Below the pieces are notes generated by a model that was not told where the DNA came from, made no database searches, and saw only the letters and a list, made by a program, of their open reading frames with translations. A stretch of DNA of 64,000 nucleotides, from assembly GCA_958296405.1 (NCBI GenBank), contig OY282519.1:2464132-2528131 (forward strand). Reading direction: 5' to 3'. Of the stretch, positions 1-64,000 are shown piece by piece; positions within the stretch are counted from its first letter, which is position 1; the number at the start of each line of letters is the position of its first letter. The position numbers and the translations under genes are program-made. This DNA is from an uncultured Pseudomonadales bacterium. Its GTDB lineage: Bacteria; Pseudomonadota; Gammaproteobacteria; Pseudomonadales; Azotimanducaceae.

Positions 1-816
1 GCCTCCGTGGGCGCTGCCTTGCACGGCAATGGGCATGTCGTCCGCTGGCTGCCGGCGGGCCGCAGCGCCGCCACCGCTAGCCGCGCTCAGGATGCCGGCT
101 TGGTTGCGGCGGAGACGCTTGCTGGGGCGCTCGCAGAGGTGGAGGCCGTCATCTCCGTGTGCCCGCCCCATGCCGCGCTGGAAGTCGCCGCGGCGGTGGC
201 GGGGCAGGGCTTCGCCGGCCTCTACGTCGATGCCAATGCCGTGTCGCCGGCCACCGCCACGCGCATTGCCGGCGTTGTTGGCGCCGGCTTCGTGGATGGC
301 GGCATCATCGGGCCGCCGGCTTGGCGCGCGGGATTGACGCGGCTCTATGTGAGCGGCGAGGAAGCCTCGCGGGTGGCGGGTTGGTTCGAGGGTTCGCCCC
401 TCGATGCGCGCGTGGTCACGGGCTCCGCATCGGCGCTCAAGATGTGCTACGCCGCTTACACGAAGGGCAGCACCGCCCTGTTGCTCGCCATCCGCGCGTT
501 GGCGGAGCAAGCGGGCGTCAGCGCGGCGCTCCGAGCGGAGTGGGACATCTCGCAGCCGGGTCTTGGAGACCGCAGCGAGCGCTCGGCCGCAGCCGCTGGC
601 GCCAAGGCGTGGCGCTTTGCCGGCGAGATGCGGGAGATCGCGGCGACATTTGCGGCGGCGGGGCTGCCGGATGGCTTTCATCTCGCGGCAGCCGAGACGT
701 ACCACCGCTTGGCGCCGCTGAAAGATGCCCGGCAAGTGGACATGAAGGCGGCGCTGGCACTGCTTGCCGGCGGCGGCGCGGGCGACGAGGGCGCTGCGGC
801 AGCGGATGGCCCCTGA
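1..816 (+). CDS. NAD(P)-dependent oxidoreductase with DUF1932 C-terminal domain (5' partial)
   Basis: Member of the 6-phosphogluconate / 3-hydroxyisobutyrate dehydrogenase superfamily. The frame is open to base 1, so the N-terminus with the first glycines of the Rossmann GxGxxG loop lies outside the window. What remains reads like the cofactor domain (a VISVCPPH strand-turn, then GLYVDANAVSPATA and FVDGGIIGPPAW, the usual substrate-loop region). It is followed by an all-helical domain beginning SALKMCYAAYTKGSTALLL, where the K-x(4)-YTKG pattern is typical of DUF1932. The substrate is unknown for most of these proteins; oxidation of a beta-hydroxyacid or related alcohol is inferred from the family. 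The C-terminus is Ala/Gly-rich. A possible promoter for the next gene lies just after the stop codon. Confidence 0.8.
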   Translation, partial: ASVGAALHGNGHVVRWLPAGRSAATASRAQDAGLVAAETLAGALAEVEAVISVCPPHAALEVAAAVAGQGFAGLYVDANAVSPATATRIAGVVGAGFVDGGIIGPPAWRAGLTRLYVSGEEASRVAGWFEGSPLDARVVTGSASALKMCYAAYTKGSTALLLAIRALAEQAGVSAALRAEWDISQPGLGDRSERSAAAAGAKAWRFAGEMREIAATFAAAGLPDGFHLAAAETYHRLAPLKDARQVDMKAALALLAGGGAGDEGAAAADGP

Positions 817-834
817 ACCGCACTGCCAACGGGT

Positions 835-840
835 TAGAAT
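835..840 (+). promoter_or_regulatory. candidate sigma70 -10 box (TAGAAT) ahead of the redoxin fusion gene
   Basis: TAGAAT lies 26 bases before the ATG at 867 in an otherwise very GC-rich gap. The upstream -35 is poor, so this rests on the -10 match and its position. Similar TAGAAT/TACAAT boxes sit ahead of rpsP and prfB in this window. Confidence 0.3.
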
Positions 841-866
841 CCGCCCCGACGGATAGGAGGAATGTC

Positions 867-2834
867 ATGAGAACAACAGTGGCCTTGGCCTTGATCTGCG
901 CCGGCCTCAGCGCCCAAGCGGCGCGGGTCGACAATTTCTCGCTGCTGGATCAGCACGGCGCGGCCCATGAGCTCTACTACTACTCAGACGCCGCCGCCAT
1001 CGTGCTCATCGTGCAGGGCAATGGTTGCCCGATCGTGCGCAACGCCTTGGCGGATTACCGCGCCGTCAGCGACGCGTACGCCGCGCGTGGCGTGGTGTTC
1101 CTGATGATCAACGCCAACTTGCAGGACAACCGCGCAGCCATCGCCGAGGAGGCCGCGGAGTGGGACATCCCGTACCCCATCTTGGTGGATGAGACGCAGC
1201 TAGTGGGCGAATCCCTTGGCCTCACGCGCACCGCGGAAGTGCTCGTCATCGACCCGCAGGGTTGGCGCATCGCTTATCGCGGCGCCGTCAACGATCGGCT
1301 GGCCTACGAACGGCAAAAGGCCGTGGCCGAGAAGCACTATTTGCGCGACGCGCTCGATGCCGTGCTGGCCGGCGCCGAAACCACGCTCGCCGGCCAACCG
1401 GCGATCGGCTGCCTGATGAACCTGCCCGGCAAGGCCGCAGACCACTCCCAGATCTCCTACGCAGACACCATCGCGCCCCTCCTGCAGGACAACTGCGTCG
1501 AGTGCCACCGCAGCGGCGGCATCGCGCCATGGGCGATGACCAGCCACGCCATGGTGCATGGCTTCGCACCCATGATCCGCGAAGTGATCCGCACCCGTCG
1601 CATGCCGCCTTGGCATGCAGACCCACATGTCGGCCATTGGCAGAACGATCGGGCGCTCACCGTTGCGGAGCGGCAAACGCTTGTGCATTGGATTGAGGCC
1701 GGCGCGCCCCGCGGCGACGGGGCAGATCCGTTGGCAGAGGCCGCGGCGCCGGCGCCGACTTGGGCGCTGGGCGAGCCGGATGTGCTCATCGACATTCCGG
1801 CGTTCGACGTGGCGGCGTCTGGAGTGGTGGACTATCAGTTTCAGGTCGTCGCGAATCCGCTGGACCGGGACGTTTGGGTGCGCGCGATGGCCGTGCAGCC
1901 CGGCGTCACGGAAGTCGTCCACCATGTGTTGGTCGGCACCACCGACGTTGGAGCGCCGGCTGCGTATTCGAACGAGAGCCTGATGAACAACTATCTCGGC
2001 GGGTATGCGCCGGGCGTGGAGCCGCAAGTGATGCCGGAAGGCACCGGCGTGTTCGTGCCAAAGGGCACGGGCTTCATGTTTCAGATGCACTACACGCCCT
2101 ACGGCAAGGCCGTGACAGACCGTTCGCGGCTGGGGCTTTATCTGCATGACGAGCCGCCGGCCAACTTCCTGCGCCACAGCGTGGTGCTCAACCCCGGCAT
2201 TCGCATTCCGGCCAATGCCAAGGCGCATGTCGAAACCGCGTACTTTGAGTTTCACCGGGAAGCGACGCTCTACACGGTGCTGCCGCACTCCCACTACCGG
2301 GGCAAGAGTTCCACCTTCACGTTGCAACATCCGAACGGCGAGCGTGAACTCATCCTGTCCGTGCCGGATTACGACTTCAATTGGCAGCGCGGCTACGACT
2401 TCGCCACGCCCCGGCTGTTGGCGCCCGGCACGCGGCTCATCCACACCACGGTGTATGACAACTCGGCGCAAAACCCCGGCAATCCAGACCCGTCGCGGGA
2501 GGTGCCTTGGGGTTTGCAGTCCCACGACGAGATGCTCTACGGGGATTTCGTCTTTAGCTGGACGGAAGAGCGCTCGGACAAACCGATCCACGATCACGAT
2601 TTCACGGAGAGCGTGCAGTGGGTGGGTTTCATGGACCGCGACATGAACGGCAGCGTCGGCTTGGACGAGTTGCCGCCGCCCATGCGCAAGCAGATGCGGG
2701 AGACGTTCGCGCTAGGCGACGCTGATGGTGATGGCGCGCTCACTGCTGCCGAGTTCCTCGCCGGTAGCCGCGCCGCCCGCCAGCGCGCCGCCAACGCCGA
2801 CCAACCCGACGATGGCGTAGTCGCGGGAGACTGA
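867..2834 (+). CDS. secreted redoxin / c-type heme / copper type II monooxygenase-like / EF-hand fusion protein
   Basis: 655 residues; the start is fixed by AGGAGG at 855–860 and a signal peptide (residues 1–18, cut near AQA/A). Residues 20–170 form a redoxin (AhpC/TSA-like) fold with a single Cys54 in NGCPIVRN and no CxxC. A c-type heme motif CVECH is at 210–214. Residues about 300–580 match the copper type II ascorbate-dependent (peptidylglycine) monooxygenase fold. All six expected copper ligands can be placed: His352-His353 and His408 (CuH-like), His474/His476 in HSHYRG and Met556 in HDEMLYG (CuM-like). Two EF-hand loops start at Asp590 and Asp618. Domain names are from family knowledge; a periplasmic copper oxygenase fed electrons through the heme and/or redoxin part is inference. 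No function is known to me for this architecture. Confidence 0.8.
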   Translation: MRTTVALALICAGLSAQAARVDNFSLLDQHGAAHELYYYSDAAAIVLIVQGNGCPIVRNALADYRAVSDAYAARGVVFLMINANLQDNRAAIAEEAAEWDIPYPILVDETQLVGESLGLTRTAEVLVIDPQGWRIAYRGAVNDRLAYERQKAVAEKHYLRDALDAVLAGAETTLAGQPAIGCLMNLPGKAADHSQISYADTIAPLLQDNCVECHRSGGIAPWAMTSHAMVHGFAPMIREVIRTRRMPPWHADPHVGHWQNDRALTVAERQTLVHWIEAGAPRGDGADPLAEAAAPAPTWALGEPDVLIDIPAFDVAASGVVDYQFQVVANPLDRDVWVRAMAVQPGVTEVVHHVLVGTTDVGAPAAYSNESLMNNYLGGYAPGVEPQVMPEGTGVFVPKGTGFMFQMHYTPYGKAVTDRSRLGLYLHDEPPANFLRHSVVLNPGIRIPANAKAHVETAYFEFHREATLYTVLPHSHYRGKSSTFTLQHPNGERELILSVPDYDFNWQRGYDFATPRLLAPGTRLIHTTVYDNSAQNPGNPDPSREVPWGLQSHDEMLYGDFVFSWTEERSDKPIHDHDFTESVQWVGFMDRDMNGSVGLDELPPPMRKQMRETFALGDADGDGALTAAEFLAGSRAARQRAANADQPDDGVVAGD

Positions 2835-2861
2835 CGCGCCGCCCAGCGGCGCCACGCCTCC

Positions 2862-5051
2862 ATGCAGAGCGCCGCGCCCGTTCGGGACATTGTGCTGGTC
2901 GGGGCTGGGCACAGCCATGTGGCGGTGCTGCGGCGCTTTGGGATGCGTCCTGAACCTGGGCTGCGCCTCACGGTGGTGGCGCGGGAGGTGCAGACGCCGT
3001 ACTCCGGGATGCTGCCCGGCGTCGTCGCGGACCTCTACGACGAGGCGGAAATCCACATCGACGTGGCGCGGCTCGCCGCGTTCGCCGGTGCCCGCTTGAT
3101 CGCCGGTCAAGCGGTGGGGCTTGAGCCGAACGCGCAGCGCGTGCTGCTCGACGATCGCCCGCCGCTGCGTTACGACATTCTCTCCATCAACGTTGGCGGC
3201 GCGTCCGGCGCCGAACTGCCGGAAGCGGCTTGGCTCACGCCCGTGAAACCGATCGGTGGCTTCCTGCCGCGCTGGCGGCGCGTTGCGGATGCCTTGGCGC
3301 AGGGGCCGCTGCGCATCCTGCTCATCGGCGGCGGGCCGGGCAGCGTCGAGTTGGCCTTGGCCATGCGGGCACGGTTTCCGGCCACGGCGCGGGTGACGCT
3401 CGCCACCGGGGACGCCGAAGTGCTCGCAGCCCATGCCCGCGGCGCGCGGCGGCGCCTTGCCAAGCGGTTGGCCGCCAGCGGCGTCGAAGTCGTCACCGGC
3501 TTCTTCGCCGATGCCTTTGACGTTGCCTGCGTGACGGCCCGGGATGGACGGGCGCTGGAACACGATCATGTGTTTTGGGTGGCCGGCGTGGAAGCGTCCT
3601 CCGCCTTCAAGTCTTGCGGCCTCACTACCGACGACGATGGCTTCATCGCCGTGGATCATTGCTTGCGCTCGCTCTCTCACGACAACGTGTTCGTGGCGGG
3701 AGACGCCGCGGCGATGGTGGGGCAACCGCGCCCCAAGTCTGGCGTTTACGCCGTTCGCCAAGGCCCGACGTTGGCGGAGAACTTGCGCCGCTGCGCGTTG
3801 CGCCGGCCGTTGCGCGCCTACCGGGCGCAGCGGCGGGCGCTGGCGCTGATTGGCGTCCCCCACCGCAGCGCAGTGGCGTCCCGTGGCGGCCTGAGCGTGT
3901 CTGGGCGCTGGGTTTGGCGTTGGAAGCAGTGGCTGGACCGCCGCTTCATGGCCCGCTATCAGACATTGCCGGCAATGCCGGAAGAATCCCCGGCGCTGCA
4001 TCCGGCGCTACAAGCTGCAGCGCCGGCGGCGATGCGCTGCGGTGGCTGCGGCGCCAAGCTCGGCGCAGACTTGCTGAATCGCGTGCTGGCGCGCCTAGAC
4101 CTGCCGGAGGATGCGAGCCTCCTGCAGGGCATCGGCGACGACGCGGCAGTGATGCGGCTCGAGGGCACGCATCTCGTGCTCACCTGCGATGGCTTTCGCG
4201 CCATGATCGATGATCCGTACCGATTTGGCCGCGTCGCCGTGCATCACGCCCTCAATGACGTCTACGCCATGAACGCGACGCCGCGCTACGCGCTGGCGCT
4301 GGTGACGGTGCCGGCGATGGCGGATGCGCTGATGGAAGAGGATCTCTATCAGGTGATGGCGGGCGCCGCGTCCGCGCTGGCCGACGAAGGCGTCACTCTC
4401 GTTGGCGGCCACTCGGCGGAAGCCGCCGAGCTGTCCGTCGGCTTCATGGTGGCCGGCGCCGCTGGCAACCAAATGCTCCCCAAGGGCGGCTTGCAGGTGG
4501 GCCAGCGGCTGGTGCTCAACAAGCCCATCGGCGTGGGCGTGGTGCTTGCCGGCGCCATGCGGGCGCGCGCCGCCGGGGAAGACTTGATGGCCGCCATCGA
4601 GCAGATGGACCAATCCAACGCCGCCGCGGCCGGCATCTTGGCCGAACACGGCGCCACGGCCTGCACGGATGTGACTGGCTTTGGGCTGGCTGGACACTTG
4701 AGCGAAATGACCCGCGCCGCCGGCGTGGGCGCAACGCTCTGGCTGGACGCGCTGCCGCGTTTGTCGAGCGCGGTGGAACTGATGGGCGCTGGCGCGGCGA
4801 GTTCCCTGCAAGAGAACAATGAGCAAGCGCTCGGCGACTACGCATGCGACGCACACATGCGCCAGGGCGTGGCGTTTCGGCTGTTGGCGGATCCGCAAAC
4901 GGCCGGGGGGTTGCTGGCCGGCGTGCCGGCGGCTTTGAGCGATGCCTGCGCGCGGGCGTTGCGCGACGCCGGCTATCCGCACAGCGCCGTGGTTGGCGAA
5001 GTGGTCGCCGCGGGTTTGAGCGTGGTGCCCAACGCCGGGCTGCCGGCATGA
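2862..5051 (+). CDS. selD: bifunctional flavoprotein (NDH-like) – selenide, water dikinase SelD
   Basis: 729 residues in two parts. Residues 1–370 are a pyridine nucleotide-disulfide oxidoreductase / NDH-2-like flavoprotein: an N-terminal FAD loop (VLVGAGHSHVAVL), a second Rossmann loop (LLIGGGPGSVELA) and the FAD-ribityl motif (DNVFVAGDAAA). Residues about 390–729 are SelD, which makes selenophosphate from selenide and ATP. The catalytic Cys and Lys are conserved as Cys396 and Lys399 (E. coli Cys17/Lys20), followed by IDDPYRFGR, GGHSAEAAEL and TDVTGFGLAGHL. Such fusions are known in cyanobacteria and other bacteria; the flavoprotein may supply reduced selenium, which is inference. No selA, selB, selC or mnmH is visible here, so the sink (Sec or selenouridine) is unknown. 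The stop overlaps the next start as ATGA. Confidence 0.92.
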   Translation: MQSAAPVRDIVLVGAGHSHVAVLRRFGMRPEPGLRLTVVAREVQTPYSGMLPGVVADLYDEAEIHIDVARLAAFAGARLIAGQAVGLEPNAQRVLLDDRPPLRYDILSINVGGASGAELPEAAWLTPVKPIGGFLPRWRRVADALAQGPLRILLIGGGPGSVELALAMRARFPATARVTLATGDAEVLAAHARGARRRLAKRLAASGVEVVTGFFADAFDVACVTARDGRALEHDHVFWVAGVEASSAFKSCGLTTDDDGFIAVDHCLRSLSHDNVFVAGDAAAMVGQPRPKSGVYAVRQGPTLAENLRRCALRRPLRAYRAQRRALALIGVPHRSAVASRGGLSVSGRWVWRWKQWLDRRFMARYQTLPAMPEESPALHPALQAAAPAAMRCGGCGAKLGADLLNRVLARLDLPEDASLLQGIGDDAAVMRLEGTHLVLTCDGFRAMIDDPYRFGRVAVHHALNDVYAMNATPRYALALVTVPAMADALMEEDLYQVMAGAASALADEGVTLVGGHSAEAAELSVGFMVAGAAGNQMLPKGGLQVGQRLVLNKPIGVGVVLAGAMRARAAGEDLMAAIEQMDQSNAAAAGILAEHGATACTDVTGFGLAGHLSEMTRAAGVGATLWLDALPRLSSAVELMGAGAASSLQENNEQALGDYACDAHMRQGVAFRLLADPQTAGGLLAGVPAALSDACARALRDAGYPHSAVVGEVVAAGLSVVPNAGLPA

Positions 5052-5710
5052 CGGCGACGGTCCGCATTGTCACGGACCCGATGTGTTCTTGGTGCTGGGG
5101 CACCACGCCGCACTATGAAGTGACGATGGTGGAACTTGCCGGGCGCGGCGTGGCCTTCGACATCGCCATGAGCGGCATCAATGTGCATAGCACGCGCCCG
5201 GTGGGCGCCTATGGCCGCGAACGGCTCGCCGAGCTATGGCGGGAGGTGACGGCGGTAACGGGGCAGCATTTCTCCCACCGCCTGCCGCCCGGCACGGTCT
5301 ACAACAGCCTGTTGCCTTGCTTGGCCGTGGAGGCGATGCGCGATGTGCATGGTGCGCCGCCGTTCGGCTACGCACACCGGCTGCAGCAGCAGTTTTTCGC
5401 GGACGGCATCAACGTGAACGATTTGGACGTGCTGTTGGAGACCGCCGCCGAGTATGGCGCAGCGCCGGACGTGATGCGCAAGCTCATGAACTCGAACGCG
5501 GTGCGTGAGCGCACCCGTTGGGGCTTCGAGAACGCACGCAGCTACGGCACCAACGCCGTGCCGAACGTGCTCGTCAGCGCGGACGGCGTGGAGTTCCGCC
5601 TGTTCGCCGGCGGCTTCGTGGACGCCGAGCAACTCACGGCAGACCTTGAAGCCTGGCTGGACGGGTTGGGCGCTGCGGCCTCGCCTCGCGTCGGCAGGGA
5701 AACCGGCTAG
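5048..5710 (+). CDS. DsbA-family thioredoxin-fold protein (FrnE-like, CSWC motif)
   Basis: 220 residues beginning with a beta strand and the motif DPMCSWCWG (Cys near residues 11 and 14), the usual CxxC placement of the DsbA/FrnE/2-hydroxychromene isomerase clan. A long helical insert (about 60–170) follows, then the cis-Pro loop in TNAVPNVLVS and a C-terminal helix. No signal peptide, so it is probably cytoplasmic. The ATG overlaps the selD stop by four bases, so the two are almost certainly translationally coupled. That link suggests a role in thiol or selenium redox chemistry next to SelD, but the substrate cannot be read from sequence. The C-terminal 15 residues look unstructured. Confidence 0.82.
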   Translation: MTATVRIVTDPMCSWCWGTTPHYEVTMVELAGRGVAFDIAMSGINVHSTRPVGAYGRERLAELWREVTAVTGQHFSHRLPPGTVYNSLLPCLAVEAMRDVHGAPPFGYAHRLQQQFFADGINVNDLDVLLETAAEYGAAPDVMRKLMNSNAVRERTRWGFENARSYGTNAVPNVLVSADGVEFRLFAGGFVDAEQLTADLEAWLDGLGAAASPRVGRETG

Positions 5711-5825
5711 AGAGACCTGTGCGCCACCTTTGAGAGGGATCGTCTTCCCACAGGATATGTACATCCGAACCCGGTGATGATTGGCATTGATGCGGTGGCG
5801 GCATGGGGCGGACATGCAAGGGCGA

Positions 5826-5854
5826 TTGGCTCTCGCCTGTGCCTGTGCTGGAAT
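5826..5854 (+). promoter_or_regulatory. candidate sigma70 promoter for ffh
   Basis: TTGGCT (5826–5831) and TGGAAT (5849–5854) are separated by exactly 17 bases, about 75 bases before the ffh ATG, in the 219-base gap after the DsbA-family gene. Each hexamer is only a partial consensus match, so support is modest. Confidence 0.3.
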
Positions 5855-5929
5855 ACGCCGCTTAGCTTTCGCGTCTTCATGGCCGCGGTGACGCGGCGCT
5901 GGTTTGGCGCACCTTAAGGGATTGCAACC

Positions 5930-7318
5930 ATGTTCGAGAGCCTAAGCGAGCGGCTCGGCAACGCACTGCGGGGGCTTACGGGCCGCGCCTACCTCTCTGA
6001 AGACACCGTGCGCGCATCGGTGCGTGAGGTGCGCTTGGCGTTGGTCGAGGCGGATGTCGCCTTGGAAGTGGCGCGCTCCTTCACCGCAGCGGTGCAGGCC
6101 AAGGCCCTTGGCCAAGCGGTGGGGCCTGGCCTCACCGCGAGCGAGGCGTTTGCGCGCATCGTGCGCGACGAGTTGGTCGCGGCGATGGGTGCGGCGAACG
6201 ATGCGTTGAACTTGGCCGCCACGCCGCCGGCGGTGATTCTCATGGCGGGCCTGCAGGGCGCCGGCAAAACCACCACCGCGGCCAAGCTCGCCCGGCTCCT
6301 GCGTGAGCGCGAGGGCAAGCGCGTCGCGGTCGTCAGCGCGGACGTGCATCGCCCGGCAGCCATTGAACAGTTAGGCGCCCTGGCAGCGGAGGCGGGCGCC
6401 CGCTTTGTGCCGAGCGCTGTGGGCGAGGAGCCCCTTGCCATCGCCAAGCGCGCGCTCGCGGACGCCGGCGCCAACTTTGATGATGTGCTGATCGTCGACA
6501 CCGCCGGGCGCTTGGCCATTGACGCCGAGATGATGGCCGGCATCGCCGCCCTGCACGCTGCCTTGCAACCGGTGGAAACCCTCTTTGTGGTGGACGCCAT
6601 GACTGGGCAGGACGCCGCCGCCACCGCCAAGGCGTTCAACGCCGCCTTGCCCCTCACCGGCGTGGTGTTGGCGAAGGCGGATGGCGATGCCCGCGGTGGC
6701 GCCGCGCTGTCGGTGCGCGCCATCTGCGGCAAGCCGATCAAGTTTCTCGGCGTCGGCGAGCGCACGGATGGCTTGGAGCCCTTCCACCCAGACCGCATCG
6801 CGTCCCGCATCCTCGGCATGGGCGACATGCAGACGCTCATCGAGGAGGCGGACCGCAAAGTCGATAAGCAGCAGGCGCGCCGCCTCGCGACGAAACTCGG
6901 GCGTGGCCAACGATTCAACTTGGAGGACTTTCGGGATCAACTGCGGCAAATGACGCGCATGGGCGGCGTGGGCGCCATGTTGGAAAAACTGCCGGGCGTA
7001 GGCCAACTCGGAGCGCCGGCGCAGGCCGGGCTAGATGACGGCAGGTTCCAGCGCATGGAAGCCATCATCGGCTCCATGACCGTTCAAGAGCGCCGCTTCC
7101 CAGACATCGTGAACGGCGGCCGCAAGCGCCGCATCGCGATGGGCAGCGGCACACAGGTGCAGGACGTGAACCGCCTGCTGAAACAGCACAAGCAGATGCA
7201 GCGCGCCATGCGCAAGATGACTAGCAAAGGCAGCATGCAAAAGGCGATGCGGCGGATGCAGGCGGGCCAAGCGGCAGGCGGCCCCAGGATGCCGGCGCGG
7301 CGCGGCCGGCGCCGGTGA
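5930..7318 (+). CDS. ffh: signal recognition particle GTPase Ffh
   Basis: 462 residues, normal for Ffh. N domain at 1–90. The G domain has the P-loop GLQGAGKTT at 107–115, then DVHRPAAIEQL, DTAGR and a variant fourth GTPase motif (LAKADGDARGG instead of TKxD). The C-terminal M domain is rich in Met (KQMQRAMRKM and similar) and binds 4.5S RNA and signal sequences. With FtsY it targets nascent inner-membrane proteins to SecYEG. It heads the conserved ffh–rpsP–rimM–trmD–rplS block; a short hypothetical gene follows. No 4.5S RNA gene was seen in the window. Confidence 0.97.
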   Translation: MFESLSERLGNALRGLTGRAYLSEDTVRASVREVRLALVEADVALEVARSFTAAVQAKALGQAVGPGLTASEAFARIVRDELVAAMGAANDALNLAATPPAVILMAGLQGAGKTTTAAKLARLLREREGKRVAVVSADVHRPAAIEQLGALAAEAGARFVPSAVGEEPLAIAKRALADAGANFDDVLIVDTAGRLAIDAEMMAGIAALHAALQPVETLFVVDAMTGQDAAATAKAFNAALPLTGVVLAKADGDARGGAALSVRAICGKPIKFLGVGERTDGLEPFHPDRIASRILGMGDMQTLIEEADRKVDKQQARRLATKLGRGQRFNLEDFRDQLRQMTRMGGVGAMLEKLPGVGQLGAPAQAGLDDGRFQRMEAIIGSMTVQERRFPDIVNGGRKRRIAMGSGTQVQDVNRLLKQHKQMQRAMRKMTSKGSMQKAMRRMQAGQAAGGPRMPARRGRRR

Positions 7319-7368
7319 AGTGGCGCAGGGGCGGCGACGGGGCAGGGCGCCGGCGCGCGGAGGCCGAG

Positions 7369-7572
7369 ATGACCGCGAAGGAAAAGCAATCGTCCAAGCG
7401 CACGGAACGGCATGTCGCAATGCTCCAAGAGGCACTGCAATGCCCCGGCGTGCGCGAAGTGATGGATGTGTACGGCGCGTGGCAGCGGCTTGAAAGCGAA
7501 CTCAGCCGCTATCGCGCTGCCACAGTGGCGCCGCCAAGGATCACGACAACCGACCGCGCAAACGTGCCGTAG
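7369..7572 (+). CDS. small conserved-looking hypothetical protein between ffh and rpsP
   Basis: 67 residues from the ATG at 7369, chosen because GGAGG sits at 7359–7363, six bases upstream. The same frame is open further upstream, overlapping the ffh stop, but without a comparable ribosome binding site. The protein starts with a charged stretch (KEKQSSKRTERHV) and continues as an amphipathic helix, LQEALQCPGVREVMDVYG, then AWQRLESELSRYR. No known domain was recognised. Codon use resembles a real gene more than the shadow frames nearby. It could be a small regulator or simply lineage-specific. Confidence 0.55.
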   Translation: MTAKEKQSSKRTERHVAMLQEALQCPGVREVMDVYGAWQRLESELSRYRAATVAPPRITTTDRANVP

Positions 7573-7650
7573 CCTTCTACTCGCTGCTCACTCGCTGCTT
7601 GGCGGATCAGCGAGGCGTGGGCAGGTGCCCACTGCCCGGCGCTCTTGCCG

Positions 7651-7679
7651 TTCCATCAAGGCAACCCATCCGGTAGAAT
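7651..7679 (+). promoter_or_regulatory. rpsP: candidate sigma70 promoter ahead of rpsP
   Basis: A good -10 box, TAGAAT (7674–7679), lies 27 bases before the rpsP ATG. TTCCAT (7651–7656) is a weak -35 at 17-base spacing. It would allow the ribosomal block to be expressed separately from ffh. Confidence 0.4.
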
Positions 7680-7706
7680 CGCCGCTTTTCCGGTGGGCTT
7701 TGGTCC

Positions 7707-7970
7707 ATGGTCAAGATTCGGCTTGCGCGGCATGGCGCGAAGAAGCACCCATTCTTTCATCTGACGGTGGCGGACCAAGCCGCGGCGCGGGATGGTCGGT
7801 TCATCGAGCGGGTTGGCTTCTACAACCCGGTGGCGAAGGGACAAGAAGAACGGGTGCGCATCGACCTTGCGCGCGTGGACCATTGGCTCGCCGTCGGCGC
7901 GCAACCGACAGAGCGCGCCGGCAAGCTGATCAAAGCGGCCCGCCGCGCCGCGGCTGAGGCAACCGCCTAG
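7707..7970 (+). CDS. rpsP: 30S ribosomal protein S16
   Basis: 87 residues, the normal S16 length. The N-terminus ([18 protein letters not shown]) and the [16 protein letters not shown] stretch are diagnostic of bS16. It binds 16S rRNA early in 30S assembly. It begins the rpsP–rimM–trmD–rplS group; rimM follows after 40 bases. The C-terminus is Ala-rich. Confidence 0.97.
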
Positions 7971-8010
7971 CCGACGCTGGCTGTGCGGGGATGTCGCGAT
8001 TGGCGGCCAC

Positions 8011-8601
8011 ATGGCGGAGCAAGCGCAACGGCAGCCCGACGGGGTGCGCGAGGGGCAGCGCCCTTCGCGGGGGTTCCCTGCGCAAGAGTTGGAGGGGAGA
8101 GACGCCGATCTTGTCGTAGTGGGCCGCATCGGCGCGGCGCATGGTGTGCGGGGTTGGCTGCGCGTTAGCTCCTTCACGGCGCCGCCAGACAACATTTTGG
8201 GCTATCGGCCTTGGTCGCTGAATGTCGGCGGCGCTTGGCGGTGCGTGCAGGTGGAAGCGGCGGAACGGCGTGGCGAGAGCTTTCTGTGTCGCTTCGCCGG
8301 CGTGGCGGACCGCGACGCCGCGGCCGCGTTGCGGGGTGCCTTGGTGGCCGTGCCGGGCGCTGCGTTGCCGGTGCTGGACGACGGCGAGTATTACTGGCGG
8401 GACCTCATCGGCCTCGATGTCGCCACCGTTGCCGGCACCGCGCTGGGCCGGGTGGAGAACTTGATGGAAACGGGCGCCAACGACGCCTTGGTCGCGCGCG
8501 ATGGACAGCGCGAACGGCTCATCCCGTTCGTCAGCCATGTGGTGCGCGCGGTGGACTTGCAGGGCGGCGTCATCGTGGTGGACTGGGACGCGAACTTCTA
8601 A
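8011..8601 (+). CDS. rimM: ribosome maturation factor RimM
   Basis: 196 residues. After a charged N-terminal extension of about 30 residues comes the RimM core: VVVGRIGAAHGVRGWLRVSSF, then the PRC-barrel with EYYWRDLIGLDVATV and ALVARDGQRERLIPFV, ending in a VVDWD strand. It assists 16S processing and binds S19 during 30S maturation. The ATG at 8011 is the only ATG upstream of the core. The extension is longer than usual, so a start nearer the core (for example GTG 8044) is possible. trmD follows after two bases. Confidence 0.93.
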   Translation: MAEQAQRQPDGVREGQRPSRGFPAQELEGRDADLVVVGRIGAAHGVRGWLRVSSFTAPPDNILGYRPWSLNVGGAWRCVQVEAAERRGESFLCRFAGVADRDAAAALRGALVAVPGAALPVLDDGEYYWRDLIGLDVATVAGTALGRVENLMETGANDALVARDGQRERLIPFVSHVVRAVDLQGGVIVVDWDANF

Positions 8602-8603
8602 CC

Positions 8604-9344
8604 ATGCAAGCCACCGCCATCACCCTGTATCCGACCATGTTCGACGCTTGGACGAGCCGGGGCGTGGTGGCGCGCGCCATTGCCGGCGGCGCCATGCAGT
8701 TCCGCGCCACAGATCTGCGTGACTATGCCGAAGGCCCCCATGCCACGGTGGATGACCGGCCCTATGGCGGCGGCCCCGGCATGGTGATGATGGCAGCCCC
8801 GTTGACGCGGGCGCTGGCGGCAACCCGTGAGCAGGCGGCCGGCCGCGTCACCACGGTGTTCATGTCGCCCCAAGGGCAGCGCTTCGACCAGCGCGTTGCC
8901 GCCGAGCTCAGCGAACTCAATAGCCTCGCCTTCGTCGCCGGCCGTTTCGAGGGCGTGGACGAGCGGTTCGTGGAGGGCGAGGTGGACATCGAACTGTCGC
9001 TCGGAGATTTCGTCCTCACCGGCGGCGAGTTGGCCATCATGGTGGTGCTCGACGCGGTGGCGCGGCTGTTGCCGGGAGCGGTGGGCAACGCCGAATCCCT
9101 CGTCGCCGAATCGCATATGGACGGCCTGCTCGATTGCCCCCACTACACCCGCCCCGCGGTGTTTCAGGGCGCCGCCGTGCCGCCCACGCTCATGAGCGGC
9201 GACCATGCCGCCGTGGCGCGTTGGCGCCGCAAGCAATCCTTGGGGCGCACTTGGCGTCGCCGGCCAGACTTGCTCGCCGGCCGCCGGTTCGCCGCGGAAG
9301 ACCAAAGCCTCCTGCGGGAGTTCATCGCCGACACTGTGGAGTAG
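8604..9344 (+). CDS. trmD: tRNA (guanine-N1-)-methyltransferase TrmD
   Basis: 246 residues, normal length. Start at the ATG two bases after the rimM stop; the frame is open far upstream but that part overlaps rimM. TrmD methylates G37 next to the anticodon of tRNAs such as tRNA-Pro and prevents +1 frameshifting. The trefoil-knot SPOUT core is clear: [27 protein letters not shown]-type [13 protein letters not shown] and [12 protein letters not shown]. The C-terminal [10 protein letters not shown] and RWRRKQSL are also characteristic. rplS follows seven bases later. Confidence 0.97.
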
Positions 9345-9351
9345 CCCAAAC

Positions 9352-9702
9352 ATGCGTCGCAACAAAGTGATCGAAGAGCTCGAGAACGAGCAACTCAGAC
9401 AAGACATTCCAGACTTCGGGCCCGGCGACACCTTGATCGTGCGCGTGCGCATCCGCGAAGGGGCGCGGGAGCGCTTGCAGGCCTTCGAGGGGGTCGTCAT
9501 CGGCAAGCGCAACCGTGGCCTCAACTCCTCATTCACCGTGCGCAAGATGGCGCATGGCGTGGGCGTCGAGCGCAGCTTCCAGACGCACAGCCCAGACATC
9601 GCCAATGTGGAAGTGAAACGCCGCGGCGACGTGCGGCGCGCCAAGCTGTATTACCTGCGCAGCCGCTCGGGCCGGGCGGCGCGCATCAAGGAAAAGGTCT
9701 AA
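9352..9702 (+). CDS. rplS: 50S ribosomal protein L19
   Basis: 116 residues, normal length. bL19 signature segments: [54 protein letters not shown] and the basic tail [18 protein letters not shown]. It sits at the 30S/50S interface. Last gene of the ribosomal block; xerD begins three bases after its stop, so the two are probably on one transcript. Confidence 0.97.
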
Positions 9703-9705
9703 CGC

Positions 9706-10617
9706 ATGGTGGCGGACGGCGGCGCGGCGCACGCCGTCGAAGTCGACGCCTACCTGGATTCGCTTTGGCTGCAAAAGGGCCTCGCGGCCAACACGTTGGC
9801 GGCCTATCGCCGCGATCTCACGGCATTTGGCGGGTGGCTGCAGCGCGGGTTGGATTCGGCGCAGCCGCACGACATCCAAGCCTATCTCGGCGAACGCTAC
9901 GACGGCGGCGCCTCGGCGCGCTCGGCGGCGCGGTTGCTGTCGTGCCTGCGCGGCTACTACCGCGCCGCGGTGGACGCCGGCCGGCTGCGGCAGGATCCCA
10001 CCGCGACGGTGGCGCGCCCGATGTTGGGGCGGCCACTGCCGAAATCGCTCTCGGAACATGAGGTGGAGGCGCTTTTGGGGGCGCCGCGGGTGGATGACCC
10101 CACTGGCCTCGCTCACGAGTACCGCGATCGCACCATGCTGGAGGTGCTGTACGCCACCGGCTTGCGCGTCTCGGAACTGGTTGGCCTCGCCGTGTCGGCG
10201 CTCAATCTGCGTCAAGGCGTGGCGCGCGTCACTGGCAAGGGCGGCAAGGAACGGTTGGTGCCGGCCGGCGAGGTGGCGTTGGATTGGGTGGGGCGTTACG
10301 TGGCCGTCGCCCGCCCGGCGCTGTTGCGGGGCCGCCCGAGCGACGCGCTGTTCCCTTCCAATCGCGGCGTCGCGCTCACGCGGCAGGCGTTCTGGCATGG
10401 CATCAAACGCTATGCCGAGCGCGCCGGCATCAGGACGGACATCTCGCCACACACCTTGCGGCACGCCTTCGCCACGCATCTGCTCAACCACGGGGCAGAC
10501 TTGCGGGCGGTGCAGATGATGTTGGGCCATGCGGACTTATCCACCACGCAGATATACACCCACGTCGCGCGGGATCGCTTGAAGCGGTTACACTCCACAC
10601 ATCACCCACGCGGATGA
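9706..10617 (+). CDS. xerD: site-specific tyrosine recombinase XerD
   Basis: 303 residues, normal for XerC/XerD. N-terminal SAM-like DNA-binding domain (about 8–95), then the catalytic domain with the full tyrosine recombinase set: Arg154 (ATGLRVSEL), His249 and Arg252 (HTLRHAFATHLL), His275 (LGH) and nucleophile Tyr284 (STTQIYTHV). With XerC it resolves chromosome dimers at dif. Called XerD rather than XerC from synteny: xerD–dsbC–hom–recJ is the standard gammaproteobacterial order. No dif-like site was recognised in the window. Confidence 0.94.
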   Translation: MVADGGAAHAVEVDAYLDSLWLQKGLAANTLAAYRRDLTAFGGWLQRGLDSAQPHDIQAYLGERYDGGASARSAARLLSCLRGYYRAAVDAGRLRQDPTATVARPMLGRPLPKSLSEHEVEALLGAPRVDDPTGLAHEYRDRTMLEVLYATGLRVSELVGLAVSALNLRQGVARVTGKGGKERLVPAGEVALDWVGRYVAVARPALLRGRPSDALFPSNRGVALTRQAFWHGIKRYAERAGIRTDISPHTLRHAFATHLLNHGADLRAVQMMLGHADLSTTQIYTHVARDRLKRLHSTHHPRG

Positions 10618-10630
10618 AGCGGGCGCGAAC

Positions 10631-11374
10631 GTGAAGACCACCTTGCGGCTCGTGCTTGCCGCCGGCGCGATGCTGTGCGTCGGCTTGAGCACCATCGCCG
10701 CAGACCAAACGGCCGCGCAGCAAGAAGCGCTGCGCGCGGAGCTCAAACGGCTGCTGCCGGAGTTGCCCATTTCCGCCGTTGCCGAATCCGCAATCGACGG
10801 GGTGTACGCCGTGCAGCTCGAAGACGGCGCCATGCTCTATGTGAGCGCAGACGGCAGCCATGCCATCGCTGGCGACATGTATGCCCTGACGGACGCTGGC
10901 CCGGTGAACCTCGCCGAGAGCCAGCGCGCGAAACGGCGCCGGGAGCTCATCGCCGGCGTGGACGTGGCGGACATGATCGTGTTTGCCCCGCGCGCCAAGC
11001 CGCGCGCCGTGCTGCATGTCTTCACGGATGTGGACTGCGGCTATTGCCGCAAACTGCACAACGAGCGCCAAGCGTTGAGCGAGCACGGCATCGAGTTGCG
11101 CTACCTCGCCTATCCGCGCGCCGGCGTCGGCTCGCCGACTTACAACCACATGGTGTCGGCGTGGTGCGCGGATGATCGCCAAGGCGCCATCACACACCTC
11201 AAGCAGGGCGAGGCCGTCGCGGACAGGACCTGCGACAACCCGGTGGCCGCGCAATACGAGTTGGGGGGCATGGTGGGGGTTTCCGGCACGCCGTCCATCA
11301 TCACGGCGGCCGGCGAGCTGATTCCCGGCTACATGCCGGCGGACGAACTCGCAAAGAAGCTCGGCGTGCTCTAG
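10631..11374 (+). CDS. dsbC: thiol:disulfide interchange protein DsbC
   Basis: 247 residues from a GTG start 13 bases after xerD. N-terminal signal peptide (about 1–24, ending IAA). Residues 25–90 are the DsbC dimerisation region (GVYAVQLEDGAMLYVSADG, AGDMYAL). The thioredoxin domain carries the active site CGYC in FTDVDCGYCRKLH and the cis-Pro loop SGTPSII. Two further cysteines (WCADD, RTCDN) match the structural disulfide of DsbC. Periplasmic isomerase of wrongly formed disulfides, usually kept reduced by DsbD. The stop overlaps the hom start by one base. Confidence 0.94.
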   Translation: MKTTLRLVLAAGAMLCVGLSTIAADQTAAQQEALRAELKRLLPELPISAVAESAIDGVYAVQLEDGAMLYVSADGSHAIAGDMYALTDAGPVNLAESQRAKRRRELIAGVDVADMIVFAPRAKPRAVLHVFTDVDCGYCRKLHNERQALSEHGIELRYLAYPRAGVGSPTYNHMVSAWCADDRQGAITHLKQGEAVADRTCDNPVAAQYELGGMVGVSGTPSIITAAGELIPGYMPADELAKKLGVL

Positions 11375-12681
11375 TGCCCACGCCGTTGCGGGTGGGCCTC
11401 GCTGGCCTCGGCACAGTCGGCCAAGGCGTCGTGCGCTTGTTGCTTGAAGATGCAGCTGGGCTTGCGGCGCGTGCGCCGCGCCCGCTCGTGCTCAGCCGCG
11501 TTGCCAGCCGCACCCCACGTCCGCATGTGGCACTGGGCGACGCGCCGTTCTCCACCGATGCGCGGGCGCTCATCGACGCGGACGATGTGGACGTCATCGT
11601 GGAAACCATCGCCAACACCGATGCGGACGCCGCCCTCGCCGCATCCAAGGAATTGCTCGCCGGCGCCATCGACGCCGGCAAGGGCTTTGTGACGGCAAAC
11701 AAGGCCCTCATCGCCCGCGAGGGCAACACGCTCTTGGCCGCGGCGCGCAAGGCCGGCACGCATGTCGGCTTCGAGGCGGCGGTGGCGGGGGGTGTGCCGA
11801 TCATCAACGCGCTCACCCAAGGCCTTGCCGCCAATCGCATCGAGTGGCTCGCCGGCATCGTGAACGGCACCTCCAACCACATCTTGACGGCGATGGCGCA
11901 AGACGGGCAGGGCTTTGATGGCGCGTTGGCGGAAGCCCAGCGCTTGGGCTACGCGGAAGCAGACCCCACCTTCGACGTGGAAGGCATCGATGCCGCCCAC
12001 AAGCTCGTCATCCTCGCGCACCTCGCCTTCGGCGCCCCGATGGACTTGGCTGGCGTCTATGTCGAGGGCATCCGCGCCATCGACGCCGAAGACATCGCCT
12101 ATGCGCGGGAGCTTGGCTTTCGCGTCAAGCACCTCGGCATCGCCCAGCGCGACGCGCAACCGCGCGTCCACCCGTGCCTGCTGCCGGAAGACAGCCTGAT
12201 CGCCAAGGTGGACGGCGTGTTGAACGCGGTGCAGGTGCATGGTCATGCGGTCGGCTCGACGCTCTACGTCGGGGCGGGCGCCGGCGCGGCGCCGACGGCT
12301 TCCGCCATCGTCGCCAACTTGCTGGAGATCGCCCGCGCGGCGCCGGTGGTCTCGCCGGCGCCGGCCCAAGCGATCGCCACTGCCCCCATCGGGGCGCTCA
12401 CCTGCCAGCACTACTTGAAGATTCAGGCGGCGGACGAACCCGGCGTTTTCGCGCAGGTGGCGGAAATCTTGAGCCGTCACGGCGTTTCCATTGAGAGCGC
12501 GATTCAACGCGGCGCTGCCGTGCGTGGCGAAGCGGCGTCGCAGTGGGTGCCCATCGTCATCCTCACCAACGCCGCCGCGGAGGCCGAGATGCGCACCATC
12601 GCGGCGGCCATTGAAGGCCTCGACGGGGTGACCGGGCGCATTAGGCGCATCCGTGTGGCGGATTTCGGCGGGACGGTCTGA
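11374..12681 (+). CDS. hom: homoserine dehydrogenase
   Basis: 435 residues from a GTG overlapping the dsbC stop. Catalyses aspartate-semialdehyde to homoserine for Thr, Met and Ile synthesis. NAD(P) domain: VGLAGLGTVGQGVVRLL. Catalytic/dimer domain with GFVTANKALIA, FEAAVAGGVPIINAL, ANRIEWLAGIVNGTSNHIL and LGYAEADPTFDVEGIDAAHK. A C-terminal ACT domain (about 350–435: KIQAADEPGVFAQVAEILS) suggests feedback control, probably by threonine. Most relatives carry thrC directly downstream; here recJ follows immediately and no thrC is present in the window. Confidence 0.96.
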   Translation: MPTPLRVGLAGLGTVGQGVVRLLLEDAAGLAARAPRPLVLSRVASRTPRPHVALGDAPFSTDARALIDADDVDVIVETIANTDADAALAASKELLAGAIDAGKGFVTANKALIAREGNTLLAAARKAGTHVGFEAAVAGGVPIINALTQGLAANRIEWLAGIVNGTSNHILTAMAQDGQGFDGALAEAQRLGYAEADPTFDVEGIDAAHKLVILAHLAFGAPMDLAGVYVEGIRAIDAEDIAYARELGFRVKHLGIAQRDAQPRVHPCLLPEDSLIAKVDGVLNAVQVHGHAVGSTLYVGAGAGAAPTASAIVANLLEIARAAPVVSPAPAQAIATAPIGALTCQHYLKIQAADEPGVFAQVAEILSRHGVSIESAIQRGAAVRGEAASQWVPIVILTNAAAEAEMRTIAAAIEGLDGVTGRIRRIRVADFGGTV

Positions 12682-12722
12682 TCGAGCTGGAACCGCGCCC
12701 AGCGCCGCCGCCAGACTCAGGG

Positions 12723-14390
12723 TTGCTGGCGCAGTTCCCGCGTTTCTTCGCGCAAGCCTTGGCAGCGCGGGGCGTGGCGTCACCTGCCGGCCTCGATCTC
12801 TCGCTGCGCAACCTGGACAGCCCAGACTCCCTCGCCGGCATCGATGCGGCGGCGGAGCGCTTGGAGTCTGCCGTCGTCGCCGATGAGCCAGTGCTGGTGG
12901 TGGGGGATTTCGACGCCGACGGCGCCACCGGCACGGCCCTCGCCGTCTCGTTCCTGCGCGCCCTGGGCGCGACTCGCGTGGACTACTTGGTGCCGAATCG
13001 GTTCGAGCATGGCTATGGGTTGTCGCCAGAACTCGCTGCCATCGCCATCCAACGCGAGCCGGCCGTCATCGTCACCGTGGACAACGGCATCGCCAGCGTG
13101 GACGGCGTTGCCATTGCGGCACGCGCCGGCGTGGACGTGATCGTCACGGATCACCACCTGCCGGGTGCTGTGTTGCCGGCGGCGCACGCCATCGTCAATC
13201 CCAACGTGCCGGGTTGCCAATTCCCGAGCAAGGCGTTGGCCGGCGTGGGGGTGGTCTGGTATCTGCTGAGCCGGGTGCGGGCGCGGTTGACGGCCGCAGG
13301 CTTCTTCGAGCGGCGTGGCGTGGCGCGGCCCAACTTGGCGCACTGGCTCGATTTGGTCGCCGTGGGCACCGTGGCAGACGTGGTGCCGCTGGATCGCAAC
13401 AACCGCATCTTGGTCTACAACGGCCTGCGCCGCTTGCGCGCTGGCAAGGCGCGGCCGGGCTTGAACGCGCTGTTGGAAGTGGCGAAACGGGCGCCGTCGA
13501 CGCTGCGCGCAGCGGACCTTGGCTTCGCTGTGGGGCCACGCTTGAACGCCGCTGGGCGCTTGAAGGACATGGGCGTCGGCATCGAGTGTTTGTTGGCGGA
13601 CGACCTTGGCCAAGCAGCCCGGTTGGCCGCCGCCCTGGACGAGCTCAACCTCGATCGACGCGACATCGAGACGCAGATGACGGAAGAGGCCGAGGCGTTG
13701 GTCGAAGCCGCCCCAAACCCCGGCGACAGCGCCATCTGCGTGTATGACCCGAGCTGGCATCAGGGCGTCGTCGGCATCGTCGCCGGCCGTGTGCGCGAGC
13801 GCTTTCATCGCCCGGCCATTGCGTTCGCCGAGGCCGGCGACGCGGCCCCGGGCGAGCTCAAGGGCTCCGCCCGCTCAATCAAAGGGCTCAACATCCGCGA
13901 TGCGCTGGCGGATGTGGGGGTGCGGTTCCCGGGCCTCATCGAGCGGTTCGGCGGCCATGCGATGGCGGCCGGCGTCACCATTCGCCGCGTCCACTTGGCG
14001 CGTTTCAGCAAGGCGTTTCGTGACGCGGTAGACGCTCGCGTCACGCCCGAGGCGCTGCGCGGCGCCCGCCTCACGGATGGTGGCTTGGACGTCGAGGACT
14101 TCTCCGTCGCCAACGCGGCCTTGGTTGCCGCCCACGAGCCGTGGGGCCAAGGCTTTGAGGAGCCAACGTTTCACGGCGAGTTCGACGTGGTGACGCAAAG
14201 GGTGGTGGGAGAACGCCACCTGAAGATGGCGCTGCGGCACGGCAAACGGGTGGTGGACGCCATCGCGTTCGGCCAAGCGCCCGTCGCGTCGCCGCGAGTG
14301 CGCGCCTTGTACCGCCTTGCCGTGAACGATTACCAGGATGTGGAGACCCTGCAGCTCGTTGTCGAGGCGATGGAGCCTTGCGAGGCTTAG
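12723..14390 (+). CDS. recJ: single-stranded-DNA-specific exonuclease RecJ
   Basis: At least 555 residues; 5'-3' ssDNA exonuclease in recombination and mismatch repair. DHH-family motifs: VGDFDADGATGTA (about 60–72), VTVDNGIAS, VTDHHLPGA. The DHHA1/RNA-binding part has SARSIKGLNIRDAL and FGGHAMAAGVTI. The first canonical start is TTG 12723. The same frame is open back to hom, and the upstream codons encode ELEPRPAPPPDSG, which resembles the usual RecJ N-terminus. Translation may therefore begin 36–45 bases earlier at a CTG (12687 or 12678) or ATC (12681), overlapping or abutting the hom stop. Confidence 0.94.
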   Translation: MLAQFPRFFAQALAARGVASPAGLDLSLRNLDSPDSLAGIDAAAERLESAVVADEPVLVVGDFDADGATGTALAVSFLRALGATRVDYLVPNRFEHGYGLSPELAAIAIQREPAVIVTVDNGIASVDGVAIAARAGVDVIVTDHHLPGAVLPAAHAIVNPNVPGCQFPSKALAGVGVVWYLLSRVRARLTAAGFFERRGVARPNLAHWLDLVAVGTVADVVPLDRNNRILVYNGLRRLRAGKARPGLNALLEVAKRAPSTLRAADLGFAVGPRLNAAGRLKDMGVGIECLLADDLGQAARLAAALDELNLDRRDIETQMTEEAEALVEAAPNPGDSAICVYDPSWHQGVVGIVAGRVRERFHRPAIAFAEAGDAAPGELKGSARSIKGLNIRDALADVGVRFPGLIERFGGHAMAAGVTIRRVHLARFSKAFRDAVDARVTPEALRGARLTDGGLDVEDFSVANAALVAAHEPWGQGFEEPTFHGEFDVVTQRVVGERHLKMALRHGKRVVDAIAFGQAPVASPRVRALYRLAVNDYQDVETLQLVVEAMEPCEA

Positions 14391-14467
14391 GCCACGGCGC
14401 GTCCGGTTGATGGGCGACAGCGCTGGGATGGTGGCTGTCGCGGCTGCCCGCACCGCGCCACAAGCGC

Positions 14468-14473
14468 TACAAT
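14468..14473 (+). promoter_or_regulatory. prfB: candidate -10 box (TACAAT) for prfB
   Basis: TACAAT lies 25 bases before the prfB GTG in the 108-base gap after recJ. No convincing -35 is seen at 16–18 bases. Confidence 0.4.
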
Positions 14474-14498
14474 CCGCAACTTTTGCGGAGCAGCCGCG

Positions 14499-15612
14499 GT
14501 GGCCGAGATCACCTCCGTCAGAGAGCGAGTGAAGGCCCTCGCAGCCCGGGACGGCGCGCTTCGGGGGTTTCTTTGACTACCCGACGCGCAAACAGCGTCT
14601 GCTTGAAGTCGAGCTCACCCTCGCCGAGCCGCAAATCTGGAACGATCGGGAACGCGCCGAGGCGCTGTCGCGGGAGCGCTCGGCCCTCGAGCGGGTGGTG
14701 ACGGTGCTCGACGCCTTGGCGTCGGGGCTCGATGAAGCGTTGGAACTCGCGGAAATGGCGGCTGGCGAAGGGGACGCCGCGGCCTTGGACGAAATCGATG
14801 GCGACCTCAGCGGGTTGGAGACGCGGCTCGCCGCCCTCGAGTTCCGCCGCATGTTCGACGACGAAGCTGATCCTTCCAACGCCTATCTGGAAATCCAGTC
14901 TGGCTCTGGCGGCACCGAGGCGCAGGATTGGGCCGAGATGCTGCTGCGCATGTACCTGCGCTGGGGCGAGAAACGCGGCTTCACGACGGAAATCGTCGAT
15001 CTGTCCGCCGGGGACGTCGCGGGCATCAAGGGCGCCACGGCGCATTTCAGCGGCGAATACGCCTACGGTCGGCTGCGCACGGAAACCGGCGTCCACCGCT
15101 TGGTGCGCAAATCGCCGTTCGATGCCGGCAACCGTCGCCACACCTCCTTCGCCTCGGTGTTCGTGTCGCCGGAGGTGGATGACGACATCGACATCGACAT
15201 CGACCGCGCCGACGTGCGCGTGGACACCTACCGCGCCAGCGGCGCCGGCGGCCAGCACGTCAACCGCACGGATTCGGCGGTGCGCCTCACGCACCTGCCC
15301 ACCGGCGTCGTGGTGCAATGCCAGAGCGAGCGCTCGCAGCACCAGAACCGCGACAAGGCGTACAAGCAACTGCGTGCCAAGCTCTACGAGTTGGCGCTGC
15401 AGGAGCGCCGCGCCGAGCGCCAAGCGCTGGAGGACAGCAAGGCGGACATTGGCTGGGGCAGCCAAATCCGCTCCTATGTGCTGGATCAGTCCCGCGTGAA
15501 GGATTTGCGCACGCAAGTGGAGCGCGGCGACCCGAACAACGTGCTGGATGGCGACATCGACGGCTTCATCGAGGCGAGCTTGAAGGCCGGTCTCGGCGGC
15601 GGCGCCAGCTAA
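14499..15612 (+). CDS. prfB: peptide chain release factor RF2, expressed by programmed +1 frameshift
   Basis: Read as 14499–14573 joined to 14575–15612, giving 370 residues (E. coli RF2 has 365). The first frame starts at GTG 14499 (GGAG at 14487–14490) and encodes [10 protein letters not shown]…GALRGFL, then meets an in-frame TGA at 14574. Skipping T14574 continues as [18 protein letters not shown]2 releases peptides at UGA and UAA. The stop-recognition tripeptide SPF falls at 205–207 and the catalytic GGQ at 250–252, exactly as in E. coli numbering, which strongly supports the join. Low RF2 lets the ribosome slip at UGA and raises RF2 (autoregulation). lysS starts immediately after the stop, as in many gammaproteobacteria. 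Confidence 0.97.
14562..14577 (+). other. prfB: RF2 programmed +1 frameshift site (CTT TGA C)
   Basis: The zero frame reads CGG GGG TTT CTT TGA C. The slippery CTT, the TGA with a following C (weak termination context), and an internal Shine-Dalgarno-like G-run (14563–14567) just upstream match the known E. coli element (AGG GGG TAT CTT TGA C) in spacing. Confidence 0.95.
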
Positions 15613-17121
15613 GTGGCAGACGCGAACGATCTCCGCGCGGAGCGCCGCGCCAAGGTGGATGCGCTGCGCGAGCAGGGCGGCGCCTATCCGAACGGCTTCG
15701 AGCGCGGCGCCTTGGCGGCCACCCTGCACGAAGAGTGCGCTGAACTCGACAAGGCCGCGCTCGAACAAGCAGCCAAGCAGGTCGCGGTGGCGGGCCGCGT
15801 CATGTTGCGTCGGGTGATGGGGCGCGCCAGCTTCTTCACGCTGGAAGATCCAAGCGGGCGGATTCAGTGCTATGTGCGCCGGGAAGACGTGGGCATGGCT
15901 GCCTACGAGACGTTCAAGAAACTCTGGGACTTGGGCGACGTCGTCGGCGTGCAGGGTGCGCTCATGCGCACGGACAAGGGCGAGCTCTCGGTGCAGGCGC
16001 AGCGCATGACGCTGTTGGCGAAGGCCGTGCGGCCGCTGCCGGAGAAGCACAGCGGCCTTGTGGATTTGCAGACGCGCTACCGGCAGCGTTATCTCGACCT
16101 CATCGTCAACCCCAGCTCGCGGCAGGTGTTCCGCACCCGCTCGCGCATCGTTGCGGCGCTGCGCGAGTTCTTGGATGAGCGCGGCTATCTCGAAGTGGAA
16201 ACGCCGATGATGCATCCGATACCGGGCGGCGCCGCGGCGCGGCCGTTCGTCACGCATCACAATGCGCTGCACCGGGATCTGTACCTGCGCATCGCGCCGG
16301 AGCTCTACCTGAAACGACTGGTGGTGGGCGGCTTCGAGCGCGTCTACGAGATCAACCGTTGCTTCCGCAACGAGGGGCTGTCGACGCGCCACAATCCCGA
16401 GTTCACCATGCTGGAGTTCTATCAGGCGTACAGCACCTTTCAGGACTTGATGGACCTCACCGAGGAGATGGTGCGCCACGTGGTGGTCGGCGTGACCGGC
16501 GGCACGAAGTTGACGTGGCAGGGCACGGAGTTCGACTTCGCCGCCCCGGCGGCGCGCATGACCATGGCCGAGGCGGTGGCGGCGCACACCACCCTCACGC
16601 CGGAGGAAACGGAAACCCCCGAGCGCCTGCTTGCCGCGGCGCGTGGCATGAACCTGCCGGTGAAGGCGGATTGGGGTGCCGGCAAAGCGCTGTTCGAGAT
16701 TTTCGAGGCGCGGGTGGAGCCGCGCCTCACCCAGCCGACCTTCATCACGGCCTATCCGGTGGAGGTGTCTCCCCTCGCCCGCCGCCGCGATGGCGACCCA
16801 ACCGTCGCCGACCGGTTCGAGTACTTCATGGCTGGACGGGAGTTCGCCAACGGCTTCTCGGAGATCAATGACCCCGAAGATCAGGCGCAGCGGTTCCGCG
16901 AGCAGGCGGCGCAGGGCGCCCAAGGCGACTTGGAGGCCATGCATTACGATGCTGATTACATACGCGCCTTGGAGTACGGCATGCCACCCACCGCCGGCGA
17001 AGGCGTCGGCATCGACCGGTTGGCGATGCTGCTGACGGACTCCGCCTCCATCCGCGATGTGCTGCTGTTCCCGCACCTGCGGCCGGCGCAGGACGAGGGC
17101 GGCGACGCCGACGCGTCATGA
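15613..17121 (+). CDS. lysS: lysyl-tRNA synthetase, class II
   Basis: 502 residues, GTG start directly after the prfB TAA. N-terminal OB-fold anticodon-binding domain (about 55–145: [20 protein letters not shown]). The class II catalytic domain carries motif 1 ([15 protein letters not shown]), motif 2 ([33 protein letters not shown]) and motif 3 ([18 protein letters not shown]). Charges tRNA-Lys. Its TGA overlaps the ung ATG, so ung is probably co-translated. The minus strand is open over this region but encodes no recognisable protein. Confidence 0.97.
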
Positions 17122-17843
17122 GCGAGGCGGCGGCTCGGGTGACGTTGGAGGCTTCTTGGAAGGAAGTGTTGCTGGCGGAGTTCGACAAGCCGTACATGCG
17201 GCGGCTGCGCGGCTTCTTGGTGGAGGAAAAGCGCTCGCGGCGCGTCATCTATCCGCAGGGACGGGACATCTTTGCGGCCTTGGACTTGACGCCCATCGAC
17301 CGCGCGCGCGTGGTCATCATCGGGCAAGACCCGTATCACGGCCCCGGCCAAGCCCACGGGCTGTCGTTCTCGGTGCCACCTGGCGTGGCGCGCCCGCCGT
17401 CGCTGCAGAACATCTTCCAAGAGATCGAGAGCGACATGGGCGATGCCAGCGTGCCGGGTGGCCGCGCCGGCGCCAAGGTGCCGGCCGGCGCTGGGTGCCT
17501 GGCGCCGTGGGCGCGCCAAGGCGTGCTGCTGCTGAACGCCGTGCTCACCGTGGCGCAAGGGCGCGCCGCATCGCATCAGGGACGCGGTTGGGAAGAGTTC
17601 ACAGACCGGGTGGTGGCGGCGCTCAATGAACGCGGCGATGCCAAGGTGTTCCTGCTCTGGGGCAGCTACGCGCAACGCAAGGGCGCGGCGGTGGACGCGA
17701 GCCGCCACTTGGTGCTGAAAGCGCCGCATCCGTCGCCCTTGTCCGCGCACCGGGGCTTTTTCGGCTGCCGGCACTTCTCGCGCGCGAACGCGCACTTGGT
17801 CGCCAACGGGTTCGACCCCATCGATTGGTTCGCGGTGGAGTGA
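17118..17843 (+). CDS. ung: uracil-DNA glycosylase (family 1)
   Basis: 241 residues, normal length. Removes uracil from DNA after cytosine deamination or dUMP incorporation. Family 1 motifs are intact: the water-activating loop [20 protein letters not shown], the Ala/Leu loop [20 protein letters not shown] with the base-binding region, and the minor-groove loop [20 protein letters not shown] overlaps the lysS stop (ATGA). Confidence 0.97.
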
Positions 17844-17881
17844 CGGTTGGCCAACAGGAAGACTTGAGAGGGGGCGAAGAC

Positions 17882-19369
17882 ATGCCATTGCCATTGTTCA
17901 TTGACGGTGAGTTCGTGCAGGGCGGCGGCAAGCGCGGCGCGGTGGTGAATCCGGCCACGCAGGAGGTGCTCACCGAGGTGCCCTACGCCACGACGGCCGA
18001 AATCGACCGCGCCGTGGCGAGCGCCAAGCAGGCATTCGAGTCTTGGCGGCAGGTGCCGACGCCGGAGCGCGCCCGGCTCATGTTGGAGTATCAAGCGCTG
18101 CTGAAGCGTTGCCAAGACGACATCGCGCGCACGTTGAGCCAGGAGACGGGCAAGACGTTCGCGGACGCGAAGGGTGACGTGTGGCGCGGCATCGAGGTGG
18201 TGGAGCACGCCTGCAACGCGGCAAGCCTGACCATGGGCGAGATGGTCGAGAACGTGGCGCGCGGCATCGACACCTACAGCCTCGTGCAGCCGCTCGGCGT
18301 GTGCGCTGGCATCACGCCGTTCAACTTCCCCGCCATGATTCCGCTGTGGATGTTCCCGTTGGCCATCGCTTGCGGCAACGCCTTCGTGCTGAAGCCCTCC
18401 GAGCAAGACCCGATGACGCCAAACCGCTTGGCGGAGCTGTTCTTGGAAGCGGGGGCGCCGCCCGGCATCCTGCAGGTCGTGCATGGCGGCAAGGAGCAGG
18501 TGGACGCTTTGCTCAAGCACCGGGACATCAAAGCCGTTTCCTTCGTTGGCTCGGCGCCGGTGGCCGAGCATGTCTACCGCGTTGGTGCTGCGCACGGCAA
18601 GCGCGTGCAGGCGATGGCGGGCGCGAAGAACCACATGGTGGTGATGCCGGATGCAGACCAGGACGCCGTGGTGGACAACTTGGTGGCCGCTTCCTGCGGC
18701 GCCGCGGGGCAGCGCTGCATGGCCATCAGCGTGGCGGTGTTCGTCGGCGAGGCCGCGGCGTGGCTGCCGGCGGTGCGCGACGCCATGGCCGCGGTGCAGC
18801 CCGGCGCGTGGGATGACGCAGCCGCCGCCTACGGCCCGCAGATCTCGCCCCAAGCCAAGGCGCGCGTGTTGGAATACATCCGCAAAGGTTGCGACGAAGG
18901 CGCGACGCTCATGCTCGATGGCTCGCGCTGCGCGGTGCAAGGCTATCCCGACGGCAATTGGGTGGGGCCCACGCTGTTCGCGGACGTGACGCCGGACATG
19001 GCCATCTACAAGGACGAGATCTTCGGCCCGGTGCTGGTTACGGCAGCGGTGGAGACGCTGCAGCAGGCCATCGCCTTGGTGAACGAAAACCCGTATGGCA
19101 ACGGCGTGTCGCTGTTCACCGGGAGCGGCGCCGCGGCGCGCCAGTTCCAGCACGAGGTGGACGTGGGCCAAGTGGGCATCAATGTGCCGATTCCGGTGCC
19201 GCTGCCGTTCTTTTCGTTCACGGGGTGGAAACGGTCGTTCCTAGGCGATCAGCACGCTTACGGCAAGCAGGCGGCGCGCTTCTTCACCGAAACGAAGACA
19301 GTGACAGCGCGTTGGTTTGACGATGCCGCCACCCGGCCGAAGGCCGACATGACCATCCGGCTGCGTTGA
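17882..19369 (+). CDS. mmsA: methylmalonate-semialdehyde dehydrogenase (CoA-acylating)
   Basis: 495 residues, normal for MmsA. The ATG at 17882 was chosen for the purine-rich GAGAGGGGG upstream; the frame is open further but not protein-like. Aldehyde dehydrogenase superfamily: NAD-binding [35 protein letters not shown], and catalytic Cys279 in [10 protein letters not shown]-terminal [35 protein letters not shown] and [14 protein letters not shown] are characteristic of MmsA rather than other ALDHs. Converts methylmalonate semialdehyde to propionyl-CoA and CO2 at the end of valine breakdown. Heads a five-gene operon to mmsB. Confidence 0.95.
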
Positions 19370-19430
19370 TGCGCTGCGTGTTGCCCACCATTGGCGCCGC
19401 GGGTGCCAGCATGACCGGCCGGCCAAGCTG

Positions 19431-20603
19431 ATGGAGTTTTCCCTCTCGGACGAGCAGCGCGCCATCCAAGACGCGGCTCGCGGCTTCGGCGCCCGCGAGC
19501 TGGCGCCCCACGCAGCGCGGTGGGACGCCGAGCGCACGTTCCCCAAGGAGGCCATCCGCAAGGCCGGCGAACTCGGCATGTGCGCGCTGTATGTGCCGAC
19601 GCAGTTGGGCGGCATGGGCCTCTCGCGGCTGGATTCGAGCATCGTCTTTGAGGAACTCGCGCGCGGCTGCACCTCCACCACCGCCTTCATCACCATCCAC
19701 AACATGGCGCTGTGGATGATCGCCGAGTTCGGGGGCGCCGACGCCATCGCCGAGTTCTGTCCTGGGCTTGCCAGTGGCGAACGCCTCGCCTCCTACTGCC
19801 TCACGGAGCCGAATGCCGGCTCCGATGCCGCATCCCTCGCGACATTGGCACGCAAAGACGGGGACTGTTACCGGCTGACCGGCGCCAAGGCGTTCATCTC
19901 TGGTGGCGGCGACAGCGACGTGCTGGTGGTGATGGCGCGCCTTGCGGATGCCGCCGGGCCGCGCGCCGGCGCCGCCGGCATTTGCAGTTTCGTTGTGCCC
20001 GCGGACGCGCCGGGCATCTCATTTGGCCGCAACGAGGCGAAGATGGGCTGGAACAGCCAGCCTACCCGGCAGATCACCTTCGACGATGTGCTGGTGCCGG
20101 CGGCGTTTCGCTTGGGCGCCGAGGGGGATGGCTTCAAGATCGCCATGCGCGGCCTTGACGGCGGGCGCATCAACATCGCCGCCTGTTCGGTGGGCACGGC
20201 ACAAGCCGCCACGGACGCCGCCGCGGCCTACATGCGCGAGCGCCGCCAGTTCGGGGAGCCGCTGGCAGCGTTCCAAGCGCTGCGCTTCAAGCTGGCGGAC
20301 ATGGCCACCAACTTGGTCGCCTCCCGCCAGATGGTGCGCCTCGCCGCGGCCAAGCTGGATGCGGGGGATGCGGACGCCACGACGTATTGCGCCATGGCCA
20401 AGCGCTTTGCCACTGACGCCGGCTTCGACATCTGCAACGACGCCTTGCAGTTGCACGGCGGCTACGGCTACCTGAGCGAGTTCGGCATGGAGCGCCGGGT
20501 GCGCGATGTGCGCGTCCACCAGATACTCGAAGGCACGAACGAAGTGATGCGCGTCATCATCTCCCGCCGGCTGCTTGTGGAAGGGGCCGCGGAACTGTTG
20601 TGA
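19431..20603 (+). CDS. acyl-CoA dehydrogenase, probably isobutyryl-CoA dehydrogenase
   Basis: 390 residues. Acyl-CoA dehydrogenase domains in order: N-terminal helices (EFSLSDEQRAIQDAARGF), FAD/substrate middle domain (CLTEPNAGSDAASL, AFISGGGDSDVLVV), and C-terminal helices with FGEPLAAFQALRFKLADM and LHGGYGYLSEFGMERRVRD. The catalytic Glu region reads HQILEGTNEVMRVII. Position between mmsA and enoyl-CoA hydratase / HIBCH / mmsB indicates oxidation of isobutyryl-CoA to methacrylyl-CoA in valine catabolism, passing electrons to ETF. Substrate assignment rests on context. Confidence 0.9.
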   Translation: MEFSLSDEQRAIQDAARGFGARELAPHAARWDAERTFPKEAIRKAGELGMCALYVPTQLGGMGLSRLDSSIVFEELARGCTSTTAFITIHNMALWMIAEFGGADAIAEFCPGLASGERLASYCLTEPNAGSDAASLATLARKDGDCYRLTGAKAFISGGGDSDVLVVMARLADAAGPRAGAAGICSFVVPADAPGISFGRNEAKMGWNSQPTRQITFDDVLVPAAFRLGAEGDGFKIAMRGLDGGRINIAACSVGTAQAATDAAAAYMRERRQFGEPLAAFQALRFKLADMATNLVASRQMVRLAAAKLDAGDADATTYCAMAKRFATDAGFDICNDALQLHGGYGYLSEFGMERRVRDVRVHQILEGTNEVMRVIISRRLLVEGAAELL

Positions 20604-20626
20604 GGCTGCCAGACGGAGGGGCCAAC

Positions 20627-21415
20627 GTGATCGAATCGACATCCCAAGGCCTGCGCGTGGAGCGGCGCGGGCGCACGGTGCTCGCCACCATCGACAACCC
20701 GCCCGCCAACACTTGGAACGCGGACAACCTCAATGCCCTGCGTGCGCTGGTGGACGCTTGCGACGCGGACAAGGACGTCTACGCCCTCGTCATCACCGGC
20801 GCCGGCGATCGGTTCTTCTCCGCCGGGGCAGACTTGACGCTCTTCGCCTCCGGCGACAAGAGCGCCGCGGCGCAGATGGCGGAAGCGTTTGGCGCTGCCT
20901 TCGAGCGCTTGGCGACATTCCGGGGCGTATCCATCGCGGCCATCAATGGCTATGCGATGGGCGGCGGCTTGGAGTGCGCCATGGCCTGCGACATCCGCAT
21001 CGCGGCGTCCGGGGCGGTGATGGCGCTGCCCGAAGCATCGGTTGGGCTGCTGCCATGTGGCGGCGGCACGCAGAACCTCGCTTGGCTGGTGGGCGAGGGC
21101 TGGGCCAAGCGCATGATCCTGTGCGGCGAGCGCGTGGATGCCGAGACGGCGCAGCGCATCGGCTTGGTGGAAGAAGTGGTGGGGCAGGGTGAAGCACAAG
21201 CCACGGCGCTGGCGTTGGCAGAGAAGGTGGGTGGCCAGAGCCCGCCGGCAGTGGCGGCCAGCAAACGCCTCATCCAATTGGGCCGCTCCACCGCCATTGC
21301 CGGCTCCTATGCGCCGGAGCGGGAAGCGTTTGTCGGCTTGTTCGACACGAAAGACCAGCAGGAGGGCGTGCAGGCATTCCTAGAGAAGCGGGCACCGCGT
21401 TGGGTCAACGGCTGA
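20627..21415 (+). CDS. enoyl-CoA hydratase (probably methacrylyl-CoA hydration)
   Basis: 262 residues. GTG 20627 is preferred to the GTG overlapping the previous stop (20600) because GGAGGG lies six bases before it. Crotonase fold: oxyanion-hole loops GAGDRFFSAGADL and AINGYAMGGGLECAMACDI, then GLLPCGGGTQNLAWLVG (note CGGGTQ where many have GAGGTQ). In the valine pathway this would hydrate methacrylyl-CoA to 3-hydroxyisobutyryl-CoA; the assignment is by operon context. Stop overlaps the next start (TGATG). Confidence 0.88.
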   Translation: MIESTSQGLRVERRGRTVLATIDNPPANTWNADNLNALRALVDACDADKDVYALVITGAGDRFFSAGADLTLFASGDKSAAAQMAEAFGAAFERLATFRGVSIAAINGYAMGGGLECAMACDIRIAASGAVMALPEASVGLLPCGGGTQNLAWLVGEGWAKRMILCGERVDAETAQRIGLVEEVVGQGEAQATALALAEKVGGQSPPAVAASKRLIQLGRSTAIAGSYAPEREAFVGLFDTKDQQEGVQAFLEKRAPRWVNG

Positions 21416-22500
21416 TGGCGGACGCCGCGGCGATCTTGTTCGAGGAGCGCCCCGCGCAAGGCGGTGGCGCCATCGGCGTTGCCACGCTCAACGTGCCGGC
21501 CACGTTGAACGCCCTGTCCCTGCACATGGCGCAGGCGTTGGACCGCCAGTTGGCGCAGTGGGCCACGCAAGCCGACATTCTGGCTGTGGTGCTGCGCGGC
21601 GCCGGCGAACGCGCGTTCTGCGCCGGCGGCGACATTCAAGACCTGCATCGGGCGATGACGAAGAACGCTGCGGCCGGCGCATGGGTGGACGACAGCACCG
21701 ATCGCTTCTTCGAGGCGGAGTATCGGGTGGACTACCGAGTGCAGCGCTTCCCCAAGCCCATCGTCGCGTTCGGACACGGCTTTGTGATGGGGGGCGGGCT
21801 CGGCCTATTTTCCGCGTCGAGCGTGCGTTTGGTGACGCCGGCCACGCGCATCGCCATGCCGGAAGTGACCATCGGCCTCTTTCCGGATGCCGGCGCCACA
21901 TGGATTCTGCGCAACCTGCCCGTGCCCTTGGCGCTCTTCATCGGCGCCACCGGATGCCGCCTCGGCGCCGCGGATGCGCTGCACATCGGCTTGGCGACCC
22001 ATTTGGTCGCCGCGGACTGCGACCCGGCCGCTGCTTTGGCGCAAGCGGGGCGAGACCCAGCGGCGGCGTTTGGCGGCCCGGCCCCGGCGTTGGGCGCCAG
22101 TGCCCTCGCCGCGTTGGAAACCACGCTGCGCGAGCGCATCACAGGCGTTCCCGCGGACGCGAGCGCGGCGCGGGCGACGCTCGGCGGCTTGGCCGGCGCG
22201 AGCGATTGGGCCGACCAGTCGCTTGCCATCATGCAGCGCGGCTGCCCCACCTCCATCGGCATCGTCTGCGAGCAGCTGCGTCGGGCCCCGGCCCTTGATC
22301 TGGAGGGTTGCTTCCGCATGGAGATGACCTTGGCCGCCAACTGCGCCCGCTTTGCAGACTTTGCGGAAGGGGTGCGCGCCCTCATCATCGACAAGGACGG
22401 CGCTCCCAAGTGGCGCAGCGACGGCGAGCAGGAGCATGTGCTGGCGCATTTTGAGGCGCCTTGGGCGGACAATCCGTTGGCGGATCTAGGGAGGCAGTGA
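21415..22500 (+). CDS. 3-hydroxyisobutyryl-CoA hydrolase
   Basis: 361 residues, longer than ordinary crotonases and right for the HIBCH family. The ATG overlaps the preceding stop by one base; an upstream in-frame TTG (21400) is less likely. Motifs: LRGAGERAFCAGGDIQDLH, PIVAFGHGFVMGGGLGLF, MPEVTIGLFPDAGATWILR and FRMEMTLAANC near the C-terminus. Releases CoA from 3-hydroxyisobutyryl-CoA, giving the free acid that MmsB oxidises. mmsB follows one base after the stop. Confidence 0.92.
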   Translation: MADAAAILFEERPAQGGGAIGVATLNVPATLNALSLHMAQALDRQLAQWATQADILAVVLRGAGERAFCAGGDIQDLHRAMTKNAAAGAWVDDSTDRFFEAEYRVDYRVQRFPKPIVAFGHGFVMGGGLGLFSASSVRLVTPATRIAMPEVTIGLFPDAGATWILRNLPVPLALFIGATGCRLGAADALHIGLATHLVAADCDPAAALAQAGRDPAAAFGGPAPALGASALAALETTLRERITGVPADASAARATLGGLAGASDWADQSLAIMQRGCPTSIGIVCEQLRRAPALDLEGCFRMEMTLAANCARFADFAEGVRALIIDKDGAPKWRSDGEQEHVLAHFEAPWADNPLADLGRQ

Positions 22501-22501
22501 C

Positions 22502-23398
22502 ATGCGCATCGGCTTCATCGGCGTCGGCAACATGGGCGGCCCGATGGCGCGCAACTTGGTGCAGGGCAACTACGCGGTGCGCGCCTACGACTTGGACGCT
22601 GAGCGCTTGGCCGCGGCCGGGGCTGCGGGCGTGGAAACGGTGCCCTCGGCCGTGGATGCCGTGCAAGACGCCGACATGGTCATCAGCATGTTGCCGGCGA
22701 GCCGCCATGTGCGGCAACTCTACTTGGACGATGGCCTGTTGGACGCCTTGGCATCCACCGCCGTCGCCATCGATTGTTCCACCATCGCCCCCGCAACTGC
22801 TCGCGAGGTGGCAGCCCGCGCCGCGCGGCGCGGCATCGAGATGCTGGATGCGCCGGTGTCCGGCGGCACCGCCGGCGCAGAGCAGGCCAAGCTCACCTTC
22901 ATGGTGGGCGGCGATGCGGCGACGCTTGCGCGGGTGCGTCCCGTGTTCGAGCGGATGGGCGCCAACATCTTCCATGCCGGCGCCTCGGGTGCGGGGCAGA
23001 CGGCCAAGCTATGCAACAACATGCTGCTCGCCGTGCAGATGACGGCCACTGCCGAAGCGTTGGCGTTGGGCGTCGCCAATGGGCTGGATGCGGCGACGCT
23101 CTCGGAGATCCTGCGCGCGTCTTCCGGCGGCAACTGGCCGCTGAACGTCTACAACCCGTGGCCGGGCGTGATGGAGGGCGCGCCGGCGGGGCGTGGCTAC
23201 CAGGGCGGATTTGCCGTGGACCTCATGCTCAAAGACCTCAATCTTGCAGCGGACGCCGCGGCCGACGCCGGCACACCCACCGCCCTCGGCGCGTTGGCGC
23301 GCAACCTCTTTGCCATGCATCGACGCCAGAACGACGCGGGTGAGCTGGATTTCTCCAGCATCCTGCGCTTGGTGGCGCCCGAGACGGAAGCTCGGTAG
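22502..23398 (+). CDS. mmsB: 3-hydroxyisobutyrate dehydrogenase
   Basis: 298 residues, normal. N-terminal Rossmann domain RIGFIGVGNMGGPMARNL, substrate loop DAPVSGGTAGAEQAKLTFMV, catalytic Lys in GAGQTAKLCNNMLL, and SSGGNWPLNVYNPWPGV with the C-terminal helical domain (GFAVDLMLKDLNLA). Oxidises 3-hydroxyisobutyrate to methylmalonate semialdehyde, the MmsA substrate. Last gene of the operon; no hairpin terminator is obvious in the 136 bases after it. Confidence 0.95.
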   Translation: MRIGFIGVGNMGGPMARNLVQGNYAVRAYDLDAERLAAAGAAGVETVPSAVDAVQDADMVISMLPASRHVRQLYLDDGLLDALASTAVAIDCSTIAPATAREVAARAARRGIEMLDAPVSGGTAGAEQAKLTFMVGGDAATLARVRPVFERMGANIFHAGASGAGQTAKLCNNMLLAVQMTATAEALALGVANGLDAATLSEILRASSGGNWPLNVYNPWPGVMEGAPAGRGYQGGFAVDLMLKDLNLAADAAADAGTPTALGALARNLFAMHRRQNDAGELDFSSILRLVAPETEAR

Positions 23399-23534
23399 CG
23401 GGCCGCCGCCGACGAGCGGGCCTTACGCCGGTGGAGCGGTCATGACACGGCGGCCGCCGGTGGCGCGCTGCGGCCTGTGTTGGCGGCGCTATGCTCCGCT
23501 GGTCTATCGGAGCGAACATCGGCTAGGTGGCGGC

Positions 23535-23897
23535 ATGAGCGAAGCGGCAGAAGCAGTGGGCGACGTTGCAGCGAGGGGCCATTCCCTTCCCACCGCCACG
23601 CGGCAACCATTTGACTTGGACGCTGAGCTGGCCGGCAAGATCAAGGCGCTTGGCCTTGAGGCCACCGTGCGCAGCTTGAGGGAAGAGGGCTACGGATACA
23701 TTCACGACGCCGCGGGCGCAGATTTCAACGCCCGCTTGCGGGAGGCTTTGACCATCTGGATGACGGGTGGCTCGCGGACAAAGCCCTACGAAATGCGCGT
23801 GCTCTTGGGCCGGGAAGACTTCCTGTACAACCGCGAAGGCGCGTATGCCGGCGACGTGGAGCCCCTGATGCGCACCTTCGCTTGGTCGAAGACGTAA
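23535..23897 (+). CDS. small protein resembling an N-terminal phytanoyl-CoA dioxygenase fragment
   Basis: 120 residues from ATG 23535 (weak GGTGG upstream). After about 35 polar residues comes AGKIKALGLEATVRSLREEG, then YGYIHDAAGADFNARLREAL. This looks like the first helix and strand of PhyH-type 2-oxoglutarate dioxygenases, which begin with a similar 'dL..eGyvvi' element. It ends at TAA 23895 before any H-x-D…H iron-binding core, and the next 130 bases do not continue the fold in another frame. It may be a remnant or a stand-alone small protein. No function is claimed. Confidence 0.4.
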   Translation: MSEAAEAVGDVAARGHSLPTATRQPFDLDAELAGKIKALGLEATVRSLREEGYGYIHDAAGADFNARLREALTIWMTGGSRTKPYEMRVLLGREDFLYNREGAYAGDVEPLMRTFAWSKT

Positions 23898-24028
23898 CGT
23901 CACTGGGCCACGCCTCGCCCCGCTTGGCGGCCAGTTTTCGCCACGGCCGGCTGAACGCACCGGCGCGGTGCGCGCTGTGCGGCCTCGACGTGCCGCGTCG
24001 GGTGGCCGCGGCGCGATAGCATGGGTTG

Positions 24029-25090
24029 ATGGATCCCGTCTCCCAAGCGGCGCTGGGCGCGTTGGCGGCGCACGTCGGCGCCGGTCGCCGACTCGGTGCG
24101 CGCGTCGTCGCTGTGGGCGCCGGCGCTGGCTTGCTGCCGGACATCGACGTTGTGTTCTCCATCGGCGGCGATTACTTCGATGCGCTCGTCAGCCACCGCG
24201 GCATCACCCATTCGGTGTTCTTTGCGCCCATCGTCGGGCCGCTGTTGGGTTGGGCGGCTTGGCGCATCGAGGGCACGCGCGATGGCGCGCGGCTGAAACG
24301 TTGGGTGCTGGCGCTCACCGCGGCACTGTTCTCGCATCCCTTGCTTGATGTCATGACGCCTTACGGCACGCAACTTCTGTTGCCGGTCTCGAATGTCCGT
24401 TTCGCCATCGACGCCATGCCCATCATCGACCCGGTGTACACGCTCATCCTGCTCGTCGGCGTCATCTTGGCTTGGCGCCGGCCGACGCGCCGCGCGGCGT
24501 CTGTCGCGGCACTGTTGCTCTCCAGCGGTTACATCGGCTATGCGTGGACGCTGAATGAAGGGGCAGCGCGCACCGCGCGGGCGCAACTCGCCACGGCGGG
24601 GGTGGAGGATGTGGAGGTGGTGGCGTTCCCCTCGGTGCTGCAGATCCATTTGCGCCGCGTGGTGGCGCGGGCGCCGGACGAAGTGCGGGCCGGCTTTGTT
24701 TCGATGTGGCAGCCATGCCCGATTGAGTGGGGCGTGGCGCCGCGCATCGAGAGCGATGTGGTGGCCGCGTGGCGGGACACCCGGGAAGGCCGCATTTTCG
24801 AGTGGTTCGCGATGGACTGGGTGCTGCATTCACCCACGCCGACCGGCTTGGCCGTTGCCGATTTGCGCTACGGCTTCACCGCAGACCCGCGGGTGAGCGT
24901 CTTCACCGCCCGTGCCGAAGTGGACGCTGCCGGCGCCATGCGCGTCACGGGCGGGCGCACCCAACCGGGCCGCGGCGACCTGTCGGTTGGCTCGCTCTTC
25001 GAGCAGGCGTACCCGAGCGGCTGTCAGGCGGTAAAGAACGCCAGCACGGTCCAGCAAACCGAAGCCAGCCCCGCCGCCACCGACGCTTGA
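24029..25090 (+). CDS. YdjM/DUF457-family membrane-bound metal-dependent hydrolase-like protein
   Basis: 353 residues from ATG 24029 (an in-frame TTG precedes it). The start DPVSQAALGALAAH, the segment LPDIDVVFSIGGDY and the motif SHRGITHSVFFAPI are typical of YdjM-like inner-membrane proteins, whose Asp and His residues are thought to bind metal. FSHPLLDVMTPYGTQLL follows. About four membrane segments lie between residues 50 and 180; the C-terminal 170 residues are soluble, probably periplasmic. Substrate unknown. The last 67 bases overlap the 3' end of the convergent NhaC gene. Confidence 0.78.
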   Translation: MDPVSQAALGALAAHVGAGRRLGARVVAVGAGAGLLPDIDVVFSIGGDYFDALVSHRGITHSVFFAPIVGPLLGWAAWRIEGTRDGARLKRWVLALTAALFSHPLLDVMTPYGTQLLLPVSNVRFAIDAMPIIDPVYTLILLVGVILAWRRPTRRAASVAALLLSSGYIGYAWTLNEGAARTARAQLATAGVEDVEVVAFPSVLQIHLRRVVARAPDEVRAGFVSMWQPCPIEWGVAPRIESDVVAAWRDTREGRIFEWFAMDWVLHSPTPTGLAVADLRYGFTADPRVSVFTARAEVDAAGAMRVTGGRTQPGRGDLSVGSLFEQAYPSGCQAVKNASTVQQTEASPAATDA

Positions 25091-26757
25091 GGAATCTGCG
25101 TCTTGATGTGATCCATCAGGTCGCAGCCGGTGCAAACGGAGCTCAACACCGAGGTGTCTGAAATCGGCGAGCACTGGTCGCCGTAGACGCTGCCGTCCAT
25201 CACCGCGGCGAAGCAGAGCGTCATGAACAATTCAGGATGCGCGAGGCCTTGGGATGTCGCCACGGCCCAGGCGAGCGGCATCGCCAAGGGGAAGGCCACT
25301 GCGTAGGTGCCCCAACTGGTGCCGGTGGAGAACGCGATGACCATGGTGAGCACCTGCAAGAGCACGGGCAGGATGAACCAGGGCAGCGCTTCGCCGAGCA
25401 ACTCGACGAGGAAGATGCCGCCACCGGTCTCGTTGCTGATGCCGCCGATGGTCACGGCGAGCAGCAGGATCACAGAGCCGAGCACCACGCCCTTGATGCC
25501 GTCGTGGAAGCCGGAAACGAGGTCTTTGAGGGACATGCCCTTCACAAGGGCCGTGCCGGCCGCGATGGCCAGCGCCGCGCCAAACGCCCAATGCACGTTC
25601 GGGGAGCCCGTGGCGACGAATGTGCCGACGGCGATGGCGATCAAGGCGCCCAAGGGCGCGAAGAACTCGAGGATGTGCGGCGAATAACCCTCCGGGACGT
25701 TGGCGCCTCGCAGCTCCTGTGAAGCCAGTGGCTCGGCGTCGGGCGCGTCCAGGGCACCGGTGCTGCGCGCGCGTTGCATGGCGGCGCCAAGTTGCCGCCC
25801 CAAGAAGAGTGGCTTTTCGACGCTGAGCAGGAACGTGCCCAGCACGGCGAAGATGGCGTAGAAGCAGAACGGCACGCTCTGAAAGAAGAACGCGATGCGG
25901 TCCGCTTCCGTGGCCAGGAAACTCACGCCGGAGACGAAGATGAACGCTTGCACATAGCCGGGCCAAGCGTTGAAGGCGAGCTGTGACGCGATGGGCGAGG
26001 CGGTGGAATCGACGATGTAGGCCAGCTCTTCATGCGAGACGCGCTCTTTGTCGGCGATGGGCCGCACCGTGGTGCCCACCAGCACGGTGCTCACGCTGCC
26101 GCCTTGGAAGAAGATGACGCCCAGCCCCCAGGCGACCACCTTCGCGGACCGCGGGCCGCGCACGAACCGCGCTGTCATGAACTCGGCAAAGGCGAGCGCC
26201 GCGCCGGTGCGCGACCAGATGCCCATGAGGCCGCCGAGCAGCCAGAGATAGAGCAGCAGCACGGCGGCGGAACTGGTCGTGGCCAGCGACGGAATGAGCA
26301 CATCGCCGCTCAAGTCGTAACGGCCCAAGATGAGCGCGCCGGAGACGATGCCGCCCAACAGCGAGGTCACCGGCTCTTTATTGATCCAGCAAAGCAGCAC
26401 CGCGGTGAGGGCCGGCAACAGCGACCACCAGCCCCAGTGCCGCTGCGGTTTCAGTTGTTGGTAGACGGGCTCGCCGGCAGCGTCCTCGGCAAAGACGAAC
26501 TCTTCGTCCACGGGCGCCGCGTCCCCCCACGCATGGCTATTGTCTGGGTGCAGCCGGGCGGCATCGATGGGGATGGGGTCGAACGGGATGCGCTCGCCCT
26601 CGAGCACATAGTGGAGGTTGCCGTCGTCGCCACGTTCCGCATCCAGCGTGATCTGCTCGACAGACCAAGTGGGCGCCACTTGGGTGCCGATGAAGGCGGA
26701 AGCGGCCATGGCCACCGCCAACACGGCGAACTTCCGCGCGCTCAAACCCAACTGCAT
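25024..26757 (-). CDS. NhaC-family Na+/H+ antiporter
   Basis: 577 residues with about 11–12 membrane segments. The first segment (1–28) is followed by an extracytoplasmic loop of about 90 residues rich in acidic and polar residues, unusual for the family. The core then starts with WGWWSLLPALTAVLLCWI. Family-like segments: LLYLWLLGGLMGIW, FFQGGSVSTVLVGTTVRPIAD, STASPIASQLAFNAWPGY, AFSTGTSWGTYAVAFPLAMP and MDGSVYGDQCSPISDTSVLSS. Exchanges Na+ (or a small organic acid in some relatives) for H+ across the inner membrane. Its own promoter probably lies in 26758–26908. Confidence 0.88.
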   Translation of the reverse strand: MQLGLSARKFAVLAVAMAASAFIGTQVAPTWSVEQITLDAERGDDGNLHYVLEGERIPFDPIPIDAARLHPDNSHAWGDAAPVDEEFVFAEDAAGEPVYQQLKPQRHWGWWSLLPALTAVLLCWINKEPVTSLLGGIVSGALILGRYDLSGDVLIPSLATTSSAAVLLLYLWLLGGLMGIWSRTGAALAFAEFMTARFVRGPRSAKVVAWGLGVIFFQGGSVSTVLVGTTVRPIADKERVSHEELAYIVDSTASPIASQLAFNAWPGYVQAFIFVSGVSFLATEADRIAFFFQSVPFCFYAIFAVLGTFLLSVEKPLFLGRQLGAAMQRARSTGALDAPDAEPLASQELRGANVPEGYSPHILEFFAPLGALIAIAVGTFVATGSPNVHWAFGAALAIAAGTALVKGMSLKDLVSGFHDGIKGVVLGSVILLLAVTIGGISNETGGGIFLVELLGEALPWFILPVLLQVLTMVIAFSTGTSWGTYAVAFPLAMPLAWAVATSQGLAHPELFMTLCFAAVMDGSVYGDQCSPISDTSVLSSVCTGCDLMDHIKTQIPQASVAAGLASVCWTVLAFFTA

Positions 26758-26908
26758 GGAACCCCTCGCAAATCAGCCGCCCAAAGCGCTCGCTGTCGGC
26801 CTTGGCTCGCCGCCCGCGATGCGGTGCGGCCCGCGCAGCACCGGCCGGCGCTCGCCGAGCGTGGCCATGATAGCCGCGCCCGGCGCACGGCGAGCAGGCG
26901 GCTGCGGC

Positions 26909-28126
26909 TCACTCGTAGCGCAACGCCTCGATGGGCCGCAGTTGCGCGGCCCGCAATGCCGGCAAGATGCCGGCCGCAAGGCCCACCAAGGCCGAGAAGC
27001 CAATGGCCAGGCCAATCGCCCACAGCGGCGCACTGACGCCGGGAAAGTCCGGGATGGTCGAGCCGACCACGGCGCCAAGGCCCAATCCCGCAAGCAGGCC
27101 GACGATGCCGCCGAGCAACGACAACGCCGCGGCTTCAATCAGGAACTGCAGCAGAATCTGGTGCCGCGAAGCGCCCAATGCCTTGCAGATGCCGATTTCG
27201 CGGGTGCGCTCGGTCACCGAGACCAGCATGATGTTCATGATGCCGACGCCGGCGACGAGCAGGGCAATGCTGATCGTGCCCGCCACCAACGCGGTGATCG
27301 CCGTCGCCACCTCGTCAAATGCCTCGGTGATCTCGTCTGCGGTTTGCACGCGAAAGGTGTCGGGTTCGTCTGGACCGATGCCCCGCATACCACGCAGGAT
27401 GACGCGGATGCGCGCCGCCACCGAGTCAAGTTGCGCGATGTCCGCGACGGTGAGCTGAATGAGGAGGTTTGGCGCCTGATGCGGTGGGCTGAGGCTGCGC
27501 ATGGTGCGATACGGCAGCGTGATGTGGTCGTCTGGGTTCATGCCGCCGAGGCCGCCTTTGCGCTCCATCACGCCGACCACCTTGAGCCATTCGCCCGCTA
27601 GCGCGATGTGCTTGCCGATGGGATCGTCGGGCAGCCCCAGCGTCTCGCGGGTCTCTTCGCCGATGACGCAGACGCGACGGCGATTGCGGTCGTCCGCGAG
27701 CGACAGGAAGCGCCCGATGCGTTCATAGGCATTGTAGACGCGGGGATAGGTGTGGGTTGTGCCGCGCACCTCGGTGAGGGTGACTTGGCTGCCGTAGCGG
27801 GCTTCGGCACGGCTGAAGGCGAGCGGCGTGATGTGGGCGATGCCCGGCACGCGGGTGCGAATGGCTTCGAGATCCTCTGGCGTGAGCCGGGCGATGCGGC
27901 CGGCGAGCCCGTCTTCCAATGGCGTGTACGACGAGATGGAAAGGCTGTTGCCGCCGAGCCCTTGGAACTCCTCGACGATGGCCGCCCGGAACCCCTGCAT
28001 GATGGAGACCACCGAGATCACCGATGCAACGCCAACGACGACGCCGAAGATGGTGAGGGCACTCCGCAAGCCGTGGGCGGCGATGGATTGGCAAGCGGAG
28101 CGCAGGCTCTCCAGCAGCGTGAACAT
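26909..28126 (-). CDS. ABC transporter permease, MacB/FtsX type
   Basis: 405 residues. One N-terminal membrane segment (about 18–40), a large periplasmic MacB_PCD domain (about 45–270), and three C-terminal segments forming the FtsX domain (ALVAGTISIALLVAGVGIMN, SLLGGIVGLLAGLGLGAVVG, ALVGLAAGILPALRAAQLRP). IMNIMLVSVTERTREIGICKALGA is the hallmark coupling region. The ATPase is a separate gene just upstream (eight-base gap), so this is the split form of MacB. These systems use ATP to drive export or lipoprotein/toxin release through a periplasmic adaptor. Last gene of the minus-strand operon 31237–26909. Confidence 0.92.
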   Translation of the reverse strand: MFTLLESLRSACQSIAAHGLRSALTIFGVVVGVASVISVVSIMQGFRAAIVEEFQGLGGNSLSISSYTPLEDGLAGRIARLTPEDLEAIRTRVPGIAHITPLAFSRAEARYGSQVTLTEVRGTTHTYPRVYNAYERIGRFLSLADDRNRRRVCVIGEETRETLGLPDDPIGKHIALAGEWLKVVGVMERKGGLGGMNPDDHITLPYRTMRSLSPPHQAPNLLIQLTVADIAQLDSVAARIRVILRGMRGIGPDEPDTFRVQTADEITEAFDEVATAITALVAGTISIALLVAGVGIMNIMLVSVTERTREIGICKALGASRHQILLQFLIEAAALSLLGGIVGLLAGLGLGAVVGSTIPDFPGVSAPLWAIGLAIGFSALVGLAAGILPALRAAQLRPIEALRYE

Positions 28127-28134
28127 CGCGGCCG

Positions 28135-28842
28135 TCAGCCGACCCGCGCCGCGACCGGTTCATCCCGGACGATGCGGCCGTCGATGAGCTCGATGATGCG
28201 CCGGCAGCGTCGGGCGATGCTCGCTTCATGCGTCACCACGATCACCGCTTGGCCGTTTGAGTGCAGGGCGTCGAACAGGGCCAGCACCTGTTCCGTGGAC
28301 GCGGCGTCCAGGTTGCCGGTGGGCTCGTCCGCGAGCAGGAGCGCCGGCTGGCCGGCCAGCGCTCGAGCGATGGCCACCCGTTGGCGTTGCCCGCCGGACA
28401 GCTGATTGGGGAGGTGTGTCGCCCGGTCGCCCAAGCCTACCCACGCCAGCGCCTCGGCAGCCCGCGCTCGCCGTTCGTGAGGCGCGAGACCGCGGTAGAT
28501 GAGCGGTTGCATGACGTTTCTGAGCGCCGTCATGCGCGCCAGCAAGTTGAAGCTCTGGAAGACGAAGCCGATCTCTTGGTTGCGGATGCGCGCCAGTTCG
28601 CCTTCGTTGATGCCCGCCACGTTATGGCCATTCAGGGCATAGGAGCCGGCGCTGGGCGCATCGAGACAACCGATCAGGTTGAGCAGCGTGGATTTGCCGG
28701 AACCCGATGAGCCAACGATGGCCACGTACTCGTTGCGATGGACGATCACGTCGACGTCGCGCAGCGCGTGTACTCGATTGGGGCCGCTGTCGTAGCGACG
28801 GCCGACGCCCCTCATGCACACCACTGGCGGAGCGCTGGTCAT
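28135..28842 (-). CDS. ABC transporter ATP-binding protein, MacB/LolD type
   Basis: 235 residues from the ATG at 28842, which overlaps the adaptor stop (ATGA); the frame is open upstream but runs inside the adaptor gene. Walker A IVGSSGSGKSTLLNLIGCLD, Q-loop GFVFQSFNLLARMTALRNV, signature LSGGQRQRVAIARAL, Walker B ALLLADEPTGNLD and switch VTHE are all intact, so it should hydrolyse ATP. Partner of the permease downstream and the adaptor upstream. Confidence 0.95.
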   Translation of the reverse strand: MTSAPPVVCMRGVGRRYDSGPNRVHALRDVDVIVHRNEYVAIVGSSGSGKSTLLNLIGCLDAPSAGSYALNGHNVAGINEGELARIRNQEIGFVFQSFNLLARMTALRNVMQPLIYRGLAPHERRARAAEALAWVGLGDRATHLPNQLSGGQRQRVAIARALAGQPALLLADEPTGNLDAASTEQVLALFDALHSNGQAVIVVTHEASIARRCRRIIELIDGRIVRDEPVAARVG

Positions 28843-30044
28843 GTCGGCAGCTTGTCCGTGTCGGCGTCCGCCTCCGCTTGGCGGACTTCCACCGCGTCGC
28901 CGTCGCGCAAGTTCCTGAGCGTGCGGCTGGGGCCAGTGACAACGCGCTCGTTGGGTTTGATGCCCGCCAAGATTTCCTGCCAAGCGTCGTCTGAGCGGCC
29001 TGTTTGCACTTCGACCTTGCGCGCCACGCCATCTTCCGCCAAGTACACATACTGGCTCGCTTCGGCGTCGGCCGCTTCCTCGGCGACAATGGCGCCGATG
29101 GGCAGCGCGAGGGTTTCGTCTGCGTCAGCGGTGAATATCTCGGCGCGGCACGACATGCCCGGGCGCAGCCGAATGCCGTGCGTCTCGGCGATCCGCACCC
29201 GCACAAGGAACGACAGGCCACGCCGTTCGCGGTGGCGCCGCGCCGTGTTGGCGACGAACTCCACCACCCCGGTGAGCGGTTGCTGGGGATACGCGATGGC
29301 GACGATTTCCGCGCTCTGGCCAGTGCGCACATTGGCGACGTCGGCTTCGTCCACATGCACTTCCGTGACCACCCGCGACGGGTCTGCGATGGTCATGAGC
29401 TGGCTGCCGGGAATGTTCGTGGCACTGGCGATGGCGGTCTCTCCCACCTCGATGTCCAGAGCGGTCACAACGCCGTCGATGGGCGCGCGCAGGCGGGTTT
29501 TCTCGAGTTGTTCGGTGGATTGGTGCAACTGCGCGCGGGCTTGGGCCAGCCGTTCCTTGGCGGAACGCAGATCGATGCGGGCGGCTTCCAGTTCATGCCT
29601 CACAGCCTCAAAGGAGTGCTCATCCAACAGCTTGCGGGCATGCAGACGGGCGTTGCGGTCGTCACGTCGCTCCAAGTTGGCGATGCGCAACGCCGTGCGG
29701 TCGATGTTGATCTCCTCCAAGCGCATCGCCGCGCGGTTCTGCTCCACCAGTGCCGCGTACGCTTCGTTGTCGATGGCGAGCACCAACTCGCCGGCGCTCA
29801 CCCGTTCCCCCTCTTCCACATGCACCGCCTCTACCCGGCCAACCACTTCGCTGGTGAGGTTCACCTCTTCCTCATGGGCGAGTTCGCCGGAGGCCAGGAT
29901 GGATGGCTGGATGACGCGCAGGGCGGCTGCCTCGGTGTCCACCAACACCGCCTTTGTCCCGTTGACGGCGCCGCTGACGAGCGGCACGGCCAACGACATG
30001 ACGCCAACGACGGTGATGGCGGCGAGGACTTTGTTTCGGTGCAT
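28839..30044 (-). CDS. periplasmic adaptor (membrane fusion) protein, MacA/HlyD-like
   Basis: 401 residues. Uncleaved or signal-anchor segment at about 5–30 (VLAAITVVGVMSLAVPLVSG). Biotinyl-lipoyl half-motifs (VEAVHVEEGERVSAGELVLA and KTRLRAPIDGVVTALDIEVG) flank a long alpha-helical hairpin rich in Arg, Glu and Ala (about 110–195). A beta-barrel and membrane-proximal domain follow (LRPGMSCRAEIFTADAD). Such adaptors link an inner-membrane ABC permease to an outer-membrane TolC-type channel; no tolC homolog is present in this window. Overlaps the ATPase gene by four bases. Confidence 0.9.
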   Translation of the reverse strand: MHRNKVLAAITVVGVMSLAVPLVSGAVNGTKAVLVDTEAAALRVIQPSILASGELAHEEEVNLTSEVVGRVEAVHVEEGERVSAGELVLAIDNEAYAALVEQNRAAMRLEEINIDRTALRIANLERRDDRNARLHARKLLDEHSFEAVRHELEAARIDLRSAKERLAQARAQLHQSTEQLEKTRLRAPIDGVVTALDIEVGETAIASATNIPGSQLMTIADPSRVVTEVHVDEADVANVRTGQSAEIVAIAYPQQPLTGVVEFVANTARRHRERRGLSFLVRVRIAETHGIRLRPGMSCRAEIFTADADETLALPIGAIVAEEAADAEASQYVYLAEDGVARKVEVQTGRSDDAWQEILAGIKPNERVVTGPSRTLRNLRDGDAVEVRQAEADADTDKLPT

Positions 30045-30080
30045 GGCTTGTCGTCTCCGTGGTTTGGTTCCGGCGTGGCG

Positions 30081-30668
30081 CTAGCCTTGATGGAGCGTGG
30101 TGAGGTGGAGGATTGCGACGCTGATGAGCGACACCGTCGCGGTGGCGAACGCGACGGCGATCAGCGCGTTGACCCATGCGCAGCGTCGCGCCAACAATAG
30201 GAACAGGACCACTGGGAACAGCGCCATCGAGACGTATTGCGCCTCGGTGAGCCAAGGAAAGCCCAGCAACTCGTCAAGATCGATGGACGCGCCGTTGGAC
30301 GCGAGCAGTTCCTCGAGCGAGAGGCTGCGCGGCGGCTGCGACGCCACCAAGGCAACCATGAACCAAGCGTAGGCCGCCAACACCCAGAACGCACCGGCCA
30401 CCCGCCGAGCGATTGTCTTGGCTGCGATCGTCTCTCCCAGCCATCTGAGCATGAGGCCGCAGGCGAAGCCGCAGACCGTGACGCTCGCCAGCGTGAAGCC
30501 GGCATTGGCGGCCGCGCCGATGTACGCCATCAGCTTCGCATGCACTTGCAACGCAGCTGGGGCGATTTCGCCGAGCAAGTTCTGCAGCGTGATGGCGCTC
30601 GACGTGCAGTAAGCCACCAGCCAAACGGCTGCGACGAACAATGGGTGGGTGGCCAAGGAGCGATTCAT
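30081..30668 (-). CDS. multi-pass membrane protein of unknown function (possibly Yip1-like)
   Basis: 195 residues from ATG 30668, overlapping the SpoIIM-like gene stop by four bases. About five hydrophobic segments are visible (residues 8–28, 45–70, 85–108, 145–160, 165–188). A polar loop near 110–140 carries SLSLEELLASNGASIDLDEL. The overall plan resembles Yip1/YIP-type small polytopic proteins, but no signature confirms it. It sits between a SpoIIM-like protein and a MacA-like adaptor (36-base gap), so it probably belongs to the same export or envelope function. Confidence 0.7.
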   Translation of the reverse strand: MNRSLATHPLFVAAVWLVAYCTSSAITLQNLLGEIAPAALQVHAKLMAYIGAAANAGFTLASVTVCGFACGLMLRWLGETIAAKTIARRVAGAFWVLAAYAWFMVALVASQPPRSLSLEELLASNGASIDLDELLGFPWLTEAQYVSMALFPVVLFLLLARRCAWVNALIAVAFATATVSLISVAILHLTTLHQG

Positions 30669-31237
30669 GGCAGCAACGCCGCTCTCGCCAACGGCACAGT
30701 CAGGTAACCCTCGATGGTGGCGGCGACAGCCAACAGCGGCACGCCGGCGAGAGCCATGCGCCAGATGCGGCGCGAGTGCGGCAGCCGCTTGCCCGCCGCC
30801 CAAGCGATGGCCGCCGCGGGCCCCTGAAGGCCAATCGCTGCAGCGAACAACAGCAGCGACAACTCCAAGGCGCCATGCGGTGCCACGAGCCATATTGCTG
30901 CGCTCATGGGTGCGCCGCCCAAGCTCGCAAAGCCAAACATCTGGCCCAGCATGAAGCCGTTGAAGGCCACCGTGAACACAGTGGTCAAGCCGCCGGAGAC
31001 CAGCCCCGCGAGCAGCAGCAGGTAGACGGCGAGGTTGTGGGCGAAGATGCCAATGGATAGCTGGGTGCGGTTCTCGACGGGCTCGGCTTCGTCTAGGAAC
31101 GTTTGTGCCGAGATGGGCTTCACTTCCTTTTCCGCCAAGCCGGCCTGCTGCGCGGCGAGCCGAGATCCGCCGACTGCGGCGATGCCCGCCAACGCCAAGG
31201 CGATGGCCAAGTTGCGAATCCAAGTTGCGGTCGGCAT
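30665..31237 (-). CDS. SpoIIM-family (stage II sporulation protein M-like) membrane protein
   Basis: 190 residues. N-terminal membrane segment (about 8–25), a periplasmic stretch, then three or four segments. Diagnostic SpoIIM/DUF95 features: FAHNLAVYLLLLAGLVSGG, FNGFMLGQMFGFASLGG and APHGALELSLLLFAAAIGLQ, corresponding to the usual N-N…PHG.lE pattern. In non-sporulating Gram-negatives these proteins have no defined role and often sit with ABC transporters or other membrane proteins. First gene of the five-gene minus-strand operon. Confidence 0.82.
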   Translation of the reverse strand: MPTATWIRNLAIALALAGIAAVGGSRLAAQQAGLAEKEVKPISAQTFLDEAEPVENRTQLSIGIFAHNLAVYLLLLAGLVSGGLTTVFTVAFNGFMLGQMFGFASLGGAPMSAAIWLVAPHGALELSLLLFAAAIGLQGPAAAIAWAAGKRLPHSRRIWRMALAGVPLLAVAATIEGYLTVPLARAALLP

Positions 31238-31516
31238 TGCTGCGGGCCTCGGACGCTTGATGGTGGATGCCTCGGTGCTGGACCAACGGCGGCTCGTGCC
31301 TGGTCAAGCTTGCTGAGTGCCTGCGGAGGCTGCGGCTGGGTCGGCGGTGCAGCGCCCAAGTGCGCCAACGGATGCTCTAGGCGCGTTTGGGGCTTGGCCA
31401 AGTTCCCCCGCCGCTGCGCCGCTAGCTGACCGGTGCTGAAACCAACCCGGTGTAGACGGCAGCGCGACGGCGGGGGACATGGCCGCTAGCCCCTCAGGGC
31501 CAATTGGTGCCGCTGG

Positions 31517-31852
31517 CTACCAGCCGCCAAGGCCGCCACCGATGCCGGCGCCGACGATGGTGCCGACAACAGGGCTGACGCTGCTGCCGAGGATGCCGCC
31601 GATGGTTCCCCCGATCGAGGCCATGGCGCCTTCCATGAGCGCGCCGAAGTTGTCGTACTCGATGTACGGGGCCAGAACGTGGCCACCCCAGCCCCACACG
31701 CGGGGTGCGAGCCAGCTGCCGAACTGGGCCTCTTGGACGACCACAGCGCTCACACTGGGCGCCACCCCGGCTTCTGGCGCTTCCTGCACGGTCAAGCCCC
31801 AGGACGAAACGGCAAGCCCGAGAGCGGCTGCCAGTGCCATCAACTTCTTCAT
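31517..31852 (-). CDS. small secreted glycine-zipper protein
   Basis: 111 residues. ATG 31852 is preceded by GAAAGGAG on the minus strand (31861–31868), a strong ribosome binding site. Signal peptide at about 1–18 (KKLMALAAALGLAVSSWG). The mature part has a Val/Ala-rich polar segment and an aromatic patch (WLAPRVWGWGGHVLAPYIEY). It ends in a 30-residue Gly-zipper tail (ASIGGTIGGILGSS then VGTIVGAGIGGGLGG) that could insert in membranes. No named family was recognised. Glycine-zipper tails occur in outer-membrane proteins, pore-forming toxins and some bacteriocins, but the Sec-type signal and lack of a GG leader argue against a standard class II bacteriocin. The frame continues open far upstream only as antisense-type shadow. 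Confidence 0.6.
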   Translation of the reverse strand: MKKLMALAAALGLAVSSWGLTVQEAPEAGVAPSVSAVVVQEAQFGSWLAPRVWGWGGHVLAPYIEYDNFGALMEGAMASIGGTIGGILGSSVSPVVGTIVGAGIGGGLGGW

Positions 31853-32166
31853 CGTGTTTCTCCTTTCGGTGAGTTGTTGAAGTGATGGAAATCGTAAGCA
31901 GGGGAGGCGCCGTCCAACACGGCGGAAGTCTCCAATTGGCGTGAGCTTTCTCTCGACATGGGGTTGTGATGTGTTGCATGGGCTGTAAGCGCATGCCCAT
32001 GCGGGTTGAAGGCTGGCGGCTTTGCGAGCGCCGCCACGCGGCAGCATCCGGACATCGGCCGGGAATGCCGCGCGCATTGTCGTCGTTCGCGGGGAACGGG
32101 AGGCGAGAAACGGGGAAGGGTGGAAGGGGTGGGCGATGCCGGCGCCAAGCGGCGTTGGGCCGACGG
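31853..32166. other. 314-base intergenic region
   Basis: Lies between the 3' end of the PQQ sugar dehydrogenase gene and the start of the glycine-zipper gene, both on the minus strand. The first 100 bases are AT-richer than the surroundings and hold the ribosome binding site (31861–31868) and probably the promoter of the small gene. A short perfect inverted repeat, CGCATG-CC-CATGCG, lies at 31990–32003. No gene, tRNA or clear terminator was seen. Confidence 0.6.
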
Positions 32167-33249
32167 CTATGCTGGGTCCACTCGGATCAAGCGGCCCTGC
32201 GGGGAGTCTGTCAAGATGAACAACCGCCCGCCGGGTCCTTGTCGCACATCGCGGATGCGCTCGCCGATTTCCTCGAACATGGGCACGCGCGCCTTCACTT
32301 CGCCGCCTTCCATGTCCAACCGCTCGACGTTGTTGAAGACGAGCGACGTGACGAAGAGGTCGCCGCGCCATGCCGGAAAGGCTGCGCCGTCGTAGTGCGC
32401 CATGCCGGCCGGGGCGATGGAAGGCGTCCAGTGCAGCAGCGGCGCCACCATGCCGGGGTAGTCCTTGAAGGGGGTGATGACTGCGCCGTTGTAATCGATG
32501 CCGTGGGTGGCCACGGGCCAGCCATAGTTCGCGCCGGCTGCCAGGACGTTCAATTCGTCGCCGCCGCGCGGGCCGTGCTCGTGAAGATAGACAACGCCGC
32601 TGCCGGCATCGAGCGCGAGCCCCTGCGGGTTGCGGTGGCCGTAGCTCCAGATCGCGTCCAAGGCGTCTTCTTGGGCGACGAACGGGTTGTCTGCCGGCGT
32701 CGAGCCGTCGCCGTTCAGGCGCACCACCTTGCCGAGCAGGTTGTCCAGCCGCTGCGCCGCCTCGCGGTGTACGAACCCGTCGCCAGTGGTCAAGAGCAGC
32801 GTGCCATCGGGCAGAAACAGCAGCCGCCCGCCGTAGTGAGCCGGCGTTTCCTTCGTCGGCGTCACCGTGAAGATAGGCGTCAAATCCGTGAGGCGGCTGC
32901 CGTCGAAGCGCGCCCGTGCCAAGCGCGTGGCGTTTGCCTCTGGCGTGCCGTGCGCGTAGGTGAGGTAGAGCAGGCGGTTTTCCGCAAAGCGCGGATGCGG
33001 CGCCACGTCGAAGAGCCCGCCTTGGCTCCGCGCATACACTGGCGGCACCCCAGCAACCGGCTCTGGGAGCAACGCTCCATCCCGCACCACGCGCAGGTTG
33101 CCGCCGCGCTCCGTCACCAGCAGGTCGCCGTTGTCCAAGAACGCGATGCACCACGGATGCGCCAAGCCCTCGGCCACCGTCTCAAGCTGGTAGGCGCCAC
33201 TGGCGGGAAGCGTTGCGGCGAGCAGGGCAAGCATTAGAGCAAAGCGCAT
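32167..33249 (-). CDS. PQQ-dependent sugar dehydrogenase (Gdh/Asd-type beta-propeller)
   Basis: 360 residues with a signal peptide (about 1–19, ending ASGA). Family pattern for soluble aldose dehydrogenases: LAHPWCIAFLDNGDLLVTER, GGLFDVAPHPRFAENRLLYL, GGRLLFLPDGTLLLTTGD, NGDGSTPADNPFV, AIWSYGHRNPQGLALD, HEHGPRGGDELNVLAAGANYGWP and GDLFVTSLVFNNVERLDM. Six-bladed propeller that binds PQQ and Ca2+ and oxidises sugars in the periplasm; the substrate is not fixed. No pqq synthesis genes appear in the window. Divergent from the next gene with only 44 bases between. Confidence 0.92.
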   Translation of the reverse strand: MRFALMLALLAATLPASGAYQLETVAEGLAHPWCIAFLDNGDLLVTERGGNLRVVRDGALLPEPVAGVPPVYARSQGGLFDVAPHPRFAENRLLYLTYAHGTPEANATRLARARFDGSRLTDLTPIFTVTPTKETPAHYGGRLLFLPDGTLLLTTGDGFVHREAAQRLDNLLGKVVRLNGDGSTPADNPFVAQEDALDAIWSYGHRNPQGLALDAGSGVVYLHEHGPRGGDELNVLAAGANYGWPVATHGIDYNGAVITPFKDYPGMVAPLLHWTPSIAPAGMAHYDGAAFPAWRGDLFVTSLVFNNVERLDMEGGEVKARVPMFEEIGERIRDVRQGPGGRLFILTDSPQGRLIRVDPA

Positions 33250-33293
33250 GGTGGGAGACGCCTAGGGCAGATCGTGGACTATCATAGCGCCGC

Positions 33294-33749
33294 ATGGGAT
33301 GGATTCGGCAGCTTTTCGCCTTTGCGCTCGCGGTGGCCGCGACAGCGGTGCTCGGCGCTCTCGCCTCCACCCACTTTGTGCTCGCCGGCCTCGTGGATCT
33401 CAACGTGGAACTGCCGCTTGGCGAGCGGCTGTCCACTTACGGGCACGACATCGTCGGCATGGGGCCGGTGCTGGCGCTCGTGGCGGCGGGCGGTTTTGTC
33501 ATCGCGTTTCCGGTTGCCGCGCTGGCTCAGCGCTGGCTGCCCCGTTGGCGCGCGGTGGGCTATCCGCTGGCCGGCGCCGCGGCGATGTTGGCCGCCTTGC
33601 TGTTGATGGAAGCGGTGCTCGGCATGATGCCCGTGGCGGGCGCCCGCAGCGGCGCAGGCTTGGTGATGCAGGGCGTGGCCGGCGCCGTGGGCGGCTATGT
33701 GTTCGCAGCCGTGGCTGGTGGCGGGCGTGGCCAAGCAGCGCCCCTTTGA
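33294..33749 (+). CDS. small four-segment membrane protein, unknown
   Basis: 151 residues, four hydrophobic segments (about 5–28, 58–80, 90–110, 122–145). The loop after the first contains VDLNVELPLGERLSTYGHDI, and the segment FPVAALAQRWLPRW precedes the third. No family recognised. A possible -10 box TATCAT (33280–33285) is only nine bases from the ATG, so the transcript may be nearly leaderless. Faces the PQQ sugar dehydrogenase gene head to head. Confidence 0.65.
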   Translation: MGWIRQLFAFALAVAATAVLGALASTHFVLAGLVDLNVELPLGERLSTYGHDIVGMGPVLALVAAGGFVIAFPVAALAQRWLPRWRAVGYPLAGAAAMLAALLLMEAVLGMMPVAGARSGAGLVMQGVAGAVGGYVFAAVAGGGRGQAAPL

Positions 33750-33819
33750 CGACCCGACCGGCGCCCCGTTAGGCCGGCAGCGCTCCGGCGCCGACCGCTT
33801 GGCGCGCGGCCTTTGGCGC

Positions 33820-33825
33820 TACAAT
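33820..33825 (+). promoter_or_regulatory. candidate -10 box (TACAAT) for the SMP-30 gene
   Basis: TACAAT lies 22 bases before the ATG at 33848. TTGGCG at 33799–33804 could be a -35 but the spacing is 15 bases, short of optimal. Confidence 0.3.
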
Positions 33826-33847
33826 CTTCGTTTGCAGGTTGCGCGGA

Positions 33848-34753
33848 ATGCTTGGGGAGCGGCATTTGGAGCCATTGACCAAGGGCTATGGCCTGATCGA
33901 GGGGCCGGTGTGGGATGGCGAGCGGCTGCTCTTCAGCGACGTGCTGTTCGGCGGCGTCTTCGCGCTGCGAGACAGCGCCGTCGCGACGGTGTTTGAGCAT
34001 CGGCGGGGCATTGGCGGCATGGCGCTGCACGCGGCCGGCGGGCTGGTGGTGAGCGGCCGCAACATCGCCTACAAGGCGTTCGACGGCACATCCACCGTGA
34101 CGCTCCTAGACCGGGACCCAGAGCACGGCAACGTTGGCTACAACGACATCACCACGGATGCCGCGGGCCGCATCTACGCTGGCTCCTTGGGGTCCAGCCC
34201 CGTCTTCGAGGATGGCCGGGAACCGCAGGCGGGGCAGCTGTACCTCATCGATCTCGACGGCGCCACGCGGGTGGTCGGGCACGACGTGCAGCTCACCAAC
34301 GGCCTCGGCTTCTCGCCGGACGGCCGCAGGCTCTACCATGCAGATTCCAGACGCGGCGCCGTGTTCTGCTACGCCGTGCGCGAGGATGGCGCGTTGGGCG
34401 ACAAGGCGCGCTTCGTCGCCACGGAGCGGGGCGCTCCGGATGGCTTGGTCGTGTCGGTGGATGGCGCCGTGTGGGTGGCCCTCGCCGGCGGCGGCGCGGT
34501 GGCCGTGTACGAATCGGATGGGGCCTTGCGCGCTTACATCGACGTGCCGCAACCCATGTGTACCAGCGTTTGCTTTGGCGGCGCGGATTTGCGGGAACTG
34601 TACATCGTCACGGGTTCCGAAGGCGTCCCTGGCGACCGGGAAGGGGCGGTGTATTGCCACCGCGCGAACGTGCCGGGCCTGCCCGTGCCGCTGGCCAGAG
34701 TGCCGATTGCACAAGGCGCGCCGCGGGTCCAAGCGGACTTAATCAACGAGTGA
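33848..34753 (+). CDS. SMP-30/gluconolactonase-like protein
   Basis: 301 residues from ATG 33848 (an in-frame TTG lies nine bases upstream). SMP-30/LRE beta-propeller pattern: the metal-binding Glu in GLIEGPVWDGERLLFSDV, GGLVVSGRNIAY, YNDITTDAAGRIYAGSLG, LTNGLGFSPDGRRLYHADS, GAPDGLVVSVDGAVWVALAG and a final segment LRELYIVTGS. Members hydrolyse sugar lactones or related esters with a divalent metal. A PQQ sugar dehydrogenase close by would produce lactones, so the two may work in sequence, though this one has no signal peptide. The enoyl-CoA hydratase gene starts 11 bases later. Confidence 0.85.
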   Translation: MLGERHLEPLTKGYGLIEGPVWDGERLLFSDVLFGGVFALRDSAVATVFEHRRGIGGMALHAAGGLVVSGRNIAYKAFDGTSTVTLLDRDPEHGNVGYNDITTDAAGRIYAGSLGSSPVFEDGREPQAGQLYLIDLDGATRVVGHDVQLTNGLGFSPDGRRLYHADSRRGAVFCYAVREDGALGDKARFVATERGAPDGLVVSVDGAVWVALAGGGAVAVYESDGALRAYIDVPQPMCTSVCFGGADLRELYIVTGSEGVPGDREGAVYCHRANVPGLPVPLARVPIAQGAPRVQADLINE

Positions 34754-34764
34754 GGAGTGAGAAC

Positions 34765-35601
34765 ATGAAGAGAGTTGACATCGAAACCGGCAGCGAGCAT
34801 CTGCTCGCTTGGGAAGAGGATGGCGTGGCCGTGCTGACGCTGAACCGTCCCGAAGCTCGCAACGCCATGAGCGGCGGCATGACGGAGGGGCTTGCCCGCG
34901 CCCTCGAGGTCGCCGAAAGCTCGCGCAGCATCCGCGCCGTGGTCATCACCGGCGCCGGGGGCGCGTTCTGCGCCGGTGGCGACGTGAAGGGCATGGCCGC
35001 CGGCGGCAGTGGCGCCAGCACGGACGACATGCCATCCCTTGACGAGCGCATCCACGCGCAGCGGCTCTCGCAGCGCAACACCGCCGGGCGCATTTACTTG
35101 ATGCCGAAGCCGGTGGTGGCGATGTTGCCGGGGCCCGCCGCCGGCGCCGGGCTCTCCATCGCGCTCGCCGCAGACATGCGCACCATGGCAGATCACACGT
35201 TCATCACGTCGGCGTTCGCCCGCGTGGGCTTCAGCGGTGACTATGGCGGAACGTACTTCCTGACGCACTTGGTCGGCGCCGCAAAGGCGCGCGAGCTCTA
35301 CTACCTGTCAGACCGCGTGAGCGCGGAAGACTGCCTGCGTCTCGGCCTCGTCAATTTCACCTTCCCGGCGCAGACGCTGGAGGAGGAGACCATGGCCGTG
35401 GCGCGCCGCTTGGCGGCCGGTCCGCCAATCGCGTACCGCTACATGAAGGAGAACTTCAACCGCGCAACGATGGGCGGTGATGTGATCGAATGTTTGGACT
35501 TGGAGGCGACCCACCATGTCCACGCCGGTTTGAGCGAAGACCATCGCGCCGCGGCGCAAGCGTTCGTCAACAAGCAGCAGCCCGTGTTCAACGGGCGTTG
35601 A
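34765..35601 (+). CDS. enoyl-CoA hydratase/isomerase family protein
   Basis: 278 residues from ATG 34765, with GAGGAGTGAG upstream; the frame is open into the previous gene but has no start context there. Crotonase motifs: LTLNRPEARNAMSGGMTEGL, VVITGAGGAFCAGGDVKGMA, KPVVAMLPGPAAGAGLSIAL (where most have VNG, so a variant oxyanion loop) and FARVGFSGDYGGTYFLTHLV. The exact substrate is unknown. Probably co-transcribed with the SMP-30 gene. Confidence 0.88.
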   Translation: MKRVDIETGSEHLLAWEEDGVAVLTLNRPEARNAMSGGMTEGLARALEVAESSRSIRAVVITGAGGAFCAGGDVKGMAAGGSGASTDDMPSLDERIHAQRLSQRNTAGRIYLMPKPVVAMLPGPAAGAGLSIALAADMRTMADHTFITSAFARVGFSGDYGGTYFLTHLVGAAKARELYYLSDRVSAEDCLRLGLVNFTFPAQTLEEETMAVARRLAAGPPIAYRYMKENFNRATMGGDVIECLDLEATHHVHAGLSEDHRAAAQAFVNKQQPVFNGR

Positions 35602-35684
35602 GGCGGTGTTCCCGCGGCCGCCGCGCGCCATCAACGGGCGTGGGCGGCTTGCGGGGCAACGTGTTCGCCGGCCGTTGCGACCGC

Positions 35685-36479
35685 CTAAGATGACTCCGCC
35701 GCGTCCGGTTCCGGCGTCGCCGGCGCTGCCGGCGGCGATAGATGCTGCAAGGTCTCAATCAAGTTCAGCGGCAGCGGAAACACGATGGTGGAGGATTTCT
35801 CGCCGGCGATCTCGGTGAGCGTCTGCAAGTAGCGTAGCTGCAGTGAGTTCGGCTGCGCTGCCAGCCGCGCAGCCGCTTCGACGAGCCGAGCCGCTGCCTC
35901 GTACTCGCCGTCGGCGTGGATGATCTTCGCGCGCCGCTCGCGCTCCGCCTCCGCCTGCTTGGCGATGGCGCGGATCATGCTCTCGTCGATGTCCACATGC
36001 TTGATCTCGACGTTGGCGACTTTGATGCCCCATTGGTCGGTCTGTTGGTCCAAGATCGTCTGCACGTCTGCATTGAGCTTCTCGCGCTCGGCGAGGAGTT
36101 CGTCGAGCTCGTGTTGGCCGAGCACCGAGCGCAGCGTCGTTTGCGCGAGCTGGCCGGTGGCCTCCATGTAGTCCTCAACGTTGATGATGGCGTTCTGCGA
36201 ATCGATGACGCGGAAGTAAATGACGGCATTCACCTTCACGGACACGTTGTCCCGCGTGATGAGGTCTTGCGTGGGCACGTCCATGACGATGGTGCGCAGA
36301 TCCACCCGCACCATCTGCTGCAGGACCGGGATGATGATGATCAGCCCTGGCCCCTTCACCCGGTAGTAGCGCCCGAGCATGAAAACGACGCCGCGTTCGT
36401 ACTCGCGCAGCACGCGGAAGGCGCTGGCGAGCAGCGCGAGGAAGATGCCGATGACGACCAGCAGGAAGATCTCCGCCAT
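35685..36479 (-). CDS. slipin (SPFH/stomatin-like) membrane protein
   Basis: 264 residues from ATG 36479 (GGAG just upstream). Membrane segment at 3–22, then the SPFH/band 7 domain: [53 protein letters not shown] and the coiled, Glu/Arg/Ala-rich region [20 protein letters not shown]. The C-terminus is short and Pro-rich. Slipins form oligomeric scaffolds in the inner membrane and are substrates or partners of NfeD proteases. Its gene follows nfeD by 13 bases, the standard pairing. Confidence 0.94.
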
Positions 36480-36492
36480 GGTTGCTCCGTCC

Positions 36493-38019
36493 TTAGCCTG
36501 AGTCTGATTGATGCGGGTGCGCTGCTGCGCCGCCGCCCCCGGCCGGTGCCACGATGAGATTGAACCCATCGCGGCCCGTCACGGTCATGCGGTCGCCGGC
36601 CTTGGCATCGGCCGCGCCCTTCGCCCGCCACACTTCGCCGACCGCGCGCACCTTGCCGGCGCCGCCGGCGAAGTCTTCAATGGCGATGGCTGGGCTGCCG
36701 ACAATGGCTTCGCCGCCGCTCACCACGCTGCTCCGACGCGCCCTCACAGCAGCGCCCAACGCGAAGATCGCAAGGCCCGCGGTGCTGGCCGTCACCGCGG
36801 CGATGATGGGGATGGAGACGCCGAAGCCCGGCAGCTCGGAATCGAACAGAATCACCGAGCCGATGACGAACGCGGCCACGCCGCCGATGCCGAGCACCCC
36901 GAAGCTGGGCGAAAACGCCTCTGCCGCCAACAGGCCGATGCCGACCACAATGAGGGCGAGGCCGGCGTAGTTCACCGGCAGCATTTGCAGCGCGTAAGCG
37001 CCGAGCAACAGGCAGATGACGCCCACCACGCCGCCCACGCCGGTGCCGGGATTGTAGAACTCCAAGATGAGGCCATAGACGCCGACCATGAGCAGGATGT
37101 AGGCGACGTTCGGATCTGCAATGAGGCCCAACAGCTCGTAACGCCAATCTGGCTCGATGCGCTCGATGTCGTTTGCGGAGGTGTCGAGGGTGACGGCGCC
37201 GCGGCCTTCCACGTCAACGGTTTCCCCGTCGATGGCGGCAAGCAGCTCATCGAGGTCTGCCGCCACGAAGTCGATGACGTTCATGGCCAGCGCTTCCTGC
37301 GCCGGCAGGTTCGATGCTTCGCGTACCGTGCGCTCCGCCCATTCCACGTTGCGGCCGCGCAGCTCCGCGATGCTGCGAATGTACGCCGCGGCATCGTTCA
37401 CCACCTTGCGCTCCATCGCGTTCGGCAACGGGGCTGGTTCTGCTTCACCACCTTGATCTGCCGCTTCGTCCGCGGCGGCCGTGCCATCACCGGCAGCCGC
37501 TTCGTCCGCCGGCACATCCGGCTCGGCCTCGGGCTCTGGCTGCGTCGGCTGCGGGAATGGGAACGGGCTGCCGCCACCGCCGCCGCCGATGCTCACCGGC
37601 GTCGACGAACCGATGTTGGTGGCGGGCGCCATCGCCGCAATATGGCTCGCGTACATCAGATAGGTGCCGGCGCTGGCGGCGCGGGCGCCGTTGGGCGCCA
37701 CATAGGTGGCGACGGGCACCGCCGAGGCGAGCAGCGCCTTGATCATGTCGCGCATGGATTTGTCGAGGCCGCCGGGCGTGTCAAGGCGCAATACCACCAA
37801 GTCCACATCGGCTTCGGCGGCGTCCTCAAGCGAACGAATGAAATAGTCCGCAGACGGGGGGCCAATGCCACCTTCGATCTCGAGCACCCAAACCTTCGCT
37901 GCCGCCGCGCCCGGCGCAACCAAGGCGAGCAGCAGCGCGGCCAACGCCGCGGTGCGACCTAGCCGCGCGCCAGCTTGGCGCGGTCGGCTTCCCAAGTGGT
38001 GATGCAGCGCGTCTGGCAT
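36493..38019 (-). CDS. NfeD/STOPP family membrane serine protease
   Basis: 508 residues from ATG 38019. Signal peptide (about 20–41). ClpP-like protease domain with [20 protein letters not shown], nucleophile Ser116 in [15 protein letters not shown] and catalytic Lys205 in AMERKVVND, matching the Ser-Lys dyad of archaeal 1510-N. Between them lies an acidic Pro/Glu/Ala linker (145–199) that begins with six glycines. Four or five membrane segments follow (about 300–430: [21 protein letters not shown]) and a C-terminal OB-fold NfeD domain ending Gly/His-rich. Paired with the slipin gene, it probably cleaves slipin or membrane proteins. Confidence 0.92.
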
Positions 38020-38242
38020 GGGGCTATTTTGACACAAGCCGGCGTGCAGCGAACCAAGCGCCGGCGGCACCGGCCTCTGGAGGTGAGCGGCTCTGCATTC
38101 CTCCTGCGCCACGCGCATCGCTTGGCTGCTATGCTGTCTTCTTGGCGTCGCGTTTGCGTCACGCTGCCGGCTTGGAACGTCGCCAGCGCCGCGGCGCGGA
38201 CAGCCGTCAGCCCGCAAGAACGAACCAAAAGGAGGAACCCGC

Positions 38243-39430
38243 GTGGGTGCGCAGCCTCTCTCCGGCGTGACAGTGCTGGACTTGGGACAAATCTACAATG
38301 GCCCTTACTGTGGCTATCTGTTGGCCATGTCCGGCGCCCGCGTCATCAAGGTGGAGTCGCCCGTGGGCGAGGGTTTGCGCGGCCGCGCCGGCGATGAACC
38401 CGGCTATTCCTTCGCGATGTTGAACGGCAACAAGGAAACCATCACCGTCAACCTGAAGTCGGCGCGGGGGACGGAACTGCTCATCGATCTCGCCAAGCGC
38501 GCTGACGTGCTGTTGGAGAACTTCGCGCCGGGCACCATGGCGCGCTTGGGCGTTGGCAGCGACACGCTGATGGCGGTGAATCCGCGCCTGATCTATGCCG
38601 CCAGCACTGGCTTCGGCGCCACCGGCCCGCATCGGGATTACTTGGCCATGGACGTAACGGTGCAGGCCATGAGCGGCGCCATCAGCATCACCGGCAACGA
38701 TGGCGAGCCGCCGCTGAAGTCTGGCCCGGCGCTGTGCGACATCTTGGGCGGCGTGCATCTCTACTCGGCCATCGTCACGGCGCTCTTCCGCCGCGAACAG
38801 ACCGGCGCTGGCGCCGTGCTGGATGTGGCCATGCAGGACGCGGTGTTCCCCACGCTCACCTCCGCCCTCGGCGCCTACTACGCGCTCGGCGGCGACCCGC
38901 CGCGCACCGGCAACCGCCATCAAGCGCTGGGCGTCGCGCCTTACAACGTCTACGCGGCCAAGGACGGCCACGTCGCCATCATCTGCATCCGCGAAGGGCA
39001 TTGGCGCAAGCTGGTTCGCGCCATGGGGCAGCCTGAGCTCGGCGCGGATCCGCGCTTTGCGGACATGGCCGCCCGCTGCCGCCACATGGACGCGACCGAT
39101 GCCGCGGTGGAAGCGTGGACGGCCACCCTCGCCAAGGACGAAGTGTTTCGCATCTGCCAAGCCCACGAAGTGATCTGCGCACCGGTGCGTTCCCTCGATG
39201 ACGTCGTGAACGATCCGCACCTGCTGGCTCGGGGCGCGTTGCACAAGGTGGCGCATGAGCGGTTCGGCGAGGTGGCGCTGCCCAGCACGGCGCTGCGCTT
39301 TACCGACGTGGCGCCGCCGACGCCGAAGTTGCCGCGCGCGCTGGGGCAAGACAACGTCGCCGTTTACGCCGAGTTCTTCGGTTACGACGCGAGTGAGGTG
39401 GAAGCGCTGCAGGCGTCGGGGGCGATTTGA
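38243..39430 (+). CDS. class III CoA-transferase (CaiB/BaiF family)
   Basis: 395 residues from a GTG with AGGAGG about seven bases upstream. CaiB/BaiF features: LSGVTVLDLGQIYNGPYCGY, MSGARVIKVESPVGEG, FAMLNGNKETITVNLKSARG, the catalytic Asp in AMDVTVQAMSGAISITGN and LDVAMQDAVFPTLTSALGAY. Transfers CoA between carboxylic acids (formyl-, succinyl- and carnitine-type members are known); the substrate cannot be assigned here. Divergent from nfeD with 223 bases between. The small cytochrome gene follows after three bases. Confidence 0.9.
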   Translation: MGAQPLSGVTVLDLGQIYNGPYCGYLLAMSGARVIKVESPVGEGLRGRAGDEPGYSFAMLNGNKETITVNLKSARGTELLIDLAKRADVLLENFAPGTMARLGVGSDTLMAVNPRLIYAASTGFGATGPHRDYLAMDVTVQAMSGAISITGNDGEPPLKSGPALCDILGGVHLYSAIVTALFRREQTGAGAVLDVAMQDAVFPTLTSALGAYYALGGDPPRTGNRHQALGVAPYNVYAAKDGHVAIICIREGHWRKLVRAMGQPELGADPRFADMAARCRHMDATDAAVEAWTATLAKDEVFRICQAHEVICAPVRSLDDVVNDPHLLARGALHKVAHERFGEVALPSTALRFTDVAPPTPKLPRALGQDNVAVYAEFFGYDASEVEALQASGAI

Positions 39431-39433
39431 CGG

Positions 39434-39886
39434 ATGGCGCTCAGCAACCGGGCGGGGCCACGAGTTGGCGCGGCGTCCCGTCGCGACGCGGCGGCTTTAG
39501 CTCTGATGGTGGCGTTGGCGCCGCTGGCGGAAGCGCAGGCACCGCCTTCACCCGGCAAGCAGCCGAGCGTCATGGAGATCATGGATGCGATGGTGGTGCC
39601 GCAGTCCGACGCGCTGTTCGGCGTGGGCCGCGCTGCGCCCGCGTCTGACGCGCAGTGGGCCGCGTTGCGCCTCGATGCCATCGTGCTGATGGCAGCGGGC
39701 CGCGCGCTCACCTTGCCCGAACGGAGCCAAGGCGCCGATTGGGATGCTTCCTCGCTTGGCATGTCGGCCGCGGCGGCGCAGGCGGTAGCGGCCATCGATG
39801 CCCGCGACGTGGATGGCGCATTGGCTGCCGGCAACGCCCTCATCGAGCACTGCACCGGCTGCCATCACCAATACTTGACGCCCTAG
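39434..39886 (+). CDS. small periplasmic c-type cytochrome (cytochrome c'/c556-like)
   Basis: 150 residues with a long signal region (about 1–35, ending AEAQA). The mature part looks all-helical: VMEIMDAMVVPQSDALFGV, WAALRLDAIVLMAAGRALTL, then a single heme motif CTGCHHQY seven residues from the C-terminus. A C-terminal CxxCH on a four-helix protein is the cytochrome c' / c556 arrangement. Redox partner unknown. It directly follows the CoA-transferase gene but a functional link is not evident. Confidence 0.75.
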   Translation: MALSNRAGPRVGAASRRDAAALALMVALAPLAEAQAPPSPGKQPSVMEIMDAMVVPQSDALFGVGRAAPASDAQWAALRLDAIVLMAAGRALTLPERSQGADWDASSLGMSAAAAQAVAAIDARDVDGALAAGNALIEHCTGCHHQYLTP

Positions 39887-39984
39887 TGGGCGGGCGCGCT
39901 TTGCTGCCGGCGGTTGCCGGCACCGGCCCCTGTCCGCGCCGCTAAGCGATAATCTCAACCACACCTTCGAGCCTAGATGTAGCC

Positions 39985-41103
39985 ATGACGACGCCTTTTG
40001 ACACCGTGGAAGACGCCATCGCCGCCGTCCAAGCGGGGGAACTCATCGTCGTGGTGGACGACGACGACCGCGAGAACGAAGGCGACCTCATCATGGCGGC
40101 GTCCAAGGCGTCGCCGGAGCAGGTTGCCTTCATGATCCGCCACACCAGCGGCATCCTCTGCGCGCCAGTCACCGAGGAACGCGCCAAGCGCCTGCAGCTG
40201 GATCCGATGGTGGCGCGCAACGATGCGCCGTTGGCCACCGCCTTCACCGTCAGCGTGGACTACAAGCATGGCCTTTCCACCGGCATCTCCGCGGAAGAAC
40301 GCGCCAGCACGGTAGTGGCGCTCGCGAACAGCAATGTGGATGCCAGGGATTTCGCGCGCCCGGGCCACATCTTTCCGTTGGTGGGGCGGCCAGGCGGTGT
40401 GCTCGTGCGCTCTGGGCACACCGAGGCCGCCATCGACCTGGCCCGCGCCGCGGGCTGCCCGCCGACCGGCTTGTTGGCAGAGATCGTCAACGACGACGGC
40501 ACCGTGAAGCGCTTGGGCGAACTTGTCACCTTCGCTGCCGAGCATGGCCTCAAGATCATCTCCATCGCCGATCTCATCGCGCATCGGCAGCGGCGTGAGC
40601 AGCTGGTCGAGCGCACCCGGGAGTTCCGCGTCAATACGGAGATCGGCCCGGCCCGCGCCTTCGCCTACCGCACCAAGTTCGAGGATGCGGAGCACTTGGC
40701 GCTGCTGTTTGGCCACATCGATGCAGGCGCCACCGTGCCCGTGCGCATCCATCGGGAACGCTTGGTCGAGGACATCTTCGGCCCGCAGCTGAGCCATGCC
40801 AACAGCTTGCTCAAGCTCTCGTTGAAGCGCTTGGCGCAGCATGGCTGCGGGGTGCTCATCTACTTGCGCGGCGGCTTCGTGGGGGTGCCGCTCGACAGCT
40901 TGGACGATTCCACGCCGAGCCGCGAGCGCGAGCGCAACGCCGAGTGGCTGGAAGTGGGGGTGGGCGCGCAGATGCTCAAAGACTTGGGGTTGAGCGACAT
41001 CCGCATCCTCGCCGCGCGCGAGATCGAATACGTCGGGTTGGAGGGCTTTGGCCTGCGGGTTGTGGCGACGGAGCTGTTCACGGACGACCGCCGCGAGCCG
41101 TGA
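39985..41103 (+). CDS. ribB: 3,4-dihydroxy-2-butanone-4-phosphate synthase with degenerate GTP cyclohydrolase II domain
   Basis: 372 residues. Residues 1–200 are RibB, which turns ribulose 5-phosphate into the four-carbon riboflavin precursor: VVDDDDRENEGDLIMAA (acidic metal site), RHTSGILCAPVTEERA, FTVSVDYKHGLSTGISAEER, RPGHIFPL and HTEAAIDLARAAG. Residues about 210–372 align in length and order with GTP cyclohydrolase II but lack its zinc Cys set (normally C-x(10)-C-x-C) and the catalytic residues. The second domain is therefore probably not active, as in many proteobacterial RibB proteins that carry an inactive GCHII domain. No FMN riboswitch was recognised in the 98-base gap upstream. GTG of pdxA overlaps the stop. 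Confidence 0.94.
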   Translation: MTTPFDTVEDAIAAVQAGELIVVVDDDDRENEGDLIMAASKASPEQVAFMIRHTSGILCAPVTEERAKRLQLDPMVARNDAPLATAFTVSVDYKHGLSTGISAEERASTVVALANSNVDARDFARPGHIFPLVGRPGGVLVRSGHTEAAIDLARAAGCPPTGLLAEIVNDDGTVKRLGELVTFAAEHGLKIISIADLIAHRQRREQLVERTREFRVNTEIGPARAFAYRTKFEDAEHLALLFGHIDAGATVPVRIHRERLVEDIFGPQLSHANSLLKLSLKRLAQHGCGVLIYLRGGFVGVPLDSLDDSTPSRERERNAEWLEVGVGAQMLKDLGLSDIRILAAREIEYVGLEGFGLRVVATELFTDDRREP

Positions 41104-42101
41104 GCGCACCGCCCACCATCGGCGTCACGCTCGGCGACCCGGCCGGCATCGGGCCGGAGGTGCTTGCCAAGAGCTTGGCGGGGGTAGACGGCAAGGCCAT
41201 GCGCCTCGTCCTTTACGGCGTCGGCTGGGCCTTGGAGCGCGGCGCCAGGTGCGCCGGCGTGGAGGTGTCCTACCGACGCCACCGCGACATCCGCGAGGTG
41301 GATTGGGCCGCGCCGGGTTGGCCGCTCATCGATTTGAGGCTGGACGAACCGCCGGGCTTTGCGATGGGGCAGGTGTGCGGGCGCTGCGGCGACCTCGCCG
41401 TGAAATCTGTGGAGGCGGCGGCGCGCGACGCGATGGCGGGCGAGACGGCCGCCATGATGACTTGCCCGATCAACAAAGAAGCCGTTCATGCCGCGGGCTA
41501 CGTCGATGACATTGGCCATCAGGAGATTCTGGCGCGGCTGGCGGGCGTCACCTGGACGGCCACCATGTTGATGACGCCGGGGCTCAAAGTGGTGCATCTC
41601 TCCACGCACAAGCCGCTCATCGAGGCCGCACGCTATGTGACGCGGGCGAACGTGTTCGACAAGCTGCAGCTCACCCACGCCACCCTCTCGCAATGGGGCA
41701 TGGCGTCGCCGCGCATCGCGGTGGCGGCGCTCAACCCGCATGGCGGCGAAGGCGGGCTGCTGGGCCGCGAAGAGATTGACGAAATTGCCCCCGCAGTGGC
41801 GGACGCGGTGGCGGCCGGCATTCGCGCCTGCGGCCCCATCCCGGCGGATTCAATCTTCAACCGCGCCATTGCCGGCGAGTTCGACGTGGTGCTGGCGCTC
41901 TACCACGATCAGGGACACATCGCGGTGAAGGTGCATGACTTCCACCGCAGCGTCACCGCCACGTTGGGCATCCCCTTCGTGCGCACCTCGGTGGATCACG
42001 GCACCGCTTTCGACATTGCCGGCCAAGGCATCGCAGACCCCTCCGGCGCGCTCGCGGCGCTGAACGCGGCGGCCACGCTGGCGGCGGGGAAGCTCACTTA
42101 A
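41100..42101 (+). CDS. pdxA: 4-hydroxythreonine-4-phosphate dehydrogenase PdxA
   Basis: 333 residues from a GTG overlapping the ribB stop. PdxA signatures: TIGVTLGDPAGIGPEVLAK, MMTCPINKEAVHAAG, GHQEILARL, MLMTPGLKVVHLSTHKPL, VAALNPHGGEGGLLGREE, ALYHDQGHIAVK and TSVDHGTAFDIAGQG with the zinc-binding histidines intact. Catalyses the NAD-dependent step of DXP-dependent pyridoxal phosphate synthesis. A PdxA2-type role on 4-hydroxythreonate-like substrates is an alternative that sequence alone does not exclude. Overlap with ribB suggests coupled cofactor synthesis. Confidence 0.92.
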   Translation: MSAPPTIGVTLGDPAGIGPEVLAKSLAGVDGKAMRLVLYGVGWALERGARCAGVEVSYRRHRDIREVDWAAPGWPLIDLRLDEPPGFAMGQVCGRCGDLAVKSVEAAARDAMAGETAAMMTCPINKEAVHAAGYVDDIGHQEILARLAGVTWTATMLMTPGLKVVHLSTHKPLIEAARYVTRANVFDKLQLTHATLSQWGMASPRIAVAALNPHGGEGGLLGREEIDEIAPAVADAVAAGIRACGPIPADSIFNRAIAGEFDVVLALYHDQGHIAVKVHDFHRSVTATLGIPFVRTSVDHGTAFDIAGQGIADPSGALAALNAAATLAAGKLT

Positions 42102-42194
42102 GGGGCGGCTGGCGGACTGCCGTTCCCCGGCACGCCGACGGCGCTGTGTTGTAGGCTGTTTGCGGCCCGGCGACCACCGGGTTGGAGATGAACC

Positions 42195-43514
42195 ATGTTG
42201 GCGGAAGTTCTCCCCGCAAAGCAGCCCGTCACCGCAGAACGCAACAAGCTGCGGCCCGACGACCGCGCCGTTCACGATTGGTATCGCTTCGTGCTCTCCT
42301 ATCCGCCGCACCTGGTGCGGGAGCATGTGGAACGCTTTGGCTTGGGTGCGGGGCAAACCGTGCTGGACCCGTTCTGCGGCACTGGCACGACGCTGGTGGA
42401 GTGCAAGAAGCTAGGCATGGCCAGCGTTGGTTTGGAATCCAACCCCATGGCGCGCTTCGCGAGTGGCGTGAAGGTGGATTGGTCCATCGATGCGGCGCAG
42501 CTTGCGGAGTACGCCGCGGCGGTGGCATCCGCCGCTGCCGGCGTTTTGGCCAAGCAAGGCAGCACCGAACAAGACCTGCCGCTCTTCGCCGAGAACGCCG
42601 GCCATCGCCCCAGCTTGCGCGGCTTGCCGGCGGCAAGCGCCAAACTGCTGCTCACCAATTCCATCAGCCCGCTGCCGCTGCATCGAGCCTTGGTGCTGTT
42701 GGATGCCATTGACGCACACGGCAGCGCCGCGCAACGACGCATTGGCCGCCTCGCCCTCGCGACCGCGCTGGTGCATGGCATCGGCAACCTGAAGTTCGGC
42801 CCAGAAGTGGGTGTGGGCAAGCGCAAGACAGATGCCGACGCCGTGCAGATCTGGCGTCAGCGGATGCATGCGATGGTGCGCGACATTGCGCACTGGCGGG
42901 ATGCGGACGCTGCGGCGCAAGTCATTCAAGCCGATGCCAGGGGCGTCGGCGAAGTCCTCGAACCAAGCTCTGTGGATGCGGTGATCACCTCCCCGCCGTA
43001 TCCAAACGAGAAGGACTACACGCGAACCACCCGGCTGGAATCGGTGATCTTGGGTTTGATTCGGGATCGGAGCGAGCTGCGAGCACTCAAGCAGGGCTTG
43101 GTGCGCTCCAACACGCGTGGCGTCTATAAGGCCGACACCGACGACCAAGAGGTGGCCAACCACGCGGAGATCACCAAAATCGCCGCAGCCATCGAGCGCC
43201 GCCGTGTGGAGTTGGGCAAGACCTCTGGTTTCGAGCGCCTCTATCCGCGTGTGACGCAGTTGTACTTCGGCGGCATGCAGCGGCACTTGGCGTCACTGTG
43301 CGCCGTCCTGAAGCCAGGTGCAAAACTGGCCTATGTCGTCGGCGACCAAGCCTCGTATCTGCGCGTGATGATTCGCACCGGCAAGATACTGGCGGACTTG
43401 GCGCAGTCGCTGGGTTACAGGCTTGTGGACATTGAACTATTCCGCACCAGACCGTCCACGGTGACGGGGGAACAACTGCGCGAGGAAGTCGTGTTGTTGG
43501 AGTGGCCAAGGTGA
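42195..43514 (+). CDS. amino-group DNA methyltransferase (motif I … SPPY order), possibly orphan
   Basis: 439 residues from ATG 42195 (GGAG eight bases upstream). AdoMet motif I DPFCGTGTTLVECKKLG (about 56–72) comes first. Some 230 residues then separate it from the catalytic motif TSPPYPNEKDYTRTTRL (about 265–281). SPPY indicates amino methylation, more often N4-cytosine with S/TPPY. AdoMet site, spacer, then catalytic motif is the alpha-like order, with the spacer as probable target-recognition region. The C-terminus has VLKPGAKLAYVVGDQASYLR. The gene overlaps a truncated downstream partner, so it was probably half of a restriction-modification pair and may now act alone. Confidence 0.85.
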   Translation: MLAEVLPAKQPVTAERNKLRPDDRAVHDWYRFVLSYPPHLVREHVERFGLGAGQTVLDPFCGTGTTLVECKKLGMASVGLESNPMARFASGVKVDWSIDAAQLAEYAAAVASAAAGVLAKQGSTEQDLPLFAENAGHRPSLRGLPAASAKLLLTNSISPLPLHRALVLLDAIDAHGSAAQRRIGRLALATALVHGIGNLKFGPEVGVGKRKTDADAVQIWRQRMHAMVRDIAHWRDADAAAQVIQADARGVGEVLEPSSVDAVITSPPYPNEKDYTRTTRLESVILGLIRDRSELRALKQGLVRSNTRGVYKADTDDQEVANHAEITKIAAAIERRRVELGKTSGFERLYPRVTQLYFGGMQRHLASLCAVLKPGAKLAYVVGDQASYLRVMIRTGKILADLAQSLGYRLVDIELFRTRPSTVTGEQLREEVVLLEWPR

Positions 43515-43975
43515 GCGACGCGCCGGTGCCATCAGGCGCCAAGCATCGGAATCGCTACGCCGCGATCATCGAGGATATTTTCCGCGCTAGGCACGAACAC
43601 GTCCAAGAGACTGTTCAGTTCGATCGGGATGACATCGCCGCCGCGGTGCGCAAACTCGACATTCAGTTGCCGAAGAACCTCGGCGACTTGATCTACAGCT
43701 TTCGCTATCGGACACCACTGCCGGAGAGCATTCTCGCCACAGCGCCGAAAGGACGAATGTGGATCATTCGTCCGGTTGGTCGGAGCCGTTATCGATTCGC
43801 CTTGGTCAGTGACGTGCCCATTGCTCCCAACCGTAGCTTGGCAGCCACGAAGATCCCGGATGCGACACCGGGCATGATTGCAAAGTATGCTTTTGGCAAC
43901 GAGCAGGGCGTACTAGCGCGCATTATCGCCAACGGCTGTCAGCAGACTAGATGGTGGACGACACTCGACGCCTGA
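43511..43975 (+). pseudogene. truncated protein next to the methyltransferase, possible restriction endonuclease remnant
   Basis: 154 residues from GTG 43511, which overlaps the methyltransferase stop (GTGA) and has GGAG eight bases upstream. Well-formed folded sequence up to about residue 135: HRNRYAAIIEDIFRARHEHV, LDIQLPKNLGDLIYSFRYRT, ATAPKGRMWIIRPVGRSRYR and NRSLAATKIPDATPGMIAKY. From memory this resembles the N-terminal part of longer methyltransferase-coupled proteins with a nuclease-like C-terminal part; I cannot confirm by search. Here the sequence ends abruptly in an atypical CQQTRWWTTLDA tail. Only 42 bases remain before the next gene, so no PD-(D/E)xK core is present. A short functional protein is the alternative. 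Confidence 0.55.
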
Positions 43976-44017
43976 GGGATCGATTCGGAACGCCGTTGGA
44001 GTAAGGGCGGATAGCGC

Positions 44018-44236
44018 ATGGCAACTTCCAAGATTACCGTCCGCGCCGATCAGATGGGCGGCGTGCCCTGTGTGCGTGGCGTCAGAATCCCGGTCGCCAC
44101 GGTGATCGGTCTGCTCGCCCAAGGCATGACCCACCAACAGATCCTCGGTGAGTATCCGGACTTGGAGCCGGAAGACCTGCTTGAGGTGCTCCGCTTCGCC
44201 GCCGCAGCCGACGCTTCCCCCGCTGGAAATCCCTAA
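44018..44236 (+). CDS. DUF433-family protein, orphan antitoxin-like
   Basis: 72 residues. DUF433 pattern: MGGVPCVRGVRIPVATVIGLLAQGMT, then ILGEYPDLEPEDLLEVLRFAA, a small helix-turn-helix-like fold. In many genomes DUF433 genes are followed by a DUF5615 (PIN-like) toxin and act as antitoxin. The 71 bases after the stop and the following gene show no such partner, so this copy looks solitary. It stands directly after the truncated methyltransferase partner, in a small patch of accessory genes. Confidence 0.8.
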   Translation: MATSKITVRADQMGGVPCVRGVRIPVATVIGLLAQGMTHQQILGEYPDLEPEDLLEVLRFAAAADASPAGNP

Positions 44237-44307
44237 GCGGGGAAGGCACACTCACGGGCAGGCTCGCGGGCATTGGCACTCGCGGCGATTGGTAGAAGGA
44301 GCAGCGG

Positions 44308-45393
44308 ATGAAGGCGGCGGTGTTTCGACAGGTCAACACGCCCATGGAGATCGAAGACATCTCTGTGGACAAGCCCGGCCCGCGCGAGGTGCTGGTGCGC
44401 ACAGTCGCCGCTGGCGTCTGCCACTCGGACATGCACTTCTACAACGGCACCTACCCCGGCCGGCTGCCGATGGTGCTCGGCCACGAGTCCGCCGGCATCG
44501 TGGAGGCGGTGGGGGATGCCGTCACCTATGTGAAACCGGGGGATCACGTCATCACCTGCCTGTCGGCGTTCTGTGGGCACTGCGAATACTGCCTCACCGG
44601 GCGCATGTCGCTGTGCGAGGAACCGGAGGTGCGCCGCAGCGCGGACGAAGCGCCGCGCCTGCACGACCACGGCGGCCGCCTCAATCAGTTCGCCAACCTG
44701 AGCTCCTTTGCGGAGCAGATGCTGGTGCATGAGCACGCGGTGGTGAAGGTGCGCGAAGACATGCCGCTGGACCGCGCCGCGCTCATCGGCTGCGGCGTCA
44801 CCACCGGCGTCGGCGCGGCCATCCACACCGCGGCGGTGGCGCCGGGTTCCACCGCCGCGGTCATCGGCTGCGGCGGCGTGGGCCTTTCCTGCGTGAACGG
44901 CGCGGCCATCGCCGGCGCCGGGCGCATCATCGCTGTGGACATGGTGGCCTCCAAGCTGGAACTCGCCCGCAAGTTCGGCGCCACGGATGTGGTGGATGCC
45001 AGCGAGGGCAATGTCGTCGAGCAGGTGAGGAACCTCACGAATGGCGGCGTTGAGTACTCCTTCGAGGCCATCGGCTTGAAGGCCACGGCAGAGCAGGCGT
45101 TCCAGATGCTGCGCGCCGGCGGCGTCGCCACGGTCATCGGCATGATCCCGCCGGGTGCCATGGTGGCGTTGCATGGCCCCGAGTTCCTCATGGAGAAGAA
45201 GATCCAAGGCTCCAATATGGGCTCGAACCGATTTCGCGTGGACATGCCTCGCTTCGTGGATTTCTACTTGCAGGGCAAGCTGCATCTGGACGACATGATT
45301 TCCAGCCGCATCGCCCTCAAGGACGTGACGAACGCGCTGTTGGCGCTTGAGACGGGGGAAGTGGCGCGCAGCGTCATCGTCTTCGATCAGTAG
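44308..45393 (+). CDS. zinc-dependent alcohol dehydrogenase (MDR family)
   Basis: 361 residues, AAGGAG upstream of ATG 44308. Catalytic zinc ligands: Cys in AAGVCHSDMHFYNG and GHE motif VLGHESAGIVEAVGD; structural zinc cysteines in CLSAFCGHCEYCLTGRMSLC. NAD-binding loop VIGCGGVGLSCVNGAAIAG followed by IIAVDM, whose Asp favours NAD over NADP. Resembles the AdhC/aryl-alcohol group. Substrate unknown; it precedes a molybdopterin oxidase-type gene and a TonB receptor in the same direction. Confidence 0.9.
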   Translation: MKAAVFRQVNTPMEIEDISVDKPGPREVLVRTVAAGVCHSDMHFYNGTYPGRLPMVLGHESAGIVEAVGDAVTYVKPGDHVITCLSAFCGHCEYCLTGRMSLCEEPEVRRSADEAPRLHDHGGRLNQFANLSSFAEQMLVHEHAVVKVREDMPLDRAALIGCGVTTGVGAAIHTAAVAPGSTAAVIGCGGVGLSCVNGAAIAGAGRIIAVDMVASKLELARKFGATDVVDASEGNVVEQVRNLTNGGVEYSFEAIGLKATAEQAFQMLRAGGVATVIGMIPPGAMVALHGPEFLMEKKIQGSNMGSNRFRVDMPRFVDFYLQGKLHLDDMISSRIALKDVTNALLALETGEVARSVIVFDQ

Positions 45394-45485
45394 TCGCCCG
45401 GCCTGTGCGCGTGGCACTCGATGTTGACGGCGCCGCCCGCTTGGCGCTTGCCCGCGCCGCCTGTGCGCCGTCGTCTGGCTAGGCC

Positions 45486-47810
45486 ATGAAGTTCGGCATC
45501 GGGCAGCCCGTTCCGCGGGTCGAGGATCCGCGTCTCGTCACCGGCCGCGGGCGCTTCACGGACGATCTTGAACTGCCGGGGCAGGCGTGGGTCGCCTTTG
45601 CCCGCTCGCCCTACCCACATGGACGCATCGTCCGCATCGATGTCGCCGCGGCGCGCCAAGCGCCGGGGGTGTTGGCGGTGTACCGCGGGGAAGACTTGGC
45701 CAGCCTCGGCGGGCTGCCCTGCGTCGCGCAGCTCAAAGACAAAGACGGCGAGCCGGCCTTCATTCCGCACCGCCCCGTGCTGCCGACGGATCGTGTGCGC
45801 TATGTGGGCCAAGCCGTCGCCGCGGTGGTGGCGGAGACCTTGCAGCAAGCCCGCGACGCCGCCGAACTGGTGGAGCTGGAGGTGGCATCGCTGCCCGTGG
45901 CCATCGACCTCGCCGCCGCGGCGGCGCCCGATGCGCCGGCCGTGCATGCAGAGCGCGGCAGCAACCTCTGCGTACATTGGCGCAATGGCGATGCCGCAGC
46001 GGTGGATGCCGCCATCGCGGCCGCCGCCCACGTCACCCGCGTGAGCGTCGTCAACAACCGCGTGGCGCCGGGGCCGTTGGAGCCGCAGTGTTCCGTGGCC
46101 GTTGATGATGCCGGTCGCCTCACCCTCTACAACCCAAGCCAGGGCGCCTTTGCGCAGCGCAATGCCGCGGCCGCCATCTTCGGCATGGAGCGCGATGCGG
46201 TGCGGGTTGTTTCCGGCGACACCGGCGGCGGCTTCGGCGTGCGTGGCGGCCTGCACCCAGAAACGGTGGCTTGCCTCTTCGCGGCGCGAGCCTTGGGCCG
46301 CCCGGTGAAATGGCGTGGCGACCGTTCGGACATGTTCTTGGCGGATTGCCATGGCCGGGACAACGTCACCACCGGCACCTTGGCGCTCGACGCCGCCGGC
46401 CGCATGGTGGCGCTCAAGGTGGAGACGTTGGCCAACCTCGGCGCCTACTGCTCAACCGTCGGCCCGTTCGTGCCCACCTTGGCGGGCGGCCGGGTGTGCG
46501 GCACCGTGTACCGCATCGGGCAGATATGCCATGACGTGCGTTGCGTGTTCACCAACACCATGCCGGTGACGGCGTATCGCGGCGCTGGGCGCCCGGAAGC
46601 GGCTTACATCATGGAACGGCTGGTCGAGGCAGCCGCCCGCGAGCTGGGCATGGACAGCCGCGAACTCCGCCGCCGCAACTTCATCCGCCAGCAGGACTTG
46701 CCCTACACGAACCATGCCGGCATTCCCATTGCCAGCGGCGCGTTCGAAGACACGATGGATATGGCTGTCGCCCACGCGGATTGGGATGGGTTTCCCGCTC
46801 GGCGCGCGGCTTCAGAGCGGGCCGGGCGGCTGCGCGGCATCGGCCTCGGCTGCTACGTCGAGTCCAGCGGTGGCCAGCCGCAGGAAGAGGCCCGCGTCCA
46901 TGTGGACGCAGACGGCGCCATCGAAGCGGTGGTCGGCACCTATTCCCACGGCCAAGGCCACGAGACGGCCTTTGCCCAGATCATCGCGGACGCCTTCGGG
47001 GTGGAGCTGGAGCGCGTGCGCTTGGTGCAGGGCGACACGGAGCGGGTTCGCTTCGGCGGCGGCACCGGCGGCTCCAGATCTGGGCAGATGGGCGGCGTCG
47101 CCGTGTTGCGGGCGGCGCGCGCAGTCATCGAGCAGGGCGCCGGCGTCGCGGCCGAGGCGCTGCAGGTGGAGCGCAGCCGCATCGCTTATGAGGCAGGGGT
47201 CTACGCCGTGGCCGGCGGGGCGCTGCGGATGACGTTGGCCGAAGCCGCCCGCGCCGCGCCGGGCATCAGCGGCGAGGCGCTGGCGCAGACCCTGCGCTAT
47301 CAGCGCGACGCGGCCTACACGTTCCCCAACGGGTGCCACGTCGCGGAGGTGGAAGTGGATGTGGACACCGGCGCTGTGCGCGTCGTGAAGTACACCGCGG
47401 TGGATGACTGCGGGCGCGTCATCAACCCACTGCTCGCCGCCGGGCAGGTGCATGGCGGCGTCGCGCAGGGCTTGGGGCAGGCGCTTTCGGAGGCCGTGCG
47501 TTACGGTGCCGATGGTCAGTTGGTCACTGGCTCTTACATGGATTACGCCGTCCCCCGCGCCACGCACACGCCGTTCATGGCCGTTGCCTTCAACGAAGTG
47601 CCGGAACCGGGCAACGAGCTCGGCGCCAAGGGCATTGGCGAGGGTGGCGCCTGCGGGGCGCCCCCCGCCATCGTCCACGCGGCGCTCGACGCTTTGGCGC
47701 CCCTTGGCGTCGCCGCCCTCGACATGCCGCTCACGCCGGAACGGGTTTGGCGCGCAGTGAGGGCGGCGCCCGGCCACAAATCCGTTGACAACCGCAAGGC
47801 CAGCGAGTAG
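45486..47810 (+). CDS. lone xanthine dehydrogenase/CoxL-family molybdopterin-binding subunit
   Basis: 774 residues, normal for the large subunit of aerobic CO dehydrogenase / xanthine dehydrogenase-like enzymes. Begins IGQPVPRVEDPRLVTGRGRF as CoxL-type proteins do; MoCo-contact segments include GDTGGGFGVRGGLHPE, the active-site loop TAYRGAGRPEAAYIMERLVE, GTYSHGQGHETAFAQI, GGTGGSRSGQMGG and the catalytic Glu in GAKGIGEGGACGAPPA. AYRGAGR is the form II (CoxL-like) signature rather than AYRCSFR of true CO dehydrogenase, so the substrate is unlikely to be CO. The small [2Fe-2S] and FAD subunits normally adjacent are absent on both sides. Confidence 0.9.
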   Translation: MKFGIGQPVPRVEDPRLVTGRGRFTDDLELPGQAWVAFARSPYPHGRIVRIDVAAARQAPGVLAVYRGEDLASLGGLPCVAQLKDKDGEPAFIPHRPVLPTDRVRYVGQAVAAVVAETLQQARDAAELVELEVASLPVAIDLAAAAAPDAPAVHAERGSNLCVHWRNGDAAAVDAAIAAAAHVTRVSVVNNRVAPGPLEPQCSVAVDDAGRLTLYNPSQGAFAQRNAAAAIFGMERDAVRVVSGDTGGGFGVRGGLHPETVACLFAARALGRPVKWRGDRSDMFLADCHGRDNVTTGTLALDAAGRMVALKVETLANLGAYCSTVGPFVPTLAGGRVCGTVYRIGQICHDVRCVFTNTMPVTAYRGAGRPEAAYIMERLVEAAARELGMDSRELRRRNFIRQQDLPYTNHAGIPIASGAFEDTMDMAVAHADWDGFPARRAASERAGRLRGIGLGCYVESSGGQPQEEARVHVDADGAIEAVVGTYSHGQGHETAFAQIIADAFGVELERVRLVQGDTERVRFGGGTGGSRSGQMGGVAVLRAARAVIEQGAGVAAEALQVERSRIAYEAGVYAVAGGALRMTLAEAARAAPGISGEALAQTLRYQRDAAYTFPNGCHVAEVEVDVDTGAVRVVKYTAVDDCGRVINPLLAAGQVHGGVAQGLGQALSEAVRYGADGQLVTGSYMDYAVPRATHTPFMAVAFNEVPEPGNELGAKGIGEGGACGAPPAIVHAALDALAPLGVAALDMPLTPERVWRAVRAAPGHKSVDNRKASE

Positions 47811-47864
47811 AAACGGCTCTACTACGCTGGTGCCAAAACTGGCGGGTATTGGAGAGGGAAAATC

Positions 47865-50800
47865 ATGCTAGAACTTCGGAATGCCCGGGGCGCCGTTGCG
47901 TTCGGGCTGCTTGTCGCCTTTGCTATGCCGTGGACGGCTTTCGCCGACGACGATGACGACGATTCGTCGGAAACGCGGCGCATCGAGGAGATGGTGATCT
48001 ACGGCGAGCGCGTGGAATCCACCGTTTCCGACACCTCCATTTCCATCACCGCGATGGATGAAGACTTTCTCCGAGACATGGGCATGCAAGGCCCCAACGA
48101 GATGGTCAACTTCATCCCCGCCACCACCCGCACGGACTGGGACATCAAGATCCGCGGCGTCGGGCGCAACTTTCGGGGTTTGGGTGGAGACCCAGGGGTC
48201 GGCACCTACTTCAACGGCATCTACTCGCCAGATTTCGGCATCGCGTCGACGGAAGGCGGCCTCTACGACGTGAAGCGCATCGAGGTGCTGCGCGGCCCAC
48301 AGGGCACGTTGTACGGGCGCAACTCCGTCGGCGGCGTGGTGAACTACGTCACCAACCAGCCGAACCATGAGGGCTTCGAGGCGAATGTGCGCGCCATCTT
48401 AGGCGAGTACAACACCAACGAGTGGTACGGCCTCGTCAGCGGTCCGATCACGCAGGACATCGCCTATCGCCTCACTGGCGTGAAGCGGTTGCGCGGCCCC
48501 GCCGTGGAGGGCTTGGCCGGCAGCGAAGACATTGAAGACCTGAACGATCAGAACTTCGCGCTGATTTTGGAGTGGAACATCCGCGACGACATCACCGCCA
48601 ATCTCCGCATCAATGATCGGCGCGCCTACAGCAAGCGCAACTTCGGCAACGGCGGCCACGGCATTGCCGGCGAAGGGCCATGCGTGGGCGAACACCCGAT
48701 CACCTCCAACTCGCAGTGCGACCCGCGCTATCGCGTCCCGCGGGACACCAACTACTACGCGACCGGGTTCCGCCCCGTGGATCAGGCTTGGGTGGACAAG
48801 TATGGCGACATCGCGGATGACCCGCGTGGCGCCGTGCCATTGAGGCATCCCCTCACCGGCGAGACGTTCTACGGTGCCTACAACCGCCCTGGCGTGGATG
48901 ACGAAAGCGTGCGCTGGCCGTACATGCCGTCGCAGAACTACATGAGCCCCAGCGTTGGCCAATACGACATCGGCGGCGCCGACTCGCCAGACCTCGTTGC
49001 CCTGACAACTGGCGACAACCGGGAAGAATTCGATCACCAGCAAGGTTCCCTCGTCGTTGATTGGGACATCAGCGACACCCTTTCGATGAAGTACCTAGGC
49101 TCCTATCAGAGCTTTGCTTACTGGTTCAATCGGGATAACAGCTTCTCCGACAGCCACGTTTCGGACATTGACGACACGGTGGTCGAGCAAGTGGAGAGCC
49201 TGTCCCACGAATTGCGCCTGTTCTGGCAAGCGGGAGAGCGCTTCACCGCCACCACTGGCGTCTATCAATTCTGGGAGTCCCGCGATCAGTGGTACGGCAT
49301 CCGCGAGCGGGGGGGGCAAGGCCGCGCCCGCAACGCCGCCCACTATGGGCCGGAAGGCTTTGAGGACTGGGTGCATCAAGGCCTCGCCTTGGTGGGTTTT
49401 GTGATGCCAGGGTGCATCGGCCAAGGCGGCATCGGCTCCGGCGCCGGGGGAGACTTGGCGTTCAACGACGTCTCCCGGACTTTCGGCACGTACTGCGGCG
49501 ACCCGGGCGAGCCCTACAACCAGAACTGGAATGCCGGGGACACCGGGGCGGTTTACGAACACCGCAACTTGGTGGATAACGAAAACCTTGCTTTCTACAC
49601 CCAAGGCGACCTGCGGTTGACGGATAAGTGGAGCGTGACGCTCGGCTTCCGCTACTCGAAGGATTGGCGCGATGCCAAGGAGCAGCGCGGCGGCTACTCG
49701 GAAATCGAGGCATACAACAAGCCGTGGCTCCCGACGGTGCTTGCCAGCGCCTGCGAGGCGAACCCAGACCGTTGCTCGGTGGACCCCGCGGCCTTCTCGG
49801 CCGACGGCGTGACGCCCCTCGCTGCCTTGAATGTGGCCTTGGGCGCCGCCCGGTTCACCGGCGATCCGGATTTCCCGATCGAGCCCATCTGCGACCTCAC
49901 CGCGAGAGACTGTGCGCGGCCGCTGCGGCTGCGCGGCATTCCCATCGGTTGGGGCAGCCGCACAACCGGCACCTACAAGCAGGATGGAGACCTCACGTGG
50001 CGGGTGAACTTCAACTGGGAACCCACCCCTGACATGCTGCTTTACTTCGGCGCCACCTCTGGGTATCGCGCCGGCGGCTTCAACCTCGGCAACACCGATG
50101 GCCGCAGCCCGCTGGACCTTGATGGCGATGGCGCCAACGACACCCAAGTGCTTGGCTCGTATGGCGACGAAGATCTCACGGCCTACGAAATCGGCTACAA
50201 GGCCACATTGCTGGACGGCACTTTGCAGGCCAACGTGACGCTCTACTACTACGACTACACCGGCTACCAGACCAACGCGATCACGTGGGAATCGAGCAGC
50301 GGCAACTTTGCGCTGCCGGGGGGCATCGCGCCGCCGGCGGGGCGGGGTCCAGTCGACACCACCGTCAACATTGACGAGGCGTACAACCGGGGCTTTGAAA
50401 TCGATGGCCTGTGGCTGGTGATGGACAACTTCAGCGTTGGCGGCAACTACAGCTACACAGAGAGCGTCTTTGATGCGCCGTTCACGTTCTTCAACGCCAA
50501 TGACCCGCGATATCCCCGCGAGATACTCGGCGGCGACGTCAACCAAGACCCGTGTACGCTGACCGACGCAATCAGGGTGCTCTACTGCATCGAGGTGGAA
50601 GGCATCGACCTCACCGGCATCCCGAAGCACAAGGCGACCGTGTGGACTTCCTATTCTTGGAACCTGCCCAAGGGCACCATCACATGGCTGAACTCAGTGG
50701 CCTACACGGGCGAATACGCCACCAATGTGTTCCAGCGCCCTTGGGATGAAGTGCCGGACCGCGAGCGGTGGGACATGCGGGTGACGTTCCAGGAGGCCAC

Positions 50801-50978
50801 CGGGCAGTGGTCCGTCTCGGCCTTCGTGGACAACGTGCTGGACAAGACGTACATCCGCCACTCGGACATGGAGAACCGTCGCACGGGCTACGGCGCCAAC
50901 TGGCCGCAGCGCATCGTGGCGCTCTACCCGCGCTACTGGGGCTTTGAGTTCGAGTATTCGATGGGCGCGTTCCGGTAG
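47865..50978 (+). CDS. TonB-dependent outer-membrane receptor
   Basis: 1037 residues, long for the family. Signal peptide (about 1–27, ending AFA) followed by a striking run of aspartates. A TonB box-like start (RRIEEMVIYGERVES) leads into the plug: DMGMQGPNEMVNFIPATTRT, KIRGVGRNFRGLGG and VKRIEVLRGPQGTLYGRNSV. The rest is a 22-strand-type barrel with long loops and typical segments such as YFGATSGYRAGGFNLG, YEIGYKATLLDG and ending in a strand with a C-terminal Phe-Arg (GFEFEYSMGAFR). Imports siderophores, vitamins or organic substrates with TonB energy. Its neighbours are oxidoreductases, not iron genes, so an organic ligand is as likely. Several extra cysteines occur in the loops. Confidence 0.95.
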   Translation: MLELRNARGAVAFGLLVAFAMPWTAFADDDDDDSSETRRIEEMVIYGERVESTVSDTSISITAMDEDFLRDMGMQGPNEMVNFIPATTRTDWDIKIRGVGRNFRGLGGDPGVGTYFNGIYSPDFGIASTEGGLYDVKRIEVLRGPQGTLYGRNSVGGVVNYVTNQPNHEGFEANVRAILGEYNTNEWYGLVSGPITQDIAYRLTGVKRLRGPAVEGLAGSEDIEDLNDQNFALILEWNIRDDITANLRINDRRAYSKRNFGNGGHGIAGEGPCVGEHPITSNSQCDPRYRVPRDTNYYATGFRPVDQAWVDKYGDIADDPRGAVPLRHPLTGETFYGAYNRPGVDDESVRWPYMPSQNYMSPSVGQYDIGGADSPDLVALTTGDNREEFDHQQGSLVVDWDISDTLSMKYLGSYQSFAYWFNRDNSFSDSHVSDIDDTVVEQVESLSHELRLFWQAGERFTATTGVYQFWESRDQWYGIRERGGQGRARNAAHYGPEGFEDWVHQGLALVGFVMPGCIGQGGIGSGAGGDLAFNDVSRTFGTYCGDPGEPYNQNWNAGDTGAVYEHRNLVDNENLAFYTQGDLRLTDKWSVTLGFRYSKDWRDAKEQRGGYSEIEAYNKPWLPTVLASACEANPDRCSVDPAAFSADGVTPLAALNVALGAARFTGDPDFPIEPICDLTARDCARPLRLRGIPIGWGSRTTGTYKQDGDLTWRVNFNWEPTPDMLLYFGATSGYRAGGFNLGNTDGRSPLDLDGDGANDTQVLGSYGDEDLTAYEIGYKATLLDGTLQANVTLYYYDYTGYQTNAITWESSSGNFALPGGIAPPAGRGPVDTTVNIDEAYNRGFEIDGLWLVMDNFSVGGNYSYTESVFDAPFTFFNANDPRYPREILGGDVNQDPCTLTDAIRVLYCIEVEGIDLTGIPKHKATVWTSYSWNLPKGTITWLNSVAYTGEYATNVFQRPWDEVPDRERWDMRVTFQEATGQWSVSAFVDNVLDKTYIRHSDMENRRTGYGANWPQRIVALYPRYWGFEFEYSMGAFR

Positions 50979-51039
50979 GGCAGCCTGAAAGTGGCGCTAG
51001 GGCGCAGCCCGCGTACCTAGCTCCGCCTTCGCCTCAGAG

Positions 51040-51068
51040 AGCGCCGGCAACAGCCGGCGCTTTCGTTT
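51040..51068 (+). terminator. rho-independent terminator after the TonB receptor
   Basis: Perfect nine-base stem AGCGCCGGC / GCCGGCGCT with an AACA loop (51040–51061), followed by the T-rich TTCGTTT. It lies 61 bases after the receptor stop and separates it from the tandem paralogs. Confidence 0.85.
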
Positions 51069-51092
51069 GGGCCGACCAGCCGCAGATTTGCG

Positions 51093-51682
51093 GTGGAGCC
51101 GTTGAGAAAAGGAGGCAACATGCGATTCATCGTTTTCGTTTCACTGCTGATGGGCTTGCCGGCCTTCGCTTGTGAGCAGTTTCGTTGGTTCCCGGTCGAC
51201 CATGGGCCCGTGGACTATGTCCAAGGCGGGTTGGTGAACGTGGCCAGCGGGTTTGAAGGGGCAGCTTGCCTCGACTCTTCGGCCACGGAAATGCGCGACG
51301 AGCTATCGTTGCTACTTTGGAACGCCTTGGACAGGGACTACATTCTGAAAGTCGACGATGGCGTCGGGACGGTGTTCGAGCGATTGGTGCCGACAGGCAC
51401 GATGCATGAGATGGTGTCGGTGCCGGTTCACAACACCGGTGTGGGGAGCTATCGGGTGACCATGACCCTCACACATCCGACCGAAGAGGCGTTCCTGATA
51501 GCACATATCAGTGACGTTCCGGAGGAACGGCAGCAAATCATGGAGGTCGTGGCCTACAAGGTGGCCGACGGACCCATCCCCGGTTTTGCGGTAGTGCAAA
51601 CGGATTGGTATGAGGACATCCCGGTAGAGCGGCCGAGCGACCCGGTGCTAGGGGTGCGCTGAGGGGGCTGTGTCCGAGGGGC
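51093..51682 (+). repeat. tandem duplication, copy A
   Basis: Begins at GTGGAGCCGTTGAGAAA and ends around GCTGTGTCCGAGGGGC. It carries the ribosome binding site, the whole exported-protein gene and the region just after its stop. Copy B starts 593 bases later with the same leader. Long exact blocks are shared, for example around 51350–51390 and 51945–51985. Confidence 0.85.
51120..51662 (+). CDS. exported protein of unknown family, tandem copy A
   Basis: 180 residues; AGGAGG at 51110–51115, six bases before the ATG. Signal peptide RFIVFVSLLMGLPAFA, mature protein starting CEQFRWFP. The residues before Cys do not make a good lipobox, so it is probably soluble in the periplasm with Cys18 and the Cys in EGAACLDSSATEM disulfide-bonded. 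The centre reads like a beta-sandwich: YILKVDDGVGTVFERLVP, VPVHNTGVGSYRVTMTLTHP. The C-terminus VERPSDPVLGVR is nearly the same in copy B. No known domain recognised. Confidence 0.8.
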   Translation: MRFIVFVSLLMGLPAFACEQFRWFPVDHGPVDYVQGGLVNVASGFEGAACLDSSATEMRDELSLLLWNALDRDYILKVDDGVGTVFERLVPTGTMHEMVSVPVHNTGVGSYRVTMTLTHPTEEAFLIAHISDVPEERQQIMEVVAYKVADGPIPGFAVVQTDWYEDIPVERPSDPVLGVR

Positions 51683-51685
51683 AAA

Positions 51686-52270
51686 GTGGAGCCGTTGAGA
51701 AAGGAGGCAACATGCGATTCATCGTTTTCGTTTCGCTGCTGATGGGCTTGCCAACCTTCGCTTGTGAGCAGTTTCGTTGGTCCCCGTTTGGGCATGGGCC
51801 CGAGGATGACATCCAGAGTGGCGTGGTGAGGGTGGCCAGTGGGTTTGAAGGGGCAGCTTGCTTCGACTCCTCAGCCACGGAAATGCGCGATGAGCTGGCA
51901 TTGGCTCTTTGGAACGCCTTGGACAGCGACTACGTTCTGAAAGTCGACGATGGCGTCGGGACGGTGTTCGAGCGATTGGTGCCGATAGGCACGAGGGGTG
52001 AGATGGTGTATGTGCCGGTTCACAACACCGGTGTGGGGAGCTATCGGGTGACCATGACCCTCACACACCCGACCGAAGAGGCGTTCCTGACAGCACAAGT
52101 CATTGACTTCCCGGAGTACGGGCAGCAAATCATGGACGTTAAGGCTTACAAGGCGGCCGACGCCGGCAGCCTTGGTCCGTTCCAGGAAAGGGTTCTGTAT
52201 GAGGACATGCCGTTAGAGCGGCCGAGCGACCCGGTGCTAGAGGTGCGCTGAGGGGTCTGTGTCCGGGGGC
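51686..52270 (+). repeat. tandem duplication, copy B
   Basis: Same leader (GTGGAGCCGTTGAGAAAGG) as copy A, the paralogous gene, and the same post-stop stretch (GAGGGG-CTGTGTCCG). Direct orientation, adjacent to copy A with only a few bases between. Confidence 0.85.
51712..52251 (+). CDS. exported protein of unknown family, tandem copy B
   Basis: 179 residues, AGGAGG just before ATG 51712. Signal peptide identical to copy A but for one residue (GLPTFA). Most of the protein aligns without gaps with copy A. Differences concentrate at residues 23–40 (WSPFGHGPEDDIQSGVVRV against WFPVDHGPVDYVQGGLVNV), around 125–140 and in the last 40 residues. Both cysteines are kept. The pattern, with constant signal peptide, centre and C-terminal tail but variable patches, could reflect diversification of binding surfaces; function unknown. 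Convergent with the DUF418 gene. Confidence 0.8.
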   Translation: MRFIVFVSLLMGLPTFACEQFRWSPFGHGPEDDIQSGVVRVASGFEGAACFDSSATEMRDELALALWNALDSDYVLKVDDGVGTVFERLVPIGTRGEMVYVPVHNTGVGSYRVTMTLTHPTEEAFLTAQVIDFPEYGQQIMDVKAYKAADAGSLGPFQERVLYEDMPLERPSDPVLEVR

Positions 52271-52337
52271 TGCGTCCGGCAAGTTGACGGCCCGCGTTTG
52301 AAGTTGAGAGTGCCGGGTGCGCTGGCGTGGGTCACGG

Positions 52338-53633
52338 CTAGCGCCCCGGCCTCTTCCCATAGGTCAACGTGCGCCACAGCCATTCGAGTGGCCCAAAGCG
52401 GTGGCGCCCCAGCCACCATACGCTGAACGTGAGCAGCACTGCCCATTCGCCAAGCACCACGAGGTAGAGCTGCCAGCGCTCAAGCTGGTTCCAAAGCCCA
52501 AAGCCCATGGCATGGAAGATGACGAGCGCGAACACGCTCTGCAGGATGTAGTTGGTGAGCGCCATGCGCCCGACGGCGGCCAAGGTCTGCCGCGCCTTGG
52601 CGAGGACACCCCGCTGGCAAATGAGCATGATCACGCCCACATAGCCCAACGCCATCGCCACGCGCCCGATGTCGTTGGTGAGCTCAAGGCCGGTCACCCA
52701 AGCCAACGCGAAGCCGCTTGCGTTGGCCATCGCCAGCTCGAAGCCGTTCACCACCGCGCCGACGAGCAACCCCCACACGGCCAAGCGCCTGTAGAAGGAG
52801 ACGCTGCGTTGCCCGCGCAGCACGCCAGTTTTGTAGAGCGCCATGCCAAGCAACATGCAGGCGAGCGCATCCCAGAGCAGCAGTGTTGGGTGGGCGAAGG
52901 CGTACAGCCCGGCCACTTCGATGGCGTTGGCAGCCACGGATTCCCGGTAGCTGCCTTGGTAGATCACCGCTTCGCGGGCTTGTGCCTCCGGCGGTGGCTG
53001 GAAGTTCGCTTTGAGGCCATGCCAATCCGCAATCACGGCTTGCTCCGCAGCCGGCACCGCCTCTCCCGCGTCAAGGCGGGCCTGCACGGCATCGGCCCCG
53101 CTCGAGAGCGCCACGATGCCAAAGAGCGTGACGACATAGAACATGGCCAAGTAGGTGAAGACCACGCCCGCTGCGGCGAACAGCGCCTTCGGGCGCCAGT
53201 TCCTGAGCGGATAGAGCAGCATGCCGGCCACGGCGTAGGGCACGAGGATGTCGCCGCTCCACAGCAATGCCAGCGCGTCAATGAGGCCGAACGCAAGCAG
53301 CAGCAGTTGCCGTCGGTAGTACACGCCGATGGGCTTGGCGCGCGACCCGCACGCGAAGATGACAACGCCGGCGCCGAACAGCATCGAGAACAACGCTCGC
53401 ATCACGCCTTCGGAGAAAAAGTCCACGCCGAGGAATAACGCGAAGTTGATGCCTTGGGTGGCCCCGTCCGCGGTGGGGTCTGCGTAGGAACGGAACGGCA
53501 ACCCGAACCCCAGGATGTTCATCAGCAGGATGCCGAGCAGCGCGAAGCCGCGCACCACGTCGATGGCTTCGATGCGCTCGCTCGGCGGCCGCGGCGCCGG
53601 CGCGGTGCCAAGAGAGGCTTCGGCGCTCTGCAT
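52338..53633 (-). CDS. DUF418 (YeiB-family) membrane protein
   Basis: 431 residues with about ten membrane segments. The N-terminal acyltransferase-3-like start IEAIDVVRGFALLGILLMN, FSMLFGAGVVIF and the C-terminal DUF418 domain (LAAVGRMALTNYILQS, RWQLYLVVLGEWAVLLTFS, ending FGPLEWLWRTLTYG) are diagnostic. Relatives are predicted inner-membrane transporters or acyltransferases without an established substrate. The gene lies 15 bases after bcp on the same strand and is probably co-transcribed with it. Confidence 0.9.
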   Translation of the reverse strand: MQSAEASLGTAPAPRPPSERIEAIDVVRGFALLGILLMNILGFGLPFRSYADPTADGATQGINFALFLGVDFFSEGVMRALFSMLFGAGVVIFACGSRAKPIGVYYRRQLLLLAFGLIDALALLWSGDILVPYAVAGMLLYPLRNWRPKALFAAAGVVFTYLAMFYVVTLFGIVALSSGADAVQARLDAGEAVPAAEQAVIADWHGLKANFQPPPEAQAREAVIYQGSYRESVAANAIEVAGLYAFAHPTLLLWDALACMLLGMALYKTGVLRGQRSVSFYRRLAVWGLLVGAVVNGFELAMANASGFALAWVTGLELTNDIGRVAMALGYVGVIMLICQRGVLAKARQTLAAVGRMALTNYILQSVFALVIFHAMGFGLWNQLERWQLYLVVLGEWAVLLTFSVWWLGRHRFGPLEWLWRTLTYGKRPGR

Positions 53634-53648
53634 GGGCTTGCGGTGGGA

Positions 53649-54128
53649 CTACGCTCGTCCGGCGGCGTCTTGCAGCGCTTCCAACACTTTGCGCGGGTGG
53701 TCCGCGGCTTTGGCGACGCGACGCCAATGCTTGGCGACCACGCCGTCCGGGCCGATCAAAACGGTGGAGCGGATGACGCCGACTGTCTTCTTGCCGTACA
53801 TCATCTTTTCACCGTAGGCGCCGTATTCCTGCATGACGGCCTTTTCTGGGTCGCACAACAGGGCGAAAGGCAGATCGTACTTTTCCGTGAACTTGCGGTG
53901 CGCCGCTTCGCCGTCCGGCGAGACGCCCAAGACCACAGCGTCGGCGGCGTCGAATTGCGCGGCGAGGTCGCGAAAGCCGCACGCTTCCTTGGTGCATCCG
54001 GGGGTGTCGTCGCGGGGATAGAAATACACCACCACATGCTTGCCGCGCAGGCCGGCAAGGGAAACGGGCTGGCCATTGGCGTCCGGCAGGGTGAACGATG
54101 GCGCGGGTTGGCCTTCCTCGATGGGCAT
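53649..54128 (-). CDS. bcp: thioredoxin-dependent peroxiredoxin (Bcp/PrxQ)
   Basis: 159 residues, normal length. EEGQPAPSFTLPDANGQPVS, YFYPRDDTPGCTKEACGFRD with peroxidatic Cys and the resolving Cys five residues later (CTKEAC), as in two-Cys Bcp. VLGVSPDGEAAHRKF and the C-terminal RSTVLIGPDG are also typical. Reduces hydroperoxides using thioredoxin in the cytoplasm. AGGAG-type ribosome binding site before the ATG; its promoter should lie within 54129–54268. Confidence 0.95.
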   Translation of the reverse strand: MPIEEGQPAPSFTLPDANGQPVSLAGLRGKHVVVYFYPRDDTPGCTKEACGFRDLAAQFDAADAVVLGVSPDGEAAHRKFTEKYDLPFALLCDPEKAVMQEYGAYGEKMMYGKKTVGVIRSTVLIGPDGVVAKHWRRVAKAADHPRKVLEALQDAAGRA

Positions 54129-54268
54129 GGAATCCTCCTTGAAGCTCAGTGCATTGTGCAGAAGCGTGGCGGGCGATCAAGCTCGGCGACGCCGCCGGTG
54201 GCGCGCAACCGTAGCACGGTGCCGCGATGAAAGCCGCGTGCTGCGCTCTTGGGGCGCGGATCGCTGTT

Positions 54269-55651
54269 CTAGTGATGCTTCGCCGCAATCCGCTTCAGCC
54301 CCGCCTCGATTGCTTCACGGGACAGCCAGCGGCCGCGCAGCATCACGCCCTCGATGCGCGCGGCATTGGCGATGTCGTCCAAGGGGTTCGCGGCCAGAAG
54401 CGCCAAGTCCGCATCGCGGCCAACGGCGATGACGCCGGCATTGGTGCCGAGGAACGCCGCCGCGGCGCTGGTGCCGGCCGCGAGCGCATCGTTTGACGAG
54501 AGGCCGGCGGCCACCATCGCCCGTAGCTCGCGGTGCGTTGCGAAACCCGGCACATTGAAGGTCTGCGGCGAGTCTGCCCCCAAGAGCACCGGCACGCCGC
54601 CCTCGTGCAGCGCCTTGATGAGCGCCTTGCGCACCTCGAGGAACGCTTGGTTCGCTCGTTGTTTCGCGCCGTTTGCCGCGCGGCGCAGCGTCTCGATGTA
54701 GCGCTCCCGCAGCCGCCGCGGCACATATTGGAACTCGGGCCGCTCGGCCATCTCTTGCCATGCATGGGCGTTCGCCATGTTCTCCATCAGCGTCTCTGTG
54801 GGCACCACGGCGACGGCCGCGGCGCGGCTGCGCTCCACTGCGGCAGGGATGAGCGCGCGATCCACGAACGGTGCCAAACCGGCGCTGAAGAAGGACGCCG
54901 CGGCATCGCCGTGCGCGGCGCTGTCTGGCGTGATGACGTTCAGGTAGCCGTCCAAGTGGTCAACCGTGGTTTGCCCAGCTGCCAAGCTGCACCACAGCCC
55001 GACGCTCGCGGTGACATGGCCGCCGAAGCTGATGCCAGCCTCCTGCGCCGTCGCTGCCATCGCCTCAAACGATTCCGGAGACAGCCCCGGATGCACCTTC
55101 AGGAAGTCGTACCCAGCGGCGTGTTGCTCGCGCACCCGCCGCTCGGCGTCCGCAGCGTTGCGCACCGAGCGCCCGTTGAACGAGGGCCCGGAGGTGATCA
55201 GGCGCGGACCCAGCACGCGTTGCGCCAAGAGATCGTCGCGCAGTGGCAGGTGGCTTGGATGCCCCAACATGCCGCGCACCGTGGTGACGCCATTGGCCGC
55301 CCACAGGAACAACACGTCGTCGCGGTAATCCTTCTCGACGGGCACATGGGCATGCATTTCGGCGAGCCCTGGGATGAGGAAGCCGCCGTTGCCGTCGATG
55401 GCGAGGCCGCCCGCGGCCGCGCCGTCTTCGACGTCCAGCGCCTTGGCGGGTTCGATGGCGGCGATGCGCCCATCGCGCACGGTGACGTCTTGGCTCATGG
55501 CGACGCCCGGCGCCACCATCGAGATGACGTGGACGTTGGTGATGATGGCATCATCCGCCGAAGCGGCCGATGCACCAGCCGCGGCGAACCCTGTGGCGAG
55601 GCCCAGCACTGCCGCGAGCATCAGGCGCAAGTTAATCCCAGCTCCTGCCAT
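54269..55651 (-). CDS. secreted amidohydrolase-superfamily protein
   Basis: 460 residues from ATG 55651. N-terminal signal peptide (about 5–33, ALGLATG-type core ending ASA). Amidohydrolase pattern: AIITNVHVISMVAP, GFLIPGLAEMHAHVPVEKDY with the metal-binding H-x-H, DFLKVHPGLSPESF, GISFGGHVTASVGLW (His), VDHLDGYLN, and LLGADSPQTFNVPGF with the catalytic Asp near the C-terminus, then AGVIAVGRDADLALLAANPL. Related to imidazolonepropionase/prolidase-like enzymes, which cleave amides or cyclic amides with Zn. Substrate unknown. Periplasmic location follows from the signal peptide. Confidence 0.88.
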   Translation of the reverse strand: MAGAGINLRLMLAAVLGLATGFAAAGASAASADDAIITNVHVISMVAPGVAMSQDVTVRDGRIAAIEPAKALDVEDGAAAGGLAIDGNGGFLIPGLAEMHAHVPVEKDYRDDVLFLWAANGVTTVRGMLGHPSHLPLRDDLLAQRVLGPRLITSGPSFNGRSVRNAADAERRVREQHAAGYDFLKVHPGLSPESFEAMAATAQEAGISFGGHVTASVGLWCSLAAGQTTVDHLDGYLNVITPDSAAHGDAAASFFSAGLAPFVDRALIPAAVERSRAAAVAVVPTETLMENMANAHAWQEMAERPEFQYVPRRLRERYIETLRRAANGAKQRANQAFLEVRKALIKALHEGGVPVLLGADSPQTFNVPGFATHRELRAMVAAGLSSNDALAAGTSAAAAFLGTNAGVIAVGRDADLALLAANPLDDIANAARIEGVMLRGRWLSREAIEAGLKRIAAKHH

Positions 55652-55780
55652 CGCGCTGGCCACCCGGCTCAACGGCCACCGGCGCCACTCGCAGATGCCA
55701 AGCTGCACGCCGCTCCACTCCCGGCAACTGCCTTCGCGCAACGCGGAAAGCAGCGGCGCCGAGGGCAACCAAGCGCCCCG

Positions 55781-56596
55781 TCAGCCGCCGCTCCCATAGC
55801 TCACCCCCATGCCGGCGCGGGCGTCGGTGTTCACGCCATACGGCGCGATGGGGTAGCGCAGGCCGTTGCGCGACAGGCTCTCCAAGCCGGCGATCACCTT
55901 AGGCAGAAAGCTCGGCGGCAGCGCCATCAACAGTTCGTCTTCCATCACGCCGCCGTAGCGCCGCTCGGCGAAGCAGGGGATGGAGAGGCTCGGCTCGCCG
56001 GTCTTGAGCGCGCGTCCCCACGAGTCCGCGCAGGCGGATTCGCCGACGCAGCCCCACTCCAGCTTCTTGTAGCCACTCCACTGCAGCCCGTTGATGAAGA
56101 GGATCATCTGCGCCGGCGTCGCGTAAATCAGTGCGATGTCCGGCGGATCCAGCCGGCCGCTGGCGAGCGGGCTGACGGCCAAGGCGCGATAGTGGCCATG
56201 CGGCGCCACATCCATCGAGCGCTGATGGGCGGCTGCCCCAGCGACATCCTTGAACCACACGCCGGCCATGTGCTTGCCGGAGAGCCAGTCCGCGCTGCGC
56301 GGATGCAGGCCGATGACGGTGGAGCACTGGGCGCCGACGAGATCGTCCACAGTGATGCCCACTGTCCAGCCGTTGCGGCAGGCTTGCCCGACGATTTGGT
56401 CGGTGGTGTGGATGGCGCCGGGGCGGCGGATGCGCGGCACCGCCTCCATCGCCTCGACAGACTCGAAGCGCTTCATGGCGATGGGCGTTGTGCGCAGGCG
56501 CAGCAGGCGGTTCAGTTCGCCGACGAGCCCGGGCCAATCCGTGATGTCGCGGTCCGTCGCCACCATGTCCGCGCGTTCGGAGGAAGGGTTTTGCAT
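55781..56596 (-). CDS. DUF169 protein
   Basis: 271 residues from ATG 56596. DUF169 features: LLRLRTTPIAMKRFESVEAM, then IVGQACRNGWTVGITVDDLV, cysteine-bearing GAQCSTVIGLH and EWGCVGESACADSW. The end is VIAGLESLSRNGLRYPIAPYG. The conserved cysteines suggest a metal or thiol site. Function of the family is not established. The enoyl-CoA hydratase gene upstream ends 14 bases before its start, so the two are likely one operon; a role in CoA or aromatic metabolism would be inference from that. Confidence 0.85.
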   Translation of the reverse strand: MQNPSSERADMVATDRDITDWPGLVGELNRLLRLRTTPIAMKRFESVEAMEAVPRIRRPGAIHTTDQIVGQACRNGWTVGITVDDLVGAQCSTVIGLHPRSADWLSGKHMAGVWFKDVAGAAAHQRSMDVAPHGHYRALAVSPLASGRLDPPDIALIYATPAQMILFINGLQWSGYKKLEWGCVGESACADSWGRALKTGEPSLSIPCFAERRYGGVMEDELLMALPPSFLPKVIAGLESLSRNGLRYPIAPYGVNTDARAGMGVSYGSGG

Positions 56597-56610
56597 TGTG
56601 GCGCTCCCGC

Positions 56611-57444
56611 TCAACCCACTTCCACGCGGTCGAAATTGGGCGGCCGCTTCTCCATGAAGGAGCGCACGCCCTCGCGGAAGTCTGGCCGCGTGAGGCTCTC
56701 GTCCATCAGCTGGCCCGTCTCCGCCATGGCCGGGCCGATGGGCATGTCGATGTGCTTGTACACCTGCTGCTTCATGATCATCAGCGACTTGGGGGCCGCC
56801 GTTGCCGCGAGTTGCTCGATGTACGCCTTGGCGTCTTGGCGCGAGTCCCCAGTTTCGCTCAGCCGGTCTGCAAGGCCCAGGGCCACCGCTTCCTCGCCGC
56901 TGATGCGCCGGGCCGTCCAGAGGATGTCGAGCGCCTTTGCCGGCCCCAACAAGCGCGGCAAAATCCAACTCATGCCGTGTTCCGCCACCAAGCCGCGCTG
57001 CGAGAAAGACGTGGTGAACTTCGCGGTGCGCTCGACGAAGCGCAGGTCGCAAAGCAGGGCGTAGCTCATGCCCATGCCGGCCGCGGCGCCGTTCACGGCG
57101 GCGACGAGCGGCTTGCGCAGCCCTAGAAGGTGGCTGTAGATCGCCGCGAAATCTGGCCCCATGTCTGGGTTGCCGGGGTTCGCGTCGAGATGGGAGAGGT
57201 CTTGCTGCGCACGGCCTTCCCCGGAGGAAAGCGTGTTCAGGGCGTTCATGTCCATGCCGGCGCAGAAGCCGCGCCCGGCGCCCGTCAACACGATGCCCAC
57301 CACGTCTGGGTCGCGCTCGGCCGTCGCCAGCGCGTGGCGGATCTCGGCCAGCATCAAGTTGGTGAAAGCGTTCAGGTTGTCCGGGCGGTTCATCGTGATG
57401 ATGGCCACCGGCGCTTCCACTTCGTAGAGGATGTCTTCGTACAT
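56611..57444 (-). CDS. enoyl-CoA hydratase/isomerase family protein
   Basis: 277 residues from ATG 57444 with GGAGG upstream on the minus strand; the frame is open further upstream through the divergent promoter but without gene-like sequence. Crotonase motifs: ITMNRPDNLNAFTNLMLAEI, VLTGAGRGFCAGMDMNAL, KPLVAAVNGAAAGMGMSYAL, FSQRGLVAEHGMSWILPRLL. The Glu/His region (AEHG) resembles enoyl-CoA hydratases acting on bulky substrates. Divergent from an acyl-CoA dehydrogenase, so the pair probably serves one degradation pathway. Confidence 0.9.
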   Translation of the reverse strand: MYEDILYEVEAPVAIITMNRPDNLNAFTNLMLAEIRHALATAERDPDVVGIVLTGAGRGFCAGMDMNALNTLSSGEGRAQQDLSHLDANPGNPDMGPDFAAIYSHLLGLRKPLVAAVNGAAAGMGMSYALLCDLRFVERTAKFTTSFSQRGLVAEHGMSWILPRLLGPAKALDILWTARRISGEEAVALGLADRLSETGDSRQDAKAYIEQLAATAAPKSLMIMKQQVYKHIDMPIGPAMAETGQLMDESLTRPDFREGVRSFMEKRPPNFDRVEVG

Positions 57445-57517
57445 GGCGCCTCCGCACTCGTCAATTTGTCGTTCGCTAACTGTACTATAGGCGCACGGTT
57501 CAGCGGGAAAGACGACC
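57445..57517. promoter_or_regulatory. divergent promoter region between enoyl-CoA hydratase and acyl-CoA dehydrogenase genes
   Basis: 73 bases separate the two opposing start codons. The centre (57463–57490) is clearly AT-richer than its surroundings and contains TACTATAG, giving -10-like boxes on either strand (TACTAT forward, TATAGT reverse). No -35 at good spacing and no clear operator palindrome could be fixed by eye. Confidence 0.5.
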
Positions 57518-58663
57518 ATGCCGATGATGCTCACAGAAGAGCAGAACATGCTGCAGGAGACAGCCAAGGAGTTCTGCTCGAACAATGCGCCGATCAGCCA
57601 GTTGCGCAAGCTGCGCGACGCTGACCACCCGGAAGGGTTCGACCGCGACACGTGGGCGGCCATCGTGGAGCTGGGTTGGGCGGGCATTCCGTTTCCAGAG
57701 GAGCACGGCGGCTTGGCGTTCGGCTACAAGGGCTTGGGCGTGGTGACGGAAGAGACTGGGCGCACCTTGGCGGCGAGCCCGCTCTATGCCAGCGTTTGGG
57801 TGGGCGGCACCGCCATCGCCATCGGCGGCAGCGTCGCGCAAAAGGCCGCGCTGTTGCCGAAGGTGGCGTCCGGCGAACTGCTCTTGGCCCTCGCCGTGGA
57901 GGAATCGCATCGCCACAATCCTTATGGCGTGGCGACGCAGGCGGTGGCCAGCGCTGGCGGCTACACGCTCACCGGCGCGAAGACGTTTGTGCTCGATGGC
58001 CACGTGGCGGATCGGCTCATCGTCGCTGCGCGCACGGCCGGCGCATCTGGAGACCGGCACGGCATCACATTGTTTCTCGTTGCGGCCGGGGCGCCGGGGC
58101 TGACGATCACCCGCACCCGCATGGCAGACAGCCGCAACGCCGCGAACGTGGAATTGGAAGGCGTGACGGTGGCCGCGGACGCGGTGCTCGGCACGGTGGA
58201 CAACGGCGCGGACGTGCTGGATCCCACGCTGGACATCGCCCGCATCGGCATCGCCGCGGAGATGCTCGGCGCCGCGCAGGAGTGCTTCGACCGCACCGTG
58301 CAGTACCTGAAGGAGCGCGAGCAGTTCGGTGTGCCCATTGGGTCGTTCCAAGCTCTGAAGCACCGCGCCGCCAACATGTTCTGCGAAATCGAACTGTCGA
58401 AGTCCGTGGTGCTGGAGGCATTGACGGCATTGGACGAGGAGCGCGATGCGAAGGAAATCGCCAAACTCGCAAGCCTCGCCAAGGCGAAGGTGGGCGAGAC
58501 GTTCCACACCGTCTCCCGCGAGGGCATCCAGATGCATGGCGGCATCGGCATGACAGACGAGTTCGACATCGGCTTTTTCATCAAGCGCGCCGCGGTGACA
58601 GAGCAGACGTTTGGCGACGTGAACTTCCATCGCAACCGCTATGGTGAACTCGAAGGGTATTGA
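57518..58663 (+). CDS. acyl-CoA dehydrogenase family protein
   Basis: 381 residues. N-terminal LTEEQNMLQETAKEFCSNNA, middle domain (LALAVEESHRHNPYGVATQA, KTFVLDGHVADRLIVAARTA), C-terminal helices with REQFGVPIGSFQALKHRAAN and EGIQMHGGIGMTDEFDIGFF. The usual C-terminal catalytic loop (Y/LEGTNE) is absent; the chain ends EQTFGDVNFHRNRYGELEG, as in FadE-type dehydrogenases for sterol or bulky CoA thioesters, which may place the base elsewhere or work as a heteromer. No second ACAD subunit is adjacent. Divergent from an enoyl-CoA hydratase gene. Confidence 0.9.
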   Translation: MPMMLTEEQNMLQETAKEFCSNNAPISQLRKLRDADHPEGFDRDTWAAIVELGWAGIPFPEEHGGLAFGYKGLGVVTEETGRTLAASPLYASVWVGGTAIAIGGSVAQKAALLPKVASGELLLALAVEESHRHNPYGVATQAVASAGGYTLTGAKTFVLDGHVADRLIVAARTAGASGDRHGITLFLVAAGAPGLTITRTRMADSRNAANVELEGVTVAADAVLGTVDNGADVLDPTLDIARIGIAAEMLGAAQECFDRTVQYLKEREQFGVPIGSFQALKHRAANMFCEIELSKSVVLEALTALDEERDAKEIAKLASLAKAKVGETFHTVSREGIQMHGGIGMTDEFDIGFFIKRAAVTEQTFGDVNFHRNRYGELEGY

Positions 58664-58721
58664 CGCGCTCGCAACCTGAGCGCCGTCTGGGGGAGACGCA
58701 ACGCAAGGGGGAGGGTTCACC

Positions 58722-61283
58722 ATGATGCGCGCCATTGCGCCGCGCGGCGCCGCGATGCCGGCATTAGTGCTGGCGTTGACAGCCGGCGCCGCCAACGCTG
58801 ATCCACTGCCGGCGCCGCTGCGCGCCGAGGCAGAAGCCTTGAAGGCAGCCGTCGCGGCGGCGCCGACGGACGCCAGCACCGTCGCCGGCCGCGCCCGTGT
58901 GCTGGCGGATTGGGTGGATGCCCATGCGCTCGCTGGATTGCCCGGCTCGCCTTGGGCGTCGCGTGCTCGGCGCTTCGTCGTCACGCCGCCGACCGGCGCC
59001 GCGGCGATAGGCGTCGGTGCCCAAATCGACGCATGGGTGCGGGAGTACACCGTGCGCGACGAAACGCCAGCGGCGCTCGGCGAGTTGCGAGCGACCGTCG
59101 GCCCGTTCGAGGCGGGATCGTTTGCCACCATCACCCAAACTTGGACGGCGGGCGCTGGCGGCATGGCCGTTGGCGGCGGCATTTGGGTGGCGCGGCACTT
59201 CAACACCATGTACGGCGGCTTCCAAACGGATGATCCCGCGGCGGAAGGCTATCTCACCATTTCGACCAGCGACGGCGATGCCCGCTTCGGGGTGGACACC
59301 ATCATGGCCTCGGGTGCCCACGGCGGTTTCCGTGCGCCGGAACCCGCGCTGGTGTTCCGCCTCGTTGCCGGCCATGTGGATGCCGGGGAAACTGTCACCG
59401 TCACCTATGGCAACGCTGCCGGCGGCGGGCCGGGGCTGCGCATCACCACGGTGTCTGGCGAGAACGTGCCGCTGCCGCTCTATGTGGACGTGAGCGGCGC
59501 CGGGGATTGGTTCATGCTGCCGCTGCAGCCGTTCGCCATCGTCGGCGCCGAGGCCGTGGGCGTGCATGGCTTCGCGCCGAGCGTCGTGGCGCCGGGTGAG
59601 GTCTTTGAGCTCTCTGTGCGTGCGGAAGACCAGTGGTTCAACCGCGCCTCGCGCGACATTCCGGCCTTTGATGTACTGGTGGATGGCGCCGTGGCGGCCA
59701 CCACGAAAGGTGGCAACGCCATCGAGATCGTTGAACTCGCGTTCGACGACGTTGGCCCGCGCTGGATCGACCTGCGCTCTGCGGACGGCGCCATCGAGGG
59801 CATTGCCAACCCCGTGCTGGTGGCCGAGGCACCGGCGCGGCGCATCTATTGGGGCGACACCCACGGCCATTCCGGACAGGCGGAGGGTATTGGCACCATC
59901 GATTACTTCATGCGCTTCGCGCGCGACGACGCGCGGTTGGATTTCGTCACCCACTCTGAGCACGACACCGCCTTGGACGCCGCCGAGTGGCAACAGATGC
60001 GGGCCGCTGTGGTGGCGCATCACGCGCCGGGCAAGTTCATACCCTACCTCGGCTACGAATGGACGGTGCGGGCGTTCGACGGTGGCGGCCACCACAACGT
60101 GCTGTACCGGAACCCAAAGCACCGCTTGCCCGTCTCGGCGCTCGAGTATCCGACGCTCTCAGCGCTCTATCAGCGCCTGCGCGAGGTTTACGATCCGCAG
60201 GATGTGGTGGTGATTCCCCACGCCCACAATCCCGGCGACGCCCGCCTTTCAGACCCGCTGTTGGAGCCGCTCATCGAGGTGATGTCCATGCATGGCACCT
60301 TCGAGTGGTTCATGCGGAACTACCTTGGCAATGGCCATCAGGTGGGCTTCGTGGCCGCTTCGGACGACCATCTTTCGCACCCGGGCTACTCCGCGCCAAG
60401 CCGGGACTCGCTGGCGCAGCGCGGCGGGCTGGGCGCCGTGCTTGCCCCGGAGCGCTCTCGGGACGCCATCTTCGACGCCATGAAGGCGCGGCGCACCTAT
60501 GCGACCACCGGCGAGCGCATCATCCTCGATGTCGAGCTGAACGGCGCCGGCATGGGCGAACGCACGGCGTTCGCGGACACCCGCACCATCAAGGGCAGGG
60601 TGATCGGCACTGCGCCCATCGCCGACGTGACGGTGTTCAAGAACGACGCGCCGTTGTGGTCGAAGGATTACCTCACCGCCAGCGGGGCGCCCGGCGCTGG
60701 CCAGACCACCCTGCATCTGTCGTTCCACTCCGACGCCACGCCCCATCACTGGGGTGACGCGCCGCGTGGCTGGCGGCACTGGCGCGGTCGCTTGACGCTG
60801 GCCGGCGGGCGGATTCTTGCCGCGCGCGGCACAGACTTCGCCAACCCAAACGTGCAGGCGCTGCAGGCCGACGGCGACGGCTTCGCCTTCAAGACGATCA
60901 CGCGGGGCGATGCGAGCACCATCGTGCTGACGGTGGACGCGCTCACCGCGGACGCCAAGGTGGTGCTGGAACTTGACGAAGCCCGCGAGAGCGGCAGCGC
61001 CCCGCCGTTCTATCGCCCCCCGGCGACCATCGCCGGCGAAGCCGTGGAACTGCGGGTGGCCGACGCTCTGGCCGGCCGCTTGGCGCAGCCGATGCCGATT
61101 CCCGGTTACGCAGACAGCATTGCCCTGCGCCGCGTGCTGGCTGGGGAGCGCGATGTGGCCTTCGAGCACACGGATGCCGAGGATCCGCGCCAGGGCGACT
61201 ACTACTATGTGCGCGTGCGCCAAGCCGATGACGCGGCGGCGTGGTCAAGCCCCATCTGGGTGGGCGGCTACCCGCCTAGGTAA
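58722..61283 (+). CDS. DUF3604 exported protein
   Basis: 853 residues with a signal peptide (about 1–27, ending ANA). The N-terminal 350 residues look like beta-rich binding domains. The DUF3604 core then begins RRIYWGDTHGHSGQAEGIGT, with LDFVTHSEHDTALDAAEW, KFIPYLGYEWTVRAFDGGGH, VVIPHAHNPGDARLSDPLLE and VAASDDHLSHPGYSAPSRDS. The His/Asp pattern is like the PHP phosphoesterase/amidohydrolase metal site. Family function is not established. Likely periplasmic or surface-exposed. It follows an acyl-CoA dehydrogenase gene by 58 bases, with AGGGGGAGGG before the ATG. Confidence 0.88.
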   Translation: MMRAIAPRGAAMPALVLALTAGAANADPLPAPLRAEAEALKAAVAAAPTDASTVAGRARVLADWVDAHALAGLPGSPWASRARRFVVTPPTGAAAIGVGAQIDAWVREYTVRDETPAALGELRATVGPFEAGSFATITQTWTAGAGGMAVGGGIWVARHFNTMYGGFQTDDPAAEGYLTISTSDGDARFGVDTIMASGAHGGFRAPEPALVFRLVAGHVDAGETVTVTYGNAAGGGPGLRITTVSGENVPLPLYVDVSGAGDWFMLPLQPFAIVGAEAVGVHGFAPSVVAPGEVFELSVRAEDQWFNRASRDIPAFDVLVDGAVAATTKGGNAIEIVELAFDDVGPRWIDLRSADGAIEGIANPVLVAEAPARRIYWGDTHGHSGQAEGIGTIDYFMRFARDDARLDFVTHSEHDTALDAAEWQQMRAAVVAHHAPGKFIPYLGYEWTVRAFDGGGHHNVLYRNPKHRLPVSALEYPTLSALYQRLREVYDPQDVVVIPHAHNPGDARLSDPLLEPLIEVMSMHGTFEWFMRNYLGNGHQVGFVAASDDHLSHPGYSAPSRDSLAQRGGLGAVLAPERSRDAIFDAMKARRTYATTGERIILDVELNGAGMGERTAFADTRTIKGRVIGTAPIADVTVFKNDAPLWSKDYLTASGAPGAGQTTLHLSFHSDATPHHWGDAPRGWRHWRGRLTLAGGRILAARGTDFANPNVQALQADGDGFAFKTITRGDASTIVLTVDALTADAKVVLELDEARESGSAPPFYRPPATIAGEAVELRVADALAGRLAQPMPIPGYADSIALRRVLAGERDVAFEHTDAEDPRQGDYYYVRVRQADDAAAWSSPIWVGGYPPR

Positions 61284-61375
61284 ACGGCGCGGCGCGGGGA
61301 CGCGGGGCGAACTCGCACTTCTCTTTCGATGGCCGATGGTGGCGTTGAGTTGGCCAAGGGAGGCGCAGCGTAGGA

Positions 61376-62173
61376 TTAGTTTGACGGGTTGGACACTTTT
61401 TTGGCTACGATCGTAAAATACGTCCGCAGCCTAGGGAACAGCCTTAGCATAGAGTTTACGAGCATACGAGTCACGGGGGACCGGGCCGAGGACTCCCACT
61501 CGCCACGATGGATGATGAAATGCACGGCAAAGCCCATCTTCTCAAGAAAGGTGGATACTTCCAAAGTGGAATAAAGGCGTGCATGGCCCATGTGGCCGAT
61601 GGTATCGAGTTTCTTGTAGGCATCGAATATATCCGCGGTAACGCGGTCCTTGACGACGAAGTTATACCATCCTCTCCAAGACTTAAGGTTCGGCGTGGAA
61701 AGCAGCAACGTGGCATCGTGCTTGAGAACGCGGTTGACTTCGGAGAACGTGAATATCGGATTGATTCGCAGATGCTCAAACACTTCATTGAATATGACTA
61801 AGTCAAACGTCTTGTCGTCGAACGGCAGCGGAGACAACTCAAAGTCAACCTCCTTGACGTTGAGGCCTTCCTTGCGTATCACTGATTGGAACCTGGCTGG
61901 TGCTAGATCCAAACCGCAAACCGAATAGCCGAGCCGCGCTAGAGCCACAGTGAGAATCGGCGGCATCGCCCCGAACTCCAAAATCGCATGGCCGTGTTCG
62001 GCGAAGCGCTCAACATGGCCCACATCGAACGCCAATCTCTTTTTGTGGCTTGCGGCGTAGATGCGGTACCAAGACTCTAGGCTAGGCACGTCGGGAGCGA
62101 TGCTCGCTGCTGCGCCTGCAATTGCCTTCAAATGGTCGGCATCGCCAATCCACTTCTCGGCAAGTCGCTGCAC
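61376..62173 (-). CDS. class I SAM-dependent methyltransferase, probably horizontally acquired
   Basis: About 265 residues; the best start in frame is GTG 62173, although no strong ribosome binding site is seen. Methyltransf_11-type fold: ILEFGAMPPILTVALARLGY (motif I with FGAMPP in place of the usual GxGxG), VCGLDLAPARF (acidic end of strand 2), LSPLPFDDKTFDLVIFNEVF and EHLRINPIFTFSEVNRVLKH. Substrate unknown; similar proteins occur in polysaccharide loci. The gene is visibly AT-richer, with more A/T third positions, than all neighbours, and it has no co-directional functional partner. This suggests transfer from another genome. Confidence 0.72.
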   Translation of the reverse strand: MQRLAEKWIGDADHLKAIAGAAASIAPDVPSLESWYRIYAASHKKRLAFDVGHVERFAEHGHAILEFGAMPPILTVALARLGYSVCGLDLAPARFQSVIRKEGLNVKEVDFELSPLPFDDKTFDLVIFNEVFEHLRINPIFTFSEVNRVLKHDATLLLSTPNLKSWRGWYNFVVKDRVTADIFDAYKKLDTIGHMGHARLYSTLEVSTFLEKMGFAVHFIIHRGEWESSARSPVTRMLVNSMLRLFPRLRTYFTIVAKKVSNPSN

Positions 62174-62426
62174 TTTGATGGGCTCAGTCCCCGACGTTCG
62201 TTCAATCGCAGATTGCGGTGGATTATAGACGGCAGGCGCAGAGACTGAAACGGCACACGGCGGTGGAAGAAAGGGTGAAGCGATGGCTCGATGTAGGTAA
62301 TCTGAAGGGCGGCGTGGCGGTCGCAGATACTTCGGGCGAAGATGGTGCCATGTTCGGCGTGGCCAATTGCCGCCCACCAGTGAACGAAAAGGGTCACACC
62401 CGCCGCCGCAGATTGTCGATTCGCGG
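62174..62426. other. 253-base region upstream of the methyltransferase
   Basis: Between korB and the methyltransferase, of mixed composition (intermediate GC). No convincing gene, RNA or terminator. It may contain the promoter of the methyltransferase and one edge of the acquired segment. Confidence 0.5.
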
Positions 62427-63416
62427 TTACGCGCGCCAACTGCCGGCGCGCAGGATGTCCTTGAACTCGTCGCGGGTGAGCGGCTGTTGTGGCGCGTTCG
62501 CTTCCAACGCGGCGACGTAGTGGGGGCGAGGCACGGCGTAGAACACGCCGAGGGGCATCGGCAGCGCGTCGTCCACCAAGTGCGCGAGGGCCATTGCCAG
62601 CGCCGGGTTGGTCTCGTCGTGCAGCGTGGCTTCCGCGGCGTTCTCGGTGATGCGGAACGTGCCCTGCCACGGTTCGTACACCAGGCCGCGTTCGCCATTG
62701 GCGCCGAACAGCATGGGTTCGCCGTGGCGCACCTGCACGGTCTTTTCGGCGCGTGCCGCCTTGCGCGTCAAATCCCCAAAGGCGTTGTCGTTGTAGACGA
62801 TGCAGTTCTGCAGCACCTCCACGAACGCAGCGCCCCGATAGGCGCTGGCGCGCAGCAGCGTGTCCGGCAGATGATCCTGCAACATGTCTGCGCTGCGCGC
62901 GACGAAACTGCCGCCGGCGCCCAAGGCGAGTGCCGCTGGGTTCATGGGCGCATCGAATGTGCCGGCAGGAGATGAAGGCGAGCGCGTGCCGATGCTGGAC
63001 GTGGGCGACGCTTGGCCCTTCGTCAACCCGTAAATCGCGTTGTTCACGAGCACGAGGTTGAGGTCTACGTTGCGGCGCAGCACATGCAGCAGATGGTTGC
63101 CGCCGATGGCGAGGAAATCCGCGTCGCCACCCACCACCCACACGTCCAACGCGGGGTTGGCGAGCTTGATGCCCGTCGCCAACGATGGCGCGCGGCCATG
63201 TATCGAGTGAAAGCCGTAGGTGTCCACATAGTAGGGGAAGCGCGCCGCGCAGCCGATGCCAGAGACGAACACGGTGTCCTCCCGGCGCCGCCCTAGTTGC
63301 GCCAGCACCCGCCGCACGGACTTCAGGATGGCGTAGTCCCCGCAGCCTGGGCACCAGCGCACCTCTTGGTCCGTCTCGAAATCCCGTGCCGTGAGGGCGA
63401 TGACTTGGCCGCTCAT
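62427..63416 (-). CDS. korB: 2-oxoacid:ferredoxin oxidoreductase, beta subunit
   Basis: 329 residues. Beta-subunit (TPP-binding) pattern: VRWCPGCGDYAILKSVRRVL, FVSGIGCAARFPYYVDTYGF, HSIHGRAPSLATGIKLANP, WVVGGDADFLAIGGNHLLHV with the GDxxx…NN thiamine motif continuing in VLVNNAIYGLTKGQASPTS. Decarboxylates a 2-oxoacid (2-oxoglutarate is the usual one for this form) to the CoA thioester and reduces ferredoxin. The ATG overlaps the alpha-subunit stop by four bases. C-terminal RDEFKDILRAGSW is typical. Confidence 0.93.
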   Translation of the reverse strand: MSGQVIALTARDFETDQEVRWCPGCGDYAILKSVRRVLAQLGRRREDTVFVSGIGCAARFPYYVDTYGFHSIHGRAPSLATGIKLANPALDVWVVGGDADFLAIGGNHLLHVLRRNVDLNLVLVNNAIYGLTKGQASPTSSIGTRSPSSPAGTFDAPMNPAALALGAGGSFVARSADMLQDHLPDTLLRASAYRGAAFVEVLQNCIVYNDNAFGDLTRKAARAEKTVQVRHGEPMLFGANGERGLVYEPWQGTFRITENAAEATLHDETNPALAMALAHLVDDALPMPLGVFYAVPRPHYVAALEANAPQQPLTRDEFKDILRAGSWRA

Positions 63417-64000
63417 TGGGGCGCGCCCGGCAGCAGGGCGGCGAGCTCGGCTTCCAGATGCGCCACCTTGAAGGGCTGGCCGCGCATCTGGCCGATCGGC
63501 CGCGCGTCCACCAAAAACTCGCTGCGGATGAGCCGCGCGAGTTGGCCGTGGTTCAACTCCGGCACAGCGACGGCGCGGAACCGTTGCAGGATGTCCGCGA
63601 GGTTGGGCGGCAACGGCCAGAGCTGCCTCAAGTGCAAGTGCCCCACCGCGTGGCCTTGGCTGGTCAAGCCCTGCACGGCCTCGACGATGGCGCCGTAAGT
63701 GGAACCCCAGCCGATGACGAGCAAGTCTCCCGCTGCAGCGCCGCCGTCGATGTCGCAGGGCAGCGTGCTCTCGATGCCGGCCACCTTGGCCGCTCGCAAA
63801 CGGCTCATCGCCTCATGATTGTCTGGGTCGTAGGAAATGTCGCCGGCGCCGGCGCCGCGCTCCAAGCCGCCGATGCGGTGCGCGAGGCCGGTGGTGCCGG
63901 GTGTCGCCCAGGGCCGTGCCAAGGTGTCCGGGTTCCGCGCAAAGGGCTGGAAGCCGTGCGCTTCGGTGCGGAACGCGGGCGTGATGGCGGGCAGGGCATC
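63413..64000 (-). CDS. korA: 2-oxoacid:ferredoxin oxidoreductase, alpha subunit (5' partial, C-terminal part)
   Basis: The gene runs off the window; about 195 C-terminal residues are present. Segments typical of KorA: TGLAHRIGGLERGAGAGDIS, YDPDNHEAMSRLRAAKV, LLVIGWGSTYGAIVEAVQGL, GHAVGHLHLRQLWPLPPNLA and VPELNHGQLARLIRSEFLVD. Works with the adjacent korB product. An N-terminal gamma domain fusion, common in this family, would lie outside the window and cannot be judged. Confidence 0.92.
   Translation of the reverse strand, partial: DALPAITPAFRTEAHGFQPFARNPDTLARPWATPGTTGLAHRIGGLERGAGAGDISYDPDNHEAMSRLRAAKVAGIESTLPCDIDGGAAAGDLLVIGWGSTYGAIVEAVQGLTSQGHAVGHLHLRQLWPLPPNLADILQRFRAVAVPELNHGQLARLIRSEFLVDARPIGQMRGQPFKVAHLEAELAALLPGAPQ

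Follow-up and report, generated by a model that had tools for sequence, protein, structure and literature searches.

In animals, a catalytic fold with two copper sites serves in the synthesis of peptide hormones and of noradrenaline. What does an exported bacterial protein do with this fold, and from where would its copper sites draw their electrons? This question is raised by a gene in the 64,000-nucleotide stretch of DNA analysed here (the window), which appears to join a domain resembling peptidylglycine monooxygenase (PHM) and dopamine beta-hydroxylase (DBH) to a redoxin, a c-type heme and a pair of EF-hands. The open reading frame spans exactly 867-2834 (655 amino acids plus the stop codon), and its N-terminus, MRTTVALALICAGLSAQA followed beyond the presumed cleavage point by ARVD, reads by inspection as a cleavable Sec-type signal peptide, in agreement with the 655-residue exported chain described in an earlier note on this DNA. 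Within residues 1-18, weak AlphaFold2 confidence is confined to residues 1-3 and 9-16. The features of the gene and of its two downstream neighbours are as follows.

855..860, plus strand: strong ribosome-binding site AGGAGG, 6 bases ahead of the ATG (from the sequence)
867..2834, plus strand: whole gene (655 aa) with redoxin, heme c site, PHM-like copper domain and two EF-hands
867..920, plus strand: signal peptide, residues 1-18 (by inspection)
921..1421, plus strand: redoxin domain, residues 19-185 (Pfam, Foldseek)
1026..1028, plus strand: codon of Cys54, the earlier of the two paired redoxin cysteines (alignment, tree)
1410..1412, plus strand: Cys182 codon, partner of Cys54 (alignment, tree, solved relatives)
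1494..1508, plus strand: predicted heme c attachment site CVECH, residues 210-214 (CxxCH pattern, conservation)
1602..1604, plus strand: Met246 of the MPPW motif, candidate distal heme ligand (Met in 90/91 aligned rows)
1764..2564, plus strand: PHM/DBH-like double jelly roll, residues 300-566 (profiles, AlphaFold2, Foldseek)
1920..1925, plus strand: His352-His353, predicted CuH ligands (conservation, profile alignment)
2088..2090, plus strand: His408, predicted CuH ligand (conservation, profile alignment)
2286..2294, plus strand: His474 and His476, predicted CuM ligands (conservation, profile alignment)
2532..2534, plus strand: Met556 of the DEM motif, predicted CuM ligand (conservation; PHM counterpart by motif)
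2634..2669, plus strand: EF-hand loop 1, residues 590-601, DRDMNGSVGLDE (pattern)
2718..2753, plus strand: EF-hand loop 2, residues 618-629, DADGDGALTAAE (pattern, Pfam)
2862..5051, plus strand: fusion of a flavin pyridine-nucleotide oxidoreductase with the selenophosphate synthetase SelD (sole SelD match in the genome)
5048..5710, plus strand: thioredoxin-fold protein of DsbA/FrnE-like type (ATGA overlap between its start and the stop of the SelD fusion)

Searched on its own, the window protein exceeds the Pfam cut-offs for the redoxin domain (AhpC-TSA, E 1.4e-11; Redoxin, E 6e-11), whereas Cytochrome_CBB3 (E 0.024) and Cu2_monoox_C (14.7 bits against a cut-off of 23 bits, E 0.021) stay under theirs, so that a single-sequence Pfam search alone would miss both the heme and the copper domain. 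Run against the bacterium's own genome, the window gene included, the Pfam Cu2_monoox_C model gave zero matches at E <= 0.001. Relatives were collected in a first scan of one genome per species, from which the best 80 of 124 matches were kept, corresponding to 79 loci. Alignment A1 comprises the window protein and 70 of 84 relatives, the short ORF L041 and 13 short-form members having been dropped, and alignment A2 is limited to the copper domain, taken from 47 of the 71 A1 rows. With A1, Cu2_monoox_C is detected in 37/71 rows and Cytochrome_CBB3 in 55/71 (E <= 0.01), and the copper-domain profile built from A2 reaches DBH (1.5e-8) and PHM (3e-6), the HH, H(Y) and HxH motifs falling in register with those of both enzymes. 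The profile search that the earlier note had proposed as a check therefore found AhpC-TSA from the single sequence, but the copper and cytochrome domains only with the help of relatives. None of the NCBIfam models names this family; the NCBIfam matches of members at E <= 0.001 are to redoxin models, XopAW, lanmodulin and the deiodinase family.

The AlphaFold2 model of the window protein is confident (mean pLDDT 89.9, pTM 0.89), and in a Foldseek search against the PDB ranks 1-26 are all PHM (best E 3.8e-16, target TM 0.62), with the thioredoxin-like 3u5r, 2ywi and 2cvb and DBH (E 2.6e-12) ranked below. Across the whole domain the Foldseek rmsd to PHM is 5.0-7.3 Å, so the mutual placing of the two jelly rolls may differ from that in PHM. 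The structure prediction that the earlier note had suggested thus favours, as far as the fold is concerned, its proposal of a copper type II monooxygenase, giving a PHM-like double jelly roll, and its placing of every domain along the chain is borne out by profiles, AlphaFold2 and Foldseek together. This includes the two Ca2+ loops, a canonical 12-residue pair, for which Pfam EF-hand_1 (E 3e-4) stays under its cut-off in the window protein; they are probably structural calcium sites that stabilise the C-terminus.

Conservation was assessed in a set of 91 rows, made up of the window protein and 90 of 93 ORFs; the three ORFs omitted are two free-standing redoxins and a repeat of the window gene. 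Here His352, His353, His408, His474 and His476 are kept in 91/91 rows and Met556 in 90/91, the remaining row having a gap. We take H352/H353 to be the counterparts of PHM H107/H108, H408 that of H172 and H474/H476 those of H242/H244, while Met556, which lies outside the profile alignment, presumably corresponds to M314 through its DEM motif. In the bacterial family to which the window belongs, all six copper ligands, together with the heme set, occur in 79/79 distinct genes (drawn from 100 locus records), and in two other families all six recur in 27/27 of the distinct full-length members that were read. As judged from these alignments, conservation of the six ligands is far beyond chance, and the earlier claim that all of them can be placed is upheld.

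The heme site follows the same pattern, with CxxCH in 90/91 rows (1 gap), and the motif noted previously at residues 210-214 reads CVECH in the window protein; CxxCH is likewise kept in each of the 79 and 27 genes just described. Met246 is likely to be the distal heme ligand, so that both sequence features of c-type cytochromes, CxxCH and a downstream Met ligand, are present. Because the heme motif was among the six search patterns that yielded the first relatives' set, the heme count there is biased to some extent. A set free of this bias is formed by the 27 distinct genes, which were retrieved by the copper domain alone and read from 62 listed places (two of them fragments) plus one further place, dropping two partial matches at the ends of neighbouring stretches and counting repeats once. 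Among these full-length members, CxxCH and the Met of MPPW are present in 27/27. Heme and dicopper site thus travel together among the members read, and no other observation here speaks as strongly for a heme that serves the copper site. PHM and DBH rely on ascorbate, and the idea that the heme takes the place of ascorbate as electron donor, already raised in the earlier note, is plausible and is strengthened by its retention in every member of this copper-retrieved set.

Based on the conserved sites and the predicted structure, we consider it likely that the window protein works, after export, as a PHM/DBH-type hydroxylase that depends on O2 and receives electrons via its own heme. In this scheme, periplasmic carriers, and hence the quinol pool, would reduce the chain-bound heme in place of ascorbate, and the heme would pass electrons to CuH (H352/H353/H408). 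With copper filling both sites, O2 would be bound at CuM (H474/H476/M556), a second electron would cross between the copper sites, as it does in the PHM mechanism, and a C-H bond would be hydroxylated, the product being a hydroxylated compound.

Compared with PHM (1phm, 3mll), the window protein shares the double jelly roll and the HH...H and HxH...M ligands in the same order, but it is an exported bacterial protein with a predicted c-heme fused upstream and has a Cys-free copper domain, whereas that of PHM has disulfides; Cys is absent likewise from 33/47 A2 rows. DBH (4zel) is the best profile match, with ligands in register up to HxH; in place of its DOMON domain and dimerisation part, the window protein carries heme c, redoxin and EF-hands. 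The fold and ligands are therefore known, and the comparison suggests that the new element is a heme, predicted to be fused where PHM and DBH rely on ascorbate. In the portions of the open-access literature searched (PMC8812541 and PMC3494510 included), no description of a heme-PHM fusion or of this family was found. Such an arrangement suggests that some bacteria may run PHM/DBH oxygen chemistry from the respiratory chain and not from vitamin C. With its electron donor attached covalently, a bacterial form of this kind would reveal an ascorbate-free course of the chemistry, and its Cys-free copper domain could serve as a model for timing the electron path from the heme through CuH to CuM.

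The role of the redoxin has to be considered separately. The earlier description of it as a single-Cys redoxin, based on Cys54, does not stand, since Cys182 pairs with Cys54 and the two are present or absent jointly in 47/47 redoxin-bearing A1 rows (25 both, 22 neither, 0 single) and in 26/26 from another bacterial family (12 both, 14 neither). On a quick tree of the 71 copper-heme cores, which contains some long branches, the both/neither state changes three times, and the simplest reading is that C54 and C182 were lost jointly more than once. The solved AhpC-TSA/ResA-like proteins 2cvb, 2ywi and 3u5r (24-30% identity, target TM 0.77-0.79) carry both cysteines, in a Cys-Pro motif and in IGC, but are free-standing, whereas the domain is fused here to a heme-copper core. 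Both marks of AhpC-TSA/redoxin membership are found in the window protein, namely a profile match over the cut-off and the redox cysteines.

In two close Pseudohongiella-type genomes the fused redoxin lacks both cysteines, and a separate secreted two-Cys redoxin lies about 5 kb from the core (L010, 2133-2738, minus strand; L011, 2080-2685, minus strand). In both loci this gene and an MMPL-cluster transporter gene are divergently oriented. Among the 205 loci searched, these two are the only ones with standalone redoxins near cores; in other families, in loci beyond those 205, a two-Cys redoxin gene directly adjoins the core in 5/20 stretches. A paralogue elsewhere in the window's genome (locus L081) shares 54% identity over residues 6-569, and its match, ending at residue 569, is without the EF-hand part. 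Read across the members, heme and copper form the core of the family, with redoxin and EF-hands as optional parts, and the redoxin is best described as a helper that may be fused, separate or absent. The protein had been called self-contained in the earlier note, a term to be used with caution, given that many relatives lack the redoxin and some have it as a separate gene nearby. In the hydroxylase scheme the two-Cys redoxin would most likely remove peroxide from uncoupled turnover, or relay thiol electrons, and it would be dispensable because relatives exist without redoxin or without both its cysteines.

A peroxiredoxin-like two-Cys domain fused to the core or encoded beside it, in combination with invariant copper ligands, could also point to a heme-coupled copper peroxygenase, in which copper uses H2O2, the redoxin tunes peroxide and the heme only primes Cu(I). 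We regard this as rather unlikely, since many members have intact copper and heme sites without a redoxin or without both of its cysteines, and PHM and DBH are established to use O2. Doubtful to a similar degree is a thiol/disulfide or peroxide defence protein whose PHM-like domain would be a copper carrier or sensor and no oxygenase. Such a function would agree with the redoxin being the sole domain to exceed its Pfam cut-off when the protein is searched alone, and with the position of the gene beside those for SelD and a DsbA-like protein in the window; however, the redoxin is an optional part while the heme and both copper sites are constant, and a complete six-ligand catalytic set with a heme would be unexpected in a mere carrier.

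If the protein is a hydroxylase fed by its own heme, as we favour, its substrate is probably other than peptidyl-glycine. In PHM, Arg240 is the residue that we take to hold the peptide carboxylate. As a test for PHM proper, this position was read in the family: it is Leu472 in the window protein, and Arg occurs in 1/71 A1 rows and 1/47 A2 rows. With this carboxylate anchor missing, the PHM substrate cannot be assumed here. A bacterial peptide-amidating (peptidylglycine hydroxylating) enzyme is for this reason highly improbable, even though PHM is the closest solved fold and also aligns by sequence profile, and even though one divergent member does have Arg at the Arg240 position. That member, L063:10470-11789 (YRGHMHLHG), is a short-form paralogue of Pseudohongiella type on a long branch and holds the sole Arg among the 71 rows; it could represent a different substrate class.

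The genomic setting in the window brings in selenium. Only 27 bases separate the stop codon of the heme-copper gene from the start of the SelD fusion, and, with the ATGA overlap that follows, the genes for the heme-copper protein, the SelD fusion and the DsbA/FrnE-like protein look like one operon, of which the heme-copper protein gene is likely the first. The flavin pyridine-nucleotide oxidoreductase forms the N-terminal part of the SelD fusion. The same genome encodes SelA, a tRNA selenouridine synthase and a single SelD, which, like the operon, would fit a selenium-linked role such as selenium oxidation or supply. Excluding 6 of 82 loci that have no downstream room and counting L005 and L181, which are the same gene, once, SelD is directly downstream in 18/65 distinct EF-hand-bearing loci, which belong to a single bacterial family and to three of its genera, and in 0/10 EF-less loci. 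We nevertheless judge a selenium-linked role very unlikely: 47 of the 65 loci have another neighbour, a saccharopine-dehydrogenase-like reductase lies directly 3' of the core on the same strand in 22/82 loci, and the SelD adjacency can be accounted for by common ancestry inside a single bacterial family. Selenocysteine at C54 or C182 was likewise considered and rejected, as Cys occupies both redoxin positions in 77/79 distinct genes, with no stop codon on either; the remaining two are a truncated gene (L187) and one out of register (L188). Separately, G023:C113 385-1289 contains an in-frame TGA and matches in scattered pieces, and is taken as a decayed gene copy.

The window protein is one of a bacterial heme-copper family and not a lone oddity. 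Members occur in Pseudomonadota, Planctomycetota, Acidobacteriota, Verrucomicrobiota and other phyla, and in 110/206 genomes of the bacterial family to which the window belongs (E <= 1e-100), 3/398 genomes drawn from the phylum, the window's own included (E <= 1e-20), 1/78 genomes of the order of G320 and 20/149 genomes of the bacterial family of G482. Plasmids gave no match to the family at E <= 1e-20. Two genomes of the bacterial family of G482, G645 (2.9 Mb) and G633 (2.6 Mb), encode nine heme-copper cores each, a number that suggests enzymes spread over several substrates. Four of the nine cores lie within 31 kb and 53 kb, respectively (L228-L232), and DUF6152 genes adjoin some cores in these loci.

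Extending the hydroxylase reading to the family as a whole, we tentatively propose, with a likelihood somewhat short of even, a respiratory-powered group of PHM-type hydroxylases that would draw quinol-pool electrons through their own c-heme, free of ascorbate, and that in one other family of the phylum would serve different substrates with nine copies per genome. This would point to periplasmic oxidations in Pseudomonadota, Planctomycetota and Acidobacteriota and, if true, the hormone-making enzymes of animals would represent the branch fed by ascorbate, with the bacterial kind being older than it or parallel to it.

Gene neighbours, whose survey in relatives had also been proposed in the earlier note, show lineage-specific patterns but no common pathway; the patterns offer leads and do not establish one. 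In addition to the SelD and reductase genes described above, an alpha/beta hydrolase of one cluster occurs in 14/82 loci, and in the Planctomycetota loci L034, L042 and L043 a transporter of the MMPL cluster is directly downstream of the core, that of L034 having Pfam MMPL and sterol-sensing matches. Near short-form cores of marine gammaproteobacteria, a cluster of NosR-like FMN/4Fe-4S membrane proteins is present in 16/81 sources and a PQQ-dehydrogenase cluster in 13/81, both clusters being named by their representatives; they hint, weakly, at the electron route and at what becomes of the product. The NosR-like genes (L057, L059, L061, L062, L064, L066, L068-L076 and L079) are oriented opposite to the core, and their FMN and 4Fe-4S assignment rests on Pfam for L059; it is possible that this membrane protein feeds electrons to the short-form cores.

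PQQ dehydrogenases were also counted around 55 of the 62 listed core places, in 15 of 20 genomes, against a null of uniform placement. Among the PQQ matches listed, one lies within 10 kb of 10/55 cores (5.05 expected, P 0.023) and within 5 kb of 6 cores (2.53 expected, P 0.039), a weak, approximately two-fold excess. Quinohemoprotein alcohol dehydrogenases, found near some cores, resemble the window protein in being exported and in having a c-heme beside the catalytic centre, but have a PQQ propeller where copper is predicted here, and they oxidise alcohols without O2.

Other oxidoreductases were noted beside individual cores. A molybdopterin-binding oxidoreductase lies within a few genes of the core in L109, L161, L169, L178, L190, L191, L194 and L197, identified by Pfam for L109 and by membership of the same cluster for the other seven, and also, by eye, in L010 and L011. 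A carotenoid-cleavage-type oxygenase is located near the core at 10917-12488 in L234 (Pfam RPE65 family) and at 10359-11726 in L247 (by eye).
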